64,000 nucleotides of DNA from SAR202 cluster bacterium. Lineage in GTDB: Bacteria; Chloroflexota; Dehalococcoidia; Lucifugimonadales; GCA-2712585. The notes beneath the pieces are model-generated. The model was given only the letters and a program-made list of their open reading frames with translations, was not told the DNA's origin and did no database searches. Each line of letters starts with the position of its first letter. Position 1 is the stretch's first letter. The position numbers and the translations under genes are program-made. Positions 1-64,000 of this stretch are shown piece after piece. The stretch covers positions 1 through 64,000 of the forward strand of contig VGZZ01000002.1 in the NCBI GenBank assembly GCA_016872285.1, in the 5' to 3' direction.

Positions 1-62
1 CTTTCCCTTTGACGCTGAGCGTACTCGCCAATGCTCTCCCGGTTCACGGCTACCTCCCTGGG

Positions 63-108
63 ATTTCGGTAACCGTAGTTTTGAGACAATCACTTTATTT
101 CGGTAACC
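63..108. repeat. 12-bp direct repeat upstream of amidase, possible operator
   Basis: The 12-mer ATTTCGGTAACC occurs exactly twice, at 63-74 and 97-108, 34 bp apart (about three helical turns). Each copy contains the near-palindrome GGTAACC and is followed by a T-rich stretch. The pair lies about 75 bp upstream of the amidase start at 183, where an activator or repressor site would be expected. No convincing -35/-10 pair could be fixed around it. Confidence 0.4.
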
Positions 109-182
109 ATATTTTTAATGTCATGCGTGGACTTGACCCAGGAGGAGCCGTCACACCTATTTGTGAACGGAGGGCGTTAGAG

Positions 183-1583
183 ATGGCTAAGCAAGACATC
201 GCCAGGCTGAGCCTGACCCAGCTTTCGACCAAGCTAAAGGCTAAAGAGGTGTCGCCGGTGGAGGCGCTGGACGCCGTCTTCGAGCGCATCGATGAGGCCG
301 ACGCCGCGCTGAATTCCCACATCACCCTCTGCCGGGAGGAGGCGCGAAAGCAGGCTAAAGAGGCGGAGCGCCAGATTCTACAAGGCCAGTACCTCGGCCC
401 GCTGCACGGCGTGCCGCTGGGCCTGAAGGACATCATCGCCACCAAGGGCGTGCGGACGACTATGGGCTCGCAGGTCTTCGCCGACTGGGCGCCGGACTAC
501 GACGCCACGGTGTCGCGGCGGCTCAAGGACGCGGGGGCGGTGATAACCGGCAAGCAGCACTGCCACGAGTTCGCCTGGTCTCACCACAATAAGAAGTACG
601 GGCCGGTACGCAATCCATGGGACCAGGGCCGCGAGCCGGGCGGCTCCAGTTCCGGCACTGGAGCAGCGGTGGCGAGTTATATGTGCTACGGCGGCATCGG
701 CTCCGACACGGGCGGCTCCATACGCATACCGGCCTCGCTGTGCGGCATCGTTGGCTTGAAGCCGACCTATGGCCGCGTCAGCCGCCATGGCGTTTTCCCG
801 CTGTCCTGGTCGTTAGACCACCTGGGGCCAATGACCCGGACGGTGGAGGACACGGCCATCATTCTCCAGGCCATCGCCGGTCCGGACGCCAAGGACCCCA
901 CCACCCTTAACACGCCGCCCGCGCCCTATTATGCCGGCGCGATGAAGCGGGACATCAAGGGCGTGAGGCTGGGCGTGCCTGCCGACCATTTCTTCGACCA
1001 CGCCGACAAGGAGACCAAGGCGGCGATAGATAAGGCGTTGGGGGTTTTGGAGAAGGCGGGGGCTGTGGTAGAGGAGGTTAAGACACCCATGGCCAACTAC
1101 ATTATCCCGGCCTGGTGGACGGTCATCGCGTCGGAGGTCGCCAGCGTCCACGAGCCTTATTTGAAGAAGTGGGGCAAGACATACACGCAGTCGCTGCTGG
1201 ACGTGGCGGGGCCGGGGTGGTTCCTGCCTGCCGCCACGGTTCTGAAGGCGCAGCGCGCGCGGGCGATGATCACTCGCGGGTTCAACGAGTTGCTGCGAAA
1301 GGTGGACGCGCTGATAACGCCGGCGTCGCCCATACCGGCGTGGCCCCTAGGCGGGATGCTGAACCTGGGGAAGAACTCGGCGGAGTCGATAGGCGTGGTG
1401 GTAAGCTGCACGGGGCCGTTCAACCTGACGGGCCTGCCGTCCATGTCAGTGCCCTGCGGGCTGAATAAGGATGCGCTGCCGCTGGGCATGCAGATATCGG
1501 GCCGGGCGTTTGATGAGGCGATGGTCTTGAGGGTGGGGTATGCTTACGAACAGTTATCTCCGCCACCCCGCTTAAAAATCTAA
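183..1583 (+). CDS. Amidase signature family hydrolase
   Basis: A 466-residue amidase signature (AS) enzyme, predicted to hydrolyse a carboxylic amide in the cytoplasm. The Ser-cisSer-Lys triad is visible: Lys82 in GLKDI, cis-Ser155 in the GGSSSG loop and nucleophile Ser179 in DTGGSIR, with the 24-residue Ser-Ser spacing normal for the family. The frame is open back to position 9, but the ATG at 183 has GGAGGG eight bases upstream and removes a non-family N-terminal extension. The gene ends convergently with the ABC permease, overlapping it by 4 bp. It resembles GatA, but no gatB or gatC is nearby, so a catabolic amidase is more likely. A second AS enzyme lies at 14057-15478. The substrate cannot be predicted. 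Confidence 0.9.
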   Translation: MAKQDIARLSLTQLSTKLKAKEVSPVEALDAVFERIDEADAALNSHITLCREEARKQAKEAERQILQGQYLGPLHGVPLGLKDIIATKGVRTTMGSQVFADWAPDYDATVSRRLKDAGAVITGKQHCHEFAWSHHNKKYGPVRNPWDQGREPGGSSSGTGAAVASYMCYGGIGSDTGGSIRIPASLCGIVGLKPTYGRVSRHGVFPLSWSLDHLGPMTRTVEDTAIILQAIAGPDAKDPTTLNTPPAPYYAGAMKRDIKGVRLGVPADHFFDHADKETKAAIDKALGVLEKAGAVVEEVKTPMANYIIPAWWTVIASEVASVHEPYLKKWGKTYTQSLLDVAGPGWFLPAATVLKAQRARAMITRGFNELLRKVDALITPASPIPAWPLGGMLNLGKNSAESIGVVVSCTGPFNLTGLPSMSVPCGLNKDALPLGMQISGRAFDEAMVLRVGYAYEQLSPPPRLKI

Positions 1584-2318
1584 AGCTCCTTTCGACTGAA
1601 GACGGCCCAGGCCCCCACGCTCAGCACGACAACAAGGCCGCAGGCGATGGCGAAGCCCGGCCAGAGTTCGTAGGAGTCGCCGACCATGACGTGGTTGGCG
1701 AATTCAGGGCCCACCACCGGCCAGAACCGTCTGGAGTGGGGAATGTTGGTCAGGATTTGCATTGCAATAAACACACCGAAGGCCAGACCTGAGACTAGGA
1801 GCTGTCTGGTGAACATGGAGCTCCAAAAAAGGGTGAGGCTGCCGATAAACAGCATAGATGTGGCGCTGATTAGAAGGCCGAGAATAAAGCGTCCCAAGCC
1901 GCCATTGCCGAAGAGGACCAGGGTCAGCAGGTAGGTCACGACGCCGGCGAGAAAGACCGCCCCGTATATCGATACCGCAAGAGCGAAGAACTTGGCTGAC
2001 ACAAAGGCGGCGCGAGTTACGGGCTTGTTCAGAGTCATGGCGGCAGTCCCACTGGCGCGTTCGCCGGCCAGGGCGCCGGAGGTGGTAATAATCGCAAGAA
2101 ACAGGCCGAGGGCAGGTATGATGTCCCCCCGCGACGCCCCGCAGGATGTCCCTGGCTTCATCGACACCGTGAGGATGCCCCTGCGCCCGAGCGACGATGT
2201 ATGAAATTGTGGGGACCAGCACTCCGACCAGGGTAAGGACAGCCGCCATGGCGAAGAATCTCCATGTCCGCCGCAGCTCCATGGCCTCTTTGCTTACCAG
2301 CGGCCAAAAACCGGTCAT
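1580..2318 (-). pseudogene. ABC-2 type permease, frameshifted
   Basis: Membrane subunit of an ABC exporter, broken into two frames. The first about 65 codons from the ATG at 2318 encode an N-terminal cytoplasmic stretch and TM1. The remainder, ending at 1580, is in another frame and encodes several hydrophobic helices with an ABC-2/NosY-like pattern (LAGERASGTAAM). The frames meet at a run of six C at 2125-2130. Removing one base would join GVAG to DIIPALGL without a gap. The ATG overlaps the stop of the ATPase gene (ATGA), so the two were translationally coupled. The break may be a true mutation or a base-calling error. Confidence 0.75.
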
Positions 2319-3276
2319 TGCCCTCTTTTATCCTCCTGACCGACCAAGGTCATAAACACATCTTCAAGGCTCGCAAGCTTCAGTTCGTATCGCAGAAGGG
2401 TGAGGCCGTTTTCAACCAAGAGCTTGGGCAACTCCTTCTTGGCTAGGACAACGTCTTTGGCATCCACCAACAGCACACGTCGTTGGCCTTGGGGCTTGAC
2501 GCTGACGGTCCGCACCCAGGGGGTGTTGTTTAATTTCGCGGCTGTGGAGGCCAGATCTTCCTCAGCCTCTATTTCAAAAAGGGAGGACTGGCTTTGGGAC
2601 TGGAGGTCTGAAATAGACCCGGAGGCGACGATTTTGCCTTTATTGATGATGGCTACCTGGTCACAGATGCGCTCAACGTCGGCCAAAATATGGGTTGATA
2701 TGAAAATAGTGGTCTTTCCTCTAAGACCCTGAATGGTCTCAAGCATATCCCTCCGGCCCATAGGGTCCAGGGCGGATGCAGGCTCATCCAGGAGGAGGAC
2801 CTCGGGGCTGTTGATTAGAGCCTGGGCTAGGCCGAGTCGCTGCTGCATACCTCGCGAGTAGCCGCGCACCTTGCGGCTGGCGGCGTCGGCGAGATTCACA
2901 TGCCGGAGCAGTTCGTCCGCTCGACGCGAGGCGGCGGCCCTATCCAGCCCGTGGAGCTCGCCAGTAAACCGCAGAAATTCAAAGCCTGTCATCCAGCCGT
3001 AGAAAGCCGGCGATTCCGGCAAGTAGCCAATCTCGGAACGAAGCCGCAGGGGTTCCCGGACACGTTATGCCCTTCGACCCAGACTTGCCCCGACGTGGGA
3101 TGAGTTAGGCCGGCGAGGAGCCTGAGGGTTGTAGTCTTGCCCGCCCCGTTAGGGCCAAGAAAGCCGAAGGACGCCCCCTTCTTAATCGCCAAGGTGAGGC
3201 TGTCAAGGGCGACGAAACTGCCGAAGTGCTTGGACAGGTTTTCGCAGCGTATCGCTTCCTGGGCGCCGATTGACAT
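2315..3276 (-). pseudogene. ABC transporter ATP-binding protein, frameshifted
   Basis: ATPase subunit for the neighbouring permease. The upstream frame, from the ATG at 3276, has Walker A (GPNGAGKTT). The downstream frame has the ABC signature (YSRGMQQRLGLAQAL), Walker B (LLLDEPASALDP) and a C-terminal extension typical of CcmA/NatA-like exporters. The switch is near 3055-3060. One added base in the CCC/GG tract there (sense strand TCCCGGG) would restore VSREPLRLRSEIGYLPE, the usual Q-loop region. The start overlaps the stop of the 118-codon gene as TGATG. Both subunits of one exporter carry a one-base lesion, which fits gene decay or local assembly error. Confidence 0.8.
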
Positions 3277-3632
3277 CAAGGAGCGGGCCTGAACATGGGC
3301 TTGAAGAAGGAGTGGAGGAAGTTGCGCTGGTGGGCCCACTTGTGGGCGCGCCGAAGGCCGGCGTCGGCGATGGGGCCGTCCCGATGGGTGATCGCGACGG
3401 CGTGGTACCGCTCGCCGGGCTGGAGCATGGGGTCGACGCCCACCTCCACCTTGCAGCCCGTGGCTTCGAGTGCAGCCTTCAGAACCTCGTAGCCTTTGGC
3501 CTTTTTGTTGGGCGTTATGTAAATATAGAACTCGGTGCTGCCCAAGACCTCGTCGATGTGGAAGGCGTCGACGTCGGCGCCAGAGCCCTGGCGGAGGTCG
3601 CGGCGGGAGGCGTTGAGGTCGTGGCGGTACAT
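3276..3632 (-). CDS. Hypothetical protein, 118 aa
   Basis: I do not recognise a family. The protein is soluble, with a beta-alpha pattern in the middle (EFYIYITPNKKAKGYEVLKA), a possible small alpha/beta domain, and a basic aromatic C-terminus. It sits 6 bp downstream of the DUF3500 gene and its stop overlaps the ABC ATPase start (TGATG), so the four minus-strand genes probably form one operon. No clear Shine-Dalgarno precedes the ATG at 3632, so translation may be coupled to the DUF3500 gene. Confidence 0.6.
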   Translation of the reverse strand: MYRHDLNASRRDLRQGSGADVDAFHIDEVLGSTEFYIYITPNKKAKGYEVLKAALEATGCKVEVGVDPMLQPGERYHAVAITHRDGPIADAGLRRAHKWAHQRNFLHSFFKPMFRPAP

Positions 3633-3638
3633 GGATGG

Positions 3639-4625
3639 TTAGAGGATGTGGAAGAGGAGGAGGTGGTCGCGCAGCACGTCTTGGGCGAAGTCGTTGTTGA
3701 CGTCGCGCCAGACCGAGTGGATGTGGTTGGCGCCGTTCTGCCGGTTGTCGAACTCGACGACGAAGTTGCCGCCGTGGATCCGGTAGTAGTGTTCCTTGTC
3801 CTTGGAGATGGGGCCGCCCCAGGCAAAGTGCAGCTTGTCGAAGTCCTCCTGCTGAAGGCGCGTCAGCTTGTCCTTGGCTACCTCCGGTCTCGCCTGGTTC
3901 ACGTACTCGGACACCAGGGCCATAAGCATTTCGCGCTGCGAACCGGACATCTTGGACACGGGCAGACCCTCGTACTCCGGCAGGGTGGCGCGGGCCGAGT
4001 TGTAGGTGAGGATGTCCCAGGGGGCGTTGGGCCAGATGACGGCCTTGGACCGCTGCGTCTTGTCGAAGCTGTCTATGAGGTCGAAGGCCAGGTCTTCGCG
4101 ATCGCCGAGGATGCGCAGGCCCTTCTTGGGGCCTTTTCGTACCTCGGCGGGATTGGAGCCGAAGAAGAAAGGCGTGACGGAGACGACCTCTTTGTCCCAG
4201 ACGCTGAAGTTCAGGGAGACGTGGTGGCCCTCAAACCGCCAGCCCCAGGGGTCCTTCTCGCCCGGCTGGCCGAAGAAGATGAAATAGTAGAGCTGCGGGT
4301 CGCGGACAAAGGTAATGCGGTTTTGCTCCTTTTCGATGGCGCCAAGGACGTTCTCGTGCTCAACGATCTGCAAGGCTTGTTTGTAGGACTTCTCCGGCAG
4401 GGAGACGGCCAGGATGTCCAGGGCCAGCTTTCGCTGATGGGGCTCCATATCGCGGAGGGGGAGGCCGTGGCGGTTGAGGGGAGGATAGAACCAGAAGAAA
4501 CGCTCGCCATCGGCAAAGTTATAAATAGTCTTGGCGCGCTGAGGGGCCGAAAGGCTTTCAAGGAACTTGTCGCAGGCATCCGCCATCTGGGAGGCTAGCT
4601 TGGAGTGAGACTGGCCGCTGTGCAT
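3639..4625 (-). CDS. DUF3500 family protein
   Basis: A 328-residue protein that looks like the DUF3500 family, a group of unknown function. Features seen are an N-terminal helix with FLESLSAPQR, the FWFYPPLNRHGLPL motif, a central GWRFEGHHVSLNFS segment with paired histidines, and a C-terminal WGGP...YYRIHGGNFVVEFDN region followed by HIHSVWRD. The conserved His pairs suggest a metal or catalytic site, but that is inference. No signal peptide is evident. GAGGCC upstream of the ATG acts as a reasonable ribosome site. The gene heads the minus-strand group that continues into the ABC genes. Confidence 0.75.
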   Translation of the reverse strand: MHSGQSHSKLASQMADACDKFLESLSAPQRAKTIYNFADGERFFWFYPPLNRHGLPLRDMEPHQRKLALDILAVSLPEKSYKQALQIVEHENVLGAIEKEQNRITFVRDPQLYYFIFFGQPGEKDPWGWRFEGHHVSLNFSVWDKEVVSVTPFFFGSNPAEVRKGPKKGLRILGDREDLAFDLIDSFDKTQRSKAVIWPNAPWDILTYNSARATLPEYEGLPVSKMSGSQREMLMALVSEYVNQARPEVAKDKLTRLQQEDFDKLHFAWGGPISKDKEHYYRIHGGNFVVEFDNRQNGANHIHSVWRDVNNDFAQDVLRDHLLLFHIL

Positions 4626-4738
4626 AAGAGGCCTCCTTTATGTCAAGTCGTGTATGGCAGCTTTGATGATGCCATAGGGAGAAGGGGAGGCGCAAATAAT
4701 AGAAAAGGACGGTTACGAGTTCTTGGCTGTTTGACGCT

Positions 4739-5164
4739 CTATAGTTGGTCTTCGGGTACAAGCTTAAGAGTGTCCACATGTCGGGGGCGAAGAAATCGGA
4801 AGTGGCGGTAGTCTAGGGTAGCGAGCTTGGGCTCATTTAGGCGTTCCACGATAGCTAAGACTGCGGCGTCTACGAATCCTATATCGGTGTCAGCATAGCG
4901 GTCGCAAATCTCGCGGATGCGCCGATAATCAGAGGGCTGCAACTCCTCTACATGGTAGGAGCCAGCAAAAATATCGTCGAGAAGCACTAGGAAAACCCCA
5001 GAATGAAGCCTGTTATGCACAAGCCAGTCCACTTCAATCAGTACGGGCGCAGGTATTACCAGCGCCTCAGCAGTGCCTTCTAAAAAGTCGAGGCACCGAC
5101 GATTCTGGGCGTCAGTTCGATCCAGAGTTGCGTATAATGGCCCAGTGTCAAGAACTAGCGCCAT
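4739..5164 (-). CDS. PIN-domain ribonuclease toxin, VapC-like
   Basis: A 141-residue PIN domain, the nuclease of a type II toxin-antitoxin pair. The acidic metal-binding residues appear in the family order: Asp6 (LDTGPL), Glu44 (IEVDWL), Asp99 (GFVDAAVLA) and Asp118 (TLDYRHF). VapC toxins cleave tRNA or rRNA; this target is unknown. The start overlaps the last 10 bp of the antitoxin gene, the usual coupled arrangement. Base composition is more AT-rich than the neighbours, consistent with horizontal transfer. Confidence 0.85.
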   Translation of the reverse strand: MALVLDTGPLYATLDRTDAQNRRCLDFLEGTAEALVIPAPVLIEVDWLVHNRLHSGVFLVLLDDIFAGSYHVEELQPSDYRRIREICDRYADTDIGFVDAAVLAIVERLNEPKLATLDYRHFRFLRPRHVDTLKLVPEDQL

Positions 5165-5379
5165 GAACGCGGTACCGGTCGCATGTCACCCGCTTTTGTC
5201 GAGGTGTCAGTGTAGCCCGAGGCGCCAATACCCCAACTTCGTGGTCTTGGTCGATAACTCTTGGCCTTCTCTTCTAGAGCTTCTCGGACTAGAGCAGCAA
5301 TAGACGTACGCCGCTCTGCCGCCATCAAACGCAAGCATTGCAACAATTCTTCAGGGATAGATATTGTGGTGCGTTCCAT
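5155..5379 (-). CDS. Ribbon-helix-helix antitoxin, VapB/CopG-like
   Basis: A 74-residue antitoxin. The N-terminal TTISIPEELLQCLRLMA and the following helix (TSIAALVREALEEK) match the ribbon-helix-helix DNA-binding fold. The C-terminal 30 residues are basic and low in structure, as expected for the part that wraps the toxin. The gene precedes and overlaps the PIN toxin gene. An inverted repeat directly upstream (5381-5404) is the probable autoregulatory operator. Confidence 0.8.
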   Translation of the reverse strand: MERTTISIPEELLQCLRLMAAERRTSIAALVREALEEKAKSYRPRPRSWGIGASGYTDTSTKAGDMRPVPRSWR

Positions 5380-5380
5380 G

Positions 5381-5404
5381 GCATCATGATATCACTAATG
5401 ATGC
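5381..5404 (-). promoter_or_regulatory. Inverted-repeat operator of the VapBC-like module
   Basis: GCATCAT at 5381-5387 and ATGATGC at 5398-5404 are perfect 7-bp inverted arms with a 10-bp spacer. They begin one base upstream of the antitoxin start codon (5379, minus strand). This position and symmetry fit a binding site for the RHH antitoxin that blocks its own transcription. Binding itself is inferred. Confidence 0.5.
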
Positions 5405-5567
5405 GTTAAAGCTATGTAATATACGTGACTTTAGAGCGATTTATTCCCAAGAGACTTTAAAAGAATGGCAGTGACTTGCTTTATAATACCCTGAAGCGTT
5501 CCAAGCGGCCCATATAGGGCTTGGACAGAAGTAAGCCGCTTTAAGGCCAATCATAGGAGGTTCATCT

Positions 5568-5810
5568 ATGGCTATCTATGAATACTACTGCGGCTCCTGC
5601 AAGCAGGAGTTCCAGCTTATGCGCTCCATGAGCCAGTTCAATGAGCCTGGGCCATGCCCGACCTGCGGGAAGCCGTCGCAGAAGCTGGTGTCGGCACACG
5701 CTTCCAAGATTGGGTATTATTTGAAGCCCTCGTCCGGGGGAGCGTTTCGGAGTCATAAGGCGGCATCGGAAACCGCCAAGAAGGGCAAGCCAAAGAAGAA
5801 AAGCAAGTAG
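5568..5810 (+). CDS. FmdB-family zinc ribbon protein
   Basis: An 80-residue protein with the FmdB regulatory-type zinc ribbon: CGSC at residues 9-12 and CPTC at 30-33, preceded by the family start MAIYEYYC. The C-terminal third is a Lys/Ser-rich tail (KKGKPKKKSK), probably disordered or nucleic-acid contacting. The exact role of the family is unsettled. The gene has a perfect AGGAGG before the ATG, stands alone, and is followed by a clear terminator. TATAAT at 5482-5487 may be part of its promoter, but no good -35 is seen. Confidence 0.85.
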   Translation: MAIYEYYCGSCKQEFQLMRSMSQFNEPGPCPTCGKPSQKLVSAHASKIGYYLKPSSGGAFRSHKAASETAKKGKPKKKSK

Positions 5811-5833
5811 CCAAACGCCATTCTTTGCTTTGG

Positions 5834-5864
5834 GCCCGTCCCGATGGAATCGAGGCGGGCTTTT
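5834..5864 (+). terminator. Rho-independent terminator after the zinc ribbon gene
   Basis: A 12-bp stem (GCCCGTCCCGAT at 5834-5845 with ATCGAGGCGGGC at 5849-5860, one wobble and one mismatch) closes a 3-base loop and is followed by TTTT at 5861-5864. It lies 24 bp after the stop codon. Confidence 0.8.
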
Positions 5865-5908
5865 GCTTATATTCGAGGCAAACGATACAGGGTAATTAGG
5901 AGGGAGCT

Positions 5909-6655
5909 ATGGACTTGAAGGGGAAGGTGGCACTGGTGACGGGGTCGGGAAGGAACATTGGAAAGGCGACGGTCTTAGAATTGGCCCGCCAGGGCGCCGA
6001 CGTGGTGGTGAACGCGCGGTCTAACCGAGGGGAGGCAGAGGCGGTGGCGCGGGAGGCGCGGGAGATGGGGGTGCGGGCGCAGGCGGCGGTGGCGGACGTG
6101 GGCGACGCAGCGCAGGTGGAGCGGATGGTGGCGTCGGCGATTAAAGAATTCGGGCGCATCGACATCCTGATAAACAACGCAGGCCTGCGGAAGACCACAC
6201 CCTTCGTCGACATGACGCATCAGGAGTGGCGGGAGATTATGGCGGTGAACCTGGACGGGCCGTTCTACTGCTGCAAGGCGGTGGCGCCGGGGATGATAGA
6301 GCGGAAGTGGGGCCGCATTATCAACGTCGGCGGGCTGTACGCCTTCAAGGGGAATAAGGGGTTTGCTCACGTGGGCGCGGCGAAGATGGGGGCGCTGGGG
6401 CTGACGCGGTCCCTGGCGGTGGAGCTGGCGCCCTACGGCATTGTGGTCAACCACATCGTGCCCGGGTCCTTCGACACCAGCCGCGAGGGCGGAAAGCGGA
6501 CGCAGTTGACGCCGGCGCAGCTAGCGGGGATACCCCTGGGGAGGTTAGGCCAGCCGGAGGAGGTGGCGAAACTGTGCGCTTTCCTCTCCTCCGACGGGGC
6601 CAGCTACATTACGGGGCAGATGATACACGTGAACGGCGGTGTGGTGACGCATTAG
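5909..6655 (+). CDS. SDR-family protein lacking catalytic Ser and Tyr
   Basis: A 248-residue short-chain dehydrogenase/reductase fold. The nucleotide-binding motif TGSGRNIG (11-18), the NNAG motif (89-92), Asn114 and the C-terminal GQMIHVNGG are all present, so NAD(P) binding is likely. The catalytic positions are altered: the usual SS is GG (141-142) and the YxxxK tyrosine position is Val155 (VGAAK), with Lys159 kept. Classical carbonyl reduction is therefore doubtful. It could act on another substrate type, serve as a non-catalytic subunit, or use a water-mediated mechanism. AGGAGG precedes the ATG. It stands alone between a terminator and the ATP-grasp gene. Confidence 0.85.
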   Translation: MDLKGKVALVTGSGRNIGKATVLELARQGADVVVNARSNRGEAEAVAREAREMGVRAQAAVADVGDAAQVERMVASAIKEFGRIDILINNAGLRKTTPFVDMTHQEWREIMAVNLDGPFYCCKAVAPGMIERKWGRIINVGGLYAFKGNKGFAHVGAAKMGALGLTRSLAVELAPYGIVVNHIVPGSFDTSREGGKRTQLTPAQLAGIPLGRLGQPEEVAKLCAFLSSDGASYITGQMIHVNGGVVTH

Positions 6656-6760
6656 GAGAAGTCGTCGATTCTGGTACTAGAGTCCAGTAGAGGTCGCGAA
6701 AAGCCCCTCCTATAATCGTGTGCGTTGGACCAAGGTCCGACCGTATATGGAGGCCCTGCT

Positions 6761-7777
6761 GTGTCCGTCTATGACTTGGCCCTGGCAGACCGTGAGGGAT
6801 TTTTCAGCGCGCGCGTCCGTGAGCTTTGTGGATTTCAAAACCTGTCGTTTTTCCTCGTCGAGCCGGTGTGGCTTCGAGAGTTCCTGGAGAAGCTGCAGCG
6901 AGGCCAGATTGGGGTTGGCGTATTAATCGACATGGCCTCGGACCCCTACGACGCGTCGGACCTCTACTACCGGCTGGCGAAGGAGGTCAAGGCCAGCGGC
7001 GGCCATGTCATCGACGACCCGGACCGCAGCCCCCTGGCGACGCACAAGGGCAAGTTCCACCAGGTGCTGCTGCAGAACCACGTGCCGGTGCCAGACACCG
7101 TATTTGTCAAGCGCAAAGACCTGGCGACGTTTAAGCTAACCGACGAGATAAAGTCCCGGCTGGGCATGCCCTTTGTGGTAAAGCCGGGTTGGGGGTTCGG
7201 CGGGCGGGGCGTGGAGCTGAACGCGACTTCGGAGGCGGAGGTGAGGAGGTCGGCGGAGCGGAGGCCGGAGTCGGACACCTTCATGCTGCAGAAGAAGCTC
7301 AAACCCAAGGCGCTGGACGGGCGCGTCGGCTGGTTCCGCATCTTCCATGTCTGCGGCGAGTACATCACCTGTTGGTGGAACCCGTCCAACGGCGACTACG
7401 GCATGGTGTCTCCCCTGGAGCGGCATCGCTACGGCCTGCTGGGGCTGGAGAAGATCGTCTATAAGATAGCCCAGCTATCCAAGATGGAGTTCTTTTCGAC
7501 GGAAATAGCGATGCTGGAGGACGGGCAGTTTGTGGCGGTGGACTATCTGAACGACGAGTGTGACACGCACCCCAAGTCCTACTGGCCGTCAGGCGTGCCG
7601 GACGAGGTGGTGCGGCGCATCGCGTGGCTGTTTGTCCAGAAGGCGATGAGCGTGGTGCACAAGCACCCGTTTGAGAACGAGCTGGTGGAGCGGGATAAGA
7701 GCTGGCAGAACGGCCACAAGCGGCGCGAGCCGATGACAAAGGCGCAGGAGATAACGCCCAAGGTGACGGTGGAGTAG
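6761..7777 (+). CDS. ATP-grasp domain protein of unknown substrate
   Basis: A 338-residue protein with an ATP-grasp pattern: a linker (HKGKFHQVLLQNHVPVPDT), the lysine and glycine-rich loop (PFVVKPGWGFGGRGVEL), a GWFRIFHVCGEY segment, and the C-terminal acidic metal site (QFVAVDYLNDECD). Such enzymes join a carboxylate to an amine or thiol through an acyl-phosphate. The closest general type is RimK/glutathione synthetase-like, but the substrate is unknown. I chose GTG at 6761 because GGAGG sits seven bases upstream; an in-frame TTG at 6725 has no ribosome site. No partner gene is adjacent on the same strand. Confidence 0.75.
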   Translation: MSVYDLALADREGFFSARVRELCGFQNLSFFLVEPVWLREFLEKLQRGQIGVGVLIDMASDPYDASDLYYRLAKEVKASGGHVIDDPDRSPLATHKGKFHQVLLQNHVPVPDTVFVKRKDLATFKLTDEIKSRLGMPFVVKPGWGFGGRGVELNATSEAEVRRSAERRPESDTFMLQKKLKPKALDGRVGWFRIFHVCGEYITCWWNPSNGDYGMVSPLERHRYGLLGLEKIVYKIAQLSKMEFFSTEIAMLEDGQFVAVDYLNDECDTHPKSYWPSGVPDEVVRRIAWLFVQKAMSVVHKHPFENELVERDKSWQNGHKRREPMTKAQEITPKVTVE

Positions 7778-7781
7778 GGAA

Positions 7782-8261
7782 TTACGCGTCCCTATATAGC
7801 TTCTTCCGCGCCTTGACCTTCTCAATTAGCACCAGCGTTTGCCCTTGCTCCAGCTTGTAGCCCTTGGGCTGGGGAGGCTCGTGGGGGAGGCCCAGCTTTT
7901 TGAGGACTTCCGGATTGGTGTAATAGCTGCCATAGACCATTTGGATAAGGGTCTCAAAAAAGATAGGCTCGGCGGATTCTATGGACTGGAGGACGGACAC
8001 CTTGGCTTTTTCGGGGAGGCTGGCGAAGGGCTTGCCGCCTTTGGCGTGAGCGGCGAGGTCAATTTTATGTAAACCTTCCAGAAATGCGCGGCGTAGTTCG
8101 GGGGAGCGGCGGACCTCGCGGTCGATGAATACGACGCCGCCCGCCTGGCCGGCGCCGGGGGTGTTGCCCCGGGGTGGGATGAGGACGTCGGCCAGGGCTT
8201 CGACGAGGGCGGCCTGGGCCTCGCTGAAGAAGGTGAGGGGCTGGGCGGTGGTTTCAGGCAT
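7782..8261 (-). CDS. Gluconate 2-dehydrogenase subunit 3-like protein
   Basis: A 159-residue small subunit that accompanies GMC flavoprotein dehydrogenases. The N-terminal FFSEAQAALVEALADVLIPP and the helical remainder match the gluconate 2-dehydrogenase subunit 3 family. It lacks an obvious twin-arginine signal, so the complex may be cytoplasmic or exported with its partner. It lies 14 bp downstream of the large subunit gene and is certainly co-transcribed with it. No cytochrome c subunit is nearby. Confidence 0.8.
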   Translation of the reverse strand: MPETTAQPLTFFSEAQAALVEALADVLIPPRGNTPGAGQAGGVVFIDREVRRSPELRRAFLEGLHKIDLAAHAKGGKPFASLPEKAKVSVLQSIESAEPIFFETLIQMVYGSYYTNPEVLKKLGLPHEPPQPKGYKLEQGQTLVLIEKVKARKKLYRDA

Positions 8262-8275
8262 ATTTATCTCTCCGG

Positions 8276-9889
8276 TTAGTCCAGCAGATGCCGATGGCTG
8301 CGCTTGAAGTGGTCGGCGAAGTAGAGGGCCAGGGCCTGCACGGTGGAGCAGGGGTTCACCGCGCCGGAGGTGACGAAGGCGCTGCCGTCGATGACGAACA
8401 GGTTCTTGACATCGTGGGCGCGGCCATGGCCGTCCACCACCGAGTTGCCGGCGTGGGTGCCCATGCGCGCCGTGCCCATGAGATGCCAGCCCGATACCCT
8501 CGCCAGCGGGTTCACGAATATTTGCTTGGCACCCGCCGCGTCCAGCAGCTCCTTGGCCCGGTCGATGCCGTGGTCCATCATCTTGCGGCTGTTCTCGCTG
8601 AGCTTGTAGGTAATCTTGGGGGCGGGAATGCCGTCGCCGTCGGTGAGGACGGGGTCGATGGTAACCTGGTTGTGGTGTTCGGGGAGGTCCTCGCCGCAGA
8701 CGGCGATGTTGATGGTGTGGCCGAGGCGCTCTTTGAGGACGCGATGGTGGTCCTGGCCCCAGGGAACGCGGAACCGACCCTGGTTCCCCATGGCGGTCAT
8801 AAGGGGGCCGGCACCTCGCCCTATCTGGAAGGAGTGGCTTCGGACGAAGCCGCGGCTCAGGTCGGTCTCGTAGAACTCCTGACAGAAGACGGTGCAGCTA
8901 TTGGGGCCGATGTAGGACTCCAGGTCTTCCTCGAAGACGCCCATAGCCATGGCGTAGGGGTGGAACATGAGGTTCTTCCCGACCATGCCGCCGCTGTTGG
9001 CCAAGCCGTCTGGGGAAAGGGCCGACTTGGAGTTGAGGAGCAGGCGCGGGGTGCCGATGCCGTTGGCGGCAACGACCACGATTTTGGCCTTCTGGTGGTG
9101 GAGGCGGCCATCGCGGTCATAGTAGATAGCGCCGTCGGCGAGGCCCTGCTTGTTGACGGTGATCTCGCGGACGCGGGCGTAGGTCTTGAGCTGAGCGCCC
9201 TTGGCGATAGCCTTGGGCCAGTAGGTCACATCGCTGCTGGCCTTGGCCTTGACGGCGCAGCCGATGTCGCAGGGGCCGCAGTTGTTGCACGCGCCGCGCC
9301 CGTCGTAGTCGCGGGTGAGAATGGCGGCGTCGGAGGGCCACCAGTGCCAGCCCAGCTTGTCGAGGCCGCGGACAATGGTGTCGCCCATCTTGCCCAGGGG
9401 TATGGGCGGCAGGGGGCGGGCAGGCTTGATGGGGTAAGCGGGGTCGCCGGCGACGCCCGCCACGCCCACCATCTTGTCGTTGAGGTCATAGAAAGGCTCC
9501 AGGTCTTTGTAGGACATAGGCCAGTCGTCGGCGACGCCGTCCAGGGTGCGGACGCGGAAGTCGGAGGGCCGCAGGCGGGGGAACTGGCCGCCCCAGTGAA
9601 TGGTGCTGCCGCCGACGGCGTTGAACATGAGAGGCGAAATGGGCGAGTCGGCATCGTTGACGGGATAGTCCTCGGGGAGGCGGCGGACGTTGGGGTTGGT
9701 GGCGTAGTCGCCGTAGCGGGTGAACTCCCAGCCTTCCTTCATAGCGGGATAGTGCTGGGGGTTGAGCCAGCCGCCCTGCTCCAGGCATAGGACTTGGAAC
9801 CCGGCCTCGGTGAGGCTCCAGGTGAAAGCGCCGCCGGACGCGCCCGCGCCAATGACCAGCACGTCCACGGTATTGTATTGTTTAGCCAT
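8276..9889 (-). CDS. GMC family FAD-dependent oxidoreductase
   Basis: A 537-residue glucose-methanol-choline oxidoreductase. The FAD motif VLVIGAGASGG is near the N-terminus, the second family motif (NAVGGSTIHWGGQFPRLRPSDF) follows, and a Cys-rich insert (CNNCGPCDIGC) resembles that of membrane-bound sugar and alcohol dehydrogenases. The C-terminus has the catalytic region SGWHLMGTARMG with the active-site His, then a second GAVNP segment. It oxidises an alcohol or sugar to carbonyl; the substrate is unknown. The start at 9889 (MAKQYN) has GGAGA upstream and is preferred over an upstream in-frame ATG at 9946. Confidence 0.9.
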   Translation of the reverse strand: MAKQYNTVDVLVIGAGASGGAFTWSLTEAGFQVLCLEQGGWLNPQHYPAMKEGWEFTRYGDYATNPNVRRLPEDYPVNDADSPISPLMFNAVGGSTIHWGGQFPRLRPSDFRVRTLDGVADDWPMSYKDLEPFYDLNDKMVGVAGVAGDPAYPIKPARPLPPIPLGKMGDTIVRGLDKLGWHWWPSDAAILTRDYDGRGACNNCGPCDIGCAVKAKASSDVTYWPKAIAKGAQLKTYARVREITVNKQGLADGAIYYDRDGRLHHQKAKIVVVAANGIGTPRLLLNSKSALSPDGLANSGGMVGKNLMFHPYAMAMGVFEEDLESYIGPNSCTVFCQEFYETDLSRGFVRSHSFQIGRGAGPLMTAMGNQGRFRVPWGQDHHRVLKERLGHTINIAVCGEDLPEHHNQVTIDPVLTDGDGIPAPKITYKLSENSRKMMDHGIDRAKELLDAAGAKQIFVNPLARVSGWHLMGTARMGTHAGNSVVDGHGRAHDVKNLFVIDGSAFVTSGAVNPCSTVQALALYFADHFKRSHRHLLD

Positions 9890-10020
9890 GCTGTCTCCGA
9901 TTTTGTAAGTGCGACGTGAATTATAGCAAGGCGGAGACTTATACACACAGCCAGCAGATGGGTTGAGGGCTGGTGTTTGCTTCTATAAAATGGCGGCCAT
10001 TGATAGAGGGAGGTGTTTAT

Positions 10021-11025
10021 ATGCCAGCCAAGCCTAATATTGTTGTTTTTGGGACGGGCGGGACCATTGCCGCCGTCAGCCCGGACAGGATGGACTTCAC
10101 GCGATACGGCGACGTGGGAAGGCGCATGCCGGTGGCCGAGAACCTGGAGCGTCTGCCGGAGGCCAAAGAAATCGCTAACCTGCGGGCGGAGGACCTGTAT
10201 CGGACTTCCAGCGGCGAGATTGGGCCGAAAGAGTGGCTCAACATGGCGCGACGCATCAACGAGACCTTCGCCAGGGACAAGACTGTTGACGGCATCGTGC
10301 TGACCCACGGCACGGGGACTATGGAAGAAAGCGCCTATTTCCTGAACCTGACGGTAAAGTCCAACAAGCCGGTGGTTATGACAGGGTCGATGCGCCCCGC
10401 CTCGGCCATTGGTACGGACGCCGACGTCAACCTGTACAACGCCATCAAGATCGCGGCGTCGCCGCAAGCCAGGGGGATGGGCGTGGTGGTGTGCCTGAAC
10501 CATCAGATACACTCGGCGCGAGAGGTGACCAAGAGTGACCCCCTGCGCGTCGAGACCTTCAAGACCCACGAGTTCGGGATACTGGGCTACGCCGACTCGG
10601 ACGGTGAGGTGCGATTTTATCGAGCGCCGGTGAGGAAGCACACCACGGCGACGCCCTTCGAGGTCAACGGCCTCACCGACCTGCCGAGGGTGGACATAGT
10701 GCCCCTCTATGCCGGCGGCGACGATTTGCTGATCAATGCGGTGCGCAAGAACAAGTCGGCTGGGCTGGTGCTGTCGGGTGTGGGCGGTGGTAGCGGGTCC
10801 AAGGTGCAGCGGGCGGCGGCGCTGGCGGCGGTGAAGGAGGGTATGGCGGTGGCGCTGTCGTCGAGGACCAGCGGCGGACGGGTGGTGATGACGCCGGAGC
10901 GAGAGGAGGAAGGGTTCATATCCGCGGACGACCTGCGGCCCTTGAAGGCGCGGATATTGCTGATGCTGGCGCTGAGCATGACCAAGGACCGCAAGGCCAT
11001 CCAAAGAATGTTTTATGAGATGTAG
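10021..11025 (+). CDS. Asparaginase/glutaminase family protein
   Basis: A 334-residue protein of the bacterial L-asparaginase fold. The nucleophile motif GTGGTIA is at 11-17 (Thr15) and the second-threonine motif THGTGTMEE at 95-103. The conserved lysine is kept at Lys171 (AREVTK). In the family the second motif is HGTDT, and the Asp that helps bind the substrate amino group and completes the Thr-Lys-Asp triad is Gly99 here. Another amide substrate is thus possible. No signal peptide is seen at the chosen ATG, which follows GGGAGG by a suitable distance; an in-frame ATG at 9973 has no ribosome site. Confidence 0.85.
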   Translation: MPAKPNIVVFGTGGTIAAVSPDRMDFTRYGDVGRRMPVAENLERLPEAKEIANLRAEDLYRTSSGEIGPKEWLNMARRINETFARDKTVDGIVLTHGTGTMEESAYFLNLTVKSNKPVVMTGSMRPASAIGTDADVNLYNAIKIAASPQARGMGVVVCLNHQIHSAREVTKSDPLRVETFKTHEFGILGYADSDGEVRFYRAPVRKHTTATPFEVNGLTDLPRVDIVPLYAGGDDLLINAVRKNKSAGLVLSGVGGGSGSKVQRAAALAAVKEGMAVALSSRTSGGRVVMTPEREEEGFISADDLRPLKARILLMLALSMTKDRKAIQRMFYEM

Positions 11026-11049
11026 GGAGGGGACCCTCATTACCCTTAG

Positions 11050-11150
11050 TCCCTCTTCTCCCGACTACAGGAGAAGGGGGAGAGAAAAATTAAAGAGCAC
11101 CTCATCACCCTCCATCTCCCTCTTCTCCTTTTCAATAGGAGAAGAGGGAG
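11050..11150. repeat. Pair of palindromic repeats
   Basis: Two copies of the same hairpin core occur in the 221-bp gap between the asparaginase and MFS genes. Copy 1 has CCCTCTTCTCC (11051-11061) against GGAGAAGGGGG (11070-11080). Copy 2 has a perfect 13-bp arm (11116-11128 against 11138-11150) around a 9-base loop. Both copies are on the same strand with different loops, like REP-type extragenic palindromes. Neither has a strong T tract, so they are not simple terminators. Confidence 0.65.
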
Positions 11151-11246
11151 GGCCAGAAGAGATACCCCAGCCTCATGGCACCCCTGTTAATAAACCCCTA
11201 AGCCATAATCCATCTATCCTCACTCTAAGAAGAAGTACACTGATTC

Positions 11247-12512
11247 ATGCGCAATAGTCGCATACTGGCGGCGTTTAGCGTGCCGGGCTATGGGTGGCTG
11301 TGGCTTAGCACGCTCACAAACTCCAGCATCATCAGCGTATTCCTTCTGGCCCAGGGCTGGCTTCTCCTGGATATGACGGGGTCGGCGTTCATGGTGGGTT
11401 TCGGCCCGGGGTTCTTTGGCGGGGCCAGTCTGCTGTCCGGCCTTTTCGCGGGCGTGCTGGCGGACAGGGTAGACCGTCGAAACATAGTTATGGCCGTGCA
11501 GAGCAGCCTGGCGGCAGCCATACTCCTTCTGGCGGTGCTGGCGGTCAGCGACCTGATCCAGGTTTGGCATGTGCTTGCCGTCGCGGGTGTTGTGGGGCTG
11601 CTATGGGGGTGCCAGGGGCCGTCACGCAGCACTTTGCAGTTCGACCTGGTGGGACGCGAGAGGCTAGTGAACGCCATCGCGACGCAGTTCATGGCGCATC
11701 ACTTGTCGTCGGTGCTGGGGCCGCTGGGCGCAGGATTTGTCCTGGAGTATTATGGAGCGGGACCGCTTTTCTTCATCGTCAGCGGGTGGCTGGCCCTGGG
11801 CGCCCTGTGTTTGACGAAGGTGCCGCGACCGGCACGAGTCACGCCAGCTAAAGGCTCGGTGATCTCCAACCTGCTGGCAGGGTTCTCATATATCTGGCAC
11901 GACAAGCGGTCACGGACGGTGTTCTCGGTGATCCTGATCACGGAAGGGCTTGGATTCTCCAGCGTGTCGATGCTGCCAGTGGTGGTCAGGGACAACCTTC
12001 ACGCCGGCGCATTGGTGTTAGGACTCCTGGCCACTTTCAGGGGTGTAGGAGGCATGACGGCGGCGCTTATCGTTTCCAGGTTCTCTGACGTGAAGTCTAA
12101 GGGATGGGTGTTTGTATGCGCGTCCTTCGGGTTTGGGGCCTCCCTGGTGCTATTCTCGTTCTCGCGCGAAATTCCGTTATCGCTGGCGCTGCTGGTGGCC
12201 GTCGGCGCGTGCGGCGTGGTCTACGACACCTTTGGCGTGACCCTTCTGCAATCGCTGTCGCCGGAGGCTATGCGGGGGCGGGTGATGGGGGTGTATAGCT
12301 CCATCCTCAGCGGGATTAACCTGGGAGGCTTCGGCATGGGGTCGGTGGCGGGAGCGCTGGGGGTAACATGGGCTATCGCGGGAGGCGGCGGCATCGTGGC
12401 GCTTCACGCGTTAAGCCGGATGCCGATGGCGGGATTTATGGGGAGGCCGCGCGGGGTGGAGGAATCAGCGACCCCGCCGGGCCGACCCGCGGCGGCGGGG
12501 GCGAAGGACTAG
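11247..12512 (+). CDS. MFS exporter, EntS-like
   Basis: A 421-residue major facilitator with about 12 hydrophobic helices. The loop 2-3 motif (GVLADRVDRRN) and the FSDVKSKG loop in the second half are typical, as is EAMRGRVMGVYSS near helix 10-11. The layout resembles the MFS_3/EntS group that exports siderophores or drugs. The substrate is unknown. The C-terminus is a Pro/Ala/Gly-rich cytoplasmic tail. The stop is 2 bp before the DUF1028 start, so the two genes are co-transcribed. Confidence 0.85.
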   Translation: MRNSRILAAFSVPGYGWLWLSTLTNSSIISVFLLAQGWLLLDMTGSAFMVGFGPGFFGGASLLSGLFAGVLADRVDRRNIVMAVQSSLAAAILLLAVLAVSDLIQVWHVLAVAGVVGLLWGCQGPSRSTLQFDLVGRERLVNAIATQFMAHHLSSVLGPLGAGFVLEYYGAGPLFFIVSGWLALGALCLTKVPRPARVTPAKGSVISNLLAGFSYIWHDKRSRTVFSVILITEGLGFSSVSMLPVVVRDNLHAGALVLGLLATFRGVGGMTAALIVSRFSDVKSKGWVFVCASFGFGASLVLFSFSREIPLSLALLVAVGACGVVYDTFGVTLLQSLSPEAMRGRVMGVYSSILSGINLGGFGMGSVAGALGVTWAIAGGGGIVALHALSRMPMAGFMGRPRGVEESATPPGRPAAAGAKD

Positions 12513-12514
12513 CG

Positions 12515-13240
12515 ATGGATCCTATGTTCCGTATTGGCCCCGAGACCAACACCTTCACCATCCTCGCCCGGTGCCCCCAACGCGGCGCCCTGGGCACGGC
12601 CATCGCGACATACTCGCTGGCGGTAGGCGGGACGTGCCAGGCGATTAAGTCCGGCGTCGGCGTCATGGCAAGCCAGGCCTTCGGCGACCCCAGGCTTCGG
12701 CCGTTGGCGATGGGGATGCTGGAGGCGGGGTTGGACGCTTATGACACGCTGGAGCGAGTGAAGCGCAAGGACCCGTATATCGAATACCGGCAAATCGGGA
12801 TTGTGGACTCGATGGGGCGGGTGGCGGCGCACACGGGGCCGAAGGCGAGGCCGTGGCACGGGCACATGGTGGGGCGAGGGTATGTGGTGATGGGGAACGC
12901 GCTGGTGGGCGGGCAGGTGCTGGAGGCGATGTCGAAAGCCTACGAGGCGTCGGAGTTGGAGGAACTGGAAGAGCGGCTGCTGCGGGCGCTGGAGGCGGGT
13001 CGGGACGCCGGCGGGCAGCCCCAGGGGCAACGGTCGTCGGTGCTGGTGGCGCATCGAGAGGAGAGCTACCCGTGGATGGACCTGCGGGTGGACGCGCACT
13101 CTGAGCCGGTGGGGGAGCTGCGGCGGGTGTACGAGACGTACAAGCCCATGGCGACGTACTACTACGAGATGCGGCCCAAGGACCCGGCCCATCTGCCGAC
13201 TCAGGATGAGTGGCTGGCGAGGCAGAAGTGGAGCGGGTGA
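12515..13240 (+). CDS. DUF1028 family protein, Ntn-hydrolase-like
   Basis: A 241-residue member of DUF1028, a family with an Ntn-hydrolase fold and no settled activity. The signature FTILARCPQRGALGTAIATY and the following GGTCQAIKSGVGVMASQAF match the family N-terminus, here after about a dozen extra residues. A C-terminal region (PWMDLRVDAH) is also typical. Some members sit beside peptide or amidase catabolic genes, which fits the amidases and asparaginase-like gene nearby. GAAGGA overlapping the MFS stop serves as ribosome site. Confidence 0.85.
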   Translation: MDPMFRIGPETNTFTILARCPQRGALGTAIATYSLAVGGTCQAIKSGVGVMASQAFGDPRLRPLAMGMLEAGLDAYDTLERVKRKDPYIEYRQIGIVDSMGRVAAHTGPKARPWHGHMVGRGYVVMGNALVGGQVLEAMSKAYEASELEELEERLLRALEAGRDAGGQPQGQRSSVLVAHREESYPWMDLRVDAHSEPVGELRRVYETYKPMATYYYEMRPKDPAHLPTQDEWLARQKWSG

Positions 13241-13244
13241 TCAA

Positions 13245-13778
13245 TTGTTGCGCAGCGCCCCCATAGAAGTTGTCGACTATGACCCTAAGTGGCCGCTTAT
13301 GTACGAGGCGGAGAAAGAGCGGATTGCCTCGGCTTTAGGCCCCTTGGTCCGAGCGATTGAGCATATCGGAAGCACGTCAGTAGCGGGTCTGGCGGCGAAG
13401 CCTACTATTGATGCGCTGGTGGGTATTCATAATCTAGCTGACGTCGGTAAGTGCATAGTGCCGCTGGAACAGATTGGATACCAACACAGGCCAGCCTTTG
13501 AATCCCAGTTCCTAGGCGGCCATTACTTCAGGCGGCGCAACGAGTTGGGCCAGCATACTTATCATATCCATGTAACTGAGTTCAACAGCGAGTTTTGGAA
13601 TCGACACATCGGCTTTAGGAATTATCTGAGGACGCATCCTGAAGCTGCCAGACAATACGAGCAGTTAAAAAGAGGTCTGGCGCAGAAGTTTCCGAACGAC
13701 CGCGAGCGGTACACGGAGGGGAAGAGCGAGTTCATCCGCGGAATAGAAAAGATTGCCGGTATGCCAGCGAATGGTTGA
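13245..13778 (+). CDS. GrpB family protein
   Basis: A protein of about 177 residues of the GrpB/UPF0157 family, related to nucleotidyltransferases. The family blocks IEVVDYDPKWP, IEHIGSTSVAGLAAKPTIDALV, and YHIHV near residue 105 are all visible. Biochemical activity in bacteria is not firmly known. The start is uncertain: TTG at 13245 follows GGAG at a fair distance, while an ATG at 13206 would overlap the DUF1028 gene by 35 bp. Confidence 0.85.
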   Translation: MLRSAPIEVVDYDPKWPLMYEAEKERIASALGPLVRAIEHIGSTSVAGLAAKPTIDALVGIHNLADVGKCIVPLEQIGYQHRPAFESQFLGGHYFRRRNELGQHTYHIHVTEFNSEFWNRHIGFRNYLRTHPEAARQYEQLKRGLAQKFPNDRERYTEGKSEFIRGIEKIAGMPANG

Positions 13779-13863
13779 CACGTCCCAGTCCGTAAACAAA
13801 TCTGCTATATTAGCGCCCATCGAACAGGCTTGAGATTCTGAGTATTCTCCGAAGGGAGGCGCT

Positions 13864-14067
13864 ATGAAGCCGTACACCTATGACGAAGTCGCGATGCTGG
13901 CCAAGGCGGCGGGCATCAAGTGGGTGAAGGGGGCGGACCTGGTGGAGGTGACGCACCGGCTGAACTTTATTATTCAGGGCGTCGAGAAGTTTGAGCATCC
14001 TGACATCGACGCCACGCCGCCCGTCGCCACCTATCCTTTGAACGAGGAGCCTGGCCATGGAAAGTAA
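13864..14067 (+). CDS. Small amidase partner, AtzG/DUF4089-like
   Basis: A 67-residue protein encoded just before, and overlapping by 11 bp, the amidase gene. The pattern of one long N-terminal helix (EVAMLAKAAGIKW), then a second helix with FIIQGVEKFEHPDI and a short tail, resembles GatC and the AtzG/DUF4089 small subunits that pack against AtzE/GatA-type amidases. GGGAGG lies just before the ATG. The assignment rests mainly on context and size. Confidence 0.55.
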   Translation: MKPYTYDEVAMLAKAAGIKWVKGADLVEVTHRLNFIIQGVEKFEHPDIDATPPVATYPLNEEPGHGK

Positions 14068-15478
14068 ACTTTTGGAAAAACTGTCGGGGGCGGAGATGGC
14101 GCGGCTCATCGCCAAGAAAGAGCTGTCGCCCGTCGAGCTGACGGAGGCGTACCTGGAGCGCATCGAAAAAATCGACTCCAAGATTGGGGCGTATATCACG
14201 GTGACGGGCGAGTACGCGTTGAAGGAGGCCAAGAAGGCGGAGCGGGCGGCGGCCAAGGGCGAGAAGCTGGGGCCGCTCCACGGCCTGCCTATCGCTCTTA
14301 AAGACCAGTTCGATACCAAGGGCATCAAGACCACCTCCGGCTCGCGAAGCCTGGACAAGAACATACCCAAGCAGGACGCCACCACAGTGGAGCGGGTGAA
14401 GAAGGCTGGGGCCATCATCATCGGCAAGACGCAGATGACCCAGTTCGCCACGGGCATGCCCGACCCGTACCAGTACACCGACCCGCCTCGCAACGTGTGG
14501 GACCTGGAGCGCGACCCGCTAGGCTCTAGCACGGGGTCGGCCATGGCCATCGCGGCGTCCATGGCGGCCACGTCGCTGGGCGAGGACACGGGCGGGTCCA
14601 TTCGGTGCCCGTCATCGGCCAACGGCGTCGTCGGGCTGAGGCCGACGTGGGGCCGGGTCAGCCGCCACGGCGTGATCCCGCTAAGCTGGTCTATGGACCA
14701 GGCGGGGCCGATAACTCGGACGGTGGAAGACGCCGCTATCATGATGAACGTCATCGCCGGCTATGACCCTCGCGACGCCCTGACGTCCAGGCTGCCGGTG
14801 CCGGACTACACCAAGTCGCTGAAGACCAGCCTTCGCGGCATGAGGGTGGCGGTGGTGAAGGAGCTGACCGACGATGACGCCGCCGACCCGGTGGTGTCCA
14901 AGGCGGTGAAGAAGGCGGCGGACCACCTGGCGGAGCTGGGGGCGGAAGTGGACGAGGTGTCGCTGCCCATGCTGCCGGACGCGATAGCAGTAGCCGGCGC
15001 AGTGACGGGCAGCGATTCAGCGTATGTACATTACAAGGGGATCCGCGAGCATCCCGAGAACTACGGGCGCACCCTGCGCATGAGGCTGGTGGCCAACTCG
15101 CTGATACCCAGCCAGGTGCTGCACAGGGCCAACAAGATTCGCGAGCTGCTGCGCCGTCACTGGCTGGCGCTCTTCGAGAAGAATGATGTTCTATTAAGCC
15201 CCACGCTGATGTACCAGGTCAACAAGATTCGATACCCGAAGGTCATCAAGTCGCAGGATGAATTGGTATCGAAGTTCGGCGTCGGCAGCGGCGACTCGAC
15301 GGTCCACGCCGCCTTCCTGGGGACGCCCGCGATATCGGTGCCCTGCGGCTTCGACACCAACGGCGTGCCCATCGGCCTCATGGTCATGGGCGACAGGTTC
15401 CAGGAAGAAAAGATACTGAGGGTGGCCCACGCCTATGAGCGCAGCACCGACTGGCACAAGAAGCGGCCTAAGCTCTAG
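14057..15478 (+). CDS. Amidase signature family hydrolase
   Basis: A 473-residue amidase. The triad is Lys82 (ALKDQ), cis-Ser157 in the LGSSTG loop and Ser181 in DTGGSIRCP, with the normal 24-residue spacing. The loop GSSTGSA is a variant of the usual GGSSGG. The C-terminal blocks (GTPAISVPCGFD, GVPIGLMVMGDRFQEEKILR) are typical. The ATG overlaps the small upstream gene and follows GAGGAG. Together they look like a two-subunit amidase. The substrate is unknown; GatA is less likely because gatB is absent here. Confidence 0.9.
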   Translation: MESKLLEKLSGAEMARLIAKKELSPVELTEAYLERIEKIDSKIGAYITVTGEYALKEAKKAERAAAKGEKLGPLHGLPIALKDQFDTKGIKTTSGSRSLDKNIPKQDATTVERVKKAGAIIIGKTQMTQFATGMPDPYQYTDPPRNVWDLERDPLGSSTGSAMAIAASMAATSLGEDTGGSIRCPSSANGVVGLRPTWGRVSRHGVIPLSWSMDQAGPITRTVEDAAIMMNVIAGYDPRDALTSRLPVPDYTKSLKTSLRGMRVAVVKELTDDDAADPVVSKAVKKAADHLAELGAEVDEVSLPMLPDAIAVAGAVTGSDSAYVHYKGIREHPENYGRTLRMRLVANSLIPSQVLHRANKIRELLRRHWLALFEKNDVLLSPTLMYQVNKIRYPKVIKSQDELVSKFGVGSGDSTVHAAFLGTPAISVPCGFDTNGVPIGLMVMGDRFQEEKILRVAHAYERSTDWHKKRPKL

Positions 15479-15489
15479 AGGGGAAAATT

Positions 15490-16164
15490 GTGGAATATCA
15501 GATACTGTATAAGCCGTCCTACGCCCTGGCCGTCATCAAGTTAAGGGAGGGCGAGTCGCTGAACGCTGAGTCCGGCGCCATGGTCAGCATGTCGGAAGGC
15601 ATCCAGATGGACACTCACATCCGGGGCGGCCTGTTCTCCGGCCTCAAGCGCACCGTCCTGGGCGGGGAGAGTTTTTTCATCAACACCTTCAAGGCCAACC
15701 AGCCGGGTGAGGTAACCGTGGCGCCCGCCCTGCCCGGGGACTTGGCCTACCATGCCATGGACGGCGAGACGCTTTTCGTGCAGTCGGGGTCCTACATCGC
15801 GTCGTCGACAGAGATACAGGTGGACACCAAATGGGGCGGGGCCCGGTCCTTTTTCTCCAGGGAGGGCCTGTTCCTGCTCAAGGCGACGGGTCGAGGCCAC
15901 CTGTTCATGTCGAGCTACGGCGCCATCCACGAGCTTACACTGGCCGCGGGGCAGAAATACACCGTCGATACCGGGCACATGGTGGCTTTTCAGGAGGGCG
16001 TCCAATACAACGTGCGGCGGTCAGGAAGTTGGAAGACGACCATATTCGGCGGCGAGGGGCTGGTGGTGGAGCTGACGGGGCCGGGAAAGATATATATGCA
16101 GACGCGCAGCCCCGAGTCTTTCCTGAGTTGGATTGTTCCTAAGCTGCCATTCAAGCGAGAGTAG
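15490..16164 (+). CDS. AIM24/TIGR00266 family protein
   Basis: A 224-residue beta-rich protein of the AIM24/TIGR00266 family. Typical features are YALAVIKLREGESLNAESGAM near the N-terminus, a GGLFSGLKRTVLGGESFF block, and repeated tryptophan/glycine beta strands ending in a GLVVELTGPGKIYMQTRS segment. The bacterial function is unknown; the mitochondrial relative AIM24 affects inner-membrane organisation. It starts with GTG at 15490 after AGGGG and lies 11 bp after the amidase stop. Confidence 0.85.
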   Translation: MEYQILYKPSYALAVIKLREGESLNAESGAMVSMSEGIQMDTHIRGGLFSGLKRTVLGGESFFINTFKANQPGEVTVAPALPGDLAYHAMDGETLFVQSGSYIASSTEIQVDTKWGGARSFFSREGLFLLKATGRGHLFMSSYGAIHELTLAAGQKYTVDTGHMVAFQEGVQYNVRRSGSWKTTIFGGEGLVVELTGPGKIYMQTRSPESFLSWIVPKLPFKRE

Positions 16165-16236
16165 GGTGTCAGGCCCGGATAATTTCTTCCCTCGTCCTTT
16201 TGTGCGCCGCGCTAATCCAATAGTGGCGGCCAAAGA

Positions 16237-16254
16237 CAACCATTGTAATGGTTG
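16237..16254. promoter_or_regulatory. 18-bp palindrome in intergenic gap, possible operator
   Basis: CAACCATT (16237-16244) and AATGGTTG (16247-16254) are perfect inverted arms around GT. The site is in the 203-bp gap between the AIM24-like and glycosyltransferase genes, about 115 bp before the latter. No T tract follows, so an operator is more likely than a terminator. The rest of the gap shows nothing clear. Confidence 0.35.
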
Positions 16255-16367
16255 CGGCGGTCCCGGAATCGGATAGCCTAATCGCTGGGGCGGGCGCGGA
16301 ACACAGACTAAGCGCTGGCCCTAGAAAGACGCGCGATTTCAACTAACAAGCTGCCCCCATCAAATCA

Positions 16368-17669
16368 ATGGGTCCTGGCGCGATGAAGTTACGAGCAAGC
16401 CTGGCGACACTCTCGCGCCGCCAGAAGGCGAAGGCTGGCCCATCGGAAGTCGAAGCGAGGACAAGGCCCAGCCCCGCGGCTGTCCTTTTCATAAATACCA
16501 CTGAATTCTTTGGCCCTGTGATGCAAGTCCACAGCCGGATAATCAAGCGCCTGGACCCGCAGGACTACCGCGTCATAGTGGCGACCAACAGGCGGGGCGA
16601 CTCGCATGACCAGTTCAGGAAAATCGACGGCATCGACATCCGTCTCTACAACCTGGGCGTTTCCTTTAATAGCTACAGCAAAAGTCCCCTGGGAAGAGGC
16701 GCGGCGCTAATCAGCAATCTGGAGTCAATAGGGAATATTCCACGGCTCATAGGCCTTATCTGGAAAGAGAGGGTCAAGGTCATACACAGCGCCTCAGCGC
16801 CCCGGATGGTCCTGCTGGGCGCGGCGCTGGCGCTTTTGACCCCGGCGAAGCTAGTAGTACACGTCCATGAGAAGCCGTCTTCGCTGCGAGGCGTTAAGCG
16901 CGTTCTGGTGAAGTGGGCTTCTCAAAGGGCTAAGGCGGTCATCACGGTCTCCAAGTTCATAGCCAGAGACATGGAGATCCTCGGCGTCGACTCGAAGAAG
17001 ATATGGCCGGTGCTGAACACCGTCGATGCGGAACGGTTTAACCCCCATGCCAGCGGCGAGGCGATACGCCGGGAGTTTGGCGTCAAGCCGGATGAGCTGC
17101 TGGTGGTGGTGGTCGGCAGGATTGTCAAGGAAAAAGGGCAGTGGGACCTCATCGAGGCCATGGCGATGGTAAAGGAGCGATGTCCCAAGGCCAAAGCCCT
17201 GCTGGTGGGCTGGTCGCCGCCAGGGGACGGCTACCTGGAAGAGCTGCGGAGCTATCGCGACACTCTTGGTCTGGCCGACACCGTTATATTTGGAAAGCCG
17301 AGGACGGATATTCCGGAGGTGACGGCGGCGGCGGACGTAGTGGCGGTGCCATCTACCAAGTCCGACCCGTGCCCGCTGGTGGTCCTGGAGGCTATGGCTA
17401 GCGGAAAGCCGGTGGTGGGCACCATCACCGGCGGCATACCCGAGATGCTGGTGGAAGGGACCGGGCTTCTGGCGCCGCCCAGGGAGCCTGCCGCGCTGGC
17501 CGGGGCCCTTATCACACTGTTGTCCGACGCATCGCTGCGTCGAAGGCTGGGGGAGGCGGCGCGGCGGCGGGTGGAGCGGGACTTTTACGAAGGGCGGCTG
17601 GCGGAGCAGGTGTCGGAGGTCTACCGCGCGGTGGTTGGGAGCGAGGCAAGACAAGCCGTCGTGAAGTAG
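16368..17669 (+). CDS. Glycosyltransferase family 4
   Basis: A protein of about 433 residues with the GT-B fold of family 4. The C-terminal donor domain is clear: VVVVGRIVKEKGQWDLIEAM, then a DPCPLVVLEAMASGKPVVG segment in place of the usual E-x7-E motif (Asp replaces the first Glu), and GGIPEMLVEG. The N-terminal acceptor domain has VHVHEKPSSLRG and an AKAVITVSKFIARDM segment. It probably adds a sugar to a lipid or polysaccharide at the inner membrane face. The first about 35 residues are basic and low-complexity. No good ribosome site precedes ATG 16368 or ATG 16383, so the start is uncertain. Confidence 0.85.
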   Translation: MGPGAMKLRASLATLSRRQKAKAGPSEVEARTRPSPAAVLFINTTEFFGPVMQVHSRIIKRLDPQDYRVIVATNRRGDSHDQFRKIDGIDIRLYNLGVSFNSYSKSPLGRGAALISNLESIGNIPRLIGLIWKERVKVIHSASAPRMVLLGAALALLTPAKLVVHVHEKPSSLRGVKRVLVKWASQRAKAVITVSKFIARDMEILGVDSKKIWPVLNTVDAERFNPHASGEAIRREFGVKPDELLVVVVGRIVKEKGQWDLIEAMAMVKERCPKAKALLVGWSPPGDGYLEELRSYRDTLGLADTVIFGKPRTDIPEVTAAADVVAVPSTKSDPCPLVVLEAMASGKPVVGTITGGIPEMLVEGTGLLAPPREPAALAGALITLLSDASLRRRLGEAARRRVERDFYEGRLAEQVSEVYRAVVGSEARQAVVK

Positions 17670-17878
17670 CCGGTCCCCCAGGCAGCTGAGTCAACAGGCG
17701 CCATTTAGCTGCGACAGCGCGCGCCGCCGCGTTTCCGTGATTCGGCACCCACGTTGACCCTGAAAACAAGCCCACGTATAATCCCGCCAAACTCGACTTG
17801 TGCAGTGGCTTCAGGATTTACTCTCCAAAACCGTTGCGCTAGTTAAACTTGCATATTGCCTGCGAGGTTCAACGTCCC

Positions 17879-18097
17879 ATGATGGACCCGAAGAAGATAG
17901 GGATATATCTGAACAAGAAGGACGGGAAGCTGCTGAGGATAACCTCGCCCTACTACATCCCCAAGGGCTCGGACTGGACCATGGTGAGTAGCGACCCCAA
18001 CGAAACGCTGGTCTCCTTAAGGAAGATTATTAAGAAGAAAAAGCTCCTAAAAGAACCCGAGAAGGCCGCCTGGGGAAGGCTGCCGCTGGAAAAGTAG
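17879..18097 (+). CDS. Hypothetical small basic protein, 72 aa
   Basis: I do not recognise this gene. It encodes a lysine-rich small protein (KKDGKLLRI, then a basic KKKKLLKEPEKAAW helix). GAGG lies 11 bases before ATG 17879. It is 39 bp before the first double-hotdog gene and may be the first gene of that operon. The preceding gap (17670-17878) holds no recognisable gene. Confidence 0.5.
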   Translation: MMDPKKIGIYLNKKDGKLLRITSPYYIPKGSDWTMVSSDPNETLVSLRKIIKKKKLLKEPEKAAWGRLPLEK

Positions 18098-18136
18098 CCG
18101 CAAGATTTCAAGCCACAGAAAGTTGGAGGAGTACCA

Positions 18137-19312
18137 ATGACCGACCGAATCGAGGAATTTATTCGAGACTCCCAGGCCTACATAGGCAAAGAGGCCGAGG
18201 ATGTCCCGCCCGGCGCTGAGCTGGCCGACTGGCTGACCATCCGCCGCTTCTGCGCCGCTCTGGGAGACCAGAACCCGCTATACAAAGACCCCGCCCACGG
18301 CGTCGGCTCCAAGTACCACGCCATGATAGCGCCACAGACCTTCGTGGCGGCCATACGCACGCCGACGGCGGGGGCGGCTTACGTCCACAAAGACTACGGC
18401 GTCGCGACGTTCCTGACCTCGGCGTCTATGGAGCTGGTGGACGTGGTCCGGTCGGGAGACAGGTTCAACAGCAGCCTAAAGGTGACGGGTGTGAAGGACG
18501 GGCCGGGGTGGAAGGACCGCGGTACGGCGCAGGTGAGGTCGAGCGCGGAGTACCGCAACTCCTATGGCGGGCTTATCGGCACCTCGACGGGCACAGTGGA
18601 CGTGATACCCTTCGAGCGCGGCCGGGAGTTCTTCGATGAGCGGGATATATACAGCTATTCAGATGACGAGATCAAGGCGATAAAGAAGGGCATCGAAAGC
18701 GAGCCTCCGCCTCGCGGTAGGCACGTCCGGTATTGGAACGACGTGAAGGTGGGCGAGCGGCTGCCGGTGCTGGTGAAGGGGCCAATGAGCCTGCAGGACA
18801 TGATGGCCTGGAGCGTGGCCGAGCAGAAGGTACTGGCCCTGGGCACGCCTATATACCAGGCCCTGAAAAAGATGCCGGGCCGTGTGCGCGTCAACCCCAC
18901 CACCAACTGGCCCTACTGGGACGCCGACCAGGAGTTTGAGGACATACTGTCTTGCCAGGACCTGGGGTTCAAGGCGCCGGCGGGGCGCGGTATGCAGCGG
19001 GTGTGCCTGGCGGGCCACCTGGCGACGCAGTGGATGGGTGACGACGGCTTCCTGCGGTCGTTGGAGGCCGAGATGCCGCGCCACTGGCTCTACGGCGACA
19101 CTATGTGGCTCACCGGCGATATCATCGACAAGTACAAAGAGAAGGTAGGCAAGGAGTTGTATCACGCGGCGGTGGTGCGGGTCACCGGCCACAACCAGCT
19201 TAAGGAAACTATCCTGCGAGGACGAGCCGTGGTGTACTTGCCCAACCCGGGGTACCCAGTGGAACTACCCATACCCCATGAGGATTGGGCGCCGTACTAC
19301 GAAGGACGTTAA
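18137..19312 (+). CDS. Double-hotdog MaoC-like dehydratase/hydratase, first copy
   Basis: A 391-residue protein with two hotdog domains. The N-terminal one is the MaoC_dehydrat_N/FAS1-like type with GDQNPLYKDP, where the canonical hydratase motif GDxNPLH has Tyr in place of His. The C-terminal domain (about residues 195-391) begins with RYWNDVKVGERLP and has RVCLAGHLATQWMGDDG. Such proteins hydrate enoyl-CoA or act as halves of heteromeric hydratases. AGGAG lies before the ATG. It is followed by a related protein at 19356-20711 and by CoA-transferases, so a CoA-thioester substrate is likely. Confidence 0.75.
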   Translation: MTDRIEEFIRDSQAYIGKEAEDVPPGAELADWLTIRRFCAALGDQNPLYKDPAHGVGSKYHAMIAPQTFVAAIRTPTAGAAYVHKDYGVATFLTSASMELVDVVRSGDRFNSSLKVTGVKDGPGWKDRGTAQVRSSAEYRNSYGGLIGTSTGTVDVIPFERGREFFDERDIYSYSDDEIKAIKKGIESEPPPRGRHVRYWNDVKVGERLPVLVKGPMSLQDMMAWSVAEQKVLALGTPIYQALKKMPGRVRVNPTTNWPYWDADQEFEDILSCQDLGFKAPAGRGMQRVCLAGHLATQWMGDDGFLRSLEAEMPRHWLYGDTMWLTGDIIDKYKEKVGKELYHAAVVRVTGHNQLKETILRGRAVVYLPNPGYPVELPIPHEDWAPYYEGR

Positions 19313-19355
19313 ACGTTATTAGCGGTTATTTGTTAGACCTTTAAGGAGGCCAATC

Positions 19356-20711
19356 TTGGCTAAAGCAGCGCACGAGCAGAATTTTGAAGAAGCCATTCAA
19401 GAGTACCTGGAGAAGTCCAGGGCAATGATCGGCAAAGAGGTCATGGAGAACCTGCCGCCGGAGCCGCCCGCGCCCTTTGACCAGAAGGGACCGCCCTTCG
19501 AGGCGGCGCTGCGCATGGACTCGCGGACTATTCGCAACTACGCCCTGACCATCGGTGACGACAACCCTCTGTACACCGATCCCGATTACGGCAAGAAGAC
19601 CAAGTACGGCAGCCAGATAGCGCCCGGGCCTATCCTATCTCTGGTGCGATACCCTTCCGCCCACGGCGCCAAGCGGCCCGAGGGCTATCCCATGGCTAAC
19701 TTCATATCGGGCACGGCCTGGGAGTTCTACGACGCGATCAGAGTCGGGTCCAAATTCCGCTCGTCAAAAGTCACTAAAGAGGTGTTGGAGCGCAAGGGCG
19801 GCCAGGGCACCCTCATATTCCTCATTTCCGAGTGCTACTACACCGACTTCCACGGCGACATCCCTGCCAAGTGCTACGGCACGCAGATTATGGTGCCCAG
19901 GCCCGAGATGGGCGCCACCCGCGCCATGCCTAAGACCAAGCTGGGCCAGAGCATGATGTACAGCCGTCCGGCGTCCAAGTATTCGCGGGAGCAGATTGAA
20001 GACCTGGTGAAGAAAATTGAAGGGTTCAAGCGGCGCGGGCCGGAGCCTCTATACTGGGAAGACGTGCAGGTGGGCGATAAGGTGGGGCCGTTTGTGCTGC
20101 CGCCGTGGTCGCTGCAAGACCAGGTGTCGCGGCACTTCATGGACTACTGCTGCCGCGCGCCGGAGAACCTCCCCGGCGACAACTACGCCTTCGAGCCTTT
20201 CTACCACTTCGCGCTGAAAAAGACGGAATGGGTGCGCGAGCATCCCATCACCCGATGGCCCCACGAGCCGGGGTCGGAGCACGAGGACGCGCTGCTGGCG
20301 ATATATCGAGGCCAACCCGGCCCCTTCGACTTCGGCGTGCAGCGGGTGCAAATACCGCAGCGTCTTATGAGCGACTGGGCGGGCGACGAGGGGTTTATTC
20401 GCCGCATGTACATCGCCATGCGACGCCCCGTCTTCTACGCCGACGCCACGATTTACGAAGGCGAGGTGGTGAAGAAATTTACGGAGGTCCAGGAGGGTAA
20501 GGCGGAGCCAGGCGGGGTGCCCGGCAAGGCCACGTACCACGCGGTCGGTATCAAGATTAACGGCACTAACCAGGTGGGCGAGCCACAGGCCCCCGGCACG
20601 GCGACGGTGTACCTGCCGTCGCGCGAGCACGGGCCGGTGCAGTTGCCTATACCCCACGCGGCCAGAACGCCTTTTGTGCCTTACGACACGTATAGGCAGG
20701 ACTGGTATTAA
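19356..20711 (+). CDS. Double-hotdog MaoC-like dehydratase/hydratase, second copy
   Basis: A 451-residue relative of the upstream gene with the same design. The N-terminal domain has GDDNPLYTDPDYGKKTKYG followed by QIAPGPI. The C-terminal half starts at LYWEDVQVGDKVGPFVLP and ends with NQVGEPQAPGTATVYLPSRE. It is 60 residues longer than the first copy, so the two are not recent duplicates. A TTG start at 19356 has AAGGAGG upstream. The adjacent pair suggests a heteromeric hydratase, as in ChsH1/ChsH2-type systems. Confidence 0.75.
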   Translation: MAKAAHEQNFEEAIQEYLEKSRAMIGKEVMENLPPEPPAPFDQKGPPFEAALRMDSRTIRNYALTIGDDNPLYTDPDYGKKTKYGSQIAPGPILSLVRYPSAHGAKRPEGYPMANFISGTAWEFYDAIRVGSKFRSSKVTKEVLERKGGQGTLIFLISECYYTDFHGDIPAKCYGTQIMVPRPEMGATRAMPKTKLGQSMMYSRPASKYSREQIEDLVKKIEGFKRRGPEPLYWEDVQVGDKVGPFVLPPWSLQDQVSRHFMDYCCRAPENLPGDNYAFEPFYHFALKKTEWVREHPITRWPHEPGSEHEDALLAIYRGQPGPFDFGVQRVQIPQRLMSDWAGDEGFIRRMYIAMRRPVFYADATIYEGEVVKKFTEVQEGKAEPGGVPGKATYHAVGIKINGTNQVGEPQAPGTATVYLPSREHGPVQLPIPHAARTPFVPYDTYRQDWY

Positions 20712-20748
20712 TCTAACCCCATACACAGTAGGAAGGCAGGAGTAGTCG

Positions 20749-21708
20749 ATGGCCCTGTTGCTAGGCGATAAGGAAGTAACGCAGGTTATGTCCATGAAGG
20801 ACTGCGTGGGCGTCATGGACGATGCCTTCAAGCAGGCCGGAAACGGCCAGACTTGGAACCGCCCCCGCTCTCGAATACGCATGCCGCGAGGTTTCCACCA
20901 TCTGATGGCGGCAGCGGTGCTTGGCAGTAAGGTCTTTGGCCTCAAGACCTACACCAGCTTCCGCGCTGGCGTGCGATTCATGATCGTGCTGTACGACAGC
21001 GAGACGGGCGATCTGCTTGCGCTGGTACAGGGCTCACAGTGCTCGTTGATGCGGACGGGTGCTGTGACGGGCGTCGCGACCAAGTATATGGCCCGTCAGA
21101 ACGCCTCGACGGTGGGGATCATCGGCACGGGGTTTCAGGGCCGGGGGCAGTTGGAGGGTGTGTGCGCCGTGCGGAATGTGAAGTCCGTTAAAGCTTTTGA
21201 CGCTGTGCCGGAGTCGCTGAACAAGTTCTGTGGGGATATGAGCAAGAAGCTGGGTATCGAGGTCAAGCCGGCCGCCAGCGCCCAGGATTGTGTCAAGGGA
21301 GTGGACATGGTCATCACCATGACTACGTCTCGAGAGCCGGTGCTGCTGGGAGACTGGCTCGAGGCTGGGCAGCACGTCAATGCCGCCGGCAGCAACCACT
21401 GGATTCGCCGCGAGGTGGACGATAACGTCATCAAACGCTCGAACATCGTTGTGGTGGACAGTCTGGAGGACGCCAAAGTGGAGGCGGGGGACCTGCTGTA
21501 CCCCATCGAGCGCGGAGTGATTCGATGGGACCAGATCCACGAGCTGGCGTCGGTGGCGGTAGGTAGGGTCCATGGCCGCGACAACGACCAGCAGATAACG
21601 CTTTTCGAGTCCCAGGGCGTCGCTATAAGCGATGTGGCGGCGGCTGCGTATGTTTACAAGAAGGCCAAGGAGCAGGGACTGGGGACGGAGATAAAGCTGG
21701 AACTGTAG
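20749..21708 (+). CDS. Ornithine cyclodeaminase/mu-crystallin family protein
   Basis: A 319-residue NAD(P)-dependent enzyme. Family blocks are GLKTYTSFRAG near residue 65, SLMRTGAVTGVATKYMAR near 100, and the Rossmann motif VGIIGTGFQGRGQL. Members include ornithine cyclodeaminase, alanine dehydrogenase and ketimine reductases. Its place between hotdog and CoA-transferase genes suggests an amino-acid-like or imine intermediate in the same pathway, but that is inference. AGGAG lies before the ATG. Confidence 0.85.
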   Translation: MALLLGDKEVTQVMSMKDCVGVMDDAFKQAGNGQTWNRPRSRIRMPRGFHHLMAAAVLGSKVFGLKTYTSFRAGVRFMIVLYDSETGDLLALVQGSQCSLMRTGAVTGVATKYMARQNASTVGIIGTGFQGRGQLEGVCAVRNVKSVKAFDAVPESLNKFCGDMSKKLGIEVKPAASAQDCVKGVDMVITMTTSREPVLLGDWLEAGQHVNAAGSNHWIRREVDDNVIKRSNIVVVDSLEDAKVEAGDLLYPIERGVIRWDQIHELASVAVGRVHGRDNDQQITLFESQGVAISDVAAAAYVYKKAKEQGLGTEIKLEL

Positions 21709-21738
21709 GGGAAGGGACAATAAGAAACGAGGCGACGC

Positions 21739-23094
21739 TTGAAAGGGAATGGACAGCAGGGGCCTCTGGCAGGCCTTCGGATAATCGATTCCAACACCAT
21801 GGTCGCCATGCCGACGGGGATGCACATCCTGGCGGACATGGGGGCCGAGGTGGTGAAGGTGGACAGCCACACCGTCTTCCGCACCGAGGAGGCCCGGGTT
21901 ATCTACGCTGACAACGATCCCGGCGACCAGCCGTGGAACCGCGAAGGCTCCTTCAACACGCTGCAGCGCAGCAAGCTGGGCGTCACCTTGAATCTTAAGA
22001 CTCCCCAGGGCATCGAGTTATTTAAAGAGTTGGTGGCTATCAGCGACGTGCTGGTGGAGAACAACCGGGCCGGCACTATGGAGCGGCTGGGCCTGGGCTA
22101 TGATGAGATGAAGAAGATCAGACCGGACTTAATTTATGTCTCCAACACTGGTTTCGGGCACACTGGCCCGTGGCGTCGCTACGCCGGCATCGGACGCATG
22201 TTTGAACTGACCTGCGGCCTCAGCCAGTTTACAGGTTACACCGACGAAGGGCCTCGCCGAGTCGGCAAAGCCTTCTTCGACCTGCACGTTGGCTGGATGG
22301 TGGTCTTCGCGATTATGTCGGCGTTGCACCATCGCCAGAAAACCGGACGGGGCCAGTGGATTGACTTCGCGATGTACCAGGTAGGCGTGTCTACCATGGG
22401 CGACGCAGTCCTGGACTTCATCGCCAACGGCCGCAACGGCAAGACCATGGGCAATCGACACCCCTCTATAGCCCCCCATGGCGTCTACCCTTGCAAGGGC
22501 GACGACAAGTGGGTCGCCATATCCTGCGAGAACGACCAGCAGTGGGAGTCGCTGGTGACGGCCATGGGGAGCCCGTCGTGGGCGACGGATGAAAAGTTCA
22601 GTGACAGCCTGGCACGATGGAAAAACCAGGACGAGCTGGACAAGAACATTAGCCAGTGGACGCGGCACTTCGAGAATCTGAAGCTGACGCACATGCTCCA
22701 AGGCGTCGGGCTGCCAGCCATGGCGGTGATGAACAGCCGCGAACTGCTTACCGACGAACACATGAAGGCGCGGGGGTTCTATGAGAAGGTGGAGCACCCC
22801 GCCGAGACCAAGATCGGCACCAAGCTCTACTTCGGCAGGCCGTGGAAGATGTCCAAGACGCCATCGTTTATTCGCCGCCCTGCGCCCAATCTGGGCGAGC
22901 ATAACGAGGAGATTATCGGCGATTTGCTGGGCCGGAGCAGGCAGGAGATGGAGAGGTTATACGAGCTCGGGGTGTGCGGCACTGTGCCGGACATCAAGCC
23001 CACGTATAAGCCGCCTAGCTACGACCAGCAGATGCAGGAAGGCACCCTGACCGCCATCGACACCGACTATCGAAAAATCCTGGGGTTGGAGTAA
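21739..23094 (+). CDS. Family III CoA-transferase, subunit lacking the catalytic Asp
   Basis: A 451-residue CaiB/BaiF-type protein. The N-terminal GLRIIDSNTMVAMPTGMHI and LADMGAEVVKVDS, plus SKLGVTLNLKTPQG, fit the family. The Asp that forms the acyl anhydride lies in the GxxDxxxxAxSG segment; here the segment is AGIGRMFELTCG and position 152 is Gly. The frame is intact and the rest is well preserved, so this looks like the non-catalytic partner of the next gene, as in two-subunit BbsEF. The start is TTG 21739, after a weak GAGG. Confidence 0.85.
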   Translation: MKGNGQQGPLAGLRIIDSNTMVAMPTGMHILADMGAEVVKVDSHTVFRTEEARVIYADNDPGDQPWNREGSFNTLQRSKLGVTLNLKTPQGIELFKELVAISDVLVENNRAGTMERLGLGYDEMKKIRPDLIYVSNTGFGHTGPWRRYAGIGRMFELTCGLSQFTGYTDEGPRRVGKAFFDLHVGWMVVFAIMSALHHRQKTGRGQWIDFAMYQVGVSTMGDAVLDFIANGRNGKTMGNRHPSIAPHGVYPCKGDDKWVAISCENDQQWESLVTAMGSPSWATDEKFSDSLARWKNQDELDKNISQWTRHFENLKLTHMLQGVGLPAMAVMNSRELLTDEHMKARGFYEKVEHPAETKIGTKLYFGRPWKMSKTPSFIRRPAPNLGEHNEEIIGDLLGRSRQEMERLYELGVCGTVPDIKPTYKPPSYDQQMQEGTLTAIDTDYRKILGLE

Positions 23095-23095
23095 T

Positions 23096-24322
23096 ATGCC
23101 TGGCTTAGCTTTAGACCACTTCAACGTCCTGGACCTGAGCGGCAACATCGCCGGGCCTTTCTGCGCCAAGCTGCTGGCGGACTACGGAGCCGAGGTTATA
23201 AAAATCGAGCCACCGGGCCACGGCGACCCGGCCCGCAGCGCCGGCCCCTTCTTTAAGGACGACCCACACCCTGAAAAGAGCCTTCTCTACTTCTACCTCA
23301 ACTGCAACAAACGCGGCGTGACGCTGAACCTGGAAAACTCGTCAGGGCGGAAGATATTCCTAGAGTTGGTGAAGAAGGCGGACGTGCTCATCGAGAGCTT
23401 CCTTCCTGGATACATGGCAAAGCTGGGCCTCGGTTACGAAGACCTGGAGAAAATTAATCCGGGGCTGGTAGTGCTTTCCATCACGCACTTTGGGCAGGAC
23501 GGACCGTATAAAGACTACGCAGGCAACGACCTGGCCTACTACGCCATGAGCGGGATGATGCTGACCAGCGGGGCCTATGCCCGCGAGCCCCTGAAGCACG
23601 GCCACCCCCAGAGCTACTACATGGGCGGCATCATCGGCTCCTACACCGTGTCCGCGGCGCTGTTCTCGCGATACATGACAGGCGAGGGCCAGCACATCGA
23701 CCTGTCGCTGGCCGAGTGCGTGGCGGCCCACAACTACGACAGCGCAACCAGATACGTTTACAGCGGTACTATCGAGCGCCGCGCGCCCAAGGTGGAAGCC
23801 TTTTCGACCAAGGGCATCCAATACGAAGGCATAGTGCCAACTAAGGACGGGTATATATCGCCCACTATGCAGAAGGGACGGCCTACCGCGCCTTTTAAGG
23901 AGTACGCCACCCTGCTGGGCCATCCGGAGCTTGAGAACCCCAAATATGACACGCGGCAGAAGGTGCTGGACAATCGAGAAGAGGTGGACGACCTGCTGCT
24001 CCCTATCATCAAGAACGAATGGAAGAAGTTCGACTATTACAACACGTTCATGGAGGAGGGGTTTGTGGCGGGGGTAGTGCAGACCAGCGAAGACCTGGTG
24101 AACTGCCCGCAGCTAGACGAGCGCGGCTACTTCATCGGGGTGGAGCACCCGGTCATCGGCAAGATTAAGTATCCGGGGGAGATGTTCCGCCTGCCGGACA
24201 GCCCCTGGAGCCTTCGGAGGCCCGCCCCGCTGCTGGGCCAGCACAATCGAGAGGTGTATTGCAGGGAGCTTAAGTACTCCAAAGACGACCTGGTGCTGCT
24301 GCGGCAGCAGGGGGCGATTTAG
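23096..24322 (+). CDS. Family III CoA-transferase, catalytic type
   Basis: A 408-residue CaiB/BaiF CoA-transferase. It keeps the catalytic aspartate at Asp145 in AGNDLAYYAMSG, together with LADYGAEVIKIEPPGHGDPAR near the N-terminus, NKRGVTLNLEN, and RRPAPLLGQHNREV near the end. It moves CoA between acids and so activates the pathway substrate. The ATG lies one base after the stop of the Asp-lacking gene, so translation is coupled. A 1:1 complex is plausible. Confidence 0.9.
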   Translation: MPGLALDHFNVLDLSGNIAGPFCAKLLADYGAEVIKIEPPGHGDPARSAGPFFKDDPHPEKSLLYFYLNCNKRGVTLNLENSSGRKIFLELVKKADVLIESFLPGYMAKLGLGYEDLEKINPGLVVLSITHFGQDGPYKDYAGNDLAYYAMSGMMLTSGAYAREPLKHGHPQSYYMGGIIGSYTVSAALFSRYMTGEGQHIDLSLAECVAAHNYDSATRYVYSGTIERRAPKVEAFSTKGIQYEGIVPTKDGYISPTMQKGRPTAPFKEYATLLGHPELENPKYDTRQKVLDNREEVDDLLLPIIKNEWKKFDYYNTFMEEGFVAGVVQTSEDLVNCPQLDERGYFIGVEHPVIGKIKYPGEMFRLPDSPWSLRRPAPLLGQHNREVYCRELKYSKDDLVLLRQQGAI

Positions 24323-24396
24323 CAATCTACTGAAGTCGTTCTTCCAAGGTTGTAACCGCAAATTTGCATATTTCATCCCGTCATGGGAGGTTGCTT

Positions 24397-24827
24397 GTGG
24401 ATGAAAGCACCAAGAAATCAATAACCCTGGGTAGAACGATTTACAGCTTTTTCCTTCTTGCCATCGTCGCATATCTATCGGTATTTCTGTGGCTGGAGCG
24501 CATTGGGTATGAGTACATTATCGATGATCAACCTGATTTGCTCCGTTTAACAACTATTGCCCTGGCCGTAATTGGCGTTATAAACCTCATTCAACCTTAC
24601 TTCACCTTTAAAAGAATGATACTCCGTGGAGAACCAAACAATAACAAGCCTACTGTCCCCTTCCGTTAGCCTTCCTGATTCGTGCCAGTTTCTGCCAGAG
24701 TGTTGCTGTCTATGGTCTAATCTTAGGCGTCTTAGGGGCAAAATGGTATGTGGTGTTGCCATTTCTCCTGACGTCAACCATCGCTCTCGTTTTGACCTTC
24801 CCGAATGAACGACAGTTAGAGAATTAG
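24397..24827 (+). pseudogene. Small membrane protein, frameshifted
   Basis: A broken gene for a protein of about 143 residues with four hydrophobic helices. The first frame starts at GTG 24397 (GGGAGG six bases upstream) and gives two helices (FFLLAIVAYLSVFLWL; TTIALAVIGVINLIQPYF) before a stop near 24669. From about 24665 another frame continues with LAFLIRASFCQSVAVYGLI and a last helix, ending at 24827, just before the ribosome site of the next gene. One added T (CGTTTAG) would join PFR to LAFL. The region is AT-rich. Function is unknown. Confidence 0.65.
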
Positions 24828-24836
24828 GAGGCAGAT

Positions 24837-25556
24837 ATGACAGTCCGATGGGACAACGCCAGCGTCGGCGGCAACGCCATGCGCGTTTACGCCGCCGTCC
24901 CCTCCAGCGACGGCCCGCACCCGGCGGTGGTGGTCATCCATCACGGCGCGGGCGTCGATGGGTTTACCCAGGATGTTGTCAATCGGCTGTGGCGGGAGGG
25001 TTACGCCGCCGTGGCGCCGGACCTGTTCCATCGCCAGCCCGAGAGGCTGCCCGAGGGCAAGCGCCGCATCGATTTGTTGAAGGACAGTGAGATTATTGCT
25101 GACGTGAACGCCACAGTGTCGTATTTAAGGAACGCGGGCGCAGGTAAGGTAGGGATTGTAGGGTTCTGCATGGGCGGACGGGTGGTGTATCTGGCAGCGG
25201 GAGCCAGTAAGGATTTCAGCGCCGGGGCGTGCTTCTACGGCGGCAACATTTTCAAGCCCTGGGGCGGCGATGGCCCCACCCCCTTCGATCGCACCAAGAG
25301 CGTCGCGTGCCCCATCATCGGCTTCTTTGGCAAAGACGATCCCAACCCCACCCCCGCAGACGTGGATAAGATAAGTAAAGAGCTGACTAAACACGGCAAG
25401 GAGCACAGGTTCTATTCGTACACCGGTGCCGGCCACGCCTTCCAGAACTTCCTGGCGGACAGCTACCGAGAGCGGGCTGCCAAGGACTCGTGGGGTAAGA
25501 TGCTGCGGTTTTTCGAGGAGAAGCTGAAGGCGAGGGAGATGGCGGGGGTAAGGTAG
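24837..25556 (+). CDS. Dienelactone hydrolase family protein
   Basis: A 239-residue alpha/beta hydrolase. The nucleophile is Cys111 in GFCMGGR, the acid is probably Asp167 or Asp168 (FGKDD), and the base is His200 (GAGHAF), the Cys-Asp-His triad of dienelactone hydrolases. These cleave dienelactones and related esters. AGGAGG precedes the ATG. It follows the CoA-transferase region on the same strand. Confidence 0.9.
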   Translation: MTVRWDNASVGGNAMRVYAAVPSSDGPHPAVVVIHHGAGVDGFTQDVVNRLWREGYAAVAPDLFHRQPERLPEGKRRIDLLKDSEIIADVNATVSYLRNAGAGKVGIVGFCMGGRVVYLAAGASKDFSAGACFYGGNIFKPWGGDGPTPFDRTKSVACPIIGFFGKDDPNPTPADVDKISKELTKHGKEHRFYSYTGAGHAFQNFLADSYRERAAKDSWGKMLRFFEEKLKAREMAGVR

Positions 25557-25570
25557 ACTAGCTAGTTAGC

Positions 25571-25941
25571 TTACTTTACCTCGCTATCCTCATGTACCCT
25601 AAGCCGTCCAGGCTCCACGATCCATAGCTTTCCTGTTGGAGTTTCTGTCCGTAACGCCCTGATCAGCGTTTCGATGAGGAGCTTCGTAGTGGCGAAGAGT
25701 TGGTTTGGGCTGCGAAGGACTACAACCCCTAACGATTCTGCGGGGGGGGATAGCGGAGGACATTGGCGAAGTCCAAGTCCAAGGTGATTAGAATTCTTCC
25801 TTCAGCGCCGCATAATCTGAGGAGCGATGCATCATCTAGCCGGCTAATTCCTTGCTCTTTAACACTGGCTGCGTTATGGCCTGCGGTTCGCAACGGCTCA
25901 ACAAGCCTAACGTCGAGGTTTTCGTCAAGTTTGACCTTCAT
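25571..25941 (-). pseudogene. DUF5615-type PIN-like toxin, frameshifted
   Basis: A PIN-like protein of the DUF5615 group. From ATG 25941 the frame gives VKLDENLDVRLVEPLRTAGHN and ITLDLDFANVLRYPP, then stops early. The frame shifts at a run of eight G (25742-25749). One extra base there continues into AESLGVVVLRSPNQLFATTK and then GKLWIVEPGRLRV, which are the usual family ends, with a stop at 25571. The start overlaps the stop of the DUF433 gene as ATGA. Confidence 0.75.
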
Positions 25942-26177
25942 CCGGCTTTTGGAGATAGGTCTACGAACCGCTCGCGAGCCATCTCAGCGGCAAAGGCCAG
26001 GGCTGCTCTTATATCCTCTCTGGTAAGGGCAGGAAAAGCTTCAATTATCTCTTCGTCAGTGGCGCCGGCAGCAAGATTATCTACGATGAGGGACACCCAC
26101 ACTCAAGTGCCCTTAATGCATGGCCGTCCATGACATGTTCTTGGGTCTATGGAGATTCGAGACTTCCAATCTTGCAA
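25938..26177 (-). pseudogene. DUF433 antitoxin with in-frame stop codon
   Basis: A DUF433 antitoxin that is too interrupted to be a plain open frame. Translating from a TTG at 26177 gives RISIDPRTCHGRPCIKGT, then TGA at 26103-26105, then VWVSLIVDNLAAGATDEEII and ALTREDIRAALAFAAEMA. The family has Arg at the stop position (GTR), so a CGA to TGA change explains it. The reading frame is otherwise intact to the stop at 25938. The partner toxin is also broken, so the module looks dead. Confidence 0.7.
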
Positions 26178-26201
26178 AAGACACCCGCCGCAAAGGCTTG
26201 T

Positions 26202-26278
26202 TGGTGGCGCATACGGGGTTCGAACCCGTGATCTCCGCCTTGAGAGGGCGATGTCCTAGGCCACTAGACGAATGCGCC
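26202..26278 (-). tRNA. tRNA-Glu (CTC)
   Basis: A full cloverleaf on the minus strand: acceptor GGCGCAT pairing with ATGCGCC, D-loop TAGTGGCCTAGGA, anticodon loop CTCTCAA (anticodon CTC at 26242-26244), and T-arm ACGGG-TTCGAAC-CCCGT. Discriminator A is followed by an encoded CCA (26202-26204). Confidence 0.95.
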
Positions 26279-26349
26279 ACGCTGAGGCTATTTTAGCATA
26301 ACCTAGTCTTGACCCCAATCCCGTGATAGGATTAGATGGAATTTCGCAC

Positions 26350-26423
26350 TGCCCGATGGTGCAGCGGTAGCACACATGACTCTGGATCATGTAACCCTGG
26401 TTCGAATCCAGGTCGGGCAGCCA
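26350..26423 (+). tRNA. tRNA-Gln (CTG)
   Basis: Acceptor TGCCCGA pairs with TCGGGCA, the anticodon loop is CTCTGGA with anticodon CTG, and the T-arm is CCTGG-TTCGAAT-CCAGG. Discriminator G is followed by an encoded CCA (26421-26423). It lies 71 bp from the divergent tRNA-Glu. Confidence 0.95.
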
Positions 26424-26452
26424 GCTTTCCCTCAACATTGCGATTCTCCGTG

Positions 26453-26502
26453 TTGACGACCGCCGATCATGCTGTCATACTGCTTTCATACCATTGTCAT
26501 AC
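26453..26502 (+). promoter_or_regulatory. Promoter and phased operator of the RHH/MazF module
   Basis: TTGACG (26453-26458) and CATACT (26476-26481) with a 17-bp spacer make a fair sigma-70 promoter. TCATAC occurs three times, at 26475, 26486 and 26497, exactly 11 bp apart and overlapping the -10. Tandem short sites on one helix face are typical for ribbon-helix-helix repressors, here probably the antitoxin encoded at 26515. Confidence 0.65.
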
Positions 26503-26514
26503 CGAGGTGCTGCT

Positions 26515-26772
26515 ATGGCTAAGATAGCTATTAGCCTTCCAGATTCCGTTTTGGATGCTGTTGAGAAAAAGCGCAAGTCGCGAGGGCAGAGTCGCAGCGA
26601 TTTTTTCCGTCAGGCTGCTGAGGCCCTTCTAAAGCGAGAGACAGAGGCCATACAAAAATATATTCAGGGCTACCTTAAATATCCCGAGACTCGAGAAGGG
26701 CTGGATTGGCTTCAAGGAGCTTCTCGAGAGGTCCTTAATGAATATCCTTGGGACTCTGAGGATGACAAGTGA
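26515..26772 (+). CDS. Ribbon-helix-helix antitoxin of a MazF-type pair
   Basis: An 85-residue protein with the RHH pattern AKIAISLPDSVLDAVEKKRK then SRSDFFRQAAEALLKRE, and an acidic C-terminus (YPWDSEDDK) suited to neutralise the toxin. I chose ATG 26515, preceded by GAGGTG. The toxin gene starts inside its stop codon (GTGA). It should repress its own promoter through the TCATAC repeats. Confidence 0.85.
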   Translation: MAKIAISLPDSVLDAVEKKRKSRGQSRSDFFRQAAEALLKRETEAIQKYIQGYLKYPETREGLDWLQGASREVLNEYPWDSEDDK

Positions 26773-27086
26773 GGCGGGGTGAGGTGTGGTGGGCAGACCT
26801 GCCGCCTCCATCGGGCCGTAGGCCGGTGGTGCTTCTATCTCGTGATGAAGCTTACTCCCTTAGAGAATTCGTTATCATGTCCCCTATTACGACACGCAGA
26901 AGAGGTCTTTCCACCGAGGTATCTCTAGGGCCGGAGGAGGGCCTTCCCAAATCTTGTGTCGCAAATCTGGATGTCATCATCACGGGACCCAAAGCCAGTC
27001 TTAAAGAACGAATCGGCGTTTTGTCTTCGGCCAAGCTGCGCGCGGTGGAGGCTTCAATGCGTTTCGCGCTGGGGCTGGAGGACTAG
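26769..27086 (+). CDS. MazF/PemK-type endoribonuclease toxin
   Basis: A 105-residue MazF/PemK toxin. RRGEVWWADLPPPSGRRPVV is the family start with the beta strand and the Arg-Pro-Val-Val motif. SPITTRRR and SCVANLDVI form the later blocks. MazF toxins cut mRNA or tRNA at short sequences. It starts at GTG 26769, overlapping the antitoxin stop. All key blocks are present, so the module is probably active. Confidence 0.9.
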   Translation: MRRGEVWWADLPPPSGRRPVVLLSRDEAYSLREFVIMSPITTRRRGLSTEVSLGPEEGLPKSCVANLDVIITGPKASLKERIGVLSSAKLRAVEASMRFALGLED

Positions 27087-27256
27087 AGGCCTAAGTTAGA
27101 TCATGAACCTGGCTATCAATCGATTACGTATTTCGTCGCATTAAGTAGCATTCGTCCCGCCATTGGCCTGCCCCTCTTCACAAAAACAAGAATTCGAGTT
27201 ATTATCTCTGCCATTTTAAGGGATGCCAACCGGCACTTAAAGGAGAAGGAGGTCCC

Positions 27257-27694
27257 ATGCCTACTACTCAGGTGTCTATAAACGCCCCGCCGGAGAAGGT
27301 CTTTCCCGCCTTGAGCGATCTTACGCGCCACGCCAAGTGGTCCATTCATAACATAGAGATCAAGCAGCTTAGCGGCAACGGCAACGTCGTCGGCTCCGAG
27401 TACTCTTCCGGCCATGCCGGCAAGAAGGGCGACATAGTGAAGATCACCAAGGTTGATCCCAACAAGACCTTCGCCTTCCGATCAGCCATGCCCAACAAGA
27501 TGGAGATTGATCATACTTTTAATATCAGGCCGGAAGGCACTGGGACGCGAGTGGTGCATCACATGAAGATGACCAAGGTGCCGGGAGCTATGATTCTCGC
27601 CACGCCTCTTCTAAAGCTGATGATTGGAATGGCGGCGCCCGGACAGGACCGCAAGTTCCTGCACAATATGAAGGTGGAGATGGAAAAGAGATAG
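27257..27694 (+). CDS. SRPBCC family protein
   Basis: A 145-residue START-like/polyketide cyclase fold. The N-terminal TQVSINAPPEKVFPALSDL, the tryptophan after it (HAKWSIHNIEI) and the central strands with RPEGTGTRVVHHMKM match the family. It forms a ligand-binding cavity; no substrate can be given. GGAGAAGGAGG lies before the ATG. It ends at a strong terminator. Confidence 0.8.
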   Translation: MPTTQVSINAPPEKVFPALSDLTRHAKWSIHNIEIKQLSGNGNVVGSEYSSGHAGKKGDIVKITKVDPNKTFAFRSAMPNKMEIDHTFNIRPEGTGTRVVHHMKMTKVPGAMILATPLLKLMIGMAAPGQDRKFLHNMKVEMEKR

Positions 27695-27712
27695 CCTGAG
27701 CCAGTGTTTTCC

Positions 27713-27745
27713 GACGCCCCCTGATTCAATCAGGGGGCGTCTTTT
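27713..27745 (+). terminator. Rho-independent terminator after the SRPBCC gene
   Basis: A perfect 12-bp stem (GACGCCCCCTGA at 27713-27724 with TCAGGGGGCGTC at 27730-27741), 5-base loop, then TTTT. It separates the SRPBCC gene from the dehydrogenase at 27799. Confidence 0.9.
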
Positions 27746-27798
27746 GTTTTGCGCGGTGCTACAATTCAGCCGCTAACAGTATTCAGGGCAGGTGTGAA

Positions 27799-28704
27799 AT
27801 GAGGATAGGTTTCATCGGCACGGGGCGCATGGGCAACCCCATGGCTCGCCACCTTATCGAAAAAGGCCACCAGCTGAAGGTGCACGACCTGGTACACAAG
27901 GCAACCACCAACCTGGAGGAGATGGGCGCCAAATGGGCCGCCACGCCCAAGGCCGCGTCCCAGGGCAGCGACGTAGTCTTCACCTCGTTGCCGGGGCCTA
28001 AGGAGGTGGAGGCGGCGGTAACGGGCGGGGATGGCGTCATAGAGGGCGCTGCCAGGGGCGCGGTGTACATCGACCTGTCTACTAGCTCGCCGACATCGAC
28101 GCGCAAGATAGCCCAGGCGCTGCAAGCCAGGGGTGTCGATATGCTGGACGCCCCGGTCAGCGGCGGGGTCGTTGGCGCCGAGGCCGCCACCCTGGCGGTT
28201 ATGGTGGGCGGTGACGAGGCGGTGTATCGACGGGTCAAGCCCGTGCTGGACTGCATTGGCGACAAGGCTATGTATTGCGGGCCGTTGGGAAGCGGGATGG
28301 TGTGCAAAATATGCAACAACCTGGTGACGCTGAGTCTGGCCGCGTTCCTGCCCGAGGTGCTGACCATGGGTGTGAAGGCAGGGGTGGACCTGGGGGTGCT
28401 GGCCAAGGCGATCACCAGCGGCTCCGGCCAGAACTACGCCCTGGAAAAGAAGTACCCCAACAAGCTCTTCAAGGGCGACTTCGATCCCGGCTTCAGCCTC
28501 GCGATGGCGGCCAAAGACATGGGGCTGGCTTCCGCCCTGGGCAAGGAGCTGGGGCTGCCTATGGAGGTTGCCAACGTGCTGGAACAGAGGTACGTCGAGG
28601 CTATGGGCCGTGGTCTGGGGCCGAAGGACAGCGACGTGGTGGCGACGCTCTACGAGGAGCGGACCGGCGTGAAGTTAAGACTCCGGGGCGCCAAGAAGTC
28701 CTAG
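27799..28704 (+). CDS. 3-hydroxyisobutyrate dehydrogenase family oxidoreductase
   Basis: A 301-residue NAD(P)-dependent beta-hydroxyacid dehydrogenase. It has the Rossmann start RIGFIGTGRMGNPMARHL, the DAPVSGGVVGAEAATLAVMV substrate-binding block, and the catalytic lysine in GMVCKICNN. Substrates include 3-hydroxyisobutyrate, tartronate semialdehyde or succinic semialdehyde. It overlaps the 3-prime end of recF by 30 bp on the other strand. Confidence 0.9.
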   Translation: MRIGFIGTGRMGNPMARHLIEKGHQLKVHDLVHKATTNLEEMGAKWAATPKAASQGSDVVFTSLPGPKEVEAAVTGGDGVIEGAARGAVYIDLSTSSPTSTRKIAQALQARGVDMLDAPVSGGVVGAEAATLAVMVGGDEAVYRRVKPVLDCIGDKAMYCGPLGSGMVCKICNNLVTLSLAAFLPEVLTMGVKAGVDLGVLAKAITSGSGQNYALEKKYPNKLFKGDFDPGFSLAMAAKDMGLASALGKELGLPMEVANVLEQRYVEAMGRGLGPKDSDVVATLYEERTGVKLRLRGAKKS

Positions 28705-29907
28705 CCTCGCCTCGATTTCGCTGGACAGCACCTGTCCCGCCCCTTTGACCACCTGCACGGAGGCCTTGTTGACGCCGTAGATGGTCGCCATGGCAAGGAA
28801 CCCCGACTCGAAGGGCGCCAGGTCGGTAGTGGTGATAAGGGTCTGTCGAAAGCCCTGGACCCGTTCCAACACCTGCCGGCGGCGCTGCACGTCCAGCTCG
28901 GAAAGTACATCGTCCAGCAGCATGATAGGCTCGCCCTTGACCGACGACAGATAGGACGCCTCGGCCAGTCGCAGGGCCAACGCCAGGGTGCGGGCCTGGC
29001 CCCGGGACGAATAGCTGGACATATCCACGCCGTTGATAAGCAGCTTGAAGTCGTCGCGGTGAGGGCCGACACTGGTGGAGCCGGTGCTGAGGTCGCGGCG
29101 CAGGCTGGTCGTCAGGGCCTGGGCCATGCGAGTTTCCAACGTGCCGTTCTTTTCCGCCTCCACGCTGGGCCGGTAGTCTATCTCAAGGGCCTCACGTCCT
29201 TGCGTCAGCTCCTTCAACAGCGATTTGGCCTTCACCGATAGCAGCCTCACGGCATCGACGCGCTTTGTCGTAATAAATGCGCCCTCTTTCGTAAGCTCAA
29301 CGTTCCAGAAGTCGAGTTCAGGCTCCTTCGCCCGTCCCTCGCGCAGGGCCTTAAGCAGTTGATTGCGCTGCTGCAGGACCTTCTGATAGCGCTGCAGCGA
29401 GCGCAGGTAAGAAGAGTCGGCCTGGGAGATGAGGATGTCTAAGAAGCGGCGTCGCTGCGATGGCGCGCCGGTCACCAGTTGGATATCGTCGGCGGAAAAG
29501 AGGACGGCGTTGAGCACGCCCACCAGGTCGGCGGCGGAGCGGCGGACGCCCCCCACCCGAATCTCCTTCCTCACCAGCATACCAACGCCGTCGGAAGGCG
29601 AGGGCTGAGGCGCAGGCGTGGCCCTCGTCGGCTGGTAGCCGACGATAACGCGAAGACGGCCGTTGTCGCCTATCAGCAGCCCGTCGACGGCGGCTTGATG
29701 GCCTGCTGTAGCGGCGCGCCAGTTGACCACCTCGCGTTCGTTCTCGGCGCGGAAGGCCCTGGCGATGGCAAGGAGGTAAACGGCCTCCAACAGCGTGGTC
29801 TTGCCCTGGGCGTTGGTGCCGACAAAAATGGAGGGGCCTTCCGGCAGGGCCAGTTCCAGGTGCTGGAAGCTTCTAAAGTTAGTCAGCTTTAGATGGGAAA
29901 GATACAC
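28675..29907 (-). CDS. recF: DNA replication and repair protein RecF
   Basis: A protein of about 410 residues of the SMC-like ATPase RecF, which helps load RecA at gaps. It has YLSHLKLTNFRSFQHLEL at the start, Walker A GTNAQGKTTLL, the signature SSRGQARTLALALRLAE, and Walker B IMLLDDVLSELD. GTG at 29907 follows AGGGGGA and gives the normal family N-terminus; an in-frame GTG at 29943 adds 12 residues without a clear site. dnaA, dnaN and gyrB are absent. It is preceded by a gene of unknown function. Confidence 0.9.
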   Translation of the reverse strand: MYLSHLKLTNFRSFQHLELALPEGPSIFVGTNAQGKTTLLEAVYLLAIARAFRAENEREVVNWRAATAGHQAAVDGLLIGDNGRLRVIVGYQPTRATPAPQPSPSDGVGMLVRKEIRVGGVRRSAADLVGVLNAVLFSADDIQLVTGAPSQRRRFLDILISQADSSYLRSLQRYQKVLQQRNQLLKALREGRAKEPELDFWNVELTKEGAFITTKRVDAVRLLSVKAKSLLKELTQGREALEIDYRPSVEAEKNGTLETRMAQALTTSLRRDLSTGSTSVGPHRDDFKLLINGVDMSSYSSRGQARTLALALRLAEASYLSSVKGEPIMLLDDVLSELDVQRRRQVLERVQGFRQTLITTTDLAPFESGFLAMATIYGVNKASVQVVKGAGQVLSSEIEARLGLLGAPES

Positions 29908-29955
29908 GGTTCCCCCTGACGCCCGCCTGTCAGTGGAGGCCACCAGGCTGGGTAT

Positions 29956-30702
29956 CTAGCCTTCCAGCGATTTTATCTCCTGATCCAGCTTCCCTATTCT
30001 GGACTGGTCTTTGTCCGAGAGGCTGTAGCACCGGTCGACATAGAGCTGGGCCAGCCGCGCTCCCTTGTCCGACGGGTCTTTAGCCCACTGTATAACTTGA
30101 CCGATCTTGTATTCCTCGGGCATATAGCGGCCCAAAAGGCGCATCTCCTCCTCCACGTCCCGCTGCATTAGCTTGTCGCGGCTTTCCACGGCGAAGCGCA
30201 GTCGGACCAGCAGGCGGGAAAGCTCGCCCAGCTTGTCGCGCTCGCCCAGAAGGCCGAACATGACCTCGTTAAAGGCCGCGCCCTCCTCAATTGGGGTTGG
30301 TTGGGCAGCGGCGCTCTGGGCCTTATGGTGCGAGTCCCACATGTCGGTATACCGCTGAGCGATTTCCCCCACGGTCTGCATGGCTACGGCTACATCGAAG
30401 TTGCCCAGGTCGCCGCCGAAAATCAGGTCATCGCTTCGGGACTTGGCCAGGCGCACCAGCCAGTCGTAGCTTTCGACCTCTTCAGGGGCCGGCGGCATGG
30501 GGAAGGAGGAGATTTCGCCCATGGACGCGCCGCCTAGGGATGATGCCAGGAAGGGCGGCACGTACTTGGCGATGTTTATCTTTAGCGGGAACACCACCAG
30601 ATAAGTAGCGAAGACTTTGCCAGGGTGGACCGCGCCTCGAAAGTACACTAGGGCGTGGCCCTTGGGGGTGGAGGCGTCGCCGATGTCAAAGGTGAATTGC
30701 AT
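29956..30702 (-). CDS. Conserved hypothetical protein upstream of recF
   Basis: A 248-residue protein I do not recognise. The N-terminal half is beta-rich (PKGHALVYFRGAVHPGKVFAT) with a possible small-molecule site. The C-terminal half is helical and charged (ELSRLLVRLRFAVESRDKLM), maybe a coiled coil. ATG 30702 is preferred to the upstream ATG at 30744 because it fits a compact start; a TATACT element about 18 bases upstream suggests a very short leader. It lies about 50 bp upstream of recF on the same strand. Confidence 0.65.
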   Translation of the reverse strand: MQFTFDIGDASTPKGHALVYFRGAVHPGKVFATYLVVFPLKINIAKYVPPFLASSLGGASMGEISSFPMPPAPEEVESYDWLVRLAKSRSDDLIFGGDLGNFDVAVAMQTVGEIAQRYTDMWDSHHKAQSAAAQPTPIEEGAAFNEVMFGLLGERDKLGELSRLLVRLRFAVESRDKLMQRDVEEEMRLLGRYMPEEYKIGQVIQWAKDPSDKGARLAQLYVDRCYSLSDKDQSRIGKLDQEIKSLEG

Positions 30703-30787
30703 AGGTTTACGTTTAGAGTATAACCGAAAAGGGCGCGCCGCCATCGGCCTGAGGCGGACGGCGGCGCGGGTTGGGAATGGGTATCGA

Positions 30788-31168
30788 CTAGCCGGTGTAG
30801 GCCCAGGCCTCGACCTCGACGCGAAGCTCAGGCTGTGCCAGGGCCGTGACTACCACCAGGGTGCTGGTGGGGTAGTTGGGGTTCTTCATGTACTTGGCGC
30901 GGACGGCGCGGAAGGGGTCCATGTCCTCTTTGTGGGTGACGTAGACGGTAATTTTCACAATCTGGTCCAGCGTCGCCCCGGCCAGCGCCAGCGCGGATTT
31001 CAGGTTCTCGAAGGTCTGAGTGGTCTGGCCGGTGATGTCCGATGGGATGGTGCCGTCAGGCTTGCGGCCGGTCTGGCCGGAGACGTACACAGTGTTGCCG
31101 GCTTTGATGGCGGGGATGAATCCTCTAGCGGGGCCCTGGCCCTTGGGGTCAAAACGCTGAGCAGGCAT
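30788..31168 (-). CDS. RidA family protein, copy 1
   Basis: A 126-residue YjgF/YER057c/UK114-type protein. The middle block ENLKSALALAGATLDQIVKITVY is diagnostic. In archetypal RidA enzymes an Arg in the PxRxxx segment binds the carboxylate of the imine substrate. Here the segment is NYPTSTLVVV and the Arg is missing, as in Rid4-7 subfamilies with no proven imine deaminase activity. GGAGG precedes the ATG. It is 86 bp from a related gene. Confidence 0.9.
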   Translation of the reverse strand: MPAQRFDPKGQGPARGFIPAIKAGNTVYVSGQTGRKPDGTIPSDITGQTTQTFENLKSALALAGATLDQIVKITVYVTHKEDMDPFRAVRAKYMKNPNYPTSTLVVVTALAQPELRVEVEAWAYTG

Positions 31169-31253
31169 GTCAGCCTCCTTACGATGGTTGGTGTCGCGGG
31201 GCTACTGTATTCCAGCACGCAGGCCAGGTCAAGCGGACTGTTGGAACGCCGAC

Positions 31254-31634
31254 TTACCCCACGTAGGCCCAGACTTCTATCGCGATGAGAAGCTCTGGGA
31301 AAGCCAATGCCTTCGCCGCGATCATGCTGCTGGTGGGATGATTCGGGGCCTTCATATGTCTGGCGCGGACGGCGCGATAGGCGTCCATGTCTTTCTCGTC
31401 CTTCACGAAAACGGTCATTTTCACTACCTGGTCTAGCGTTGCGCCCGCCATCGCTAAGGCGGACTTAATATTCTCGAAGGTCTGGTTGGCCTGACCAATG
31501 AAATCGGACGCGATAGTGCCGTCAGGTCTATGGCCGCCCTGGCCTGCGATGAAAACGAAGCTGCCAGCCTTGATGGCGTGGACCCACCCGCGTTTGGCTG
31601 CCTGGTTTTCGGGGTCGAAGCGTTGAATAGGCAT
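31254..31634 (-). CDS. RidA family protein, copy 2
   Basis: A 126-residue relative of the neighbouring RidA-like gene (MPIQRFDPENQ against MPAQRFDPKGQ), clearly a tandem duplication. The block ENIKSALAMAGATLDQVVKM is present and the catalytic Arg position is again replaced (NHPTSSMIA). I chose ATG 31634, which has GGAGGC upstream and matches copy 1 in length; the longer frame adds an unrelated N-terminus. These genes belong to the minus-strand thiolase/DUF35 cluster. Confidence 0.9.
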   Translation of the reverse strand: MPIQRFDPENQAAKRGWVHAIKAGSFVFIAGQGGHRPDGTIASDFIGQANQTFENIKSALAMAGATLDQVVKMTVFVKDEKDMDAYRAVRARHMKAPNHPTSSMIAAKALAFPELLIAIEVWAYVG

Positions 31635-31693
31635 AGTCGCCTCCTTGCTGCCCATAGTATTCGCGGCTACCGTAGGGCAGGAAGGAAGCCAGG

Positions 31694-32155
31694 TCAAGCG
31701 GGCCGGAAGAAGCGGATGTCCTCCAGGCTGCCGGTGCGTTTGTCCGACCACTCGGGCGCGACCTTCATGTCAATTTTTACCTTCGACGCCTCCACGCCTT
31801 CCAGCCGGTGCAGCAGCCCGCCTTCCACGTCGTCCCACCCCACCATAACCGCGACGATGGGCTTTTCCAGCGGCTCCTCATCCAGCGTGCGGTGCAGGAC
31901 GGTGAAGGCTGTGATAACGCCCGGCCCTTCCACCGGCGACCAATCGGTCATTTCGACAAAACATTTTTCGCAGTACATCTTGGGCGGCAGCCATCGCTTG
32001 CCGCATTGGGGACATCGGGAGGTGAGAATTTGCTGCTGGTCGCGCAAGGCTTTGAAGAACCGTTCGCCGGCGACGCCCAGGGTGTAGCGGTGGTATATAG
32101 GGATGTTGCCCTGAACGGCGCGAGAGGGGGTGGAGCGGTTGGTTTTTTCTAGCAT
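31694..32155 (-). CDS. DUF35 zinc ribbon/OB-fold protein, copy 1
   Basis: A 153-residue DUF35 protein with an N-terminal rubredoxin-like zinc ribbon (CPQCGKRW and YCEKC) and a C-terminal OB fold (PGVITAFTVLHRT then KPIVAVMVGWDD). DUF35 proteins bind acyl-CoA and partner with thiolase-like or MaoC-like enzymes (for example BbsA, ChsH2). Two thiolase-like genes lie upstream on the same strand. It is four bp after the protease-like gene. Confidence 0.9.
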   Translation of the reverse strand: MLEKTNRSTPSRAVQGNIPIYHRYTLGVAGERFFKALRDQQQILTSRCPQCGKRWLPPKMYCEKCFVEMTDWSPVEGPGVITAFTVLHRTLDEEPLEKPIVAVMVGWDDVEGGLLHRLEGVEASKVKIDMKVAPEWSDKRTGSLEDIRFFRPA

Positions 32156-32159
32156 TGAT

Positions 32160-32516
32160 TTACCTTAAAGAGCCAGGGACTGGAAAGAGTTTTCTTTTTA
32201 GGGGGTCAACCGCCAGCCCAAAGCTCTCTAACGAAAAAGCGCCGAGAAGAGGTTCCGTATCCTCCTCGCCAAAAACGACAAGTTGTGTCCTTGTCATACC
32301 GTCAAACTTCACTTTAGTCTCAGCCATGTCCAATTGGACCTCACGTCCGTCGGGGAGAATAAAGGGAAACTTGAAGGTGGGCTTTACGCCGAGCTTCTCT
32401 AATATCGAGCGAGGGACGTAGGTGTAGGACGCGCCGGTATCAACCATGGCGGACACTCGCTCAAACCGCCTGCCCTGCGTATCCCTTATCTCGATGTCGA
32501 TGTTGAAAGTGCCCAT
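32160..32516 (-). CDS. Retropepsin-like aspartyl protease
   Basis: A 118-residue clan AA aspartic protease domain. Asp26 is in AMVDTGASYTYVP, and the second typical block LLGAFSLESFGLAVDP is near the C-terminus. Such single-domain proteases act as dimers. No signal peptide is seen. It sits between the two DUF35 genes, with 4 and 7 bp gaps, inside one operon. Why a protease lies here is not known. Confidence 0.8.
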   Translation of the reverse strand: MGTFNIDIEIRDTQGRRFERVSAMVDTGASYTYVPRSILEKLGVKPTFKFPFILPDGREVQLDMAETKVKFDGMTRTQLVVFGEEDTEPLLGAFSLESFGLAVDPLKRKLFPVPGSLR

Positions 32517-32523
32517 GTGGATA

Positions 32524-33039
32524 CTATTTTAATAGCCTGAAGTATTTAATATCCGTAATCGCGCCCTCTCGTTCAGCGGCGGGCTTCCATACCGCCTGCA
32601 CTCTCATACCGATTTTCACACGTCGGCGTATGTCCTCTAGATCATCGCCTACCTCGCCTAGCAGATGGAGGATACCCATACCAGCACTGGCGCCGTCGAT
32701 TTCTATAACGGCAGGGATTTCGGGGGTCTCGCGTCGAGTGGCGTCCCAGTTCACGAAGGAGATGGAGAAGGTGTTGATGATGCCGGTGTCTTGCAGTTCC
32801 ACCCAGTCGTTGATGGGGCGGAAGCAAAGCTCACAAAAGCCGCGAGGGGGGATAAGGGTGCGTTTGCACTGTGGACATCGGACGCCCAGAAGCTTGCCTT
32901 CCTTTAGTCCGGCGAGGAACTTGCCGACAGCCTGGCCGGTGTCCCAAGCGTAGTCGGCCTTGACACGCCACATAGTCGCCAGGACTTCGCCCTGGGCTAA
33001 GGCCTGGTCAGTCAGGGAGGTTCCAGCGAAGGGTTTCAT
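32524..33039 (-). CDS. DUF35 zinc ribbon/OB-fold protein, copy 2
   Basis: A 171-residue DUF35 protein. The zinc ribbon is CPQCKRTL ... FCELC and the OB-fold follows (TGIINTFSISFVNWDA; IPAVIEIDGA). It has about 40 extra N-terminal residues compared with copy 1. The start overlaps the end of the thiolase-like gene by one base, so the two proteins are probably made in equal amounts and form a complex. Confidence 0.9.
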   Translation of the reverse strand: MKPFAGTSLTDQALAQGEVLATMWRVKADYAWDTGQAVGKFLAGLKEGKLLGVRCPQCKRTLIPPRGFCELCFRPINDWVELQDTGIINTFSISFVNWDATRRETPEIPAVIEIDGASAGMGILHLLGEVGDDLEDIRRRVKIGMRVQAVWKPAAEREGAITDIKYFRLLK

Positions 33040-34226
33040 TACTTCTTGTCCTTGCCCATAATTATGACCGTACCCACCTGCATCAGGTCGCCCCAGGCCT
33101 GCGCCAGCCCCCGCTGCACCTCCCGTTTTACCTGCCGCGCGCCCGCCTGGCCCTTAAGCTGCCAGTAAAGCTCGGCCACTTTCATCATGCCCGCGGCGGC
33201 GATGGGGTTGCCAACGCCTAGGAGGCCGCCCGATGGTGTGGCAGGGATGCCTCTGGTGGTGTCCCGGTCCCAGAACCCCTCCTCGGCTAGGCGGGGGGCC
33301 TGGCCCTTGTCCGCTAGCTGCAACCCTTCCAGATGGTGCAGCTCTTTATAAGCAAAGGGGTCGTATGGCTCGACGAAGTGAATCTCTTTGCGGGGGTCTC
33401 TGACGCCCGCCATGTCGTAGGCCATCCTGGCGGCTTTTTCGACGTAACGAGGGTAGGCTAAGTCGCGAGTCGTCCAATAGGAGGTGTCTAGGTTCCAGCC
33501 TACGCCTTCAATCCACACAGGCTTGAGGCCGCGCTTTTTCACGAACTCCTCCGACGCCAGCACCACCGCTCCCGCGCCGTCGCTGATGGGCGACACCATT
33601 AGACGATGCACCGGCCAGGCCATGACCTCCGACTCCATGATTTGCTGGATAGTGAAGTCGCCGGCGATGCCTCTCTGGGAAGAGGGGTGGTCGAGGCCGT
33701 TGCGCTTGTTTTTCTGGGCTACCCGCGCGAAGGTCTCCATGGGAACTTTGTAGGCGTTCATGTAACGGTTCATTTCCAGCGAGAAGATCCAGAGAAGGTT
33801 CACCCCCAGAGGGCGCTCGATGAACTGGTCGTAGATAGCGTTGAAGGCACCCTGAGGGTGAGGCAGCGACGAGGACATCTTCTCCTCGCACACCACCAGG
33901 CAGGTGTCGAAGTAGCCGCTGGCGATGTGGTACCAGCCGTGGATAGCGCTAAAGACACCGCTGCCACCGCCGACGAAGCTCCGCATGTAAGGCTTGCCGT
34001 GGGCGCCTGCGCCGTCGGCGAAATACTCGGTGTTCATATGAACGCCGTCGAAGGCGTCGGGTGCCGTCACGCCGACGACACAGTCGATGTCGCTGATTTG
34101 CAGGCCGGCGTCGTCCAGGGCGGCGCGAGAGGCCTCGAAGGCCAGCTCCTTGGGGGTTTCAAGGGCGCGGCGCATGAACTTGGTGAGTCCAGCGCCAACG
34201 ACAGCTACGCGGGATTTATAGGCCAA
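33039..34226 (-). CDS. Thiolase-like protein without nucleophilic Cys (Ltp2-type), copy 1
   Basis: A 395-residue SCPx/Ltp-type thiolase fold (VAVVGAGLTKF at the start). The nucleophile region, normally CASG, is RSFVGGGSG. The His of the usual GHP motif is Asn (GVGNPIAAAG). Claisen thiolysis is therefore unlikely. Ltp2, a Cys-less relative that pairs with a DUF35 domain, is an aldolase that cleaves a tertiary hydroxyacyl-CoA, so aldolase activity is the best guess. It directly precedes a DUF35 gene. Confidence 0.8.
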   Translation of the reverse strand: MAYKSRVAVVGAGLTKFMRRALETPKELAFEASRAALDDAGLQISDIDCVVGVTAPDAFDGVHMNTEYFADGAGAHGKPYMRSFVGGGSGVFSAIHGWYHIASGYFDTCLVVCEEKMSSSLPHPQGAFNAIYDQFIERPLGVNLLWIFSLEMNRYMNAYKVPMETFARVAQKNKRNGLDHPSSQRGIAGDFTIQQIMESEVMAWPVHRLMVSPISDGAGAVVLASEEFVKKRGLKPVWIEGVGWNLDTSYWTTRDLAYPRYVEKAARMAYDMAGVRDPRKEIHFVEPYDPFAYKELHHLEGLQLADKGQAPRLAEEGFWDRDTTRGIPATPSGGLLGVGNPIAAAGMMKVAELYWQLKGQAGARQVKREVQRGLAQAWGDLMQVGTVIIMGKDKK

Positions 34227-34229
34227 GGT

Positions 34230-34469
34230 TTACGCCTCAACCGAGACAAGTGATATTAGCCCGGTAGTCTGGGCGTTTTCACCCGGAATGGGAAGCCCGC
34301 GCTCTTTCAGACTGAGGATATAGCCCTGGACCGCTTCTTCTGCATTTTTTAACGCTTCCTCTACGGTTTCACCCTGAGTTACACAGCCAGGAAGGGCTGG
34401 AATTTTGACCCAATAGCCTCCCTCATCCGCTTCACCTGGAATTAGTAGTACCGTATATGAGAGTCTCAT
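34230..34469 (-). CDS. hicB: HicB-type antitoxin
   Basis: A 79-residue HicB antitoxin with the degraded RNase H-like fold: YTVLLIPGEADEGGYWVKIP, LPGCVTQGETVEEALKNAEE and the helix AVQGYILSLKERG. No DNA-binding domain is visible at the C-terminus. It lies 8 bp downstream of hicA and only 3 bp before the next thiolase gene. Composition is more AT-rich than the flanks. Confidence 0.9.
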   Translation of the reverse strand: MRLSYTVLLIPGEADEGGYWVKIPALPGCVTQGETVEEALKNAEEAVQGYILSLKERGLPIPGENAQTTGLISLVSVEA

Positions 34470-34477
34470 TTTCTCAC

Positions 34478-34711
34478 CTAAAGCAAATCTTTTAACTCAC
34501 TAATACTTAGACCTGCTTGCTCAAGGATGTCTGATAAAAGTCCTTTTTTGACGGGTCGGTTATGTACTGGCACAACTATCGTAACATCCGGTCTATTAGC
34601 ATTCACCAACATATGATGTGAACCATGGACTCTATGAACAGTCCAACCTGCTCTTCTTAATGCCCGAACAACTCTTGCACCGTTTACCTGTGGAAGACGT
34701 TGAGTGCCCAT
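34478..34711 (-). CDS. hicA: HicA-type mRNA interferase toxin
   Basis: A 77-residue HicA toxin with a double-stranded RNA-binding-like fold: GARVVRALRRAGWTVHRVHG then SHHMLV with the catalytic His (about residue 32), and TIVVPVHNRPVKKGLL. It cleaves mRNA. The ATG lies 12 bp after the stop of the upstream thiolase gene, with no clear ribosome site or promoter, so it probably depends on that operon or on a promoter inside the thiolase gene. Confidence 0.9.
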   Translation of the reverse strand: MGTQRLPQVNGARVVRALRRAGWTVHRVHGSHHMLVNANRPDVTIVVPVHNRPVKKGLLSDILEQAGLSISELKDLL

Positions 34712-34723
34712 CTAGGTAGTGTC

Positions 34724-35824
34724 TTATCTCCCCAACACCATTACGCCCCCACTCGCCGTGGGGATGCCCCGCCAGGACTGCGCCAGGCCGGCGCGGGCGC
34801 GGTCTAACTGGCGCTCGCCGGCATGGCCTCGAAGCTGGAGGACGCACTCCAGAACGCTGCGAATGCCTGACATATCGTGGGTATAACCGCAGCCCAGGCT
34901 GCCGCCGGAAACGTTGACCGGCAGCTTGGCGCCATTTAAGCCAAGGGCTGTGAGGTGCTGAGGCTCCTTGTAGGCGAAGGCGTCGTCAACCTCAGCGAAA
35001 TCAATTTCGCGGACTGGGTTCTTAACGCCTGCCATCTTGTAGGCCCGCTGCGCAGCGGCCTCGGCGTAGCGGGCGCGGGACCAGTCGCGGGCTTCCAGGT
35101 TAGGCGTGTCCTGGCTCCAGCCGACGCCCTTTATGTAAACTGCCGTACCGCTGAGCTTCTTGGCGGCTTCCTCCGTCGCCAGTACCAGAACGATAGCGCC
35201 GTCGGCCCGCTGGGCGACTTCTAGCTCGCGCAGGGGATCGGCCACGGGCGGCGAGGAGAGCACGTCGGAGGCGGAAACCCGCGCGGGGTAGGCGGCCAGG
35301 GGGTTGCGAAGGGCGCGGCGTCGGTTTTTCTCGACCACCGCCGCGATTTGCTCCTTCGTCAGGCCGGACGATTCCATAAACGCCCGCATCTCCATGCCGG
35401 CGATGAAGTGGGGATGGAAGGCCAGGGGACGGATGAAAACGGGGTCCAGGGCGAAGGCCTCGATGTGAGCGGGGCGGAGGACGTTGGAGGCCTTGCTGTG
35501 GGCTTCAATGACGGCGACGTTAAAGGCGCCGGTGGCTAGCTGCATGGCGGCGGCGCCCAGGGCGGCGATGCCGTCGGCGCCTATAGTGTGGACGGGCTTG
35601 AGGACGGCGCCGAGCTGGTCGGGCACATACTCGTCCGCGATGGCGGTGCCTTCCATATAGTCCTCGGTCACAGACATAAAGGTGTCCACCTGGGCCGGCG
35701 TTATGCCTGCGTCCTCGTAGGCCTTAGTCGCGGCCTCGAAGATCATCTCGCGGAAGGAGACCTCCGGCGACACGGGCCTGAACGGCGTGTATCCAACACC
35801 GACGATGGCGACTCGTTGCGGCAA
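34724..35824 (-). CDS. Thiolase-like protein without nucleophilic Cys, copy 2
   Basis: A 366-residue thiolase fold starting VAIVGVGYTPFRP. The nucleophile region is HTIGADGIAALG, with no Cys, and the C-terminal GHP-like site is altered (GGSLGCGYTHDMSG). TTG at 35824 follows GAGG by seven bases; the frame extends another 35 residues upstream without a family match. It is distantly related to copy 1 and may form a heteromer with it or a DUF35 protein. HicAB separates the two genes. Confidence 0.75.
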   Translation of the reverse strand: MPQRVAIVGVGYTPFRPVSPEVSFREMIFEAATKAYEDAGITPAQVDTFMSVTEDYMEGTAIADEYVPDQLGAVLKPVHTIGADGIAALGAAAMQLATGAFNVAVIEAHSKASNVLRPAHIEAFALDPVFIRPLAFHPHFIAGMEMRAFMESSGLTKEQIAAVVEKNRRRALRNPLAAYPARVSASDVLSSPPVADPLRELEVAQRADGAIVLVLATEEAAKKLSGTAVYIKGVGWSQDTPNLEARDWSRARYAEAAAQRAYKMAGVKNPVREIDFAEVDDAFAYKEPQHLTALGLNGAKLPVNVSGGSLGCGYTHDMSGIRSVLECVLQLRGHAGERQLDRARAGLAQSWRGIPTASGGVMVLGR

Positions 35825-35903
35825 GGGCAGACCTCGATGGGCTAACTGGCTGGATTGTATCGGGGCCGTTGGGCAGAGACAAGTATCGAAGGGATTACTT
35901 ATG

Positions 35904-36125
35904 TCATCGGACAAAGAAGCGGAAGACAATCATAAGGACTAGGGATAAAAGGATGCTGACTATAATGCTGGTGACCCAGGGAAAGTAAAAGGTGAAATTG
36001 TCGCGCTGGACTACAATGTCGCCTGGGAGGCGGCCAAGGCCCAGCCGGTTCATGAGCAGCACCGCCAGCCCCGCCAGGACTATCACCCCGCCCGCGATAA
36101 GCAGAAGTTTCCCAACCGCATCCAT
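35904..36125 (-). CDS. DUF2905 membrane protein
   Basis: A 73-residue protein with two transmembrane helices (LLLIAGGVIVLAGLAVLLM and a C-terminal one). The middle LGRLPGDIVVQRDNFTFYFP is the DUF2905 signature. Function is unknown. It stands alone, 79 bp from the thiolase start on the same strand. Confidence 0.9.
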   Translation of the reverse strand: MDAVGKLLLIAGGVIVLAGLAVLLMNRLGLGRLPGDIVVQRDNFTFYFPWVTSIIVSILLSLVLMIVFRFFVR

Positions 36126-36268
36126 CTATCACATCCCCTAGCTACTATTATAGAAGGGGCCCAGGATATAAACAGCATAGTGTGATAAAAAGCGCTAAAG
36201 CCATTGACAACGCTGACGCAATCCTGCTACGGTTGTACGTGCAGGTATGTGAATCAAAGGAGGGGTTA

Positions 36269-36640
36269 ATGCTGGAAGTCACCAGTGTTGCCGCGGAGAA
36301 GATTAAAGAGGTCCTGAAGGAAGAAGGCACGCCCCAGGCCGCCCTGCGCGTTATCGCCATACCCCAGGGCCAAGGTGTGCAGTATATGCTCACTATGGAG
36401 GATGAGACCCAGCCCGACGACATGACTCTTGACCGCGACGGCCTCAAGTTCCTGGTGGACTCCGACAGCGCCCCCTTCCTGGACAAGGCCACCATCGACT
36501 TCGTCGAAGACCTTACCCGCGTCGGCTTCATCATCTCCAACCCCGACTTCCCGGCCGCCAGCGGCGGATGCGGCTCCGGTGGGTGCGGCTGCGGGGCTGG
36601 GGGATGTGGCGGCGGCGGTCACGAAGGCCACGGCCACTAG
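36269..36640 (+). CDS. IscA/HesB-like protein with missing first Cys and Cys/Gly/His-rich tail
   Basis: A 123-residue protein of the A-type Fe-S carrier fold (VTSVAAEKIKEVLKEEG; DFVEDLTRVGFIISNP). The first of the three cluster cysteines is replaced (PQGQGVQ at 32-38, normally GGCSG). The tail has Cys at 101, 106, 108 and 113 and ends GGHEGHGH. It may bind metal through the tail instead of a normal 3-Cys site. AAGGAGG precedes ATG 36269. It is followed by a terminator shared with trxB. Confidence 0.75.
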   Translation: MLEVTSVAAEKIKEVLKEEGTPQAALRVIAIPQGQGVQYMLTMEDETQPDDMTLDRDGLKFLVDSDSAPFLDKATIDFVEDLTRVGFIISNPDFPAASGGCGSGGCGCGAGGCGGGGHEGHGH

Positions 36641-36661
36641 GCCGATACGTAATAAAAATCA

Positions 36662-36691
36662 AAAGGCCCTCCGATTATCGGAGGGCCTTTT
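36662..36691. terminator. Bidirectional terminator between IscA-like and trxB genes
   Basis: A perfect stem AAAGGCCCTCCGA with TCGGAGGGCCTTT around a 3-4 base loop, with A and T tracts on each side. It serves both converging genes. Confidence 0.9.
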
Positions 36692-36709
36692 ATATTGCCT
36701 GGGCCGTGG

Positions 36710-37633
36710 TTAATGGGCTTCGGTGATGTACTTGTAGGCGGACAGCGCGGCGGCGATACCGTCGCCGACGGCGTTGCCTAGCTGGCGGAAGGACTGGGAG
36801 CGGATGTCGCCGGCGGCGAATACGCCGGGGATGCCGGTGGACATGTTTATGTCTGTCTTTACGTGGCCGGTCTCGTCCAGGGACACCTGGCCCTTCAGGA
36901 ACTCGGTGTTGGACACAAAACCAATGTAGATAAACGCGCCGGTGGCGGGATACTCATAGCTCTTGCCGGACTTGAGGTCTTTGACCTGCACCCGGTCCAT
37001 TTGTCCGTTCCCTTTAATCTCCTCCACCACGTGGCTCCATAGAAACTTGAACTTGGGGTTCTTTAAGGCCCGCTCCTGGAGGATTTTGCTGGCGCGAAGC
37101 TCGTCGCGGCGATGAACTACCGTGACCTGCTTCACCAGGCCCGACAGGTAGAGCCCCTCGTCTAAAGCCGCGTCGCCGCCGCCGACCACCACTACGTCCT
37201 GCCCCTTGAAGAAGTTGCCGTCGCAGACGGCGCAGTAGGACACGCCTTTGCCTGAGAACTCCTCCTCGCCGGGAACGCCCAGCTTTCGATGGGAGCCTCC
37301 GGCGGCGATGATGATGGTCTTGGCGTGATAAGTGCCCTCAGTGGTGTGGACCTGCTTCAGCTTGGCGTCGAGGCGGGAGACGCCGGTGATCTCCTCAAAC
37401 TTCATCTCCGCGCCGAAGCGTTTGGTCTGCTTCTCCATCAGAATGCCCAGGTCCGGGCCTTTAATGCCTTCCGGGAAGCCCGGGTAGTTATCGATAACGT
37501 CGGTGACCAGGATCTGGCCGCCGTAGCCCAGCTTTTCCAGGATAAGGGTCTTGAGCATGGCGCGGGTGGTATAAAGGCCGGCGCTGAGGCCCGCGGCGCC
37601 GCCGCCTAAGATGATAACGTCATACTGCTGCAT
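36710..37633 (-). CDS. trxB: Thioredoxin reductase
   Basis: A 307-residue FAD/NADPH flavoprotein. FAD motif VIILGGGAAGLSAGLY, redox pair CAVC at 134-137, NADPH motif VVGGGDAALDEGLYL and the terminal FAD block GVFAAGDIRSQSFRQL are all present. It reduces thioredoxin; no thioredoxin gene is next to it. GGGAGG precedes the ATG. It is 21 bp downstream of the epimerase gene and probably in its operon. Confidence 0.95.
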   Translation of the reverse strand: MQQYDVIILGGGAAGLSAGLYTTRAMLKTLILEKLGYGGQILVTDVIDNYPGFPEGIKGPDLGILMEKQTKRFGAEMKFEEITGVSRLDAKLKQVHTTEGTYHAKTIIIAAGGSHRKLGVPGEEEFSGKGVSYCAVCDGNFFKGQDVVVVGGGDAALDEGLYLSGLVKQVTVVHRRDELRASKILQERALKNPKFKFLWSHVVEEIKGNGQMDRVQVKDLKSGKSYEYPATGAFIYIGFVSNTEFLKGQVSLDETGHVKTDINMSTGIPGVFAAGDIRSQSFRQLGNAVGDGIAAALSAYKYITEAH

Positions 37634-37654
37634 TTATCGCGACCTCCCAATGAT

Positions 37655-38605
37655 TTAAACCCGCGCCTGGACGCCCACAGCCTTTCGAAAGAAATCGGCG
37701 GTGCGGCGCAGCCCATCATCGATGCCAACTTTTGGCGACCAGCCTAGCTCCCGCCGGGCTTTGGAGGCGTCCAGGGCGATTTTGTAGACATCCCCCGGAC
37801 GGGGCGGCCCGTACTTGGCCTCCGATTTGTATCCCAAGGCGGCGCTGAGGATCTTGTACACACGATTGACATTGACGCCGTTTCCGGTGCCGATATTGTA
37901 GTGGCCGGCTATGCCGGGTTTCATGGCTAGAATGTTGGCTTCCACCACGTCGTCCACGTATACAAAGTCCCGTTCCTGGAGGCCGTCGCCAAAAATGGTG
38001 GGCTGCTTCCCCGCCAGCATCATGCTGGCGAAGATGGCCACTACGCCTGCCTCGCCGTGGGGGTCCTGCCGAGGCCCGTACACGTTGCCGTATCGCAGGG
38101 CCACGGACTTGAGGCCGTGGATGCGGCCATAAAGCTCCATATACTGCTCGCCTGCGTATTTGGACGTCCCGTAAGGCGAGAGCGCATTTATGGGGTGTCC
38201 CTCGTCGCAGGGGAGGTATTCCGGCTCCCCGTACAGAGCGCCGCCGGTGGAAGAGAAGACCAGCTTCTCGACCTTGTAACGGCGGCATAGCTCCAGCACT
38301 CGAAGGATGCCCAGGACGTTAGTCTCCGCGTCTTTAGCCGGCTCTCGAACTGATACGCTGACGCTAATCTGCGCGGCGTTGTGAAAGACTATGCTGGGTT
38401 TCTCGGCCTCGAAGACCCTATCCAGGTCAGGGCTGGTGATAGAGGCAGGGTAGAACTTGGCCTGGGTAGGGAGGTTCTCCCGCTTGCCTGTGCTGAGGTC
38501 GTCCGCCACCGCAACGCGAAGGCCCAGGCCCGCCAAGCGTTCGACCAGGTGCGAGCCGATAAATCCCGCGCCGCCGGTAACCAGGGCCGACGCGCGGCTT
38601 ACCAT
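37655..38605 (-). CDS. NAD-dependent sugar epimerase/dehydratase
   Basis: A 316-residue extended SDR of the UDP-glucose 4-epimerase type. The motif VTGGAGFIGSHLVERL, the catalytic Ser-Thr region FSSTGGALYGEP, YGTSK with the Tyr and Lys, and RYGNVYGPRQ are seen. It probably acts on a nucleotide sugar for surface polysaccharide. The start overlaps the htpX stop by 7 bp. Confidence 0.9.
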   Translation of the reverse strand: MVSRASALVTGGAGFIGSHLVERLAGLGLRVAVADDLSTGKRENLPTQAKFYPASITSPDLDRVFEAEKPSIVFHNAAQISVSVSVREPAKDAETNVLGILRVLELCRRYKVEKLVFSSTGGALYGEPEYLPCDEGHPINALSPYGTSKYAGEQYMELYGRIHGLKSVALRYGNVYGPRQDPHGEAGVVAIFASMMLAGKQPTIFGDGLQERDFVYVDDVVEANILAMKPGIAGHYNIGTGNGVNVNRVYKILSAALGYKSEAKYGPPRPGDVYKIALDASKARRELGWSPKVGIDDGLRRTADFFRKAVGVQARV

Positions 38606-39492
38606 CCTTCCTTTACTGCCCTCAGACGCTTCACCCGCTCCGCAATGGGCGGGTGGGTGGATAATAGGTTCATCAGGCTGTCGGCGTTGAAGAAGCCCAT
38701 TGCGCCCTTGTGCATAGGCTCGACGATGAACAGATGGGCGACGGCGGTGTTGGCCTCCATAGGCTTGCGCTTGGAACCTATGTGGAGTTTCTCCAGGGCG
38801 CTGGCCAGGGCCTCAGGAGTGCCGGAGGTGCGGGCGCCGGTGGCGTCCGCCTGGTACTCGCGAGTCCGCGAGATGGCGAGTCGAATAATGGTGGTTATCA
38901 GCGGTATCAGGATGGCGATGACCAGCAGGCCAACGATCCCGATAATCCCGCCGCCTCCTCCCCGCTCATCGCGGTCCCGGCCGCCGAAGCCGCCGAATAT
39001 CATGGACCACTGGGCCATCCAGGCAATCATGCCCAGGGCGGAGGCCACAGTGGCGACTATGGTCATGATAAGGGTGTCGCGGTTGCCGACGTGGGCTAGC
39101 TCGTGGGCGATGACGCCGCCCAGCTCGTCTCGATTGAGAATGCGCATGATGCCCGTGGTGGCGGCGATGGAAGCGTGCTTGGGGCTGCGGCCCGTGGCGA
39201 AGGCGTTGGGGGAGTCGTTGTTAATTATGTAAACTTTGGGCTTGGGTATGCCAGCCTTGGCAACCTGCTCATCGACCACCGAATGAAGCACAGGCTCGGC
39301 TTCGGGCGTGGCCTCGTGGGCGCCGGCCATTCGGAGCGCGATCTTGTCGCTGAACCAGTACATGGCGAAGTTCAGGACGAAGGCGAAAATGAGGGCGACG
39401 ATGATGCCGCCCATGCCGCCCATCAGGTATCCGACGGCCAGCAGCAAACCGCCCAGCAGCATCATGAAGAAGCCGGTCTTAACGGTATTCAT
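38599..39492 (-). CDS. htpX: Membrane zinc metalloprotease HtpX
   Basis: A 297-residue M48B protease for quality control of membrane proteins. Two N-terminal helices, the zinc motif HELAH (130-134), and a second pair of helices near 145-200 are present; a Gly-rich loop with RDRDERGGGGG lies between them. The gene overlaps the epimerase gene by 7 bp and is likely the first gene of that operon. Confidence 0.95.
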   Translation of the reverse strand: MNTVKTGFFMMLLGGLLLAVGYLMGGMGGIIVALIFAFVLNFAMYWFSDKIALRMAGAHEATPEAEPVLHSVVDEQVAKAGIPKPKVYIINNDSPNAFATGRSPKHASIAATTGIMRILNRDELGGVIAHELAHVGNRDTLIMTIVATVASALGMIAWMAQWSMIFGGFGGRDRDERGGGGGIIGIVGLLVIAILIPLITTIIRLAISRTREYQADATGARTSGTPEALASALEKLHIGSKRKPMEANTAVAHLFIVEPMHKGAMGFFNADSLMNLLSTHPPIAERVKRLRAVKEGW

Positions 39493-39558
39493 CTGTCTCT
39501 AGGCCTCCAAAGCTAGACCCGGTCTAAACTACAATAGAATTATACCATTCCTGCAGCC

Positions 39559-40992
39559 CTACTTCTCACGCCTGGGAGCGCCTGCGGCGGTGAGGGCCCC
39601 GTAGCGCGTCCTGCCGTTGACGCTCTCACGATTGAGCTTGCGGTTCAGGTATAGGCCTTCCAGGACAAACTCCACGGCGGCGGACTGGGCCTCGGGGCGC
39701 TTGTCCGGCCCCAGCCTGGCGATGGCCTTTTCCAGGGCCGGCACCTGGGAGAGCAGCTTCACGTAGTGGGCCGCCGGCGTCTGGCTTCCCACCTCCACGG
39801 ACTTTCCGTCCTCGAAATACTGCACCACGGGTTGCAGGGCGTTGACATCCAGGTGGCGGCCAAAGACGCCCAGGACGGCCCGCTTGACCAGGTCGTCGAT
39901 GATCTTTCCTTCCTTGCCCTCGTCGAAAGACTCCATCTCCACTTTGCCCGTGAAGGAGGCTTGAATGTAAGGCAGATCGCTGATGCGCGGCACGGCCCAC
40001 TCCTCGTTGCTGCGAAGGGCGCGGCGGGTGGCGTTGCCGATGACGGTCTCCAGGTTGGCGATGGAGACGCGGACGCTAACGCCGGAGCGCTGGTTTATCT
40101 GCTGGCTCTTGCGGGCCAGGGCGGTGATGTCCGCTATCACCTCCTTGAAGTATGGCGGTATGAAAACCTGGTCTTCGTTCAGGAAGCGGGAACGCTCCTG
40201 GTCCATGATGGCGATTTCGTCTTTGGTGTCGTGAGGATAGTGGGTGCGTATCTGGGCGCCGTAGCGGTCCTTCAAAGGCGTGATAATGCGGCCTCGATTG
40301 GTGTAGTCCTCCGGATTGGCGGTGGCGACGACGAAGATGTCCAGCGGCAGGCGGATTCGATAGCCCTTTATCTGAACGTCCCGCTCCTCCATGAGGTTGA
40401 ACAGGCCCACCTGCACGCGCTCCGCCAGGTCAGGCAGCTCATTGATGCAGAAGATGCCGCGGTTGGTGCGGGGCACCAGGCCGTAGTGGATGGTGTACTC
40501 GTCCGCCAGATAGCGGCCCTCGGCCACTTTTATCGGGTCCACCTCGCCGATGAGGTCGGCGATGGAGATGTCGGGGGTGGCCAGCTTTTCCGAGTACCGC
40601 TCGTCGCGGGCGATCCATGCTATCTCTATCTTGTCTCCCTCTTTAGCGATGCGGTTTTTGCAGGGCGTGCATATAGGGTTGAAAGGGTCGTCATTGATTT
40701 CGCAGCCGGCTATGGCGGGGACTTCTTCATTCAATAAGGAGACCATCTGGCGGATAATCCTGGACTTGGCCTGGCCTCGCTCTCCAAGAAGGATGATGTC
40801 CTGGCCCGCCAGAATGGCGTTCTCAAGCTGCGGTATAACGGTGTCGTCGTAGCCGACTATGCCTGGAAAGAGCCTCTCGCCGTTCTTGATCTTCTCCGCC
40901 AGGTTCTTGCGCATCTCCTGCCTGACGCTGGCGGGCTTGTGACCCGAGCGTCGAAGGGATGCCAGGGTTGTTGATTTTGAGCGGGTCGGCAT
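39559..40992 (-). CDS. MoxR/Mg-chelatase-like AAA+ ATPase
   Basis: A 477-residue AAA+ protein of the MoxR/ChlI group. Walker A is GERGQAKS (70-77), Walker B is GIFCINELPDL, and the sensor ATANPEDY is clear. An insert with Cys97, Cys108 and Cys111 looks like a metal site and is seen in the relatives called magnesium chelatase. MoxR proteins usually act with a von Willebrand A partner, which is not nearby. ATG 40992 has GGGGGA upstream; an earlier in-frame ATG at 41025 lacks a ribosome site. Confidence 0.85.
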   Translation of the reverse strand: MPTRSKSTTLASLRRSGHKPASVRQEMRKNLAEKIKNGERLFPGIVGYDDTVIPQLENAILAGQDIILLGERGQAKSRIIRQMVSLLNEEVPAIAGCEINDDPFNPICTPCKNRIAKEGDKIEIAWIARDERYSEKLATPDISIADLIGEVDPIKVAEGRYLADEYTIHYGLVPRTNRGIFCINELPDLAERVQVGLFNLMEERDVQIKGYRIRLPLDIFVVATANPEDYTNRGRIITPLKDRYGAQIRTHYPHDTKDEIAIMDQERSRFLNEDQVFIPPYFKEVIADITALARKSQQINQRSGVSVRVSIANLETVIGNATRRALRSNEEWAVPRISDLPYIQASFTGKVEMESFDEGKEGKIIDDLVKRAVLGVFGRHLDVNALQPVVQYFEDGKSVEVGSQTPAAHYVKLLSQVPALEKAIARLGPDKRPEAQSAAVEFVLEGLYLNRKLNRESVNGRTRYGALTAAGAPRREK

Positions 40993-41202
40993 GATAATCC
41001 CCCATCCATCACAATATTGCCCCACGTGTAGGCGTGAGGTTGATTATAGACGGCCCCCAGCGCATACGCCAGACACAGGACGCAAGCTGAGGCGCGCCTG
41101 AAAATCTATTACATATACGCTTGCTTTTAACTTGTCATTCAGAAAACGTGGATGCTATACTTCGACGACTTTGGTAAACCATCGAGGCGATTAGGAGGGA
41201 TT

Positions 41203-41415
41203 GTGGAAGAAAGGGCCCTACCCCAGTGCATGAGGTGCAATACAGGACTGCTGGTTCCGCTTTCGGACTACGGTAGCCAGGGGGCTGCCGTTCACTACAA
41301 GGCATGGGTGTGTATAAATCCTGACTGTGGCTTCAATATAAAGATTCGCAACGGCGACATCTATCTCAACGAGCCTATCAACAGCGGCGCCGCCCATGCG
41401 CCCAGAATGCGGTAA
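41203..41415 (+). CDS. Small zinc ribbon protein
   Basis: A 70-residue protein with CMRC and CINPDC, a probable Cys4 zinc ribbon like those found beside transcription or translation factors. GTG 41203 has a perfect AGGAGGG upstream. Function is unknown. A hairpin follows it. Confidence 0.7.
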   Translation: MEERALPQCMRCNTGLLVPLSDYGSQGAAVHYKAWVCINPDCGFNIKIRNGDIYLNEPINSGAAHAPRMR

Positions 41416-41422
41416 CCTTCCT

Positions 41423-41527
41423 AAAGCGCCCCTAACAGGGCGCTTTAGAACGCATCCAGTCCCTCGCCTTCGCTCGTACCCTCTCCTGTGGGCAGGCGCG
41501 TCCGGCGCGTAAAAAACGGACGCGCCT
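41423..41527 (+). terminator. Two hairpins between the zinc ribbon and sortase genes
   Basis: The first has AAAGCGCCC (41423-41431) against GGGCGCTTT (41438-41446) and is the likely terminator of the zinc ribbon gene. The second has AGGCGCGTCCG (41494-41504) against CGGACGCGCCT (41517-41527) with a 12-base A-rich loop, followed by TTA. It lies 22 bp before the sortase start and could be a second terminator or a leader structure. Confidence 0.6.
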
Positions 41528-41549
41528 TTAGGCCCGCCGGAGGATTAAT

Positions 41550-42425
41550 TTGGGTCCTGGTCAAGCAAAGACGCCCGCGGTAAATCCCTGGAAATCCAGG
41601 GCCGTCCTGGCGGCTATGGCCATAGGCGTGTTGCTTCTGGCCGCCGGTGGGGGCTATTTCCTCTACTCGTTGAAGGCGCACCAGGGTCTGGACAAGCTTA
41701 ACGTCTCGCTGCCCAGCGACTCGGTGGACGTCACTAACTCGGACGGGCTTATCGGGGGCCGCGCGCCCACGCCTTCCGGCGGCGATGCGCCGTCAGCCTC
41801 GCCCAGCGACGCCGCCATCGCGTCCTTCGGCCTCTACCCCGGCGAGGTGTTGAACCCCCTCCTGTGGGCGGAGCCGTTGCACGACGAACACCAGGCCTAC
41901 ATCCCGACGCCGCCCCTGGATGGATACGAGCCGGTGGACGCGACCTCCCTCCCTGTCGTTGGCGCCTTAGACCCGCCCAGCCGCATGTTAATACGCGCCA
42001 TCAGTATGGAAGCCACGGTGCAAGGCCTGAAAATCGAGAACGTTGGCGATAGCCGCGCCTACCAGACGCCCAAGGACGTGGTGGGCCACATCCCTGAGAC
42101 GGCCAATGCCGGCGAGAGGGGCACGGCGTGGTTCTTCGGCCACCTGCAAAGCCCGGTCAGGGACGAAGGCAACGTCTTTGCCAACCTGCCCAAGATAGCT
42201 GGCCTGCTGCGGAAGGGCATACCCGTGTATGTAGAGGTGGAGAACGGCCAGGCCTCTTACCTGTACCGCATCACCGACAGCAAAATCATCCATCAAAACG
42301 AACTGGTCATCGAGGACGGCGGGGCGGCCATCATCAGCCTGGTCACCTGCTATCCGCCGATTTATTATGACGAGCGGGTTGTTGTTTCAGGGCCGCTAGT
42401 GGGCGTGAAGGCGAGGGCGGGGTAG
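41550..42425 (+). CDS. Sortase family transpeptidase
   Basis: A 291-residue sortase with one N-terminal transmembrane helix (18-40), a Pro/Ser-rich stem, and a C-terminal catalytic domain. The triad is His198 (FFGHLQ), Cys267 (LVTCYPP) and Arg276 (YDERVVV). It would join a sorting-signal protein to the cell surface. No LPxTG-like substrate is seen in the window. TTG 41550 follows GGAGG. The class cannot be fixed by eye. Confidence 0.85.
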   Translation: MGPGQAKTPAVNPWKSRAVLAAMAIGVLLLAAGGGYFLYSLKAHQGLDKLNVSLPSDSVDVTNSDGLIGGRAPTPSGGDAPSASPSDAAIASFGLYPGEVLNPLLWAEPLHDEHQAYIPTPPLDGYEPVDATSLPVVGALDPPSRMLIRAISMEATVQGLKIENVGDSRAYQTPKDVVGHIPETANAGERGTAWFFGHLQSPVRDEGNVFANLPKIAGLLRKGIPVYVEVENGQASYLYRITDSKIIHQNELVIEDGGAAIISLVTCYPPIYYDERVVVSGPLVGVKARAG

Positions 42426-42457
42426 GTACAATCTGTATTTGAAGCACTGCTAGAGTC

Positions 42458-43138
42458 TCAACAAGGCCCTGAAAGTGGGCACTGTGGGGCACTGAACGTT
42501 CCTGCTGGCTCTATGATGACTGCTTCACGTGGAATGTTAAGGTTGGCAAGAATTTCTTGAACGGCTTTTATTGCCGCTTCATTTGGGCTATCGCCTTCCG
42601 TGCCTATGAATATCCGGTTCTTACTTTCGTCTAAGTCCTTCATATTAACGCCATACTGCCATAACTTCTGTGTCCGTAATTTTGAGTACCAATCAGAAAG
42701 TTGGGCCATTGTATAATCGCCTTGTATTAAGCGGATTCCATCTTGTGGAATCCTCTTGGTTCCAAAAGTATCTGCAATTGCTTCTTGAGCTCTTTGAATA
42801 TCACCACTTTTTTGCTCCCCTACCCAATAAACGTTAATAACACGTTGGTCTGCACTCATAAACAGTCCACCAAATTCAGGAACCCTTGAACCAATTTCTG
42901 CAAGCTGCTCGTTCATGTCCTTATGCTGTGCCTGATCATAGTTACGTTCTCGGTCAGTTCCTTCATAAAGGCTTGGTGTAGCGGTAGCTGTTGGCGTGAG
43001 AGTAGGAGAGGCCGTGGGGGTCGCTGTTTGTGGCGCGGAAGTATGGGTTGGCGTTGACGTTGCAGCTGGCTTCTCAGCACACCCTACAGAGAGAATCAGC
43101 ACTAAGCTGAATAGCCATACTGAAATAGTAGATTTCAT
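42458..43138 (-). CDS. Lipoprotein of unknown function
   Basis: A 226-residue protein with a signal peptide and lipobox (LSVGC, Cys20), then a Thr/Pro/Ala-rich linker (about 25-58), and a C-terminal domain that I do not recognise (DQRVINVYWVGEQKSGDIQR; a possible small alpha/beta fold). It has a Cys-rich C-terminus (QCPLSGPC). The gene is distinctly AT-rich compared with its neighbours, which suggests recent transfer or relaxed composition. It converges with the sortase gene. Confidence 0.75.
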   Translation of the reverse strand: MKSTISVWLFSLVLILSVGCAEKPAATSTPTHTSAPQTATPTASPTLTPTATATPSLYEGTDRERNYDQAQHKDMNEQLAEIGSRVPEFGGLFMSADQRVINVYWVGEQKSGDIQRAQEAIADTFGTKRIPQDGIRLIQGDYTMAQLSDWYSKLRTQKLWQYGVNMKDLDESKNRIFIGTEGDSPNEAAIKAVQEILANLNIPREAVIIEPAGTFSAPQCPLSGPC

Positions 43139-43270
43139 TTCGGAACACCTGATGATACTTAATGATACAAGTGTGCAGGCTTGTTAGTTAGAGCCAATGG
43201 TTGGCTAACCCATGAAAAAGCGTTATCCTTTTGCCCGCATACATAAATCGCCTGGAAGGGGTATCGCTGC

Positions 43271-44692
43271 ATGACCACCAAGACCGCAAAGACTCGCATC
43301 GAAAAAGACTCCATGGGGCCAATGGAGGTGCCCGCCGAGGCCTATTACGGCGCATCCACTATGCGGGCCGTCCTCAACTTCCCCATCAGTAGCCTCCGGT
43401 TCTCTCGAGGCTTTATCCGCGCCCTGGCCCTGATTAAAGGCTCGGCGGCCCAGGTGAACATGGATCTGGGTATCCTCGACAAGACTATCGGCGAGGCCGT
43501 TGTGAAGGCCGCCCAGGAAGTCGCCGACGGCAATTTTGACCGCGAGTTTGTCCTCGACATCTTCCAGACCGGCTCCGGCACCTCCACCAACATGAACGCC
43601 AACGAGGTCATCGCCAACCGCGCCGGCGAGACCCTGGGCCACCCCCTGGGCTCCCGCAAAGTCCACCCCAACGATCACGTGAACATCTGCCAGTCCTCCA
43701 ACGACGTCATCCCATCGGCTATCCACCTGGCCGCGCTTATCGAAATCAAGGAGAGACTGATACCGGCCCTCCAGAATCTGCAGCAAGCCCTGGATAAAAA
43801 GAGCAAGGAGTTCTGGCCTATTATCAAGACAGGCAGGACGCATTTGCAGGATGCCACGCCCGTCCGGCTGGGCCAGGAGTTCCAGGGCTACGCCAGTCAG
43901 ATAAAGCTGTCGCTGAAGCGGCTGCAGCACGCCCAGGAAGAGCTGTCGGAGCTGGCCCTGGGGGGCACCGCCGTCGGCACCGGCGTCAACGCCCACCCTG
44001 AGTTCTCGCGACGCGTCTGCGAAAAGCTGTCTCAGACCACGGGCATAAAAGTCCGCGAGACCCAGCACCACTTCCAGGCCCAGTGCACCCTAGACGCTGT
44101 GGTGGAGGCCAGCGCCGCGCTGCGCACCATCGCCGTCAGCATGTACAAAATCGCCAACGACATTCGATGGCTCGGTTCCGGCCCTCGCGCCGGCCTGGGC
44201 GAAATCGCCCTGCCGGAGGTTCAGCCCGGCAGCTCCATCATGCCCGGCAAGGTCAACCCAGTCATAGCCGAGTCGGTCATACAGGTCTCCGCCCAGGTTA
44301 TCGGCAACGACGCCACGGTGGTCCAGGCCGGCCAAGGCGGCTACTTTGAGCTGAACATGATGATGCCAGTGGCGGCGCACAACCTCCTGGAATCCATATC
44401 GCTGCTGGCGGCGTCGGCCAACAACTTCGCCGACCAGTGCGTCAAGGGCCTCAAGGCCACGGACACCGGCCCGAAGATGGTGGAGCGCGGCCTCATGCTG
44501 GCCACGGGCCTCGCCCCGGCCATCGGCTACGACAAGGCGGCGGACATCGCCAAGACAGCGGCCGCCAGCGGGTCGACGATTCGAGAGGTCGCCAAGCAGA
44601 AGACCAGCCTGACCGATAAAGAACTGGACAAATTGCTGGACCCCACCGGCATGACGGAGCCGGGTCTGGGCAAGGGCGGCGGCGGAGGCTAA
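43271..44692 (+). CDS. fumC: Class II fumarate hydratase
   Basis: A 473-residue class II fumarase of the TCA cycle. Signature GSSIMPGKVNP, the TGSGTSTNMNANEV block, the SSNDVIPSAIH site and the GRTHLQDATP segment all match fumarase rather than aspartate lyase. The C-terminus ends in a Gly-rich tail. The start ATG 43271 follows GGAAGGGG at a moderate distance. Confidence 0.95.
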   Translation: MTTKTAKTRIEKDSMGPMEVPAEAYYGASTMRAVLNFPISSLRFSRGFIRALALIKGSAAQVNMDLGILDKTIGEAVVKAAQEVADGNFDREFVLDIFQTGSGTSTNMNANEVIANRAGETLGHPLGSRKVHPNDHVNICQSSNDVIPSAIHLAALIEIKERLIPALQNLQQALDKKSKEFWPIIKTGRTHLQDATPVRLGQEFQGYASQIKLSLKRLQHAQEELSELALGGTAVGTGVNAHPEFSRRVCEKLSQTTGIKVRETQHHFQAQCTLDAVVEASAALRTIAVSMYKIANDIRWLGSGPRAGLGEIALPEVQPGSSIMPGKVNPVIAESVIQVSAQVIGNDATVVQAGQGGYFELNMMMPVAAHNLLESISLLAASANNFADQCVKGLKATDTGPKMVERGLMLATGLAPAIGYDKAADIAKTAAASGSTIREVAKQKTSLTDKELDKLLDPTGMTEPGLGKGGGGG

Positions 44693-44771
44693 CAGACAAG
44701 CCATTGTTGACAGCCCTGCCGATTGTTAAAATGGGTCGGTTTTACAACTAAATCGTCTGCGAGGAAACGGC

Positions 44772-45092
44772 ATGTACGTAATACTATCGCCCATCCAGAT
44801 CAAACGAGAGCATCGCGAAGAGTTCATGAAGGCCATTGTCGAAGACGCCCAGATGTCGGTGAAGAACGAGCCGGGCTGCCTGCGGTTCGACGTTATCCAG
44901 GACGCCAACCACATGGACCGCATCTGGCTCTACGAAGTCTATAAGGACAAGTCCGCCTTCGACGCCCACCTTCAGACGCCCCACTTCAAGAAGGTGGCGC
45001 CGGTGCTGGAGAAGGCGCGAGACCAGGGCCCCGCGGGCGCGGGCCGGGGCAGCTACACCGTCTGGCCCACCGATAAGGAATGGAAGAAGTAG
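44772..45092 (+). CDS. Antibiotic biosynthesis monooxygenase (ABM) domain protein
   Basis: A 106-residue ferredoxin-like ABM protein (YVILSPIQIKREHREEFMKA; EPGCLRFDVIQD; LYEVYKDKSAFDAHLQTPHF). Members include quinone monooxygenases and LsrG-type enzymes. The small family gives no specific substrate. It is separated from fumC by 80 bp and ends at a terminator. Confidence 0.9.
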   Translation: MYVILSPIQIKREHREEFMKAIVEDAQMSVKNEPGCLRFDVIQDANHMDRIWLYEVYKDKSAFDAHLQTPHFKKVAPVLEKARDQGPAGAGRGSYTVWPTDKEWKK

Positions 45093-45111
45093 AGCCGCCT
45101 CTATGAATTAC

Positions 45112-45142
45112 AAAGGCCTCCGATATGTTCGGAGGCCTTTTT
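45112..45142. terminator. Bidirectional terminator after the ABM gene
   Basis: A perfect 12-bp stem AAAGGCCTCCGA (45112-45123) with TCGGAGGCCTTT (45129-45140), a 5-base loop and T/A tracts on both sides. It is placed between two converging genes. Confidence 0.9.
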
Positions 45143-45161
45143 GTTTGCATCAGTTGTCGGG

Positions 45162-46022
45162 CTAGTTCAGGTACTTCTCCTGCCAGTCCTTATAGTCCTT
45201 TGTGCGGAAGACCATGTTCATGACCTCTTCCGTAGCCATCTTCCCCTTCAGTTCCTCCGGCGAGCCTCCGTCCTTCAGGTGCTTTATCGAATCGTATAGA
45301 GACTGGACCGCCACGTAGAAGGAGAAGTGGCCGCGCAGGGCTATGCGCACGCCGCAATCGGCCAGCTTCTTTAGATCGTCGGTCTTGGGCGTGACGTAAC
45401 CTATGATGAGGGGCAGCTCCGTGGCGTGGTGGATGGCGGCTATCTGCTCATAGCTGGTGGCGCCCATAAGCATCAGGGCGTCCACTCCCGCGCCGGCGTA
45501 GGCCTCAATGCGCTCTATGGCCTGCTCCGGGCAGTGCTGCAATGCGCTGCTTCTGCCTATCACTACCAGGTCCGGGTCCCGTTTGGCCTCCACCGCCGCC
45601 TTGAGCTTGGCGATCATTTCATCCTTGCCGATAAGCTCGCCGCCCTTCTTCTGCCGGAAAGGCTTGGGCAGGGCCGTGTCTTCGATGGTCAGGGCCGACG
45701 CCCCCGCTGACTCCAGCTCCTGTACTGTGCGCATCACGTTCAGCGCGTTGCCATACCCGTGGTCGGCGTCGACGATGAGGCTGATGTCCGCGGCGCGGGT
45801 GGTGCGGTTAACGTGGTCGGCCAGTTCAGTGAGGGTGAGGACGATGAGGTCCGGTGCTGCCAGGACTGAGGCTGAGGCCAGGGAGCCACCCATGATGCCG
45901 GCCTCGAAGCCCAGGGCGAAGGCGATGCGGGCTGAGATGGGGTCGTAAACGGAAGCGGGGTAGATGACCTCCTTCCGCTCTAGTATCTTTCTAAACCGTT
46001 TTCGTGCCTGACTTTGGTCCAT
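45162..46022 (-). CDS. Isocitrate lyase/PEP mutase family enzyme
   Basis: A 286-residue TIM-barrel enzyme of the PEP mutase/isocitrate lyase superfamily. SLIVDADHGYGNALNVMRTV and ALTIEDT are the metal and substrate loops. The isocitrate-lyase KKCGH motif is KKGGEL here, with no Cys, so it is more like oxaloacetate decarboxylase or a lyase of 2-methylisocitrate type. It is followed downstream by nothing on this strand and preceded by the AroQ-like gene. Confidence 0.85.
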   Translation of the reverse strand: MDQSQARKRFRKILERKEVIYPASVYDPISARIAFALGFEAGIMGGSLASASVLAAPDLIVLTLTELADHVNRTTRAADISLIVDADHGYGNALNVMRTVQELESAGASALTIEDTALPKPFRQKKGGELIGKDEMIAKLKAAVEAKRDPDLVVIGRSSALQHCPEQAIERIEAYAGAGVDALMLMGATSYEQIAAIHHATELPLIIGYVTPKTDDLKKLADCGVRIALRGHFSFYVAVQSLYDSIKHLKDGGSPEELKGKMATEEVMNMVFRTKDYKDWQEKYLN

Positions 46023-46059
46023 AAACTTCCTGAGCTAGATTTGATGCATAGCTGTAAAG

Positions 46060-46497
46060 CTATTTCTTTTTAGACGCCAGGTCTTTAACGGCCTGCAGCG
46101 CCAGATAGTAACCGAAATATCCAAATCCGTAAACCAGGCCCTTGCTCACCCGCTGCACCTGGGAAACCGTGCCCCGCGCTGACGGGTTGGAGGCGTGGAC
46201 TTCAATAACGGGACATTTGATTTGAGTGATGGCGCCCAGCAGCGGCCCAGTGCCCGTGGTGTATCCGGCGGGATTCATCACCACGGCATCCACGCCGGAG
46301 TCGTGCGCTGCGTAGAGCTTGTTCACCACCTCGCCCTCGATGTTCGAATGGAATATTTCCAGTTCGATGCCCAGGCCCTTGGCCCAGTCTCGAATGCGCG
46401 CATTTATCTGGTCCAGCGTGTCAGTTCCAAAGATATCGATTTGGGCTTTGCCGCGCATGTTCATGCCCGCGCCTTGGACGACCAGGACTTTAACCAT
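46060..46497 (-). CDS. AroQ-like protein with altered active site
   Basis: A 145-residue protein with the type II dehydroquinate dehydratase fold. His101 (VIEVHASNP), Asn75 (NPAGYT) and Arg108 are kept. The flexible loop NLLGxREPxxYG becomes NMRGKAQIDIFG: the catalytic Arg is Ala18 and the catalytic Tyr is Phe23. Ordinary shikimate-pathway dehydration is not expected. It lies with a PEP mutase family gene and an NHL gene, so a catabolic lyase or isomerase role is possible. Confidence 0.8.
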   Translation of the reverse strand: MVKVLVVQGAGMNMRGKAQIDIFGTDTLDQINARIRDWAKGLGIELEIFHSNIEGEVVNKLYAAHDSGVDAVVMNPAGYTTGTGPLLGAITQIKCPVIEVHASNPSARGTVSQVQRVSKGLVYGFGYFGYYLALQAVKDLASKKK

Positions 46498-46519
46498 GCT
46501 TTTCTCCCCCGGCCGCTAC

Positions 46520-47494
46520 TCAGCGCATAGACGGCGTCTTGACCTTTTTGAGCTTCTGGAGGCTCCGAATCTCGCGGGGTGGGGTCATCTTGCTGCCGGT
46601 GTTGGTCCAGGACACCTCGGCCACGTAGATGTCGCCGTTGGGGTCCAGGGCCACGCCGTGGGGCGCGATGAACTTGCCGTCCTCCAGTCCGGGGCCGGTG
46701 TCGCCTAGGCGCGCCAGGAGCTCGCCGCTGAGATTGTAGATGGACACCCTGGGTCCCAGGCCGGGAGCGCCCTCGTTGGTGCCGATGGCCGTGCCCAGCT
46801 CGCCGATGTAGCACAACTGGTCTTCGTCCGACAGGTCTATATAAAGGCCGCAGGGCCTCGCCATATCCACCCACTGGGTCTCGAAAAGGCCATTGGAATC
46901 GAAGACCTGGATGCGCTGGTTCTCGCGGTCGGCCACATACACGTAGCCTTCCCGGTCCACCGCGATGTTGTGGACTATATTGAACTGGCCGGGGTCGGTG
47001 CCGGACTCGCCCCAGGACTTCAGCAGTTTACCTTTGGGCGAATACTTGTGGACCCTTGCGTTGCAGTAACCGTCGGCGACAAAAATTGAGCCGTCTACGG
47101 GAGAAATGGCTATGTGGGTGCATCGGTTGAAGGGCTTGCCGCTGTAAAACCCCGAAGGCTTTCCCGGCGCGCCCAGGGTCAGCAGCACCTTGCCGTCGAA
47201 AGTGCATTGACGGACAGCGTGGTCCATGTCGTCGGTACACCAGATAGTGTCGTCAACGCCCATGGTCACGCCGTGGGCGCGTTTGAAGATATCCTCGCCC
47301 CAGGACTTGACGAAATTGCCCTGCCGGTCGAATACGATCATAGGGTGGTCGCCGCGATTGAAGGCATACACGTTGCCTTTTGAGTCCACGCCTACCGCCG
47401 CCACCTCCCTGAAGCTCCACCCAAGAGGCAACCTGCCCCATCCCTGGGCCACCTCGTAAGTAAAGCCTCTGTCGCTCAACTGTACTGACATCAA
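46520..47494 (-). CDS. NHL-repeat beta-propeller protein, copy 1
   Basis: A 324-residue protein with about six NHL/peptidylglycine-lyase-type repeats (VGVDSKGNVYAFNRGDHPM; FNIVHNIAVDREGYVYVAD). It has no signal peptide. The propeller could be a lyase, a lactonase or a scaffold. A close relative lies at 57942-58841. It precedes the AroQ-like gene by about 20 bp and is probably co-transcribed with it. Confidence 0.85.
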   Translation of the reverse strand: MMSVQLSDRGFTYEVAQGWGRLPLGWSFREVAAVGVDSKGNVYAFNRGDHPMIVFDRQGNFVKSWGEDIFKRAHGVTMGVDDTIWCTDDMDHAVRQCTFDGKVLLTLGAPGKPSGFYSGKPFNRCTHIAISPVDGSIFVADGYCNARVHKYSPKGKLLKSWGESGTDPGQFNIVHNIAVDREGYVYVADRENQRIQVFDSNGLFETQWVDMARPCGLYIDLSDEDQLCYIGELGTAIGTNEGAPGLGPRVSIYNLSGELLARLGDTGPGLEDGKFIAPHGVALDPNGDIYVAEVSWTNTGSKMTPPREIRSLQKLKKVKTPSMR

Positions 47495-47646
47495 AAACTC
47501 CTAACCATGGATTATGACAGGTTAACGCGTGCGCGGCTAGCGTTCAAGATGCATGTGCCTGTCAAAAAGCCAGCCAACCACGTTTTATATCAAATCAGGG
47601 TCGGCTTTGTGATATATTGTCGCAAATAAGGCCAAAGGAGGGCGAA

Positions 47647-48828
47647 ATGCAGTACAACCTAGTCTCCGGTGACTCCCACGTGGACATGAGCTGGCTGCCT
47701 GGCGACCTCTTTACCAAGAACGGGCCTTCCCACTTAAAAGACGTCATGCCGCAGGTGGTGGAGACGGATAAAGGCGGACGATGGGTGACGGAGGGCCGGG
47801 AGCTGGGCGTCTACGGCGGCATGGGCTTCGGCTTTACCGCGCCCCGACGGGGCCGCAATCGGACCGTAGATAAGCTCTACGAGGCGGGTTTCTACGAAGG
47901 CCCGCCCCGCCCCATCAACCCCAAGCTGCGCCTGGAGGACATGGCCCGCGACGGCGTCGACGCCGAGGTGCTTTACGGAATGACCACCGCCGGCATGAGG
48001 ATTAAGAACCCCGAAGTCCTCACCCACACCTTTCGCATATATAACGAGTGGGTGTCCAAATTCTGCCGTCAGGCCCCAGGCCGGTGGTACGCCCTGGCCT
48101 GCGTCCCCATCCACGACCCCGCCCTGGCCGGCGACGAGGTGCGCCGCGCCTCCAAGCTGGGCCTTCGGGGCGTCGACCTCTATGTGACCGGCACCATCCG
48201 GCCTATATACCTGCGCGACGGCTACTGGGACCCGCTATGGAAAGCATCAGCGGAGTGCCACATGCCCATTTCGTTCCACATAGGCGGCGGCGGGATTCAG
48301 GTGCCCGGCCCCAACCCGGGCGAGGAGGCCAAGGCTGCCTTCGCCAAGGTGAACCCCACCCAGGATGAGCTGGCCTACCAGGGCGTACACTTGCCCCTGG
48401 AGCAGCTGGCCGGTTCCGAGTGGCTTGTGAGTATTATCATGAGCGGCGCCTGCGACCGCTTCCCCGAGTTCCAATTCGTCCTCGGCGAGTGCGGCGCCGG
48501 CTGGGTGCCCTTCATCATCGAGCGCATGGACATCAAGTACCACGACCAGTACCTGGACGAGAAGTTCAATCCGCGCCTGTCCCTGGAGCCCAGCGAGTAC
48601 TGGTACCGCCAGGGCGCGACAACCTTCCAGAAGGACCCGTGCGTCGGCTATATGGCGGAGCACATCGGCGAAAACAATCTCATGTGGGGCAGCGACTACC
48701 CCCACCCAGACGGCGTCTGGCCGGGCAGCCAGGAGGTCATTAAAGAGACCATGAGCATGCTGCCCAAGAAGACCCTGCGAAAGATTGTCTGCGAGAATGC
48801 AGTGAAAAGGTACAGGATGGGGGAGTAG
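47647..48828 (+). CDS. Amidohydrolase family protein
   Basis: A 393-residue metal-dependent TIM-barrel hydrolase or decarboxylase (amidohydrolase 2). SGDSHVDMSWLPGDLF is the N-terminal strand with His, PISFHIGGGG carries the central His, and GSDYPHPDGVWPG is the C-terminal Asp motif. Related enzymes include 2-amino-3-carboxymuconate semialdehyde decarboxylase. ATG 47647 follows AAGGAGGG. It is divergent to the NHL gene. Confidence 0.85.
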   Translation: MQYNLVSGDSHVDMSWLPGDLFTKNGPSHLKDVMPQVVETDKGGRWVTEGRELGVYGGMGFGFTAPRRGRNRTVDKLYEAGFYEGPPRPINPKLRLEDMARDGVDAEVLYGMTTAGMRIKNPEVLTHTFRIYNEWVSKFCRQAPGRWYALACVPIHDPALAGDEVRRASKLGLRGVDLYVTGTIRPIYLRDGYWDPLWKASAECHMPISFHIGGGGIQVPGPNPGEEAKAAFAKVNPTQDELAYQGVHLPLEQLAGSEWLVSIIMSGACDRFPEFQFVLGECGAGWVPFIIERMDIKYHDQYLDEKFNPRLSLEPSEYWYRQGATTFQKDPCVGYMAEHIGENNLMWGSDYPHPDGVWPGSQEVIKETMSMLPKKTLRKIVCENAVKRYRMGE

Positions 48829-48960
48829 CGGCTATCACTCGTTCGCTGGATTTATCCACGGTTAGGTATTCTTCTTGTGGGTGGATGGGTAGTCTCAGCC
48901 TGCTTCGTGGAAGCCGCCTCGTTAAGATTCATAATGAAAATTAACGTGGAGGTGACACTA

Positions 48961-49077
48961 ATGATTCAAGCTACCTTAATGGTTTGCCTGGCGGCGGGGA
49001 CGGCGCTCCTGGGGCGGTCTGGTGACTGTTTCCACTGTCAGGAGAGGCAACATCCATCGCAAGTAGAATACTGTTGA
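48961..49077 (+). CDS. Possible small protein with CxxC, 38 aa
   Basis: A short frame starting at ATG 48961 with GGAGG nine bases upstream. The N-terminal half is hydrophobic (IQATLMVCLAAGTALLG) like a signal or membrane anchor and the C-terminal half has CFHC and a terminal Cys before TGA. I cannot link it to a family. It is in a 319-bp gap between longer genes, and may be chance coding. Confidence 0.3.
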   Translation: MIQATLMVCLAAGTALLGRSGDCFHCQERQHPSQVEYC

Positions 49078-49086
49078 AGCGTGGGA

Positions 49087-49123
49087 GGAGCGCAGGAGGG
49101 TTCGATTCCCTCCACGCCCCGCC
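49087..49123 (+). other. tRNA 3-prime-end-like fragment
   Basis: GGAGGGTTCGATTCCCTCC followed by ACGCCCC, G and CC looks like the T-arm, acceptor strand and discriminator of a tRNA. GGGGCG at 49011-49016 could pair with CGCCCC, but the intervening 95 bases do not fold into a D-arm and 7-base anticodon loop. It may be a degenerate tRNA, a tRNA-Sec-like gene that I cannot fold, or an attachment-site remnant. Confidence 0.35.
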
Positions 49124-49147
49124 TTCTAATGATTCTTTGATGCCCTA

Positions 49148-50497
49148 TTACCTCAGCTCCTCCCGGTGCTTCGTCAGGAAGTCCCGCGTCACGTCTATAG
49201 TCCTCGCAATCTCTTCATCCGTATGCGCCGCCGATATAAAGCCCCTGCTGGTGTAGTAGGGCTGTAGGTAGACGCCGGCGTTCAGCAGCGTGTTGCGGTA
49301 GGCCACGTCCTTCTCGTAGTTCTTGTGCTGCGACGCCATGTTCTGGATGTCGCGGTAGTTTTCCACCTTTCGAGTGAAGTAGAGGTTCCATATGGAGCCG
49401 AAGTTGACGCATTTGGCGTTGATGTCCAGCTCGTCGATGACGGCGTTGACCTCGCGGGTGACGCGGTCGCCCATATCCCATAATCGCCGGTGCACATGGC
49501 CGTCACGGAGGATTTCGATGGTCTTGAGCGCCGCCGTGACGCCCAGCAGGTGGCCCATGTAGGTGCCCGACATGAACACCGGCCCCTCCGGCGCGAACAT
49601 GGACATTATCTCGTTCTTGCCCGACAGCGCGCTGATGGCGTAGCCGTTGGCCATGGCCTTGCCGAAGACTCCCAGGTCCGGCGTTACACCTAAGACCGCC
49701 TGCGCCCCGCCGATGTGATGCCGAAAGCCTGTGATAACCTCGTCGAAGACCAGCACGATGCCGTACTGGTCGCATATCTTTCGCAAGAACTGGAGGAAAT
49801 CGGGCTTGAGGATGAGACAGCCCGCGCTGTGGCTTACAGGCTCGATGACGATGGCCGCCAGGTCGTCTTTGTGCTTACGCACCAGCTTTTCGACGGCCGC
49901 CTGGTTATTGAACGGCGCGACGATGATCTTGTCCACCGTCTCTTTTAGCGCGCCGGCGGAGATGGGGACGGTATGGGGAGCGTCGGCGGGGCCGACTTTC
50001 GCGGGGTCGGGCCGCACGCTAGCCAGGAGGTAGTCGTGCCAGCCGTGGTACCCGCCCTCAAACTTCATAATCTTAGTCTTGCCGGTATAAGCGCGGGCCA
50101 CGCGGACGGCGTGGTACATGGGATCGGAGCCGCCCCCGCCGCAAAGGACCGTCTTTTCGGCGCAGGGCACAAGCTCGGCAAAGAGCCTGGTCAGTTCCAC
50201 CTCTTTGGGATGAGGGGTGGCGAAGAGGACGCCCTCGTTATCAAGGGTTTCAAGAATGGCCTGCTTGACCCGCGGGTCGTTGTGGCCCAGGACGGCGGGG
50301 CCATAGGAGCCGTGGTAGTCGATGTATCCGTTGCCGTCCACGTCCCATATCTGAGACCCCTGGGCGCGTTGGATAAAGATGGGGAAAGGCTCGTACCATC
50401 GCCCGTCGCCCTGCACGCCGGCAGGGGCGTACCGCCGCGCCTCCTCCAGTAAACGTTTGCTTTCGTCCAGCTTTACCTTGATAGGAACGTTAAGCAC
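49148..50497 (-). CDS. Class III aminotransferase, GSA aminotransferase-like
   Basis: A 449-residue PLP enzyme. It has the class III fold (WDVDGNGYIDYHGSYGPAVLGH near residue 55), Asp252 (FDEVITGFRH) and PLP Lys280 (GKAMANG). It resembles glutamate-1-semialdehyde aminomutase, but many such relatives are catabolic aminotransferases or racemases, and no heme genes are near. The ATG is at 50497, after a GGAGG-like GGCCCTCC complement. Confidence 0.9.
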   Translation of the reverse strand: MLNVPIKVKLDESKRLLEEARRYAPAGVQGDGRWYEPFPIFIQRAQGSQIWDVDGNGYIDYHGSYGPAVLGHNDPRVKQAILETLDNEGVLFATPHPKEVELTRLFAELVPCAEKTVLCGGGGSDPMYHAVRVARAYTGKTKIMKFEGGYHGWHDYLLASVRPDPAKVGPADAPHTVPISAGALKETVDKIIVAPFNNQAAVEKLVRKHKDDLAAIVIEPVSHSAGCLILKPDFLQFLRKICDQYGIVLVFDEVITGFRHHIGGAQAVLGVTPDLGVFGKAMANGYAISALSGKNEIMSMFAPEGPVFMSGTYMGHLLGVTAALKTIEILRDGHVHRRLWDMGDRVTREVNAVIDELDINAKCVNFGSIWNLYFTRKVENYRDIQNMASQHKNYEKDVAYRNTLLNAGVYLQPYYTSRGFISAAHTDEEIARTIDVTRDFLTKHREELR

Positions 50498-50679
50498 GGA
50501 GGGCCTCCCGGTGTACGGCGGAATGTGGTGTACTCAAGAGTGTGGAGGCCTACTATATCACCTGCGGCGGCCTGCTCCCACCTGCCGGCAGTTTTTATGA
50601 GTTGAACAGAATAATTGAGCTTGAGTCGGCGGGCTAAAGCGATGCCGGCGTCGCGGCCTGCTTTGTTAGCGATAGAACC

Positions 50680-51207
50680 CTATGACTTGGACCGTGACGA
50701 CTTTAAAGCCTTTTCAATGGTCTTAATCAGATCCGTCAGGTCGCAGGGCTTGACCAGAAAACCTATGGCGCCTTCCCGGAAGGCCACCTCTTTTGCTCCC
50801 ACTGATGGAAAGCCGGTGAGGACAATGGCCCTGCACCGGGGCTGCTGAGTCTTCAAAGTGCGCATGACTTCCAGGCCGCTGTGCCTATCCAGGTCCATGT
50901 CCACAATGGTTATGCTGAAATCTTTTCTTTCTATCAGGTTGTTAGCCGCGGAAATGTCCGAGGCGTACCAGACATGAAACCCTTCGCGTTCCAGGACGGC
51001 TTTCAAGGTCAGGCCGGTAGTCCTGTGGTCGTCCACAATGAGCAGATTGAGCGACCCGGAGGAGTTCCCCTCGGTTATATTGGCAGCCAGCCGGTCTGTT
51101 TCGACTTCCTTGCTCATACCATTATGAGACCGCAGTCCCTCCTTGCTGTCCGCCAGCCTGCGTCTATGCCTGCCGCCGCTGTTCGAGTTCTTATATTGGT
51201 TTAGCAT
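50680..51207 (-). CDS. Response regulator with a single REC domain
   Basis: A 175-residue receiver-only regulator. The acidic pair is Asp59-Asp60 (LLIVDD), the phospho-accepting Asp is Asp103 (VDMDLD), Thr131 (LTGF) and Lys153 (VKPCD) complete the active site. No output domain follows. The N-terminal about 50 residues are disordered and polar; the protein could start at ATG 51117 instead. No histidine kinase is nearby, so it may work in a phosphorelay. Confidence 0.85.
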   Translation of the reverse strand: MLNQYKNSNSGGRHRRRLADSKEGLRSHNGMSKEVETDRLAANITEGNSSGSLNLLIVDDHRTTGLTLKAVLEREGFHVWYASDISAANNLIERKDFSITIVDMDLDRHSGLEVMRTLKTQQPRCRAIVLTGFPSVGAKEVAFREGAIGFLVKPCDLTDLIKTIEKALKSSRSKS

Positions 51208-51522
51208 CTCCTGTCTAATTATTCCTATCGAACGCGGGCTCTTCCATTGTCCAATTGAGTGACTTCAATGGTTACATTCATTAGCTGGAATTTTTGAATA
51301 GGGCACCTTTCCGCTTAGCAGCAGGTCAAGCGGTAGGTACCATTTCTACCTGTCTTTTATCTGCGTAGGCTCTTTCCCACGATGGGTCTGAGTTTATGGA
51401 CTGCGGCGGCTTAATTTGCGCGGGTCGGTTTTAGCCCTGCCAATGGGCGCCGATGTTATGCGGGGTGGTAATCTAGTAGGGGCGGCCAAATCAGAGGCGT
51501 CAGAGCAACAATCGGATAACGC
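51208..51522. other. Gap with no recognised feature
   Basis: A 315-bp stretch between the response regulator and the 99-residue gene, AT-richer than the flanks. I see no open frame of note, no strong hairpin with a T tract and no RNA gene. An imperfect repeat AGGTACC ... CTACCT near 51335-51350 is the only pattern. Confidence 0.4.
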
Positions 51523-51822
51523 CTAGCCTGGCTGCGAGGTCATTGTCGCGCCCATAAGGCGCTTCAGGGTTTCGACACGGGCTAAGATCTCCGTCATGTC
51601 GTCTTCAATCTCTTCCAGCATCTCGACAATTTCGTGAAGCATAGAGCCGTACTCAGCATCCCGCTGCTCGGAAAGCTCCAGCTCCTGAATGAACAATCCC
51701 CACTTGATCTTAGGAGAAAGAAGGCGGGACGAGTTCAAGTGGGAAGAAAGCAATTGGACGTCACGAACCAAATCTTTTTCACTTGTGAATTGAGCAAACC
51801 TTGCCACCAATACCTCCGCCAC
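51523..51822 (-). CDS. Hypothetical helical protein, 99 aa
   Basis: I do not recognise this gene. It encodes a largely helical, acidic protein (LHEIVEMLEEIEDDMTEILA, then RVETLKRLMGA) that may form a coiled coil. A 6-bp inverted repeat, GAGTGT-CAGT-ACACTC at 51856-51871, lies 34 bp upstream of its start and could be an operator. The gene is AT-rich compared with its neighbours. Confidence 0.6.
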   Translation of the reverse strand: MAEVLVARFAQFTSEKDLVRDVQLLSSHLNSSRLLSPKIKWGLFIQELELSEQRDAEYGSMLHEIVEMLEEIEDDMTEILARVETLKRLMGATMTSQPG

Positions 51823-52026
51823 ACCGCCCCCGTAGGTCCAATACGGATTCTAAATGAGTGTCAGTACACTCTACCTTCGTCCGCAGCGTGTCTCTACCGC
51901 TTTAATAAGTATTTGTGCAATGACACAACCGCTTGCCTGATTACACTTAATGTCTAGTCAGCCTTAACTAGCTGTTAGGCAGGGTGGGAGCGCAGCCTTG
52001 CCGCTTATAAAACTTGGGATGCGTCC

Positions 52027-52062
52027 TAGAAGCCGTCCGCCCGCTTGGAGCGACGGCTTCTA
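52027..52062 (-). terminator. Stem-loop overlapping the aminotransferase stop codon
   Basis: TAGAAGCCGTC (52027-52037) and GACGGCTTCTA (52052-52062) form an 11-bp perfect stem with a 14-base loop. On the minus strand the first three bases are the TAG stop of the aminotransferase gene. There is no T tract, so termination may be weak or need a factor. Confidence 0.5.
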
Positions 52063-53238
52063 GCTTCTGCGGTACTGCGCCAGGTTGGACAGCTTCTCAC
52101 GCGCCCTGGCGAAGGTCTCGGGCCGTTTGGGGAAGGCGAAGCGGATATAGGGTTTTGCCAGGTCCGCGTCATGGTAGAAGGCCTTGGCGGGCACAGGGGT
52201 CACGCCCACCTTGCTGGACAAAAATATAGAGAACTTCATGTCGTCCGTGTAGCCGCAGTCCGGGTAGCGGGTCATCACGTAATAGGCGCCCTTGGGCGTG
52301 ATGTAGTCGAAGCCCATCTCGCCCAGGATAGAGAGCATGGCGTCGCGGCGCACTGTGTAGTCGGCGGCCAGCGTGTCGTAATAGCTCCTGGGGAATCGAA
52401 AGGCGGTGACGGACGCCTCCTGGAGCGGCGCGGCGGCGCCGACGGTGATGAAATCGTGGGCGCGCCTTATGGCCACCGATACCTTTTCGTCCAGGCAGAT
52501 GGCCCAGCCGATGCGCCAGCCCGTGACGCTGTAGGTCTTGGACATGCTGTTGACGGTAATGGTGCGATGCCCCATCCCCGGCAGCGACGCGATGCTGTAA
52601 TGCCTCTCGCCGTCGAAGAGAATGTGTTCGTAAGGCTCGTCGGTGATAGCCAGGGCGTCATGCTCCTGGCAAAGCTCCGCAATGAAACCCAGCTCGTCGT
52701 AAGAAAATACCTTGCCCGTGGGGTTGTGGGGCGTGTTGATGATAATAGCCTTGGTCTTCTTGGAGAAGGCGCGGCGGAGCTCGTCGCGGTCGAACTGAAA
52801 GGAATCGCCCACTTGCCGCAGCGACACGTAGACCGGCTTGCCGCCGGACAGCAGCGAGTCCGGGCCGTAGTTCTCGTAGAACGGCTCGAAAATAATAACC
52901 TCGTCGCCCGGGTCTATGACGGCCAGGACGGCGGCCAGCATGGCCTCAGTCCCGCCGCAGGCGATGGTTACGTGCTTATCCGGGTGTACCTCGACGCCGT
53001 TGTACCAGGCAAACTTTTCCGCCAGAGCCTGCCGCAGGCGGGGCGCGCCCCAGGTAATGGCATACTGGTTAAAGTTGCCGTCCAGGGCGGTCTTGGCGGC
53101 CTCGATAAGCTCTTTAGGCGGGTCGAAGTCCGGGAAGCCCTGGGCCAGGTTGATGGCGTTGTGCTGGTTGTTGACACGGGTCATCTCTCGGATGATGGAC
53201 TCGGTGAAAAGGTTCACCCTTCGGGAGGTATAATCCAT
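52060..53238 (-). CDS. Class I/II PLP-dependent aminotransferase
   Basis: A 392-residue fold type I aminotransferase. NLAQGFPDFDP is the N-terminal substrate loop, NTPHNPTGKVF the PLP contact and Lys234 (NSMSKTYSVTGWRIG) the Schiff-base lysine. The type resembles kynurenine/aspartate aminotransferases. ATG 53238 follows AAGG; an ATG at 53268 adds ten residues without a site. The stop codon lies inside a stem-loop. Confidence 0.9.
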   Translation of the reverse strand: MDYTSRRVNLFTESIIREMTRVNNQHNAINLAQGFPDFDPPKELIEAAKTALDGNFNQYAITWGAPRLRQALAEKFAWYNGVEVHPDKHVTIACGGTEAMLAAVLAVIDPGDEVIIFEPFYENYGPDSLLSGGKPVYVSLRQVGDSFQFDRDELRRAFSKKTKAIIINTPHNPTGKVFSYDELGFIAELCQEHDALAITDEPYEHILFDGERHYSIASLPGMGHRTITVNSMSKTYSVTGWRIGWAICLDEKVSVAIRRAHDFITVGAAAPLQEASVTAFRFPRSYYDTLAADYTVRRDAMLSILGEMGFDYITPKGAYYVMTRYPDCGYTDDMKFSIFLSSKVGVTPVPAKAFYHDADLAKPYIRFAFPKRPETFARAREKLSNLAQYRRS

Positions 53239-53336
53239 TCTGTTAGCCTTTTTGACTCGCGCGCTCATAATTATTTATGGACAGGTTATCACCAATCTCC
53301 ACAGGTATCCAAGAGATACGCCCGCGCCATGCCCCG

Positions 53337-54236
53337 CTATCCCGTCGACGCGCCATCCTTCCCCATCCCCTCGACAAAGGCGCGGATGGTGTCCTCCAGC
53401 GTGCGGCCCTTGTCCACCGTTTCCGCCCGCTCCTCCGCGAAAGGCGTGGTTCCCAGGATTCGATACACCTCAGCGGCGCCGTGGTGGAAGTGCGACGGCG
53501 CGCCCAGCGACTCGTAGGTGGCGGCTATCTCCTCCATCTCGCCTACCCATCGCAGGGTCTTGGCCGGCAGCGGCGGTATCCACCGGTTCATAGACTGCAA
53601 GACCGTCGCCTGGCTGTACTCCAGCTCCATAATCAGCGGCTCCCACAGCCCTAGCGACATAGCCGCCGACAGTATAGCGATGTGGAGGGCTGTGGTGCCC
53701 TTGGTCATCCCGGCGAAGCACATCTTAATGCCGGAGGCCTGTCCCACCTTGTCCCCGACGTTGCGGATCAGTATCCCCTTGCCATCGAACTCGGACATGA
53801 CCGGAGCGTGGCCGCCCGACACGTAAAACCGGGGCATTGCGCCCTCCCGCGGTACGCCGCCGATGATGGAGGCGTCGATGAACCTGCCGCCGGCGTCGGC
53901 AATTATGCGTTCGGACAACTGGACGGTCTGGGGCGATACGGCGTTGCAGTCGGCATAGTAAGGCGTCGCGCCGGTGCGACGCAGGGCGCGGGCCACTCGC
54001 CAGGCGTGGCTCACGGACTCGGACGGGACGATGATACATAAGACGATATCCGCCTGCGTGACCACGTCTTCGAGCGATCCTACATCCTCTATCCTTGCCT
54101 TTTTAGCCAGGCCATGAGTGCGCTGGCTTCGCCCCTCCAGGCTGGTGATGACGCGGTAGCCGTGCTGATGGAGCGCCCGCCCCACATTGCTGCCCATATC
54201 GCCGGGGCTCAAAATCGCTACAGTTCCAAAGGACAC
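53337..54236 (-). CDS. NAD-binding DUF1932 dehydrogenase
   Basis: A 299-residue protein of the 6-phosphogluconate dehydrogenase superfamily with a C-terminal DUF1932 domain. The N-terminal VAILSPGDMGSNVGRAL is a Rossmann motif, FIDASIIGGVPREG is the substrate region and IKMCFAGMTKGTTALH holds the expected lysine. The substrate is unknown. It lies about 30 bp after the biotinyl carrier gene on the same strand and overlaps no other gene. Confidence 0.85.
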   Translation of the reverse strand: MSFGTVAILSPGDMGSNVGRALHQHGYRVITSLEGRSQRTHGLAKKARIEDVGSLEDVVTQADIVLCIIVPSESVSHAWRVARALRRTGATPYYADCNAVSPQTVQLSERIIADAGGRFIDASIIGGVPREGAMPRFYVSGGHAPVMSEFDGKGILIRNVGDKVGQASGIKMCFAGMTKGTTALHIAILSAAMSLGLWEPLIMELEYSQATVLQSMNRWIPPLPAKTLRWVGEMEEIAATYESLGAPSHFHHGAAEVYRILGTTPFAEERAETVDKGRTLEDTIRAFVEGMGKDGASTG

Positions 54237-54263
54237 TGGTCACCTCCAAGGAAAATAGGAAAG

Positions 54264-54677
54264 CTAAACGAAATCCAGGATCCTCTGTCCAATCACAACA
54301 TTCTCCCCCTGCTTAACGTGGACAGCTTTAATAACGCCGTCGCGCTGGGCCTGCAAATTGACCTCCATCTTCATGGCCTCCAGGACGCACACTATCTGGT
54401 TCCGGGCTACCTGCTCTCCCTGGCGTACGCTGAGACGCAGAACAACGCCGGGCATGGGGGCGCGGAGCGTGTCGCCGTCCCCCGGGTCTGAGGCAATGTC
54501 CGCCTGTCCAGCACCCTCGGCTTCGGGGGCGCTGGAAGGGACCAAGTCCCCCACGTCTACCTCCAGGGTCTCGCCGTCTACGATAACCTGGATGGGATTA
54601 GCATCCAGGCGTTCAACCTCGACGACGTACCATCGTTCGCCGATTTTGACCTTTAGCCGTCTAGGTTTTCGTTCCAT
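54264..54677 (-). CDS. Biotinyl carrier domain protein
   Basis: A 137-residue biotin/lipoyl carrier. The biotinylation motif EAMKME has Lys103, and the beta barrel is typical (RAPMPGVVLRLSVRQGEQVA). The first 60 residues are a distinct domain with a beta strand pattern and a Pro/Glu/Ala linker. No biotin carboxylase is near. It is divergent to pxpA, so it may serve a carboxylase elsewhere or the PxpABC complex. Confidence 0.9.
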   Translation of the reverse strand: MERKPRRLKVKIGERWYVVEVERLDANPIQVIVDGETLEVDVGDLVPSSAPEAEGAGQADIASDPGDGDTLRAPMPGVVLRLSVRQGEQVARNQIVCVLEAMKMEVNLQAQRDGVIKAVHVKQGENVVIGQRILDFV

Positions 54678-54819
54678 GCGTTAGCAAGAGTTTTCCTGTG
54701 GAATTCTCAAGGGGTCTTTGCGCTTTATGGGATAACCGCGCGTTGCCTAGCGTTGAGATGTCATTATAATAGTGCAAACTAGGCGTCCGCCAATTCACTT
54801 CCAGTGAAGGAGCCGTGCA

Positions 54820-55584
54820 GTGGCTATTAAAATAGACTTCAACGCGGATATGGGCGAAGGCTTCGGGATGTACAAGCTGGGCTTTGACGACGACCTGGCC
54901 AAGTACATCACCTCCGCCAACCTGGCCTGCGGCTTCCATGCCGGCGACCCGCTGACTATTGAGCGCACTGTGCGCCTATGCGAAGCCCACGGCGTCGGCA
55001 TCGGCGCCCAGCCCAGCTACCCCGACCTTATGGGCTTCGGCCGCCGGTTCATGGCGGTAAGCCCGGAAGAGGCCAAGGCAGACGTGACCTACCAGATTGG
55101 CGCGCTCCAGGCCTTCACCAAGAAGAAGAAGCTGCAGCACGTGAAGCCTCACGGCGCCATGTACAACGCCGCCGTGAAGGACCTGGTGTTAGCCCGGGCC
55201 ATCTGCCAGGCGGTGAAGGACACCGACCCTGACATGATAATCGTGGCCCTGGCGGGGTCCCAGTGGGTGGGCCTGGCCCACGAAATGGGCCTGCGGGTGG
55301 CCCGCGAGGCCTTTGCCGACCGCGCCTTCAACGACGACGGCACTCTGGTGCCCCGCACCAAGCCCGGCGCGGTCATTCATGACGTGGACGAGGTGGTAAA
55401 GCGCAGCGTCCGAATGGTCACGCAAGGCAAGGCCACATCCATCAACGGCAAGGAAATCGACATGCGTGCCGACAGCCTGTGCCTTCACGGGGATACCCCA
55501 GGGGCGGTGGAGATGGCTAGGAAGGTTAAGGATACTCTCCTGAAGTCGGGCGTCCAGATTGTTCCTATGGCCCAGTTGGTCTAG
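54820..55584 (+). CDS. pxpA: 5-oxoprolinase subunit A
   Basis: A 254-residue LamB/YcsF protein. DFNADMGEGFGMYKLG near the start, LACGFHAGDP, and VKPHGAMYN are family signatures. With PxpB and PxpC it hydrolyses 5-oxoproline to glutamate using ATP. GTG 54820 follows AAGGAG. It starts a three-gene operon and is divergent to the biotinyl carrier gene. Confidence 0.9.
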   Translation: MAIKIDFNADMGEGFGMYKLGFDDDLAKYITSANLACGFHAGDPLTIERTVRLCEAHGVGIGAQPSYPDLMGFGRRFMAVSPEEAKADVTYQIGALQAFTKKKKLQHVKPHGAMYNAAVKDLVLARAICQAVKDTDPDMIIVALAGSQWVGLAHEMGLRVAREAFADRAFNDDGTLVPRTKPGAVIHDVDEVVKRSVRMVTQGKATSINGKEIDMRADSLCLHGDTPGAVEMARKVKDTLLKSGVQIVPMAQLV

Positions 55585-55589
55585 CCGCC

Positions 55590-56321
55590 GTGTTTCCCAG
55601 CCCTCGATATATACCCGCGGGCGACAGCGCCCTGGTGGTCGAGTTGGGCAACAGCATTAGCCCTCACGTAAATCGGATGGTGCACAACCTGGCACGCGCC
55701 GTCGAAAAGGAAGCCGTCAACGGCGTTGTAGACCTCACGCCGTCCTACCGCTCCCTTCTGGTCTACTACAACCCTTCGGTCATCGCGGCGTCAGACCTCC
55801 AGAAGAAACTGCACGCCCTCCACGGCTCGCTGCTGGAAGGCGCGGCTCGCGGCAAGGCCAGGGTTGTACGTGTGCCAACCCTCTACGGCGGCGACATGGG
55901 GCCGGACCTGGAGGTTGTGGCTAAGCACAATAGCCTGTCGACCGACGAGGTTATCCAGATACATTCCAGCGCCGACTATCTGGTGTATATGCTCGGCTTC
56001 TCGCCAGGCTATCCTTACCTGGGCGGCATGTCGGAGCGCATTGCGACGCCTCGATTGAAGACGCCTCGGACGGCGGTGCCGGCGGGGTCCGTGGCCCTGG
56101 CGGAAAAACAGACCGGCGTCTATCCCACCGAGACGCCCGGCGGCTGGCAGATCCTGGGCCGCACGCCGCTGAAGTTCTTCGACGCCAGCCGCGACAAGCC
56201 CTCCCTGGTGGAGCCCGGGGACTATATTCGATTTGTCGCCATCGACGCCGGCGAGTACGCGCGGGTCAAAAAGCAGGTCGATGAAGGGACGTATCAGGTG
56301 AAAATCGAGGCCAAGGACTAG
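55590..56321 (+). CDS. pxpB: 5-oxoprolinase subunit B
   Basis: A 243-residue KipI/PxpB protein. PAGDSALVVELGN at the start, LVYMLGFSPGYPYLGGMSERI, and GGWQILGRTPLKFFDAS are the family blocks. It starts with GTG only 5 bp after pxpA. No Shine-Dalgarno is clear, so translation may be coupled. Confidence 0.9.
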   Translation: MFPSPRYIPAGDSALVVELGNSISPHVNRMVHNLARAVEKEAVNGVVDLTPSYRSLLVYYNPSVIAASDLQKKLHALHGSLLEGAARGKARVVRVPTLYGGDMGPDLEVVAKHNSLSTDEVIQIHSSADYLVYMLGFSPGYPYLGGMSERIATPRLKTPRTAVPAGSVALAEKQTGVYPTETPGGWQILGRTPLKFFDASRDKPSLVEPGDYIRFVAIDAGEYARVKKQVDEGTYQVKIEAKD

Positions 56322-56323
56322 TC

Positions 56324-57463
56324 GTGGAAATCATTGAGGTTATTGAGGGCGGCCTGCACACTACGGTCCAGGACCTGGGCCGGTACGGTTACCAGCGTTA
56401 CGGCGTCCCGGTTTCCGGAGCCATGGACTCGCACTCGCTGCGCCTTGCCAATCTCCTGATAGGGAACCCGGAGGATGCCGCCGGCCTGGAGATAACCCTG
56501 GTCGGCCCCAAGCTGAAGTTTTTGGCCGACACCGCTGTTGTGCTGGGCGGCGCCGATCTCCGCCCCCGCGTCGACGGCCAGCCCTTCCAGATGTGGCGAA
56601 TCGTCAAAATTAAGGCAGGCAGCCTTTTGACCTTCGACGGCCCGCAGGCGGGGATGCGCTGCTACCTGGCTGTTCCCGGCGGCGTCGATGTGCCTGTGGT
56701 CATGGGCAGCCGCTCCACCTATACCCGCTCCGCCATCGGCGGATATAAAGGACGCATCCTCAAGCCAGGCGACCGTTTATCCGCCCTCCAAGGCCCCGGC
56801 CCCCTGAGCCGAGGGTGCAAGCTGCCTCAAGCCCTTATGCCCGCCTTCGGCCATCTACATCTGCTGCGAGTGATCATGGGCCCCCAGGAGGACGCCTTCA
56901 CCCCCCAGGGCATCGCCAGCTTCCTTAGCTCCACCTACACGGTCAGCCGGCAGTCGGACCGGGTGGGCATCCGGCTGGAAGGAGAGGGCATTCAGCACGT
57001 TAAAAGCGGAGATATCATTTCCGACGGCGCGCCCTTCGGCGCGGTCCAGGTTCCTGGCAGCGGCCAACCCGTGGTCCTGATGGCGGACCGGGGCACTACC
57101 GGCGGCTACACCAAAATCGCGGCCATTATAACCACGGATATAGGCAAGCTGGCCCAGGCGCTTCCCGGCGACAAGGTCAGCTTTAAGGCTGTGACTTTGA
57201 ATGAGGCCCAGGCGCTGCTGGCCGAGCGCGAGGAGCTGGTGCTGGAGTTTAAGCGGCACGTCGAGGGCATCAAGGCGGGCGGCGTGTCCAGAGTTACAAT
57301 AGCTGTGGAGGGCGCGGCGCTTCTGGTCACTGACGACTCGGGGACGCCTCTGACCGAGACCGAGAGGTTTCCCATCGGGCATGCCGGCTTGAAGCGCTCT
57401 ATGACGGTCAGGGCGGGCGGGCAGGCTTACACCTTCGAGGTTGAGGTGCATAGGCAGGATTAG
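56324..57463 (+). CDS. pxpC: 5-oxoprolinase subunit C
   Basis: A 379-residue KipA/PxpC protein of the biotin-dependent carboxyltransferase-related family. It has TTVQDLGRYGYQRYGVPVSG, MGSRSTYTRSAIGGYKGR and VLMADRGTTGGYTKIAAI. GTG 56324 is 2 bp after pxpB. The last 4 bp overlap the convergent DCC gene. Its similarity to carboxyltransferases together with the nearby biotinyl carrier is notable, though the family does not need biotin. Confidence 0.9.
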   Translation: MEIIEVIEGGLHTTVQDLGRYGYQRYGVPVSGAMDSHSLRLANLLIGNPEDAAGLEITLVGPKLKFLADTAVVLGGADLRPRVDGQPFQMWRIVKIKAGSLLTFDGPQAGMRCYLAVPGGVDVPVVMGSRSTYTRSAIGGYKGRILKPGDRLSALQGPGPLSRGCKLPQALMPAFGHLHLLRVIMGPQEDAFTPQGIASFLSSTYTVSRQSDRVGIRLEGEGIQHVKSGDIISDGAPFGAVQVPGSGQPVVLMADRGTTGGYTKIAAIITTDIGKLAQALPGDKVSFKAVTLNEAQALLAEREELVLEFKRHVEGIKAGGVSRVTIAVEGAALLVTDDSGTPLTETERFPIGHAGLKRSMTVRAGGQAYTFEVEVHRQD

Positions 57464-57825
57464 GACTTCCTGACGCCCCCAAGCCTGTACCGGTTTCGTG
57501 CCACCCATCGATAGACCACGGGTCCGAGCCAGCCCATGCCCGGCAGCCATAACAGCGCCGCCAGAGGCCAAAACCAGGGCCTTCGCCAGGCCAGGCGTCG
57601 CACCGCATGAAAGCCACCGTATTTGCGACCGTCCGGCAACACTAGCCAGAGTTGTCGATGAACGTCCTGGCGCGTCAGTCCGGCGGGCAGTTGCTCAATG
57701 CCCTGGGAGGGCCGATACTCCATCGATTCATCTTCCTGGCGGCCCTTAACAAGCCCTACGCTGGCGGCGCAGAACTTGCACTCCCCGTCGTAATAGACGG
57801 CCGGCTTTTTCTTCTCGTCAGCCAT
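57460..57825 (-). CDS. DCC/DUF393 family thiol-disulfide oxidoreductase
   Basis: A 121-residue DCC protein. AVYYDGECKFC carries the CxxC pair of the family, and WPLAALLWLPGMGWLGPVVYRW is the C-terminal hydrophobic block. It is thought to be a thiol-disulfide oxidoreductase. It converges with pxpC. Confidence 0.85.
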   Translation of the reverse strand: MADEKKKPAVYYDGECKFCAASVGLVKGRQEDESMEYRPSQGIEQLPAGLTRQDVHRQLWLVLPDGRKYGGFHAVRRLAWRRPWFWPLAALLWLPGMGWLGPVVYRWVARNRYRLGGVRKS

Positions 57826-57941
57826 AGCATTAGTCTAGCAAAAGCGGGCTGACCATAGGCTCATTGACCCTTCATTTCTACTGGGGTACACTACCAGCGC
57901 CTGCACAATTAGGCGTACTTGGCGGGCGAGCAGGAGGGTTT

Positions 57942-58841
57942 ATGGTCAGCGTGGGGACCGGTAAATATAGCTACAAAGTAGTCGAAGGCTGGGGAAAGCT
58001 GCCTGAGGGGTATGAGTTCGGCCAGGTGGCGGGCGTCGCCACCGACTCCCAGGGCAACGTCCACCTCTTCAACCGCAGCAAGCACCCCATCCAGGTCTTC
58101 GACATGAACGGCAAGTTCCTCCGGGCCTGGGGCCAGGGCCAGTTCGCCAGCCCCCACGGTATCACCATCGCGCCCGACAACACCTACTGGATGGTGGATA
58201 CTGACCTGCATCAGGTACTCAAGTTCTCCTCCGACGGCAAGCTGCAGATGACCCTTGGCGCCAAGGGCCGGCCCTCCGATACCGGCTATTCTGAAAAGGA
58301 CCGCACCGTGAAACGCGCCGCCGGCCCCTTCAACCGCCCCACTAAAGTTGCCCTCGGTAAGCGCGGCGAGGTCTATATATCCGACGGTTACGGCAACAGC
58401 CGCGTCCACAAGTACTCCTCTGACGGTAAGCTGCTCATGTCCTGGGGCGAGCCCGGTACCGGCCCCGGCCAGTTCCACCTGCCCCACAGCATCTGGGTAG
58501 ACAAGGACGAGCGGGTCCTGGTCTGCGACCGCGAGAACCATCGCATCCAGGTCTTCACGCCGGAGGGCCGTTACATTACCCAGTGGACCGGCTTTAAGCA
58601 GCCCACGGACATCTACATTGACCCCTCCAACACCGTCTACGTGTCGGAGTTGGGCGACCGCGTAAGTATCCTTGATTTGAAGGGCAACCTCCTAGCGCGG
58701 TGGGGCGAGGACAAGCCCCGCAGCCACAAGCCCGGCGAGTTCTTTGGCGCCCACGGCATCTGGGTCTGCGCCCGCGGCGACATCTACGTCAGCGAGGTGC
58801 TGGAGGGGCGTCGTGTACAGAAGTTCGTCCGCTCCACCTAG
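57942..58841 (+). CDS. NHL-repeat beta-propeller protein, copy 2
   Basis: A 299-residue protein closely related to the one at 46520-47494 (YSYKVVEGWGKLPEGYEF against FTYEVAQGWGRLPLGWSF). It has about six NHL repeats (QFHLPHSIWVDKDERVLVCD). ATG 57942 follows AGGAGGG; the upstream part of the frame does not match. No signal peptide is seen. It opens a plus-strand group with two dehydrogenases. Confidence 0.85.
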   Translation: MVSVGTGKYSYKVVEGWGKLPEGYEFGQVAGVATDSQGNVHLFNRSKHPIQVFDMNGKFLRAWGQGQFASPHGITIAPDNTYWMVDTDLHQVLKFSSDGKLQMTLGAKGRPSDTGYSEKDRTVKRAAGPFNRPTKVALGKRGEVYISDGYGNSRVHKYSSDGKLLMSWGEPGTGPGQFHLPHSIWVDKDERVLVCDRENHRIQVFTPEGRYITQWTGFKQPTDIYIDPSNTVYVSELGDRVSILDLKGNLLARWGEDKPRSHKPGEFFGAHGIWVCARGDIYVSEVLEGRRVQKFVRST

Positions 58842-58953
58842 ACGCGCTCCTATCTGATGGCCCTTCAAATTCAAGGACTAGCCCGCGCCGCCAGGGTCCT
58901 TTTGCGCCCTTGCCCCTCATTCATGCCAATCGAAAAGCTGATGAAGGAGACTC

Positions 58954-60039
58954 ATGCTTAAGCAGTTCCATACCTCCGACGCCCAGGCTGTTAGAGTAAA
59001 AGCCGATAGCCTTCGCGACACGGTCCAGGCCATCTTTGAGCGCCTGGAGGTGCCCAAGGACCAGGCCTGGCTGGGCGCCGACGTCCTCACCTTGACGGAC
59101 CTCCGGGGCGTGGAAAGCCACGGCGTCTCCGGCCAGTTCAAGACCTACGTGCGCGAGTACCGCCAGGGCGTCACCAACCCCAAGCCCAAGTGGCGCGTCA
59201 CCCGCCAGACCGAGGCCACCGCCAACATCGACTCAGACCGGGGCCTGGGTATCATCATCGCGCCGCAAGCTATGGAGATAGCCATTGAGAAGGCCAAGAA
59301 GTCCGGCGTGGGCATGGTGACAATGCACAACGGGCGGCACATGGGAATGGCTGCCTACCACGCCATGAAGGCCCTGGACCACGATATGATAGGCGTCGCC
59401 ATGACCTGCGCCGGGCCGTCGGTAGTGCCCACCTTTGGCGCGGTGCCTCGCCTAGGCACCAACCCTATCTGCCTGGCGGCGCCAGGCAAGACCCAGCTCC
59501 CCTTTGTCTACGACGGCGCCACCAGCGTCATCGCCGGCAACAAAGTCGGTGTGGCGCGGCGCAACGGCAGCAAGCTCCTTCCCGGCTGGCTTGCCGGCCC
59601 TGACGGCGCGCCCGTTATGGAGGAGGCCGACCCGCCCGACACCAACCACCCGTCCCTGCTGCCCCTGGGCAGCACCCGAGAGGGCGGCTCCCACAAAGGC
59701 TACGGCCTCGGCGCCATGGTAACGGTGCTGACGGGCATCCTCTCCGGCGGCGGCTTCGACAGTTTCCCCGGCCGCCCCTACTACTATCACATGGTAGCCG
59801 CCTACCGCATCGACGCCTTCACCGACCTGGAAGACTTCAAGAAGATGATGGACGACTTCGTTATCACCCTCAAGTCTACCCCGCCGGCCCCGGGCCACGA
59901 GCGTGTGCTGGTCCCCGGCCAGGTCGAATGGGAGACGATGAAGGAGCGGCAGGCTAAGGGCATCCCCATCCATAAGGATGTTATCAAGTGGCTGAAGGAC
60001 ATGTGCGGGGAGTTGGAGATCCCCTTCAAGCTGGCCTAG
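58954..60039 (+). CDS. Ldh2/MDH2-type NAD(P)-dependent dehydrogenase
   Basis: A 361-residue member of the malate/L-lactate dehydrogenase (Ldh2) family, which also includes ureidoglycolate and sulfolactate dehydrogenases. LRGVESHGVSGQFKTYVREY has the catalytic His, NGRHMGMAAYHAM and RLGTNPICLAAPG are typical. The group includes 2-hydroxyacid enzymes. AAGGAG precedes the ATG. It is three bp from the next gene, an L-2-hydroxyglutarate oxidase, so both probably act on 2-hydroxyacids. Confidence 0.9.
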   Translation: MLKQFHTSDAQAVRVKADSLRDTVQAIFERLEVPKDQAWLGADVLTLTDLRGVESHGVSGQFKTYVREYRQGVTNPKPKWRVTRQTEATANIDSDRGLGIIIAPQAMEIAIEKAKKSGVGMVTMHNGRHMGMAAYHAMKALDHDMIGVAMTCAGPSVVPTFGAVPRLGTNPICLAAPGKTQLPFVYDGATSVIAGNKVGVARRNGSKLLPGWLAGPDGAPVMEEADPPDTNHPSLLPLGSTREGGSHKGYGLGAMVTVLTGILSGGGFDSFPGRPYYYHMVAAYRIDAFTDLEDFKKMMDDFVITLKSTPPAPGHERVLVPGQVEWETMKERQAKGIPIHKDVIKWLKDMCGELEIPFKLA

Positions 60040-60042
60040 CCT

Positions 60043-61260
60043 ATGGCGTCGCTGGACTTTGAAGTCGTTGTCATAGGGGCGGGCATCATCGGCCTGGCCT
60101 CAGCCCGCGCCCTGACGCGACGGTTCCCCAAAACGCGTGTCGCTGTGCTGGAAAAGGAAGAGCAGTTGGCCTTCCACCAGACGGGCCACAACAGCGGCGT
60201 TATTCATTCCGGCATCTACTACAAGCCCGGCTCTCAGAAGGCCAAGTTCTGCGTTGCGGGTGTGGACGCTTTGAAGAAATACTGCCGTGACCACGCCATA
60301 CCTTACGAGGAGTGCGGCAAGGTAGTCGTCGCAACCGACGAGTCGCAGCTTGGCCGAATGGAAGAGCTGTACAAGCGCGGCACCGCCAACGGCGTCCCTG
60401 GGATGGAAATCATCAGCGGCGAGGCGTTGAAGGAGATTGAGCCTCACGCCGTCGGCGTAAAAGCTCTGCTGGTGCCCAAGACCGCCATAGTCGATTATAA
60501 GGCAGTAGCCGCCGCCTACGCCGAGGACTTCAAGATGTCGGGCGGCTCCATACTCACCGGCCACAAACTCACCGCCATCAACCACGTCAACGGCGGTCTA
60601 TCCCTCACCACGTCGAAAGGCACTGTCCAAACCAAGCACCTCGTAAACTGCGCCGGCCTCTATTGCGATAAGGTGGCCGCCATGATGGGTGTGCCGCCCA
60701 ACGTCCGCATCCTCCCCTTTCGCGGCGAATACTATTTCCTCCGGCCCGAAAGCCACCACCTGGTCAAGGGCCTCATATATCCCGTGCCGGACCCCCGATT
60801 TCCCTTCCTGGGCGTCCACTTCACGCGCCGCGTCACCGGCGAGGTGGACGCCGGCCCCAACGCCGTCCTGGCCTGGTCGCGAGAAGGCTACACTAGGTCC
60901 AAGATAAACGTGGCCGAAGCCATGGCTACCCTCACCTTCCCTGGCTTCTGGCGCATGTCGCGTAAGTACTGGCGCATCGGCATGGGCGAGATGCACCGCT
61001 CGCTAATGAAGAGCGTGTTCGTGAAAGACCTTCAGCGCCTGGTGCCTGACGTCAAGGACAGCGACTTCGTTGGCGGCGGCTCCGGAGTCCGTGCCCAGGC
61101 GGTCAGCCGCAAAGGCGTCCTCTTGGACGACTTCTTCATCGAAGAAAGCCCCGGCGCCATCCACGTCCTTAACGCCCCCTCGCCCGGCGCCACCTCCTCC
61201 CTCGCCATCGGCAGCTACATCGCCGAGCTGGCAGGCAAGAGTTTTGGTCTGAAGGGCTAG
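60043..61260 (+). CDS. lhgO: L-2-hydroxyglutarate oxidase-like FAD enzyme
   Basis: A 405-residue flavoprotein. The FAD motif VVVIGAGIIGLASARAL and the NSGVIHSGIYYKPGSQKA block match LhgO, as do ILPFRGEYYFLRP and the C-terminal GSYIAELAG. It oxidises L-2-hydroxyglutarate or a similar 2-hydroxyacid. The end overlaps the LLM gene by 4 bp on the other strand. Confidence 0.9.
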   Translation: MASLDFEVVVIGAGIIGLASARALTRRFPKTRVAVLEKEEQLAFHQTGHNSGVIHSGIYYKPGSQKAKFCVAGVDALKKYCRDHAIPYEECGKVVVATDESQLGRMEELYKRGTANGVPGMEIISGEALKEIEPHAVGVKALLVPKTAIVDYKAVAAAYAEDFKMSGGSILTGHKLTAINHVNGGLSLTTSKGTVQTKHLVNCAGLYCDKVAAMMGVPPNVRILPFRGEYYFLRPESHHLVKGLIYPVPDPRFPFLGVHFTRRVTGEVDAGPNAVLAWSREGYTRSKINVAEAMATLTFPGFWRMSRKYWRIGMGEMHRSLMKSVFVKDLQRLVPDVKDSDFVGGGSGVRAQAVSRKGVLLDDFFIEESPGAIHVLNAPSPGATSSLAIGSYIAELAGKSFGLKG

Positions 61261-62285
61261 CGGAACCTCGGCATCACCCTTTCTGCAAACAGCCGCATCG
61301 ATTTCGCCACCCTATCCCTCGGCATCTCCCCCGGCGTCATTCCCAGCAGCATGTTCCGCACGCCGGCGTCTTTAAGCTCCGCTATCTTCTCCGCTACCGT
61401 CCTGGGCGACCCGACGATTAAAAACTTCGACGGGTCGCTGGCGCCCTGGGGTGGTGCAGGAATAGCCTCCGGATAGTCCTTGGGGTTGTGCTTCTCCCGC
61501 GCCTCGCGAATGTGCCGCCGCTCCGCCATGAAGTGCGGCAACGCCTCCTGGGCCTCGGCGTCGCTGTCGGCCACGTAAAGCGACTTCCGCGCCCACGTCT
61601 CGTCCAGCGCCCCTTCCGCCGCCTCCTCGCTAAACCCCGACGACAGCATGATGTCCCGGTAGGTATCCAGGCGAAACTTGAACTCCTCAGGCGTCTCCAC
61701 GCCCATCAGCACCGGCCGCCCAATCTTCGCCATCTCGAACATCGAATCGCGGCCCAGGCAGGCCCTCACCAGCGGCGGGTGGGGCTTCTGAAAGGGACGA
61801 GGCCGCATCAGCGGAAACTTCACCTGCCAGTACTTGCCCTGGTAGTCCACGTCCTCGCCCGTCCAGGACCTCAGCAGAAGGTCCTCGGCCTCGGCCAGCC
61901 GCTGCCTCCCCTCCTCCATGCTCACCCCAAATCCCATGTATTCGTAGGCGTTGTAAGCCGAGCCGCGCCCCGTCCCGACGATGAGCCGCCCGTGGCTCAG
62001 GTTGTCGAGAAGCGCCGTCTGGGCCGCCAGCTTCACCGGGTGGTGGAAGGCCATCTGCACTACCGCGAAGCCAATAGTTATCCGCTTGGTGCGGGCCGCC
62101 ACCGCCGCGCCGAAGACCACCGGGTCGGCATAGACGGTGTCGCCGGCGAAGTAGTGCTCCGTGAGCCACACGACGTCGAAGCCCAGGGTGTCGGCCAGCT
62201 CCGCCTCCCGCAGCGTCTGGTCGATGACCTGGCTGTCCTTAGCCGGGTCCGGGCTTACCTGCAATACAAAGGTGCCGAATCGCAT
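61257..62285 (-). CDS. LLM-class flavin-dependent oxidoreductase
   Basis: A 342-residue luciferase-like monooxygenase (TIM barrel). RFGTFVLQVSPD at the start, FDVVWLTEHYFAGDT, GRLIVGTGRGSAYNAYEYMG and the C-terminal FLIVGSPRTVAEKI are typical. It uses FMNH2 or F420. ATG 62285 fits the family start; an upstream ATG at 62318 does not. Expansion of this family is known in SAR202 Chloroflexota. Confidence 0.9.
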   Translation of the reverse strand: MRFGTFVLQVSPDPAKDSQVIDQTLREAELADTLGFDVVWLTEHYFAGDTVYADPVVFGAAVAARTKRITIGFAVVQMAFHHPVKLAAQTALLDNLSHGRLIVGTGRGSAYNAYEYMGFGVSMEEGRQRLAEAEDLLLRSWTGEDVDYQGKYWQVKFPLMRPRPFQKPHPPLVRACLGRDSMFEMAKIGRPVLMGVETPEEFKFRLDTYRDIMLSSGFSEEAAEGALDETWARKSLYVADSDAEAQEALPHFMAERRHIREAREKHNPKDYPEAIPAPPQGASDPSKFLIVGSPRTVAEKIAELKDAGVRNMLLGMTPGEMPRDRVAKSMRLFAERVMPRFR

Positions 62286-62452
62286 GGCCGCATTATAGAC
62301 AACCAATGGCAGGGCCAAAAGGCCCCGGCAGGAACCGCAAGAGGCCGCAAATCTAGTCCAGCCTGATGATTTCTCTGATATTTATGCGCCGTACACTTAA
62401 ACATATCCGAGTTAACACGCGGCCCCTTTCATCAAGGCTTTGGGAGGCTTTT

Positions 62453-63655
62453 ATGGCTACCACGACTCAGTACCCCATCAATGCTACACGAGAAAACCTG
62501 CGAGACCTTTTGCCTTTAATCCACTCGCAAGAACTCTTCCTATCAGCATACCTGGACACCACACGTTCCGAACACACCGCCAAAGAGGCGCGCCTGCGTC
62601 TGGCGTCGATGCTGGACCAAATCTCCGCCGACGTGGAAGACACCCACTTGGAGAAACCATTTAAAGCCGAGCGAGAGGTGGTAGAGTCCTACCTGGAAGG
62701 ACTGGCGCCAGGCAGCGACGGCCTCCTTATATTGAGCGCTTCCGGAGGAAGTCAGTGGCGCGCGCTGTGGCTGCCAAGCCAGCCGTCCCGGGAGCGGGCG
62801 CGGTTTGGCCGCGGCGTCTTCGCCCTTCCTATCATGGAGACGCTGGACGAGTGGGAACCCGTCGCCTTCATCGGCATATCCAAGGACAAGGCCAGGCTGC
62901 TGGTGGCGGCGGCGGGGCGTATCGGCGAGGCGCGGCGGCTGGCGTCCAGCGTCCCGGGGAGCCATAAGGCCGTCGGCGGAAGCGCCACTTATCGCGGGCC
63001 GGGCGGCTCCAAGAAGGAAGGCGGCGGCGGCGCGGGCCTCCGACACGAACGCCACATTGACGTGCATATGGAGGGCCACTTCAAGTCGGTGATCGACGAG
63101 CTGACTGCTGTGCAGCGGACGCAGCCCTTCAGGCGGTTATTCCTCGCAGGCCCCATCGAGTCTCTGACCAAGTTCAAAGAGGCTATGCCGAAGGTCTTCA
63201 AGGACATGGTGGTTGGCGAGCTGCCGGCGCCCGGCTACGCCTCCGACAACGACGTGCTGTCCATGCTTCGAGACGAGGCCCAGCGGGTCGAGCGGGAGCA
63301 GGAGGAAGCCCTGGTGCAGGACCTGATCAATCGCGCCGAAAAGGGCGGGAACGCGGTAGCCGGCGTCGCGCCTATTCTGGGCGCTCTAAACCTTCGCACA
63401 GTCCACCTCCTCGTCATGGACGCCGACACGGAGCATCAGGGCCGCCAGTGCCTAACTTGCGACTTGCTGCTGCCTCCCGAGAATGCCCGATGCCCCCAGT
63501 GCGCCCAGAAGACCCGGCCTGTCGATCTGCTGGAGGAGGCCCCCAACGCCGTGGCGGGCCAGGGCACAAGGCTGGAGTTAGTGCGCGGCCAGGCCGCGGC
63601 GGCGCTGACGAATTACCAGGGCATCGCGGCGATGCTGAAGGCGCCCACCAGGTAG
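62453..63655 (+). CDS. Release-factor-like protein, bacterial aeRF family 10 type
   Basis: A 400-residue protein that resembles the bacterial archaeo-eukaryotic release-factor-like families (eRF1/Pelota/Vms1 related). It has an N-terminal helical domain, a central beta-alpha domain (GRGVFALPIMETLDEW; PVAFIGISKDKARLLV), a Gly/Lys-rich loop (GGSKKEGGGG) with HIDVHMEGHFKS, and a C-terminal zinc ribbon (CLTCDLLLPPENARCPQC). Such proteins may rescue stalled ribosomes or act as peptidyl-tRNA hydrolases. ATG 62453 follows GGGAGG. The exact family is by pattern only. Confidence 0.55.
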   Translation: MATTTQYPINATRENLRDLLPLIHSQELFLSAYLDTTRSEHTAKEARLRLASMLDQISADVEDTHLEKPFKAEREVVESYLEGLAPGSDGLLILSASGGSQWRALWLPSQPSRERARFGRGVFALPIMETLDEWEPVAFIGISKDKARLLVAAAGRIGEARRLASSVPGSHKAVGGSATYRGPGGSKKEGGGGAGLRHERHIDVHMEGHFKSVIDELTAVQRTQPFRRLFLAGPIESLTKFKEAMPKVFKDMVVGELPAPGYASDNDVLSMLRDEAQRVEREQEEALVQDLINRAEKGGNAVAGVAPILGALNLRTVHLLVMDADTEHQGRQCLTCDLLLPPENARCPQCAQKTRPVDLLEEAPNAVAGQGTRLELVRGQAAAALTNYQGIAAMLKAPTR

Positions 63656-63660
63656 CCGCG

Positions 63661-64000
63661 TTACTGCAAGCTGCGTATTCGCGGCGCGAAGGCGTAGCAA
63701 TAAAAGCTGACCATCACCAGCATCACGCCCGTGGCCCCCACCGCCCACTGCACCCCCACAAACTCGGCGGCGATGGCTACGATAAAGGCGCCCAGGCTGG
63801 TGACGCCCCACTGCATCATAAACAGGCTCATAACCCGGCCTATATAGGCGTCCTCGGTGTAGCTTTGCAGCAGGGTGTTGCTTAGAGTCAGCCGCGCCGC
63901 CTGGCCGAAGCCCGCGGCTATCATTATCAGCAGCGACATCCAGAAGAGCCCGCTTATGGAAAAGGCGATGATGCTAGCCCCCAGGAAGACGCCTGTGTGC
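63661..64000 (-). CDS. MFS transporter, partial C-terminus
   Basis: The last about 112 codons of a major facilitator gene that enters from the right edge. Helices GVFLGASIIAFSISGLFW, LLIMIAAGFGQAARL and two more are seen, with the loop EDAYIGRVMSLFMM. The frame stays open to position 64000. The start is outside the window. Relatedness to the MFS at 11247 is likely but unproven. Confidence 0.8.
   Translation of the reverse strand, partial: HTGVFLGASIIAFSISGLFWMSLLIMIAAGFGQAARLTLSNTLLQSYTEDAYIGRVMSLFMMQWGVTSLGAFIVAIAAEFVGVQWAVGATGVMLVMVSFYCYAFAPRIRSLQ

Follow-up and report, generated by a model that had tools for sequence, protein, structure and literature searches.

The class III CoA-transferases closest to the locus described here include two-gene enzymes: SmtAB is a succinyl-CoA:malate CoA-transferase whose name points to a two-gene class III enzyme, and BbsEF is the succinyl-CoA:(R)-benzylsuccinate CoA-transferase of PDB entries 9fn0, 9fol and 9fun. 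Our literature search found no paper on the BbsEF structure. In the homodimeric YfdE, Asp173 has been described as the site of covalent catalysis, an assignment argued from the D177A mutant of UctC, and the nucleophile and the GNxH loop are supplied by different subunits (both in the available text of PMC3720670). DddD, a DMSP CoA-transferase/lyase, is described as carrying two CaiB domains (PMC5395668, PMC7174347). An expansion of the CaiB/BaiF family, together with DddD-like members, has been reported for SAR202 (PMC5395668, PMC6306507), and the available text of these two papers makes no mention of pairing or of a non-catalytic half.

We analysed a 64,000-nucleotide stretch of DNA (the window) from a SAR202 MAG of 2.6 Mb in 83 contigs, in which two class III genes lie side by side on the forward strand. 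Gene A (21739..23094, TTG start) encodes 451 residues and gene B (23096..24322, ATG start) encodes 408. One base separates the stop codon of A from the start codon of B, and neither open reading frame contains an internal stop. Both products match PF02515 over the full length, with 350.5 bits for A and 310.8 bits for B against a gathering score of 23.3, so that the two whole, adjacent family III genes recognised in a first-pass annotation of this DNA stand as described. The nearest named records encoding a relative of A come from uncultured Dehalococcoidia/Chloroflexi. A carries a C-terminal tail of about 40 residues (window positions 22980-23091) with a 'D.DY...LGL'-like end that is common to several A subunits. 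In our reading, A and B very probably form a heteromeric, BbsEF-type CoA-transferase of class III (Frc family), with A as the catalytic subunit and B as a non-catalytic partner.

The first-pass annotation had placed the catalytic Asp at the column occupied by Gly152 in A (GGA codon, 22192..22194, forward strand) and Asp145 in B (GAC codon, 23528..23530, forward strand), and had taken the first gene product to be the subunit without it. The two residues were correctly identified and do align with each other, but the column they share holds Glu140 in Frc and Asn141 in CaiB and is not the catalytic one. We fixed the nucleophile column from several references. Wild-type CaiB (1xk6) and its D169A mutant (1xvu) differ in the aligned sequences at the Asp of 'YTADYFSG'; Frc numbering, alignment A6, the YfdE Asp173/UctC D177A correspondence and the title of PDB entry 9fol, which names a 'D178-CoA adduct', were used alongside. 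In alignment A6 the column holds Asp169 of CaiB, Asp169 of Frc/YfdW, Asp173 of YfdE, Asp181 of A (GAC codon, 22279..22281, forward strand) and Tyr174 of B (TAC codon, 23615..23617, forward strand). BbsEF chain B (9fn0_B) carries Asp at residue 178, a number that falls on Ala in chain A (9fn0_A); the chains are numbered without an offset, with which the residue range 5..409 of 9fol_D agrees. Asp178 of 9fn0_B shares one column with Asp181 of A, and 9fn0_A has Tyr171 there. The catalytic Asp that marks the class III superfamily (Asp169 of Frc and CaiB) is thus retained in A at Asp181 and replaced in B by Tyr174, and it is B, not A, that lacks it. Alignment with Frc and the BbsEF chains therefore upholds the earlier view that the two subunits differ at the catalytic residue, with their roles reversed. 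From sequence, we assign the predicted catalytic role to A and to the A+B pair, not to B alone.

To place both genes we compared 190 distinct PF02515-like domains from the window and 108 loci, which remained of 199 domains when identical domain sequences and stretches shorter than 150 aa had been removed. We collected the loci by searching with A as bait or by choosing among the hits of A, and 20 regions were fetched by choice. Five of the 190 domains, shorter than 300 aa, were excluded and four PDB references added, giving a tree of 189 rows that was built with column 185 removed and the nucleophile column kept. Window A and 9fn0_B fell in one clade of 74 rows (support 0.88), window B and 9fn0_A in another of 68 rows (support 1.0), and the 47 rows outside both included the homodimeric references 4ed9 and SUGCT (9br7). 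With IQ-TREE on 80 of the 189 rows, each clade formed one side of a branch with an SH-aLRT value of at least 99. The branches of 9fn0_A and others were long in this run, so the exact position of 9fn0_A within the B clade is unsure. Both trees nevertheless put one window subunit in each of the two BbsEF-bearing clades. The BbsEF-like pairing of an active with an inactive subunit that the first-pass annotation proposed is supported by this grouping, A with 9fn0_B and B with 9fn0_A; only its choice of the inactive member fails.

The distribution of the nucleophile follows the clades. Asp occupies the column in all 74 rows of the A clade, in 2 of the 68 rows of the B clade and in all 47 other class III rows, and an independent HMM alignment without the PDB references gave 73/73, 2/67 and 45/45, respectively. 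An A with the Asp is joined to a B without it in 62 of 64 pairs. The only B-clade rows with Asp at this position are L046:4751-5995 and L079:4671-5972; judged from their sequences, these B subunits might have regained the residue, and both subunits of these pairs might then be active. The GNxH loop is found in 38 of the 74 A rows, including window A ('GN' in 68/74), and in none of the 68 B rows.

At the Frc-Glu140 position, ten of the 68 B-clade rows carry His, Ser, Asn, Gln, Pro, Tyr or Ala, and these ten retain 36 to 42 of 42 other conserved columns. They had been considered as candidates for pairs without any catalytic Asp; this idea was dropped since the 9fol title and the CaiB/Frc/YfdE alignments show that the column is not that of the nucleophile, which all ten pairs have in A. 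The residue is His in the B proteins of the close relatives L004, L018 and L019, where the B of the window has Asp145. Loss of conserved columns was not complementary between A and B beyond chance (Fisher p=0.36). A clade apart from A consists of mostly unpaired proteins in which Gly or Ala occupies the position of Frc Glu140 (L073, L074, L075, L077, L081, L086, L089, L091, L094, L096, L099, L104 and L106), and all have the true nucleophile. The first-pass annotation had stated that its reading would fall if A clustered with a subgroup known to work without the Asp, a condition that was built on the wrong column.

The two clades are tightly linked in the genome. A B row lies less than 300 nt away on the same strand for 60 of 73 A rows and somewhere in the locus for 68 of them; of the five others (L029, L034, L047, L067 and L071), L067 and L071 have partners whose length fell below the limit for the tree, and L047 sits at the end of a contig. 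The 66 couples separated by under 300 nt comprised 61 A+B, three A+other, one A+A and one other+other. Among 60 separate pairs the order was B-A in 44 and A-B in 16, and four of 64 pairs are fused into a single chain, all as B-A (L008, L009, L040 and L043). L071 is a fifth fusion, in which the B half is shorter. Searching plasmids with a fused protein turned up no DddD, the hits bearing nothing more specific than 'CoA transferase' as a name. Distances between A proteins on the tree correlated with those between their partners (Mantel r=0.882, 0/5000 permutations), a value to which genome kinship contributes. Across 40 relatives including the source genome, the seven with a close A (E<=1e-150) were the same seven with a close B (E<=1e-130). 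Adjacency and co-inheritance also characterise the closer relatives: next to the 1 nt gap of the window stand 13 orthologous loci with an A at least 54% identical, all of which have both genes and adjoin a matching B. In one of the 13, on contig C12 of the source genome, a gene lies between the two. This is a DUF559 (endonuclease-like) gene (L004:6490-6879), and the C12 pair, with 57-58% identity, is a close paralogue of that in the window. The search of relatives thus gave no sign that the genes are rarely adjacent, which would have spoken against the heteromer suggested earlier as the simplest explanation; conserved pairing and natural fusions support it. Taken together, fusions and co-evolution suggest a physical A-B complex.

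The source genome itself has 18 PF02515 matches, two of which are halves of one gene split by a contig break (overlap of 127 nt, 99%), and 14 of its 17 class III domains form seven A+B pairs, two of them fused. In a related genome (G030), five pairs near that of the window (51-62% identical) lie on contigs C1, C2, C5, C19 and C20, a local amplification. Class-wide searches with strict cut-offs revealed no additional close orthologues; the source genome was the only one of 119 with a hit, for A as for B.

Structure models showed a whole class III fold in both proteins. AlphaFold2 gave a pLDDT of 90.0 and a pTM of 0.88 for A, and 87.7 and 0.87 for B. The best PDB matches of the A model were the BbsEF D chains (Z 40.8 and 40.6; for 9fol_D, Z 40.8, rmsd 1.9 over 404 aligned residues), tied with SUGCT at 40.0. 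Foldseek matched A to the BbsEF B/D chains with E ~1e-40 at 34% identity and to the A chain with 5e-30 at 22%. For the B model, the top matches were SUGCT, a Brucella formyl-CoA transferase and BbsEF D, all within 1 Z unit; homodimeric human SUGCT (9br6_A, rmsd 3.0, 395 aligned) reached Z 41.9 against 41.3 for BbsEF. As these are tied, the structure of B alone does not single out BbsEF, and it is the tree position that does. Fused L040 was dropped as a structure target, separate B proteins having aligned onto its C-terminal half.

On the proposed mechanism, Asp181 of A would attack the thioester of an acyl-CoA to give an acyl-aspartyl anhydride, from which an aspartyl-CoA would form on A, as described for Mct, and CoA would then pass to the acceptor acid. 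In B the whole fold is retained, yet Tyr174 stands where the nucleophile would be and the GNxH loop is missing; B would thus act as a non-catalytic partner, completing or shaping the enzyme. We infer this activity, together with the physical complex and its stoichiometry, for A and B. The opposite division of labour, with A inactive through Gly152 and B active through Asp145, starts from two residues that are real and aligned, at a column where Asp is the commonest residue (32 of 45 other class III rows without the references). It is refuted by the alignment and deserves next to no credence, as Frc (Glu140) and CaiB (Asn141) are active without an Asp there, A has Asp and B has Tyr at the known nucleophile column, and the Asp178 after which the CoA adduct of BbsEF is named belongs to the A-type chain.

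The arrangement of the subunits can be read in other ways. As GNxH is kept in A and never in B, an A-A dimer alone could form complete sites, and in a plain A-B dimer the loop of A would face the dead site of B. An A2B2 complex might accordingly be built from an interlocked A-A dimer with two complete active sites plus a B-B dimer, rather than from two A-B dimers; the nucleophile and the loop, which acts across the homodimer interface, are both A features (the loop in 38/74 rows), and B has neither. We consider this unlikely, given that the fused B-A chains place one A beside one B, that an A-B ring fits at least equally well, and that the BbsEF chain 9fn0_B lacks GNxH. The same two features would also be all that an ordinary homodimeric transferase needs, in which case A could work without B, and B could be a separate regulator, decoy or scaffold that is merely co-transcribed. 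The congruence of the A and B trees, the almost constant adjacency, the fusions, co-occurrence in the same 7/40 genomes and the deposition as one enzyme of BbsEF, whose two chains fall one in each clade, make this very unlikely. It is distinctly unlikely, too, that the complex runs another reaction of the superfamily (racemase, lyase or isomerase) instead of intermolecular CoA transfer. Alpha-methylacyl-CoA racemases share the fold, DddD with its two CaiB domains is given as a transferase/lyase (PMC5395668, PMC7174347), and none of A, B and the five fused proteins reached an NCBIfam equivalog cut-off; against this, BbsEF is the best match of A by sequence and structure, and the Asp of covalent catalysis is retained. 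A heteromeric BbsEF-type transferase with A as catalytic subunit remains our preferred reading.

The genes upstream of the pair, all on the same strand and separated by gaps of 30 to 43 nt, bear on the substrate. An ornithine cyclodeaminase/mu-crystallin family gene (OCD, 20749..21708) ends 30 nt before A and is preceded in the same putative operon by genes for two MaoC/FAS1-DH-like proteins, the second of 451 aa (MaoC2, 19356..20711) and the first, which opens a conserved five-gene run, of 391 aa (MaoC1, 18137..19312). The order MaoC1-MaoC2-OCD-A-B is repeated in four fetched relatives (L010, L011, L012 and L013; L030 is apparently the same contig as L011), and L015 has MaoC1-MaoC2-A-B without OCD. 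A motif scan found the canonical hydratase motif in neither MaoC-like protein; 'GD.NPLY.DP' is present. These neighbours (18137-20711) are possibly another two-subunit enzyme. The operon suggests that an acid is handled as its CoA thioester beside the two MaoC-like proteins, and this acid probably feeds, or derives from, the MaoC-like and cyclodeaminase-like proteins.

More broadly, and with somewhat less than even confidence, we propose that much of the CaiB/BaiF expansion in Dehalococcoidia (SAR202 and relatives) is an ancient two-part system and not a set of independent enzymes. The A clade would carry the chemistry, and the B clade would be a bacteria-wide pseudoenzyme clade that lost the nucleophile early and serves as a co-evolving partner setting the substrate range. 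If so, the seven pairs of the source genome, 14 of its 17 class III domains, would be such systems, and published counts of CaiB/BaiF genes as separate CoA-transferases (in the available text of PMC5395668 and PMC6306507) may be too high if many are of the B type. A simple rule follows for the many 'CaiB/BaiF' genes that Chloroflexota of the deep ocean and of groundwater carry, namely whether the Frc-169 column holds Asp and whether the protein falls in the A or the B clade. The assignment of the catalytic subunit is also corrected; with A in this role, a test designed on the first-pass version would mutate the wrong residue.

Compared with known systems, the homodimeric Frc/YfdW, CaiB, YfdE and SUGCT share their fold and nucleophile column with A, but unlike A and B they are built from one type of subunit, which bears an Asp of its own. 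The active Asp602 of DddD lies in its second domain. By its description in PMC7174347, DddD resembles the natural B-A fusions in having two CaiB-type domains in one chain, and it differs from the window pair in being fused and in its substrate, DMSP. SptAB, the succinyl-CoA:phthalate CoA-transferase named in PMC11659651, has a name that likewise suggests a two-gene class III enzyme. BbsEF is the closest, with two class III subunits of which one falls in each clade and only one bears the nucleophile. Its A-type chain has Asp178 and Gly149 where window A has Asp181 and Gly152, and its B-type chain has Tyr171 and Asp142 where window B has Tyr174 and Asp145. Window A shares about 34% identity with the corresponding BbsEF chain and has a longer C terminus, and its neighbours are MaoC-like and cyclodeaminase-like instead. 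A Pfam scan of ten neighbouring window proteins found no acyl-CoA dehydrogenase or thiolase; as neighbours of benzylsuccinate beta-oxidation are absent from these ten, we do not file the pair as BbsEF itself. Heteromeric class III transferases are already known, BbsEF and others, and the window pair would join them.
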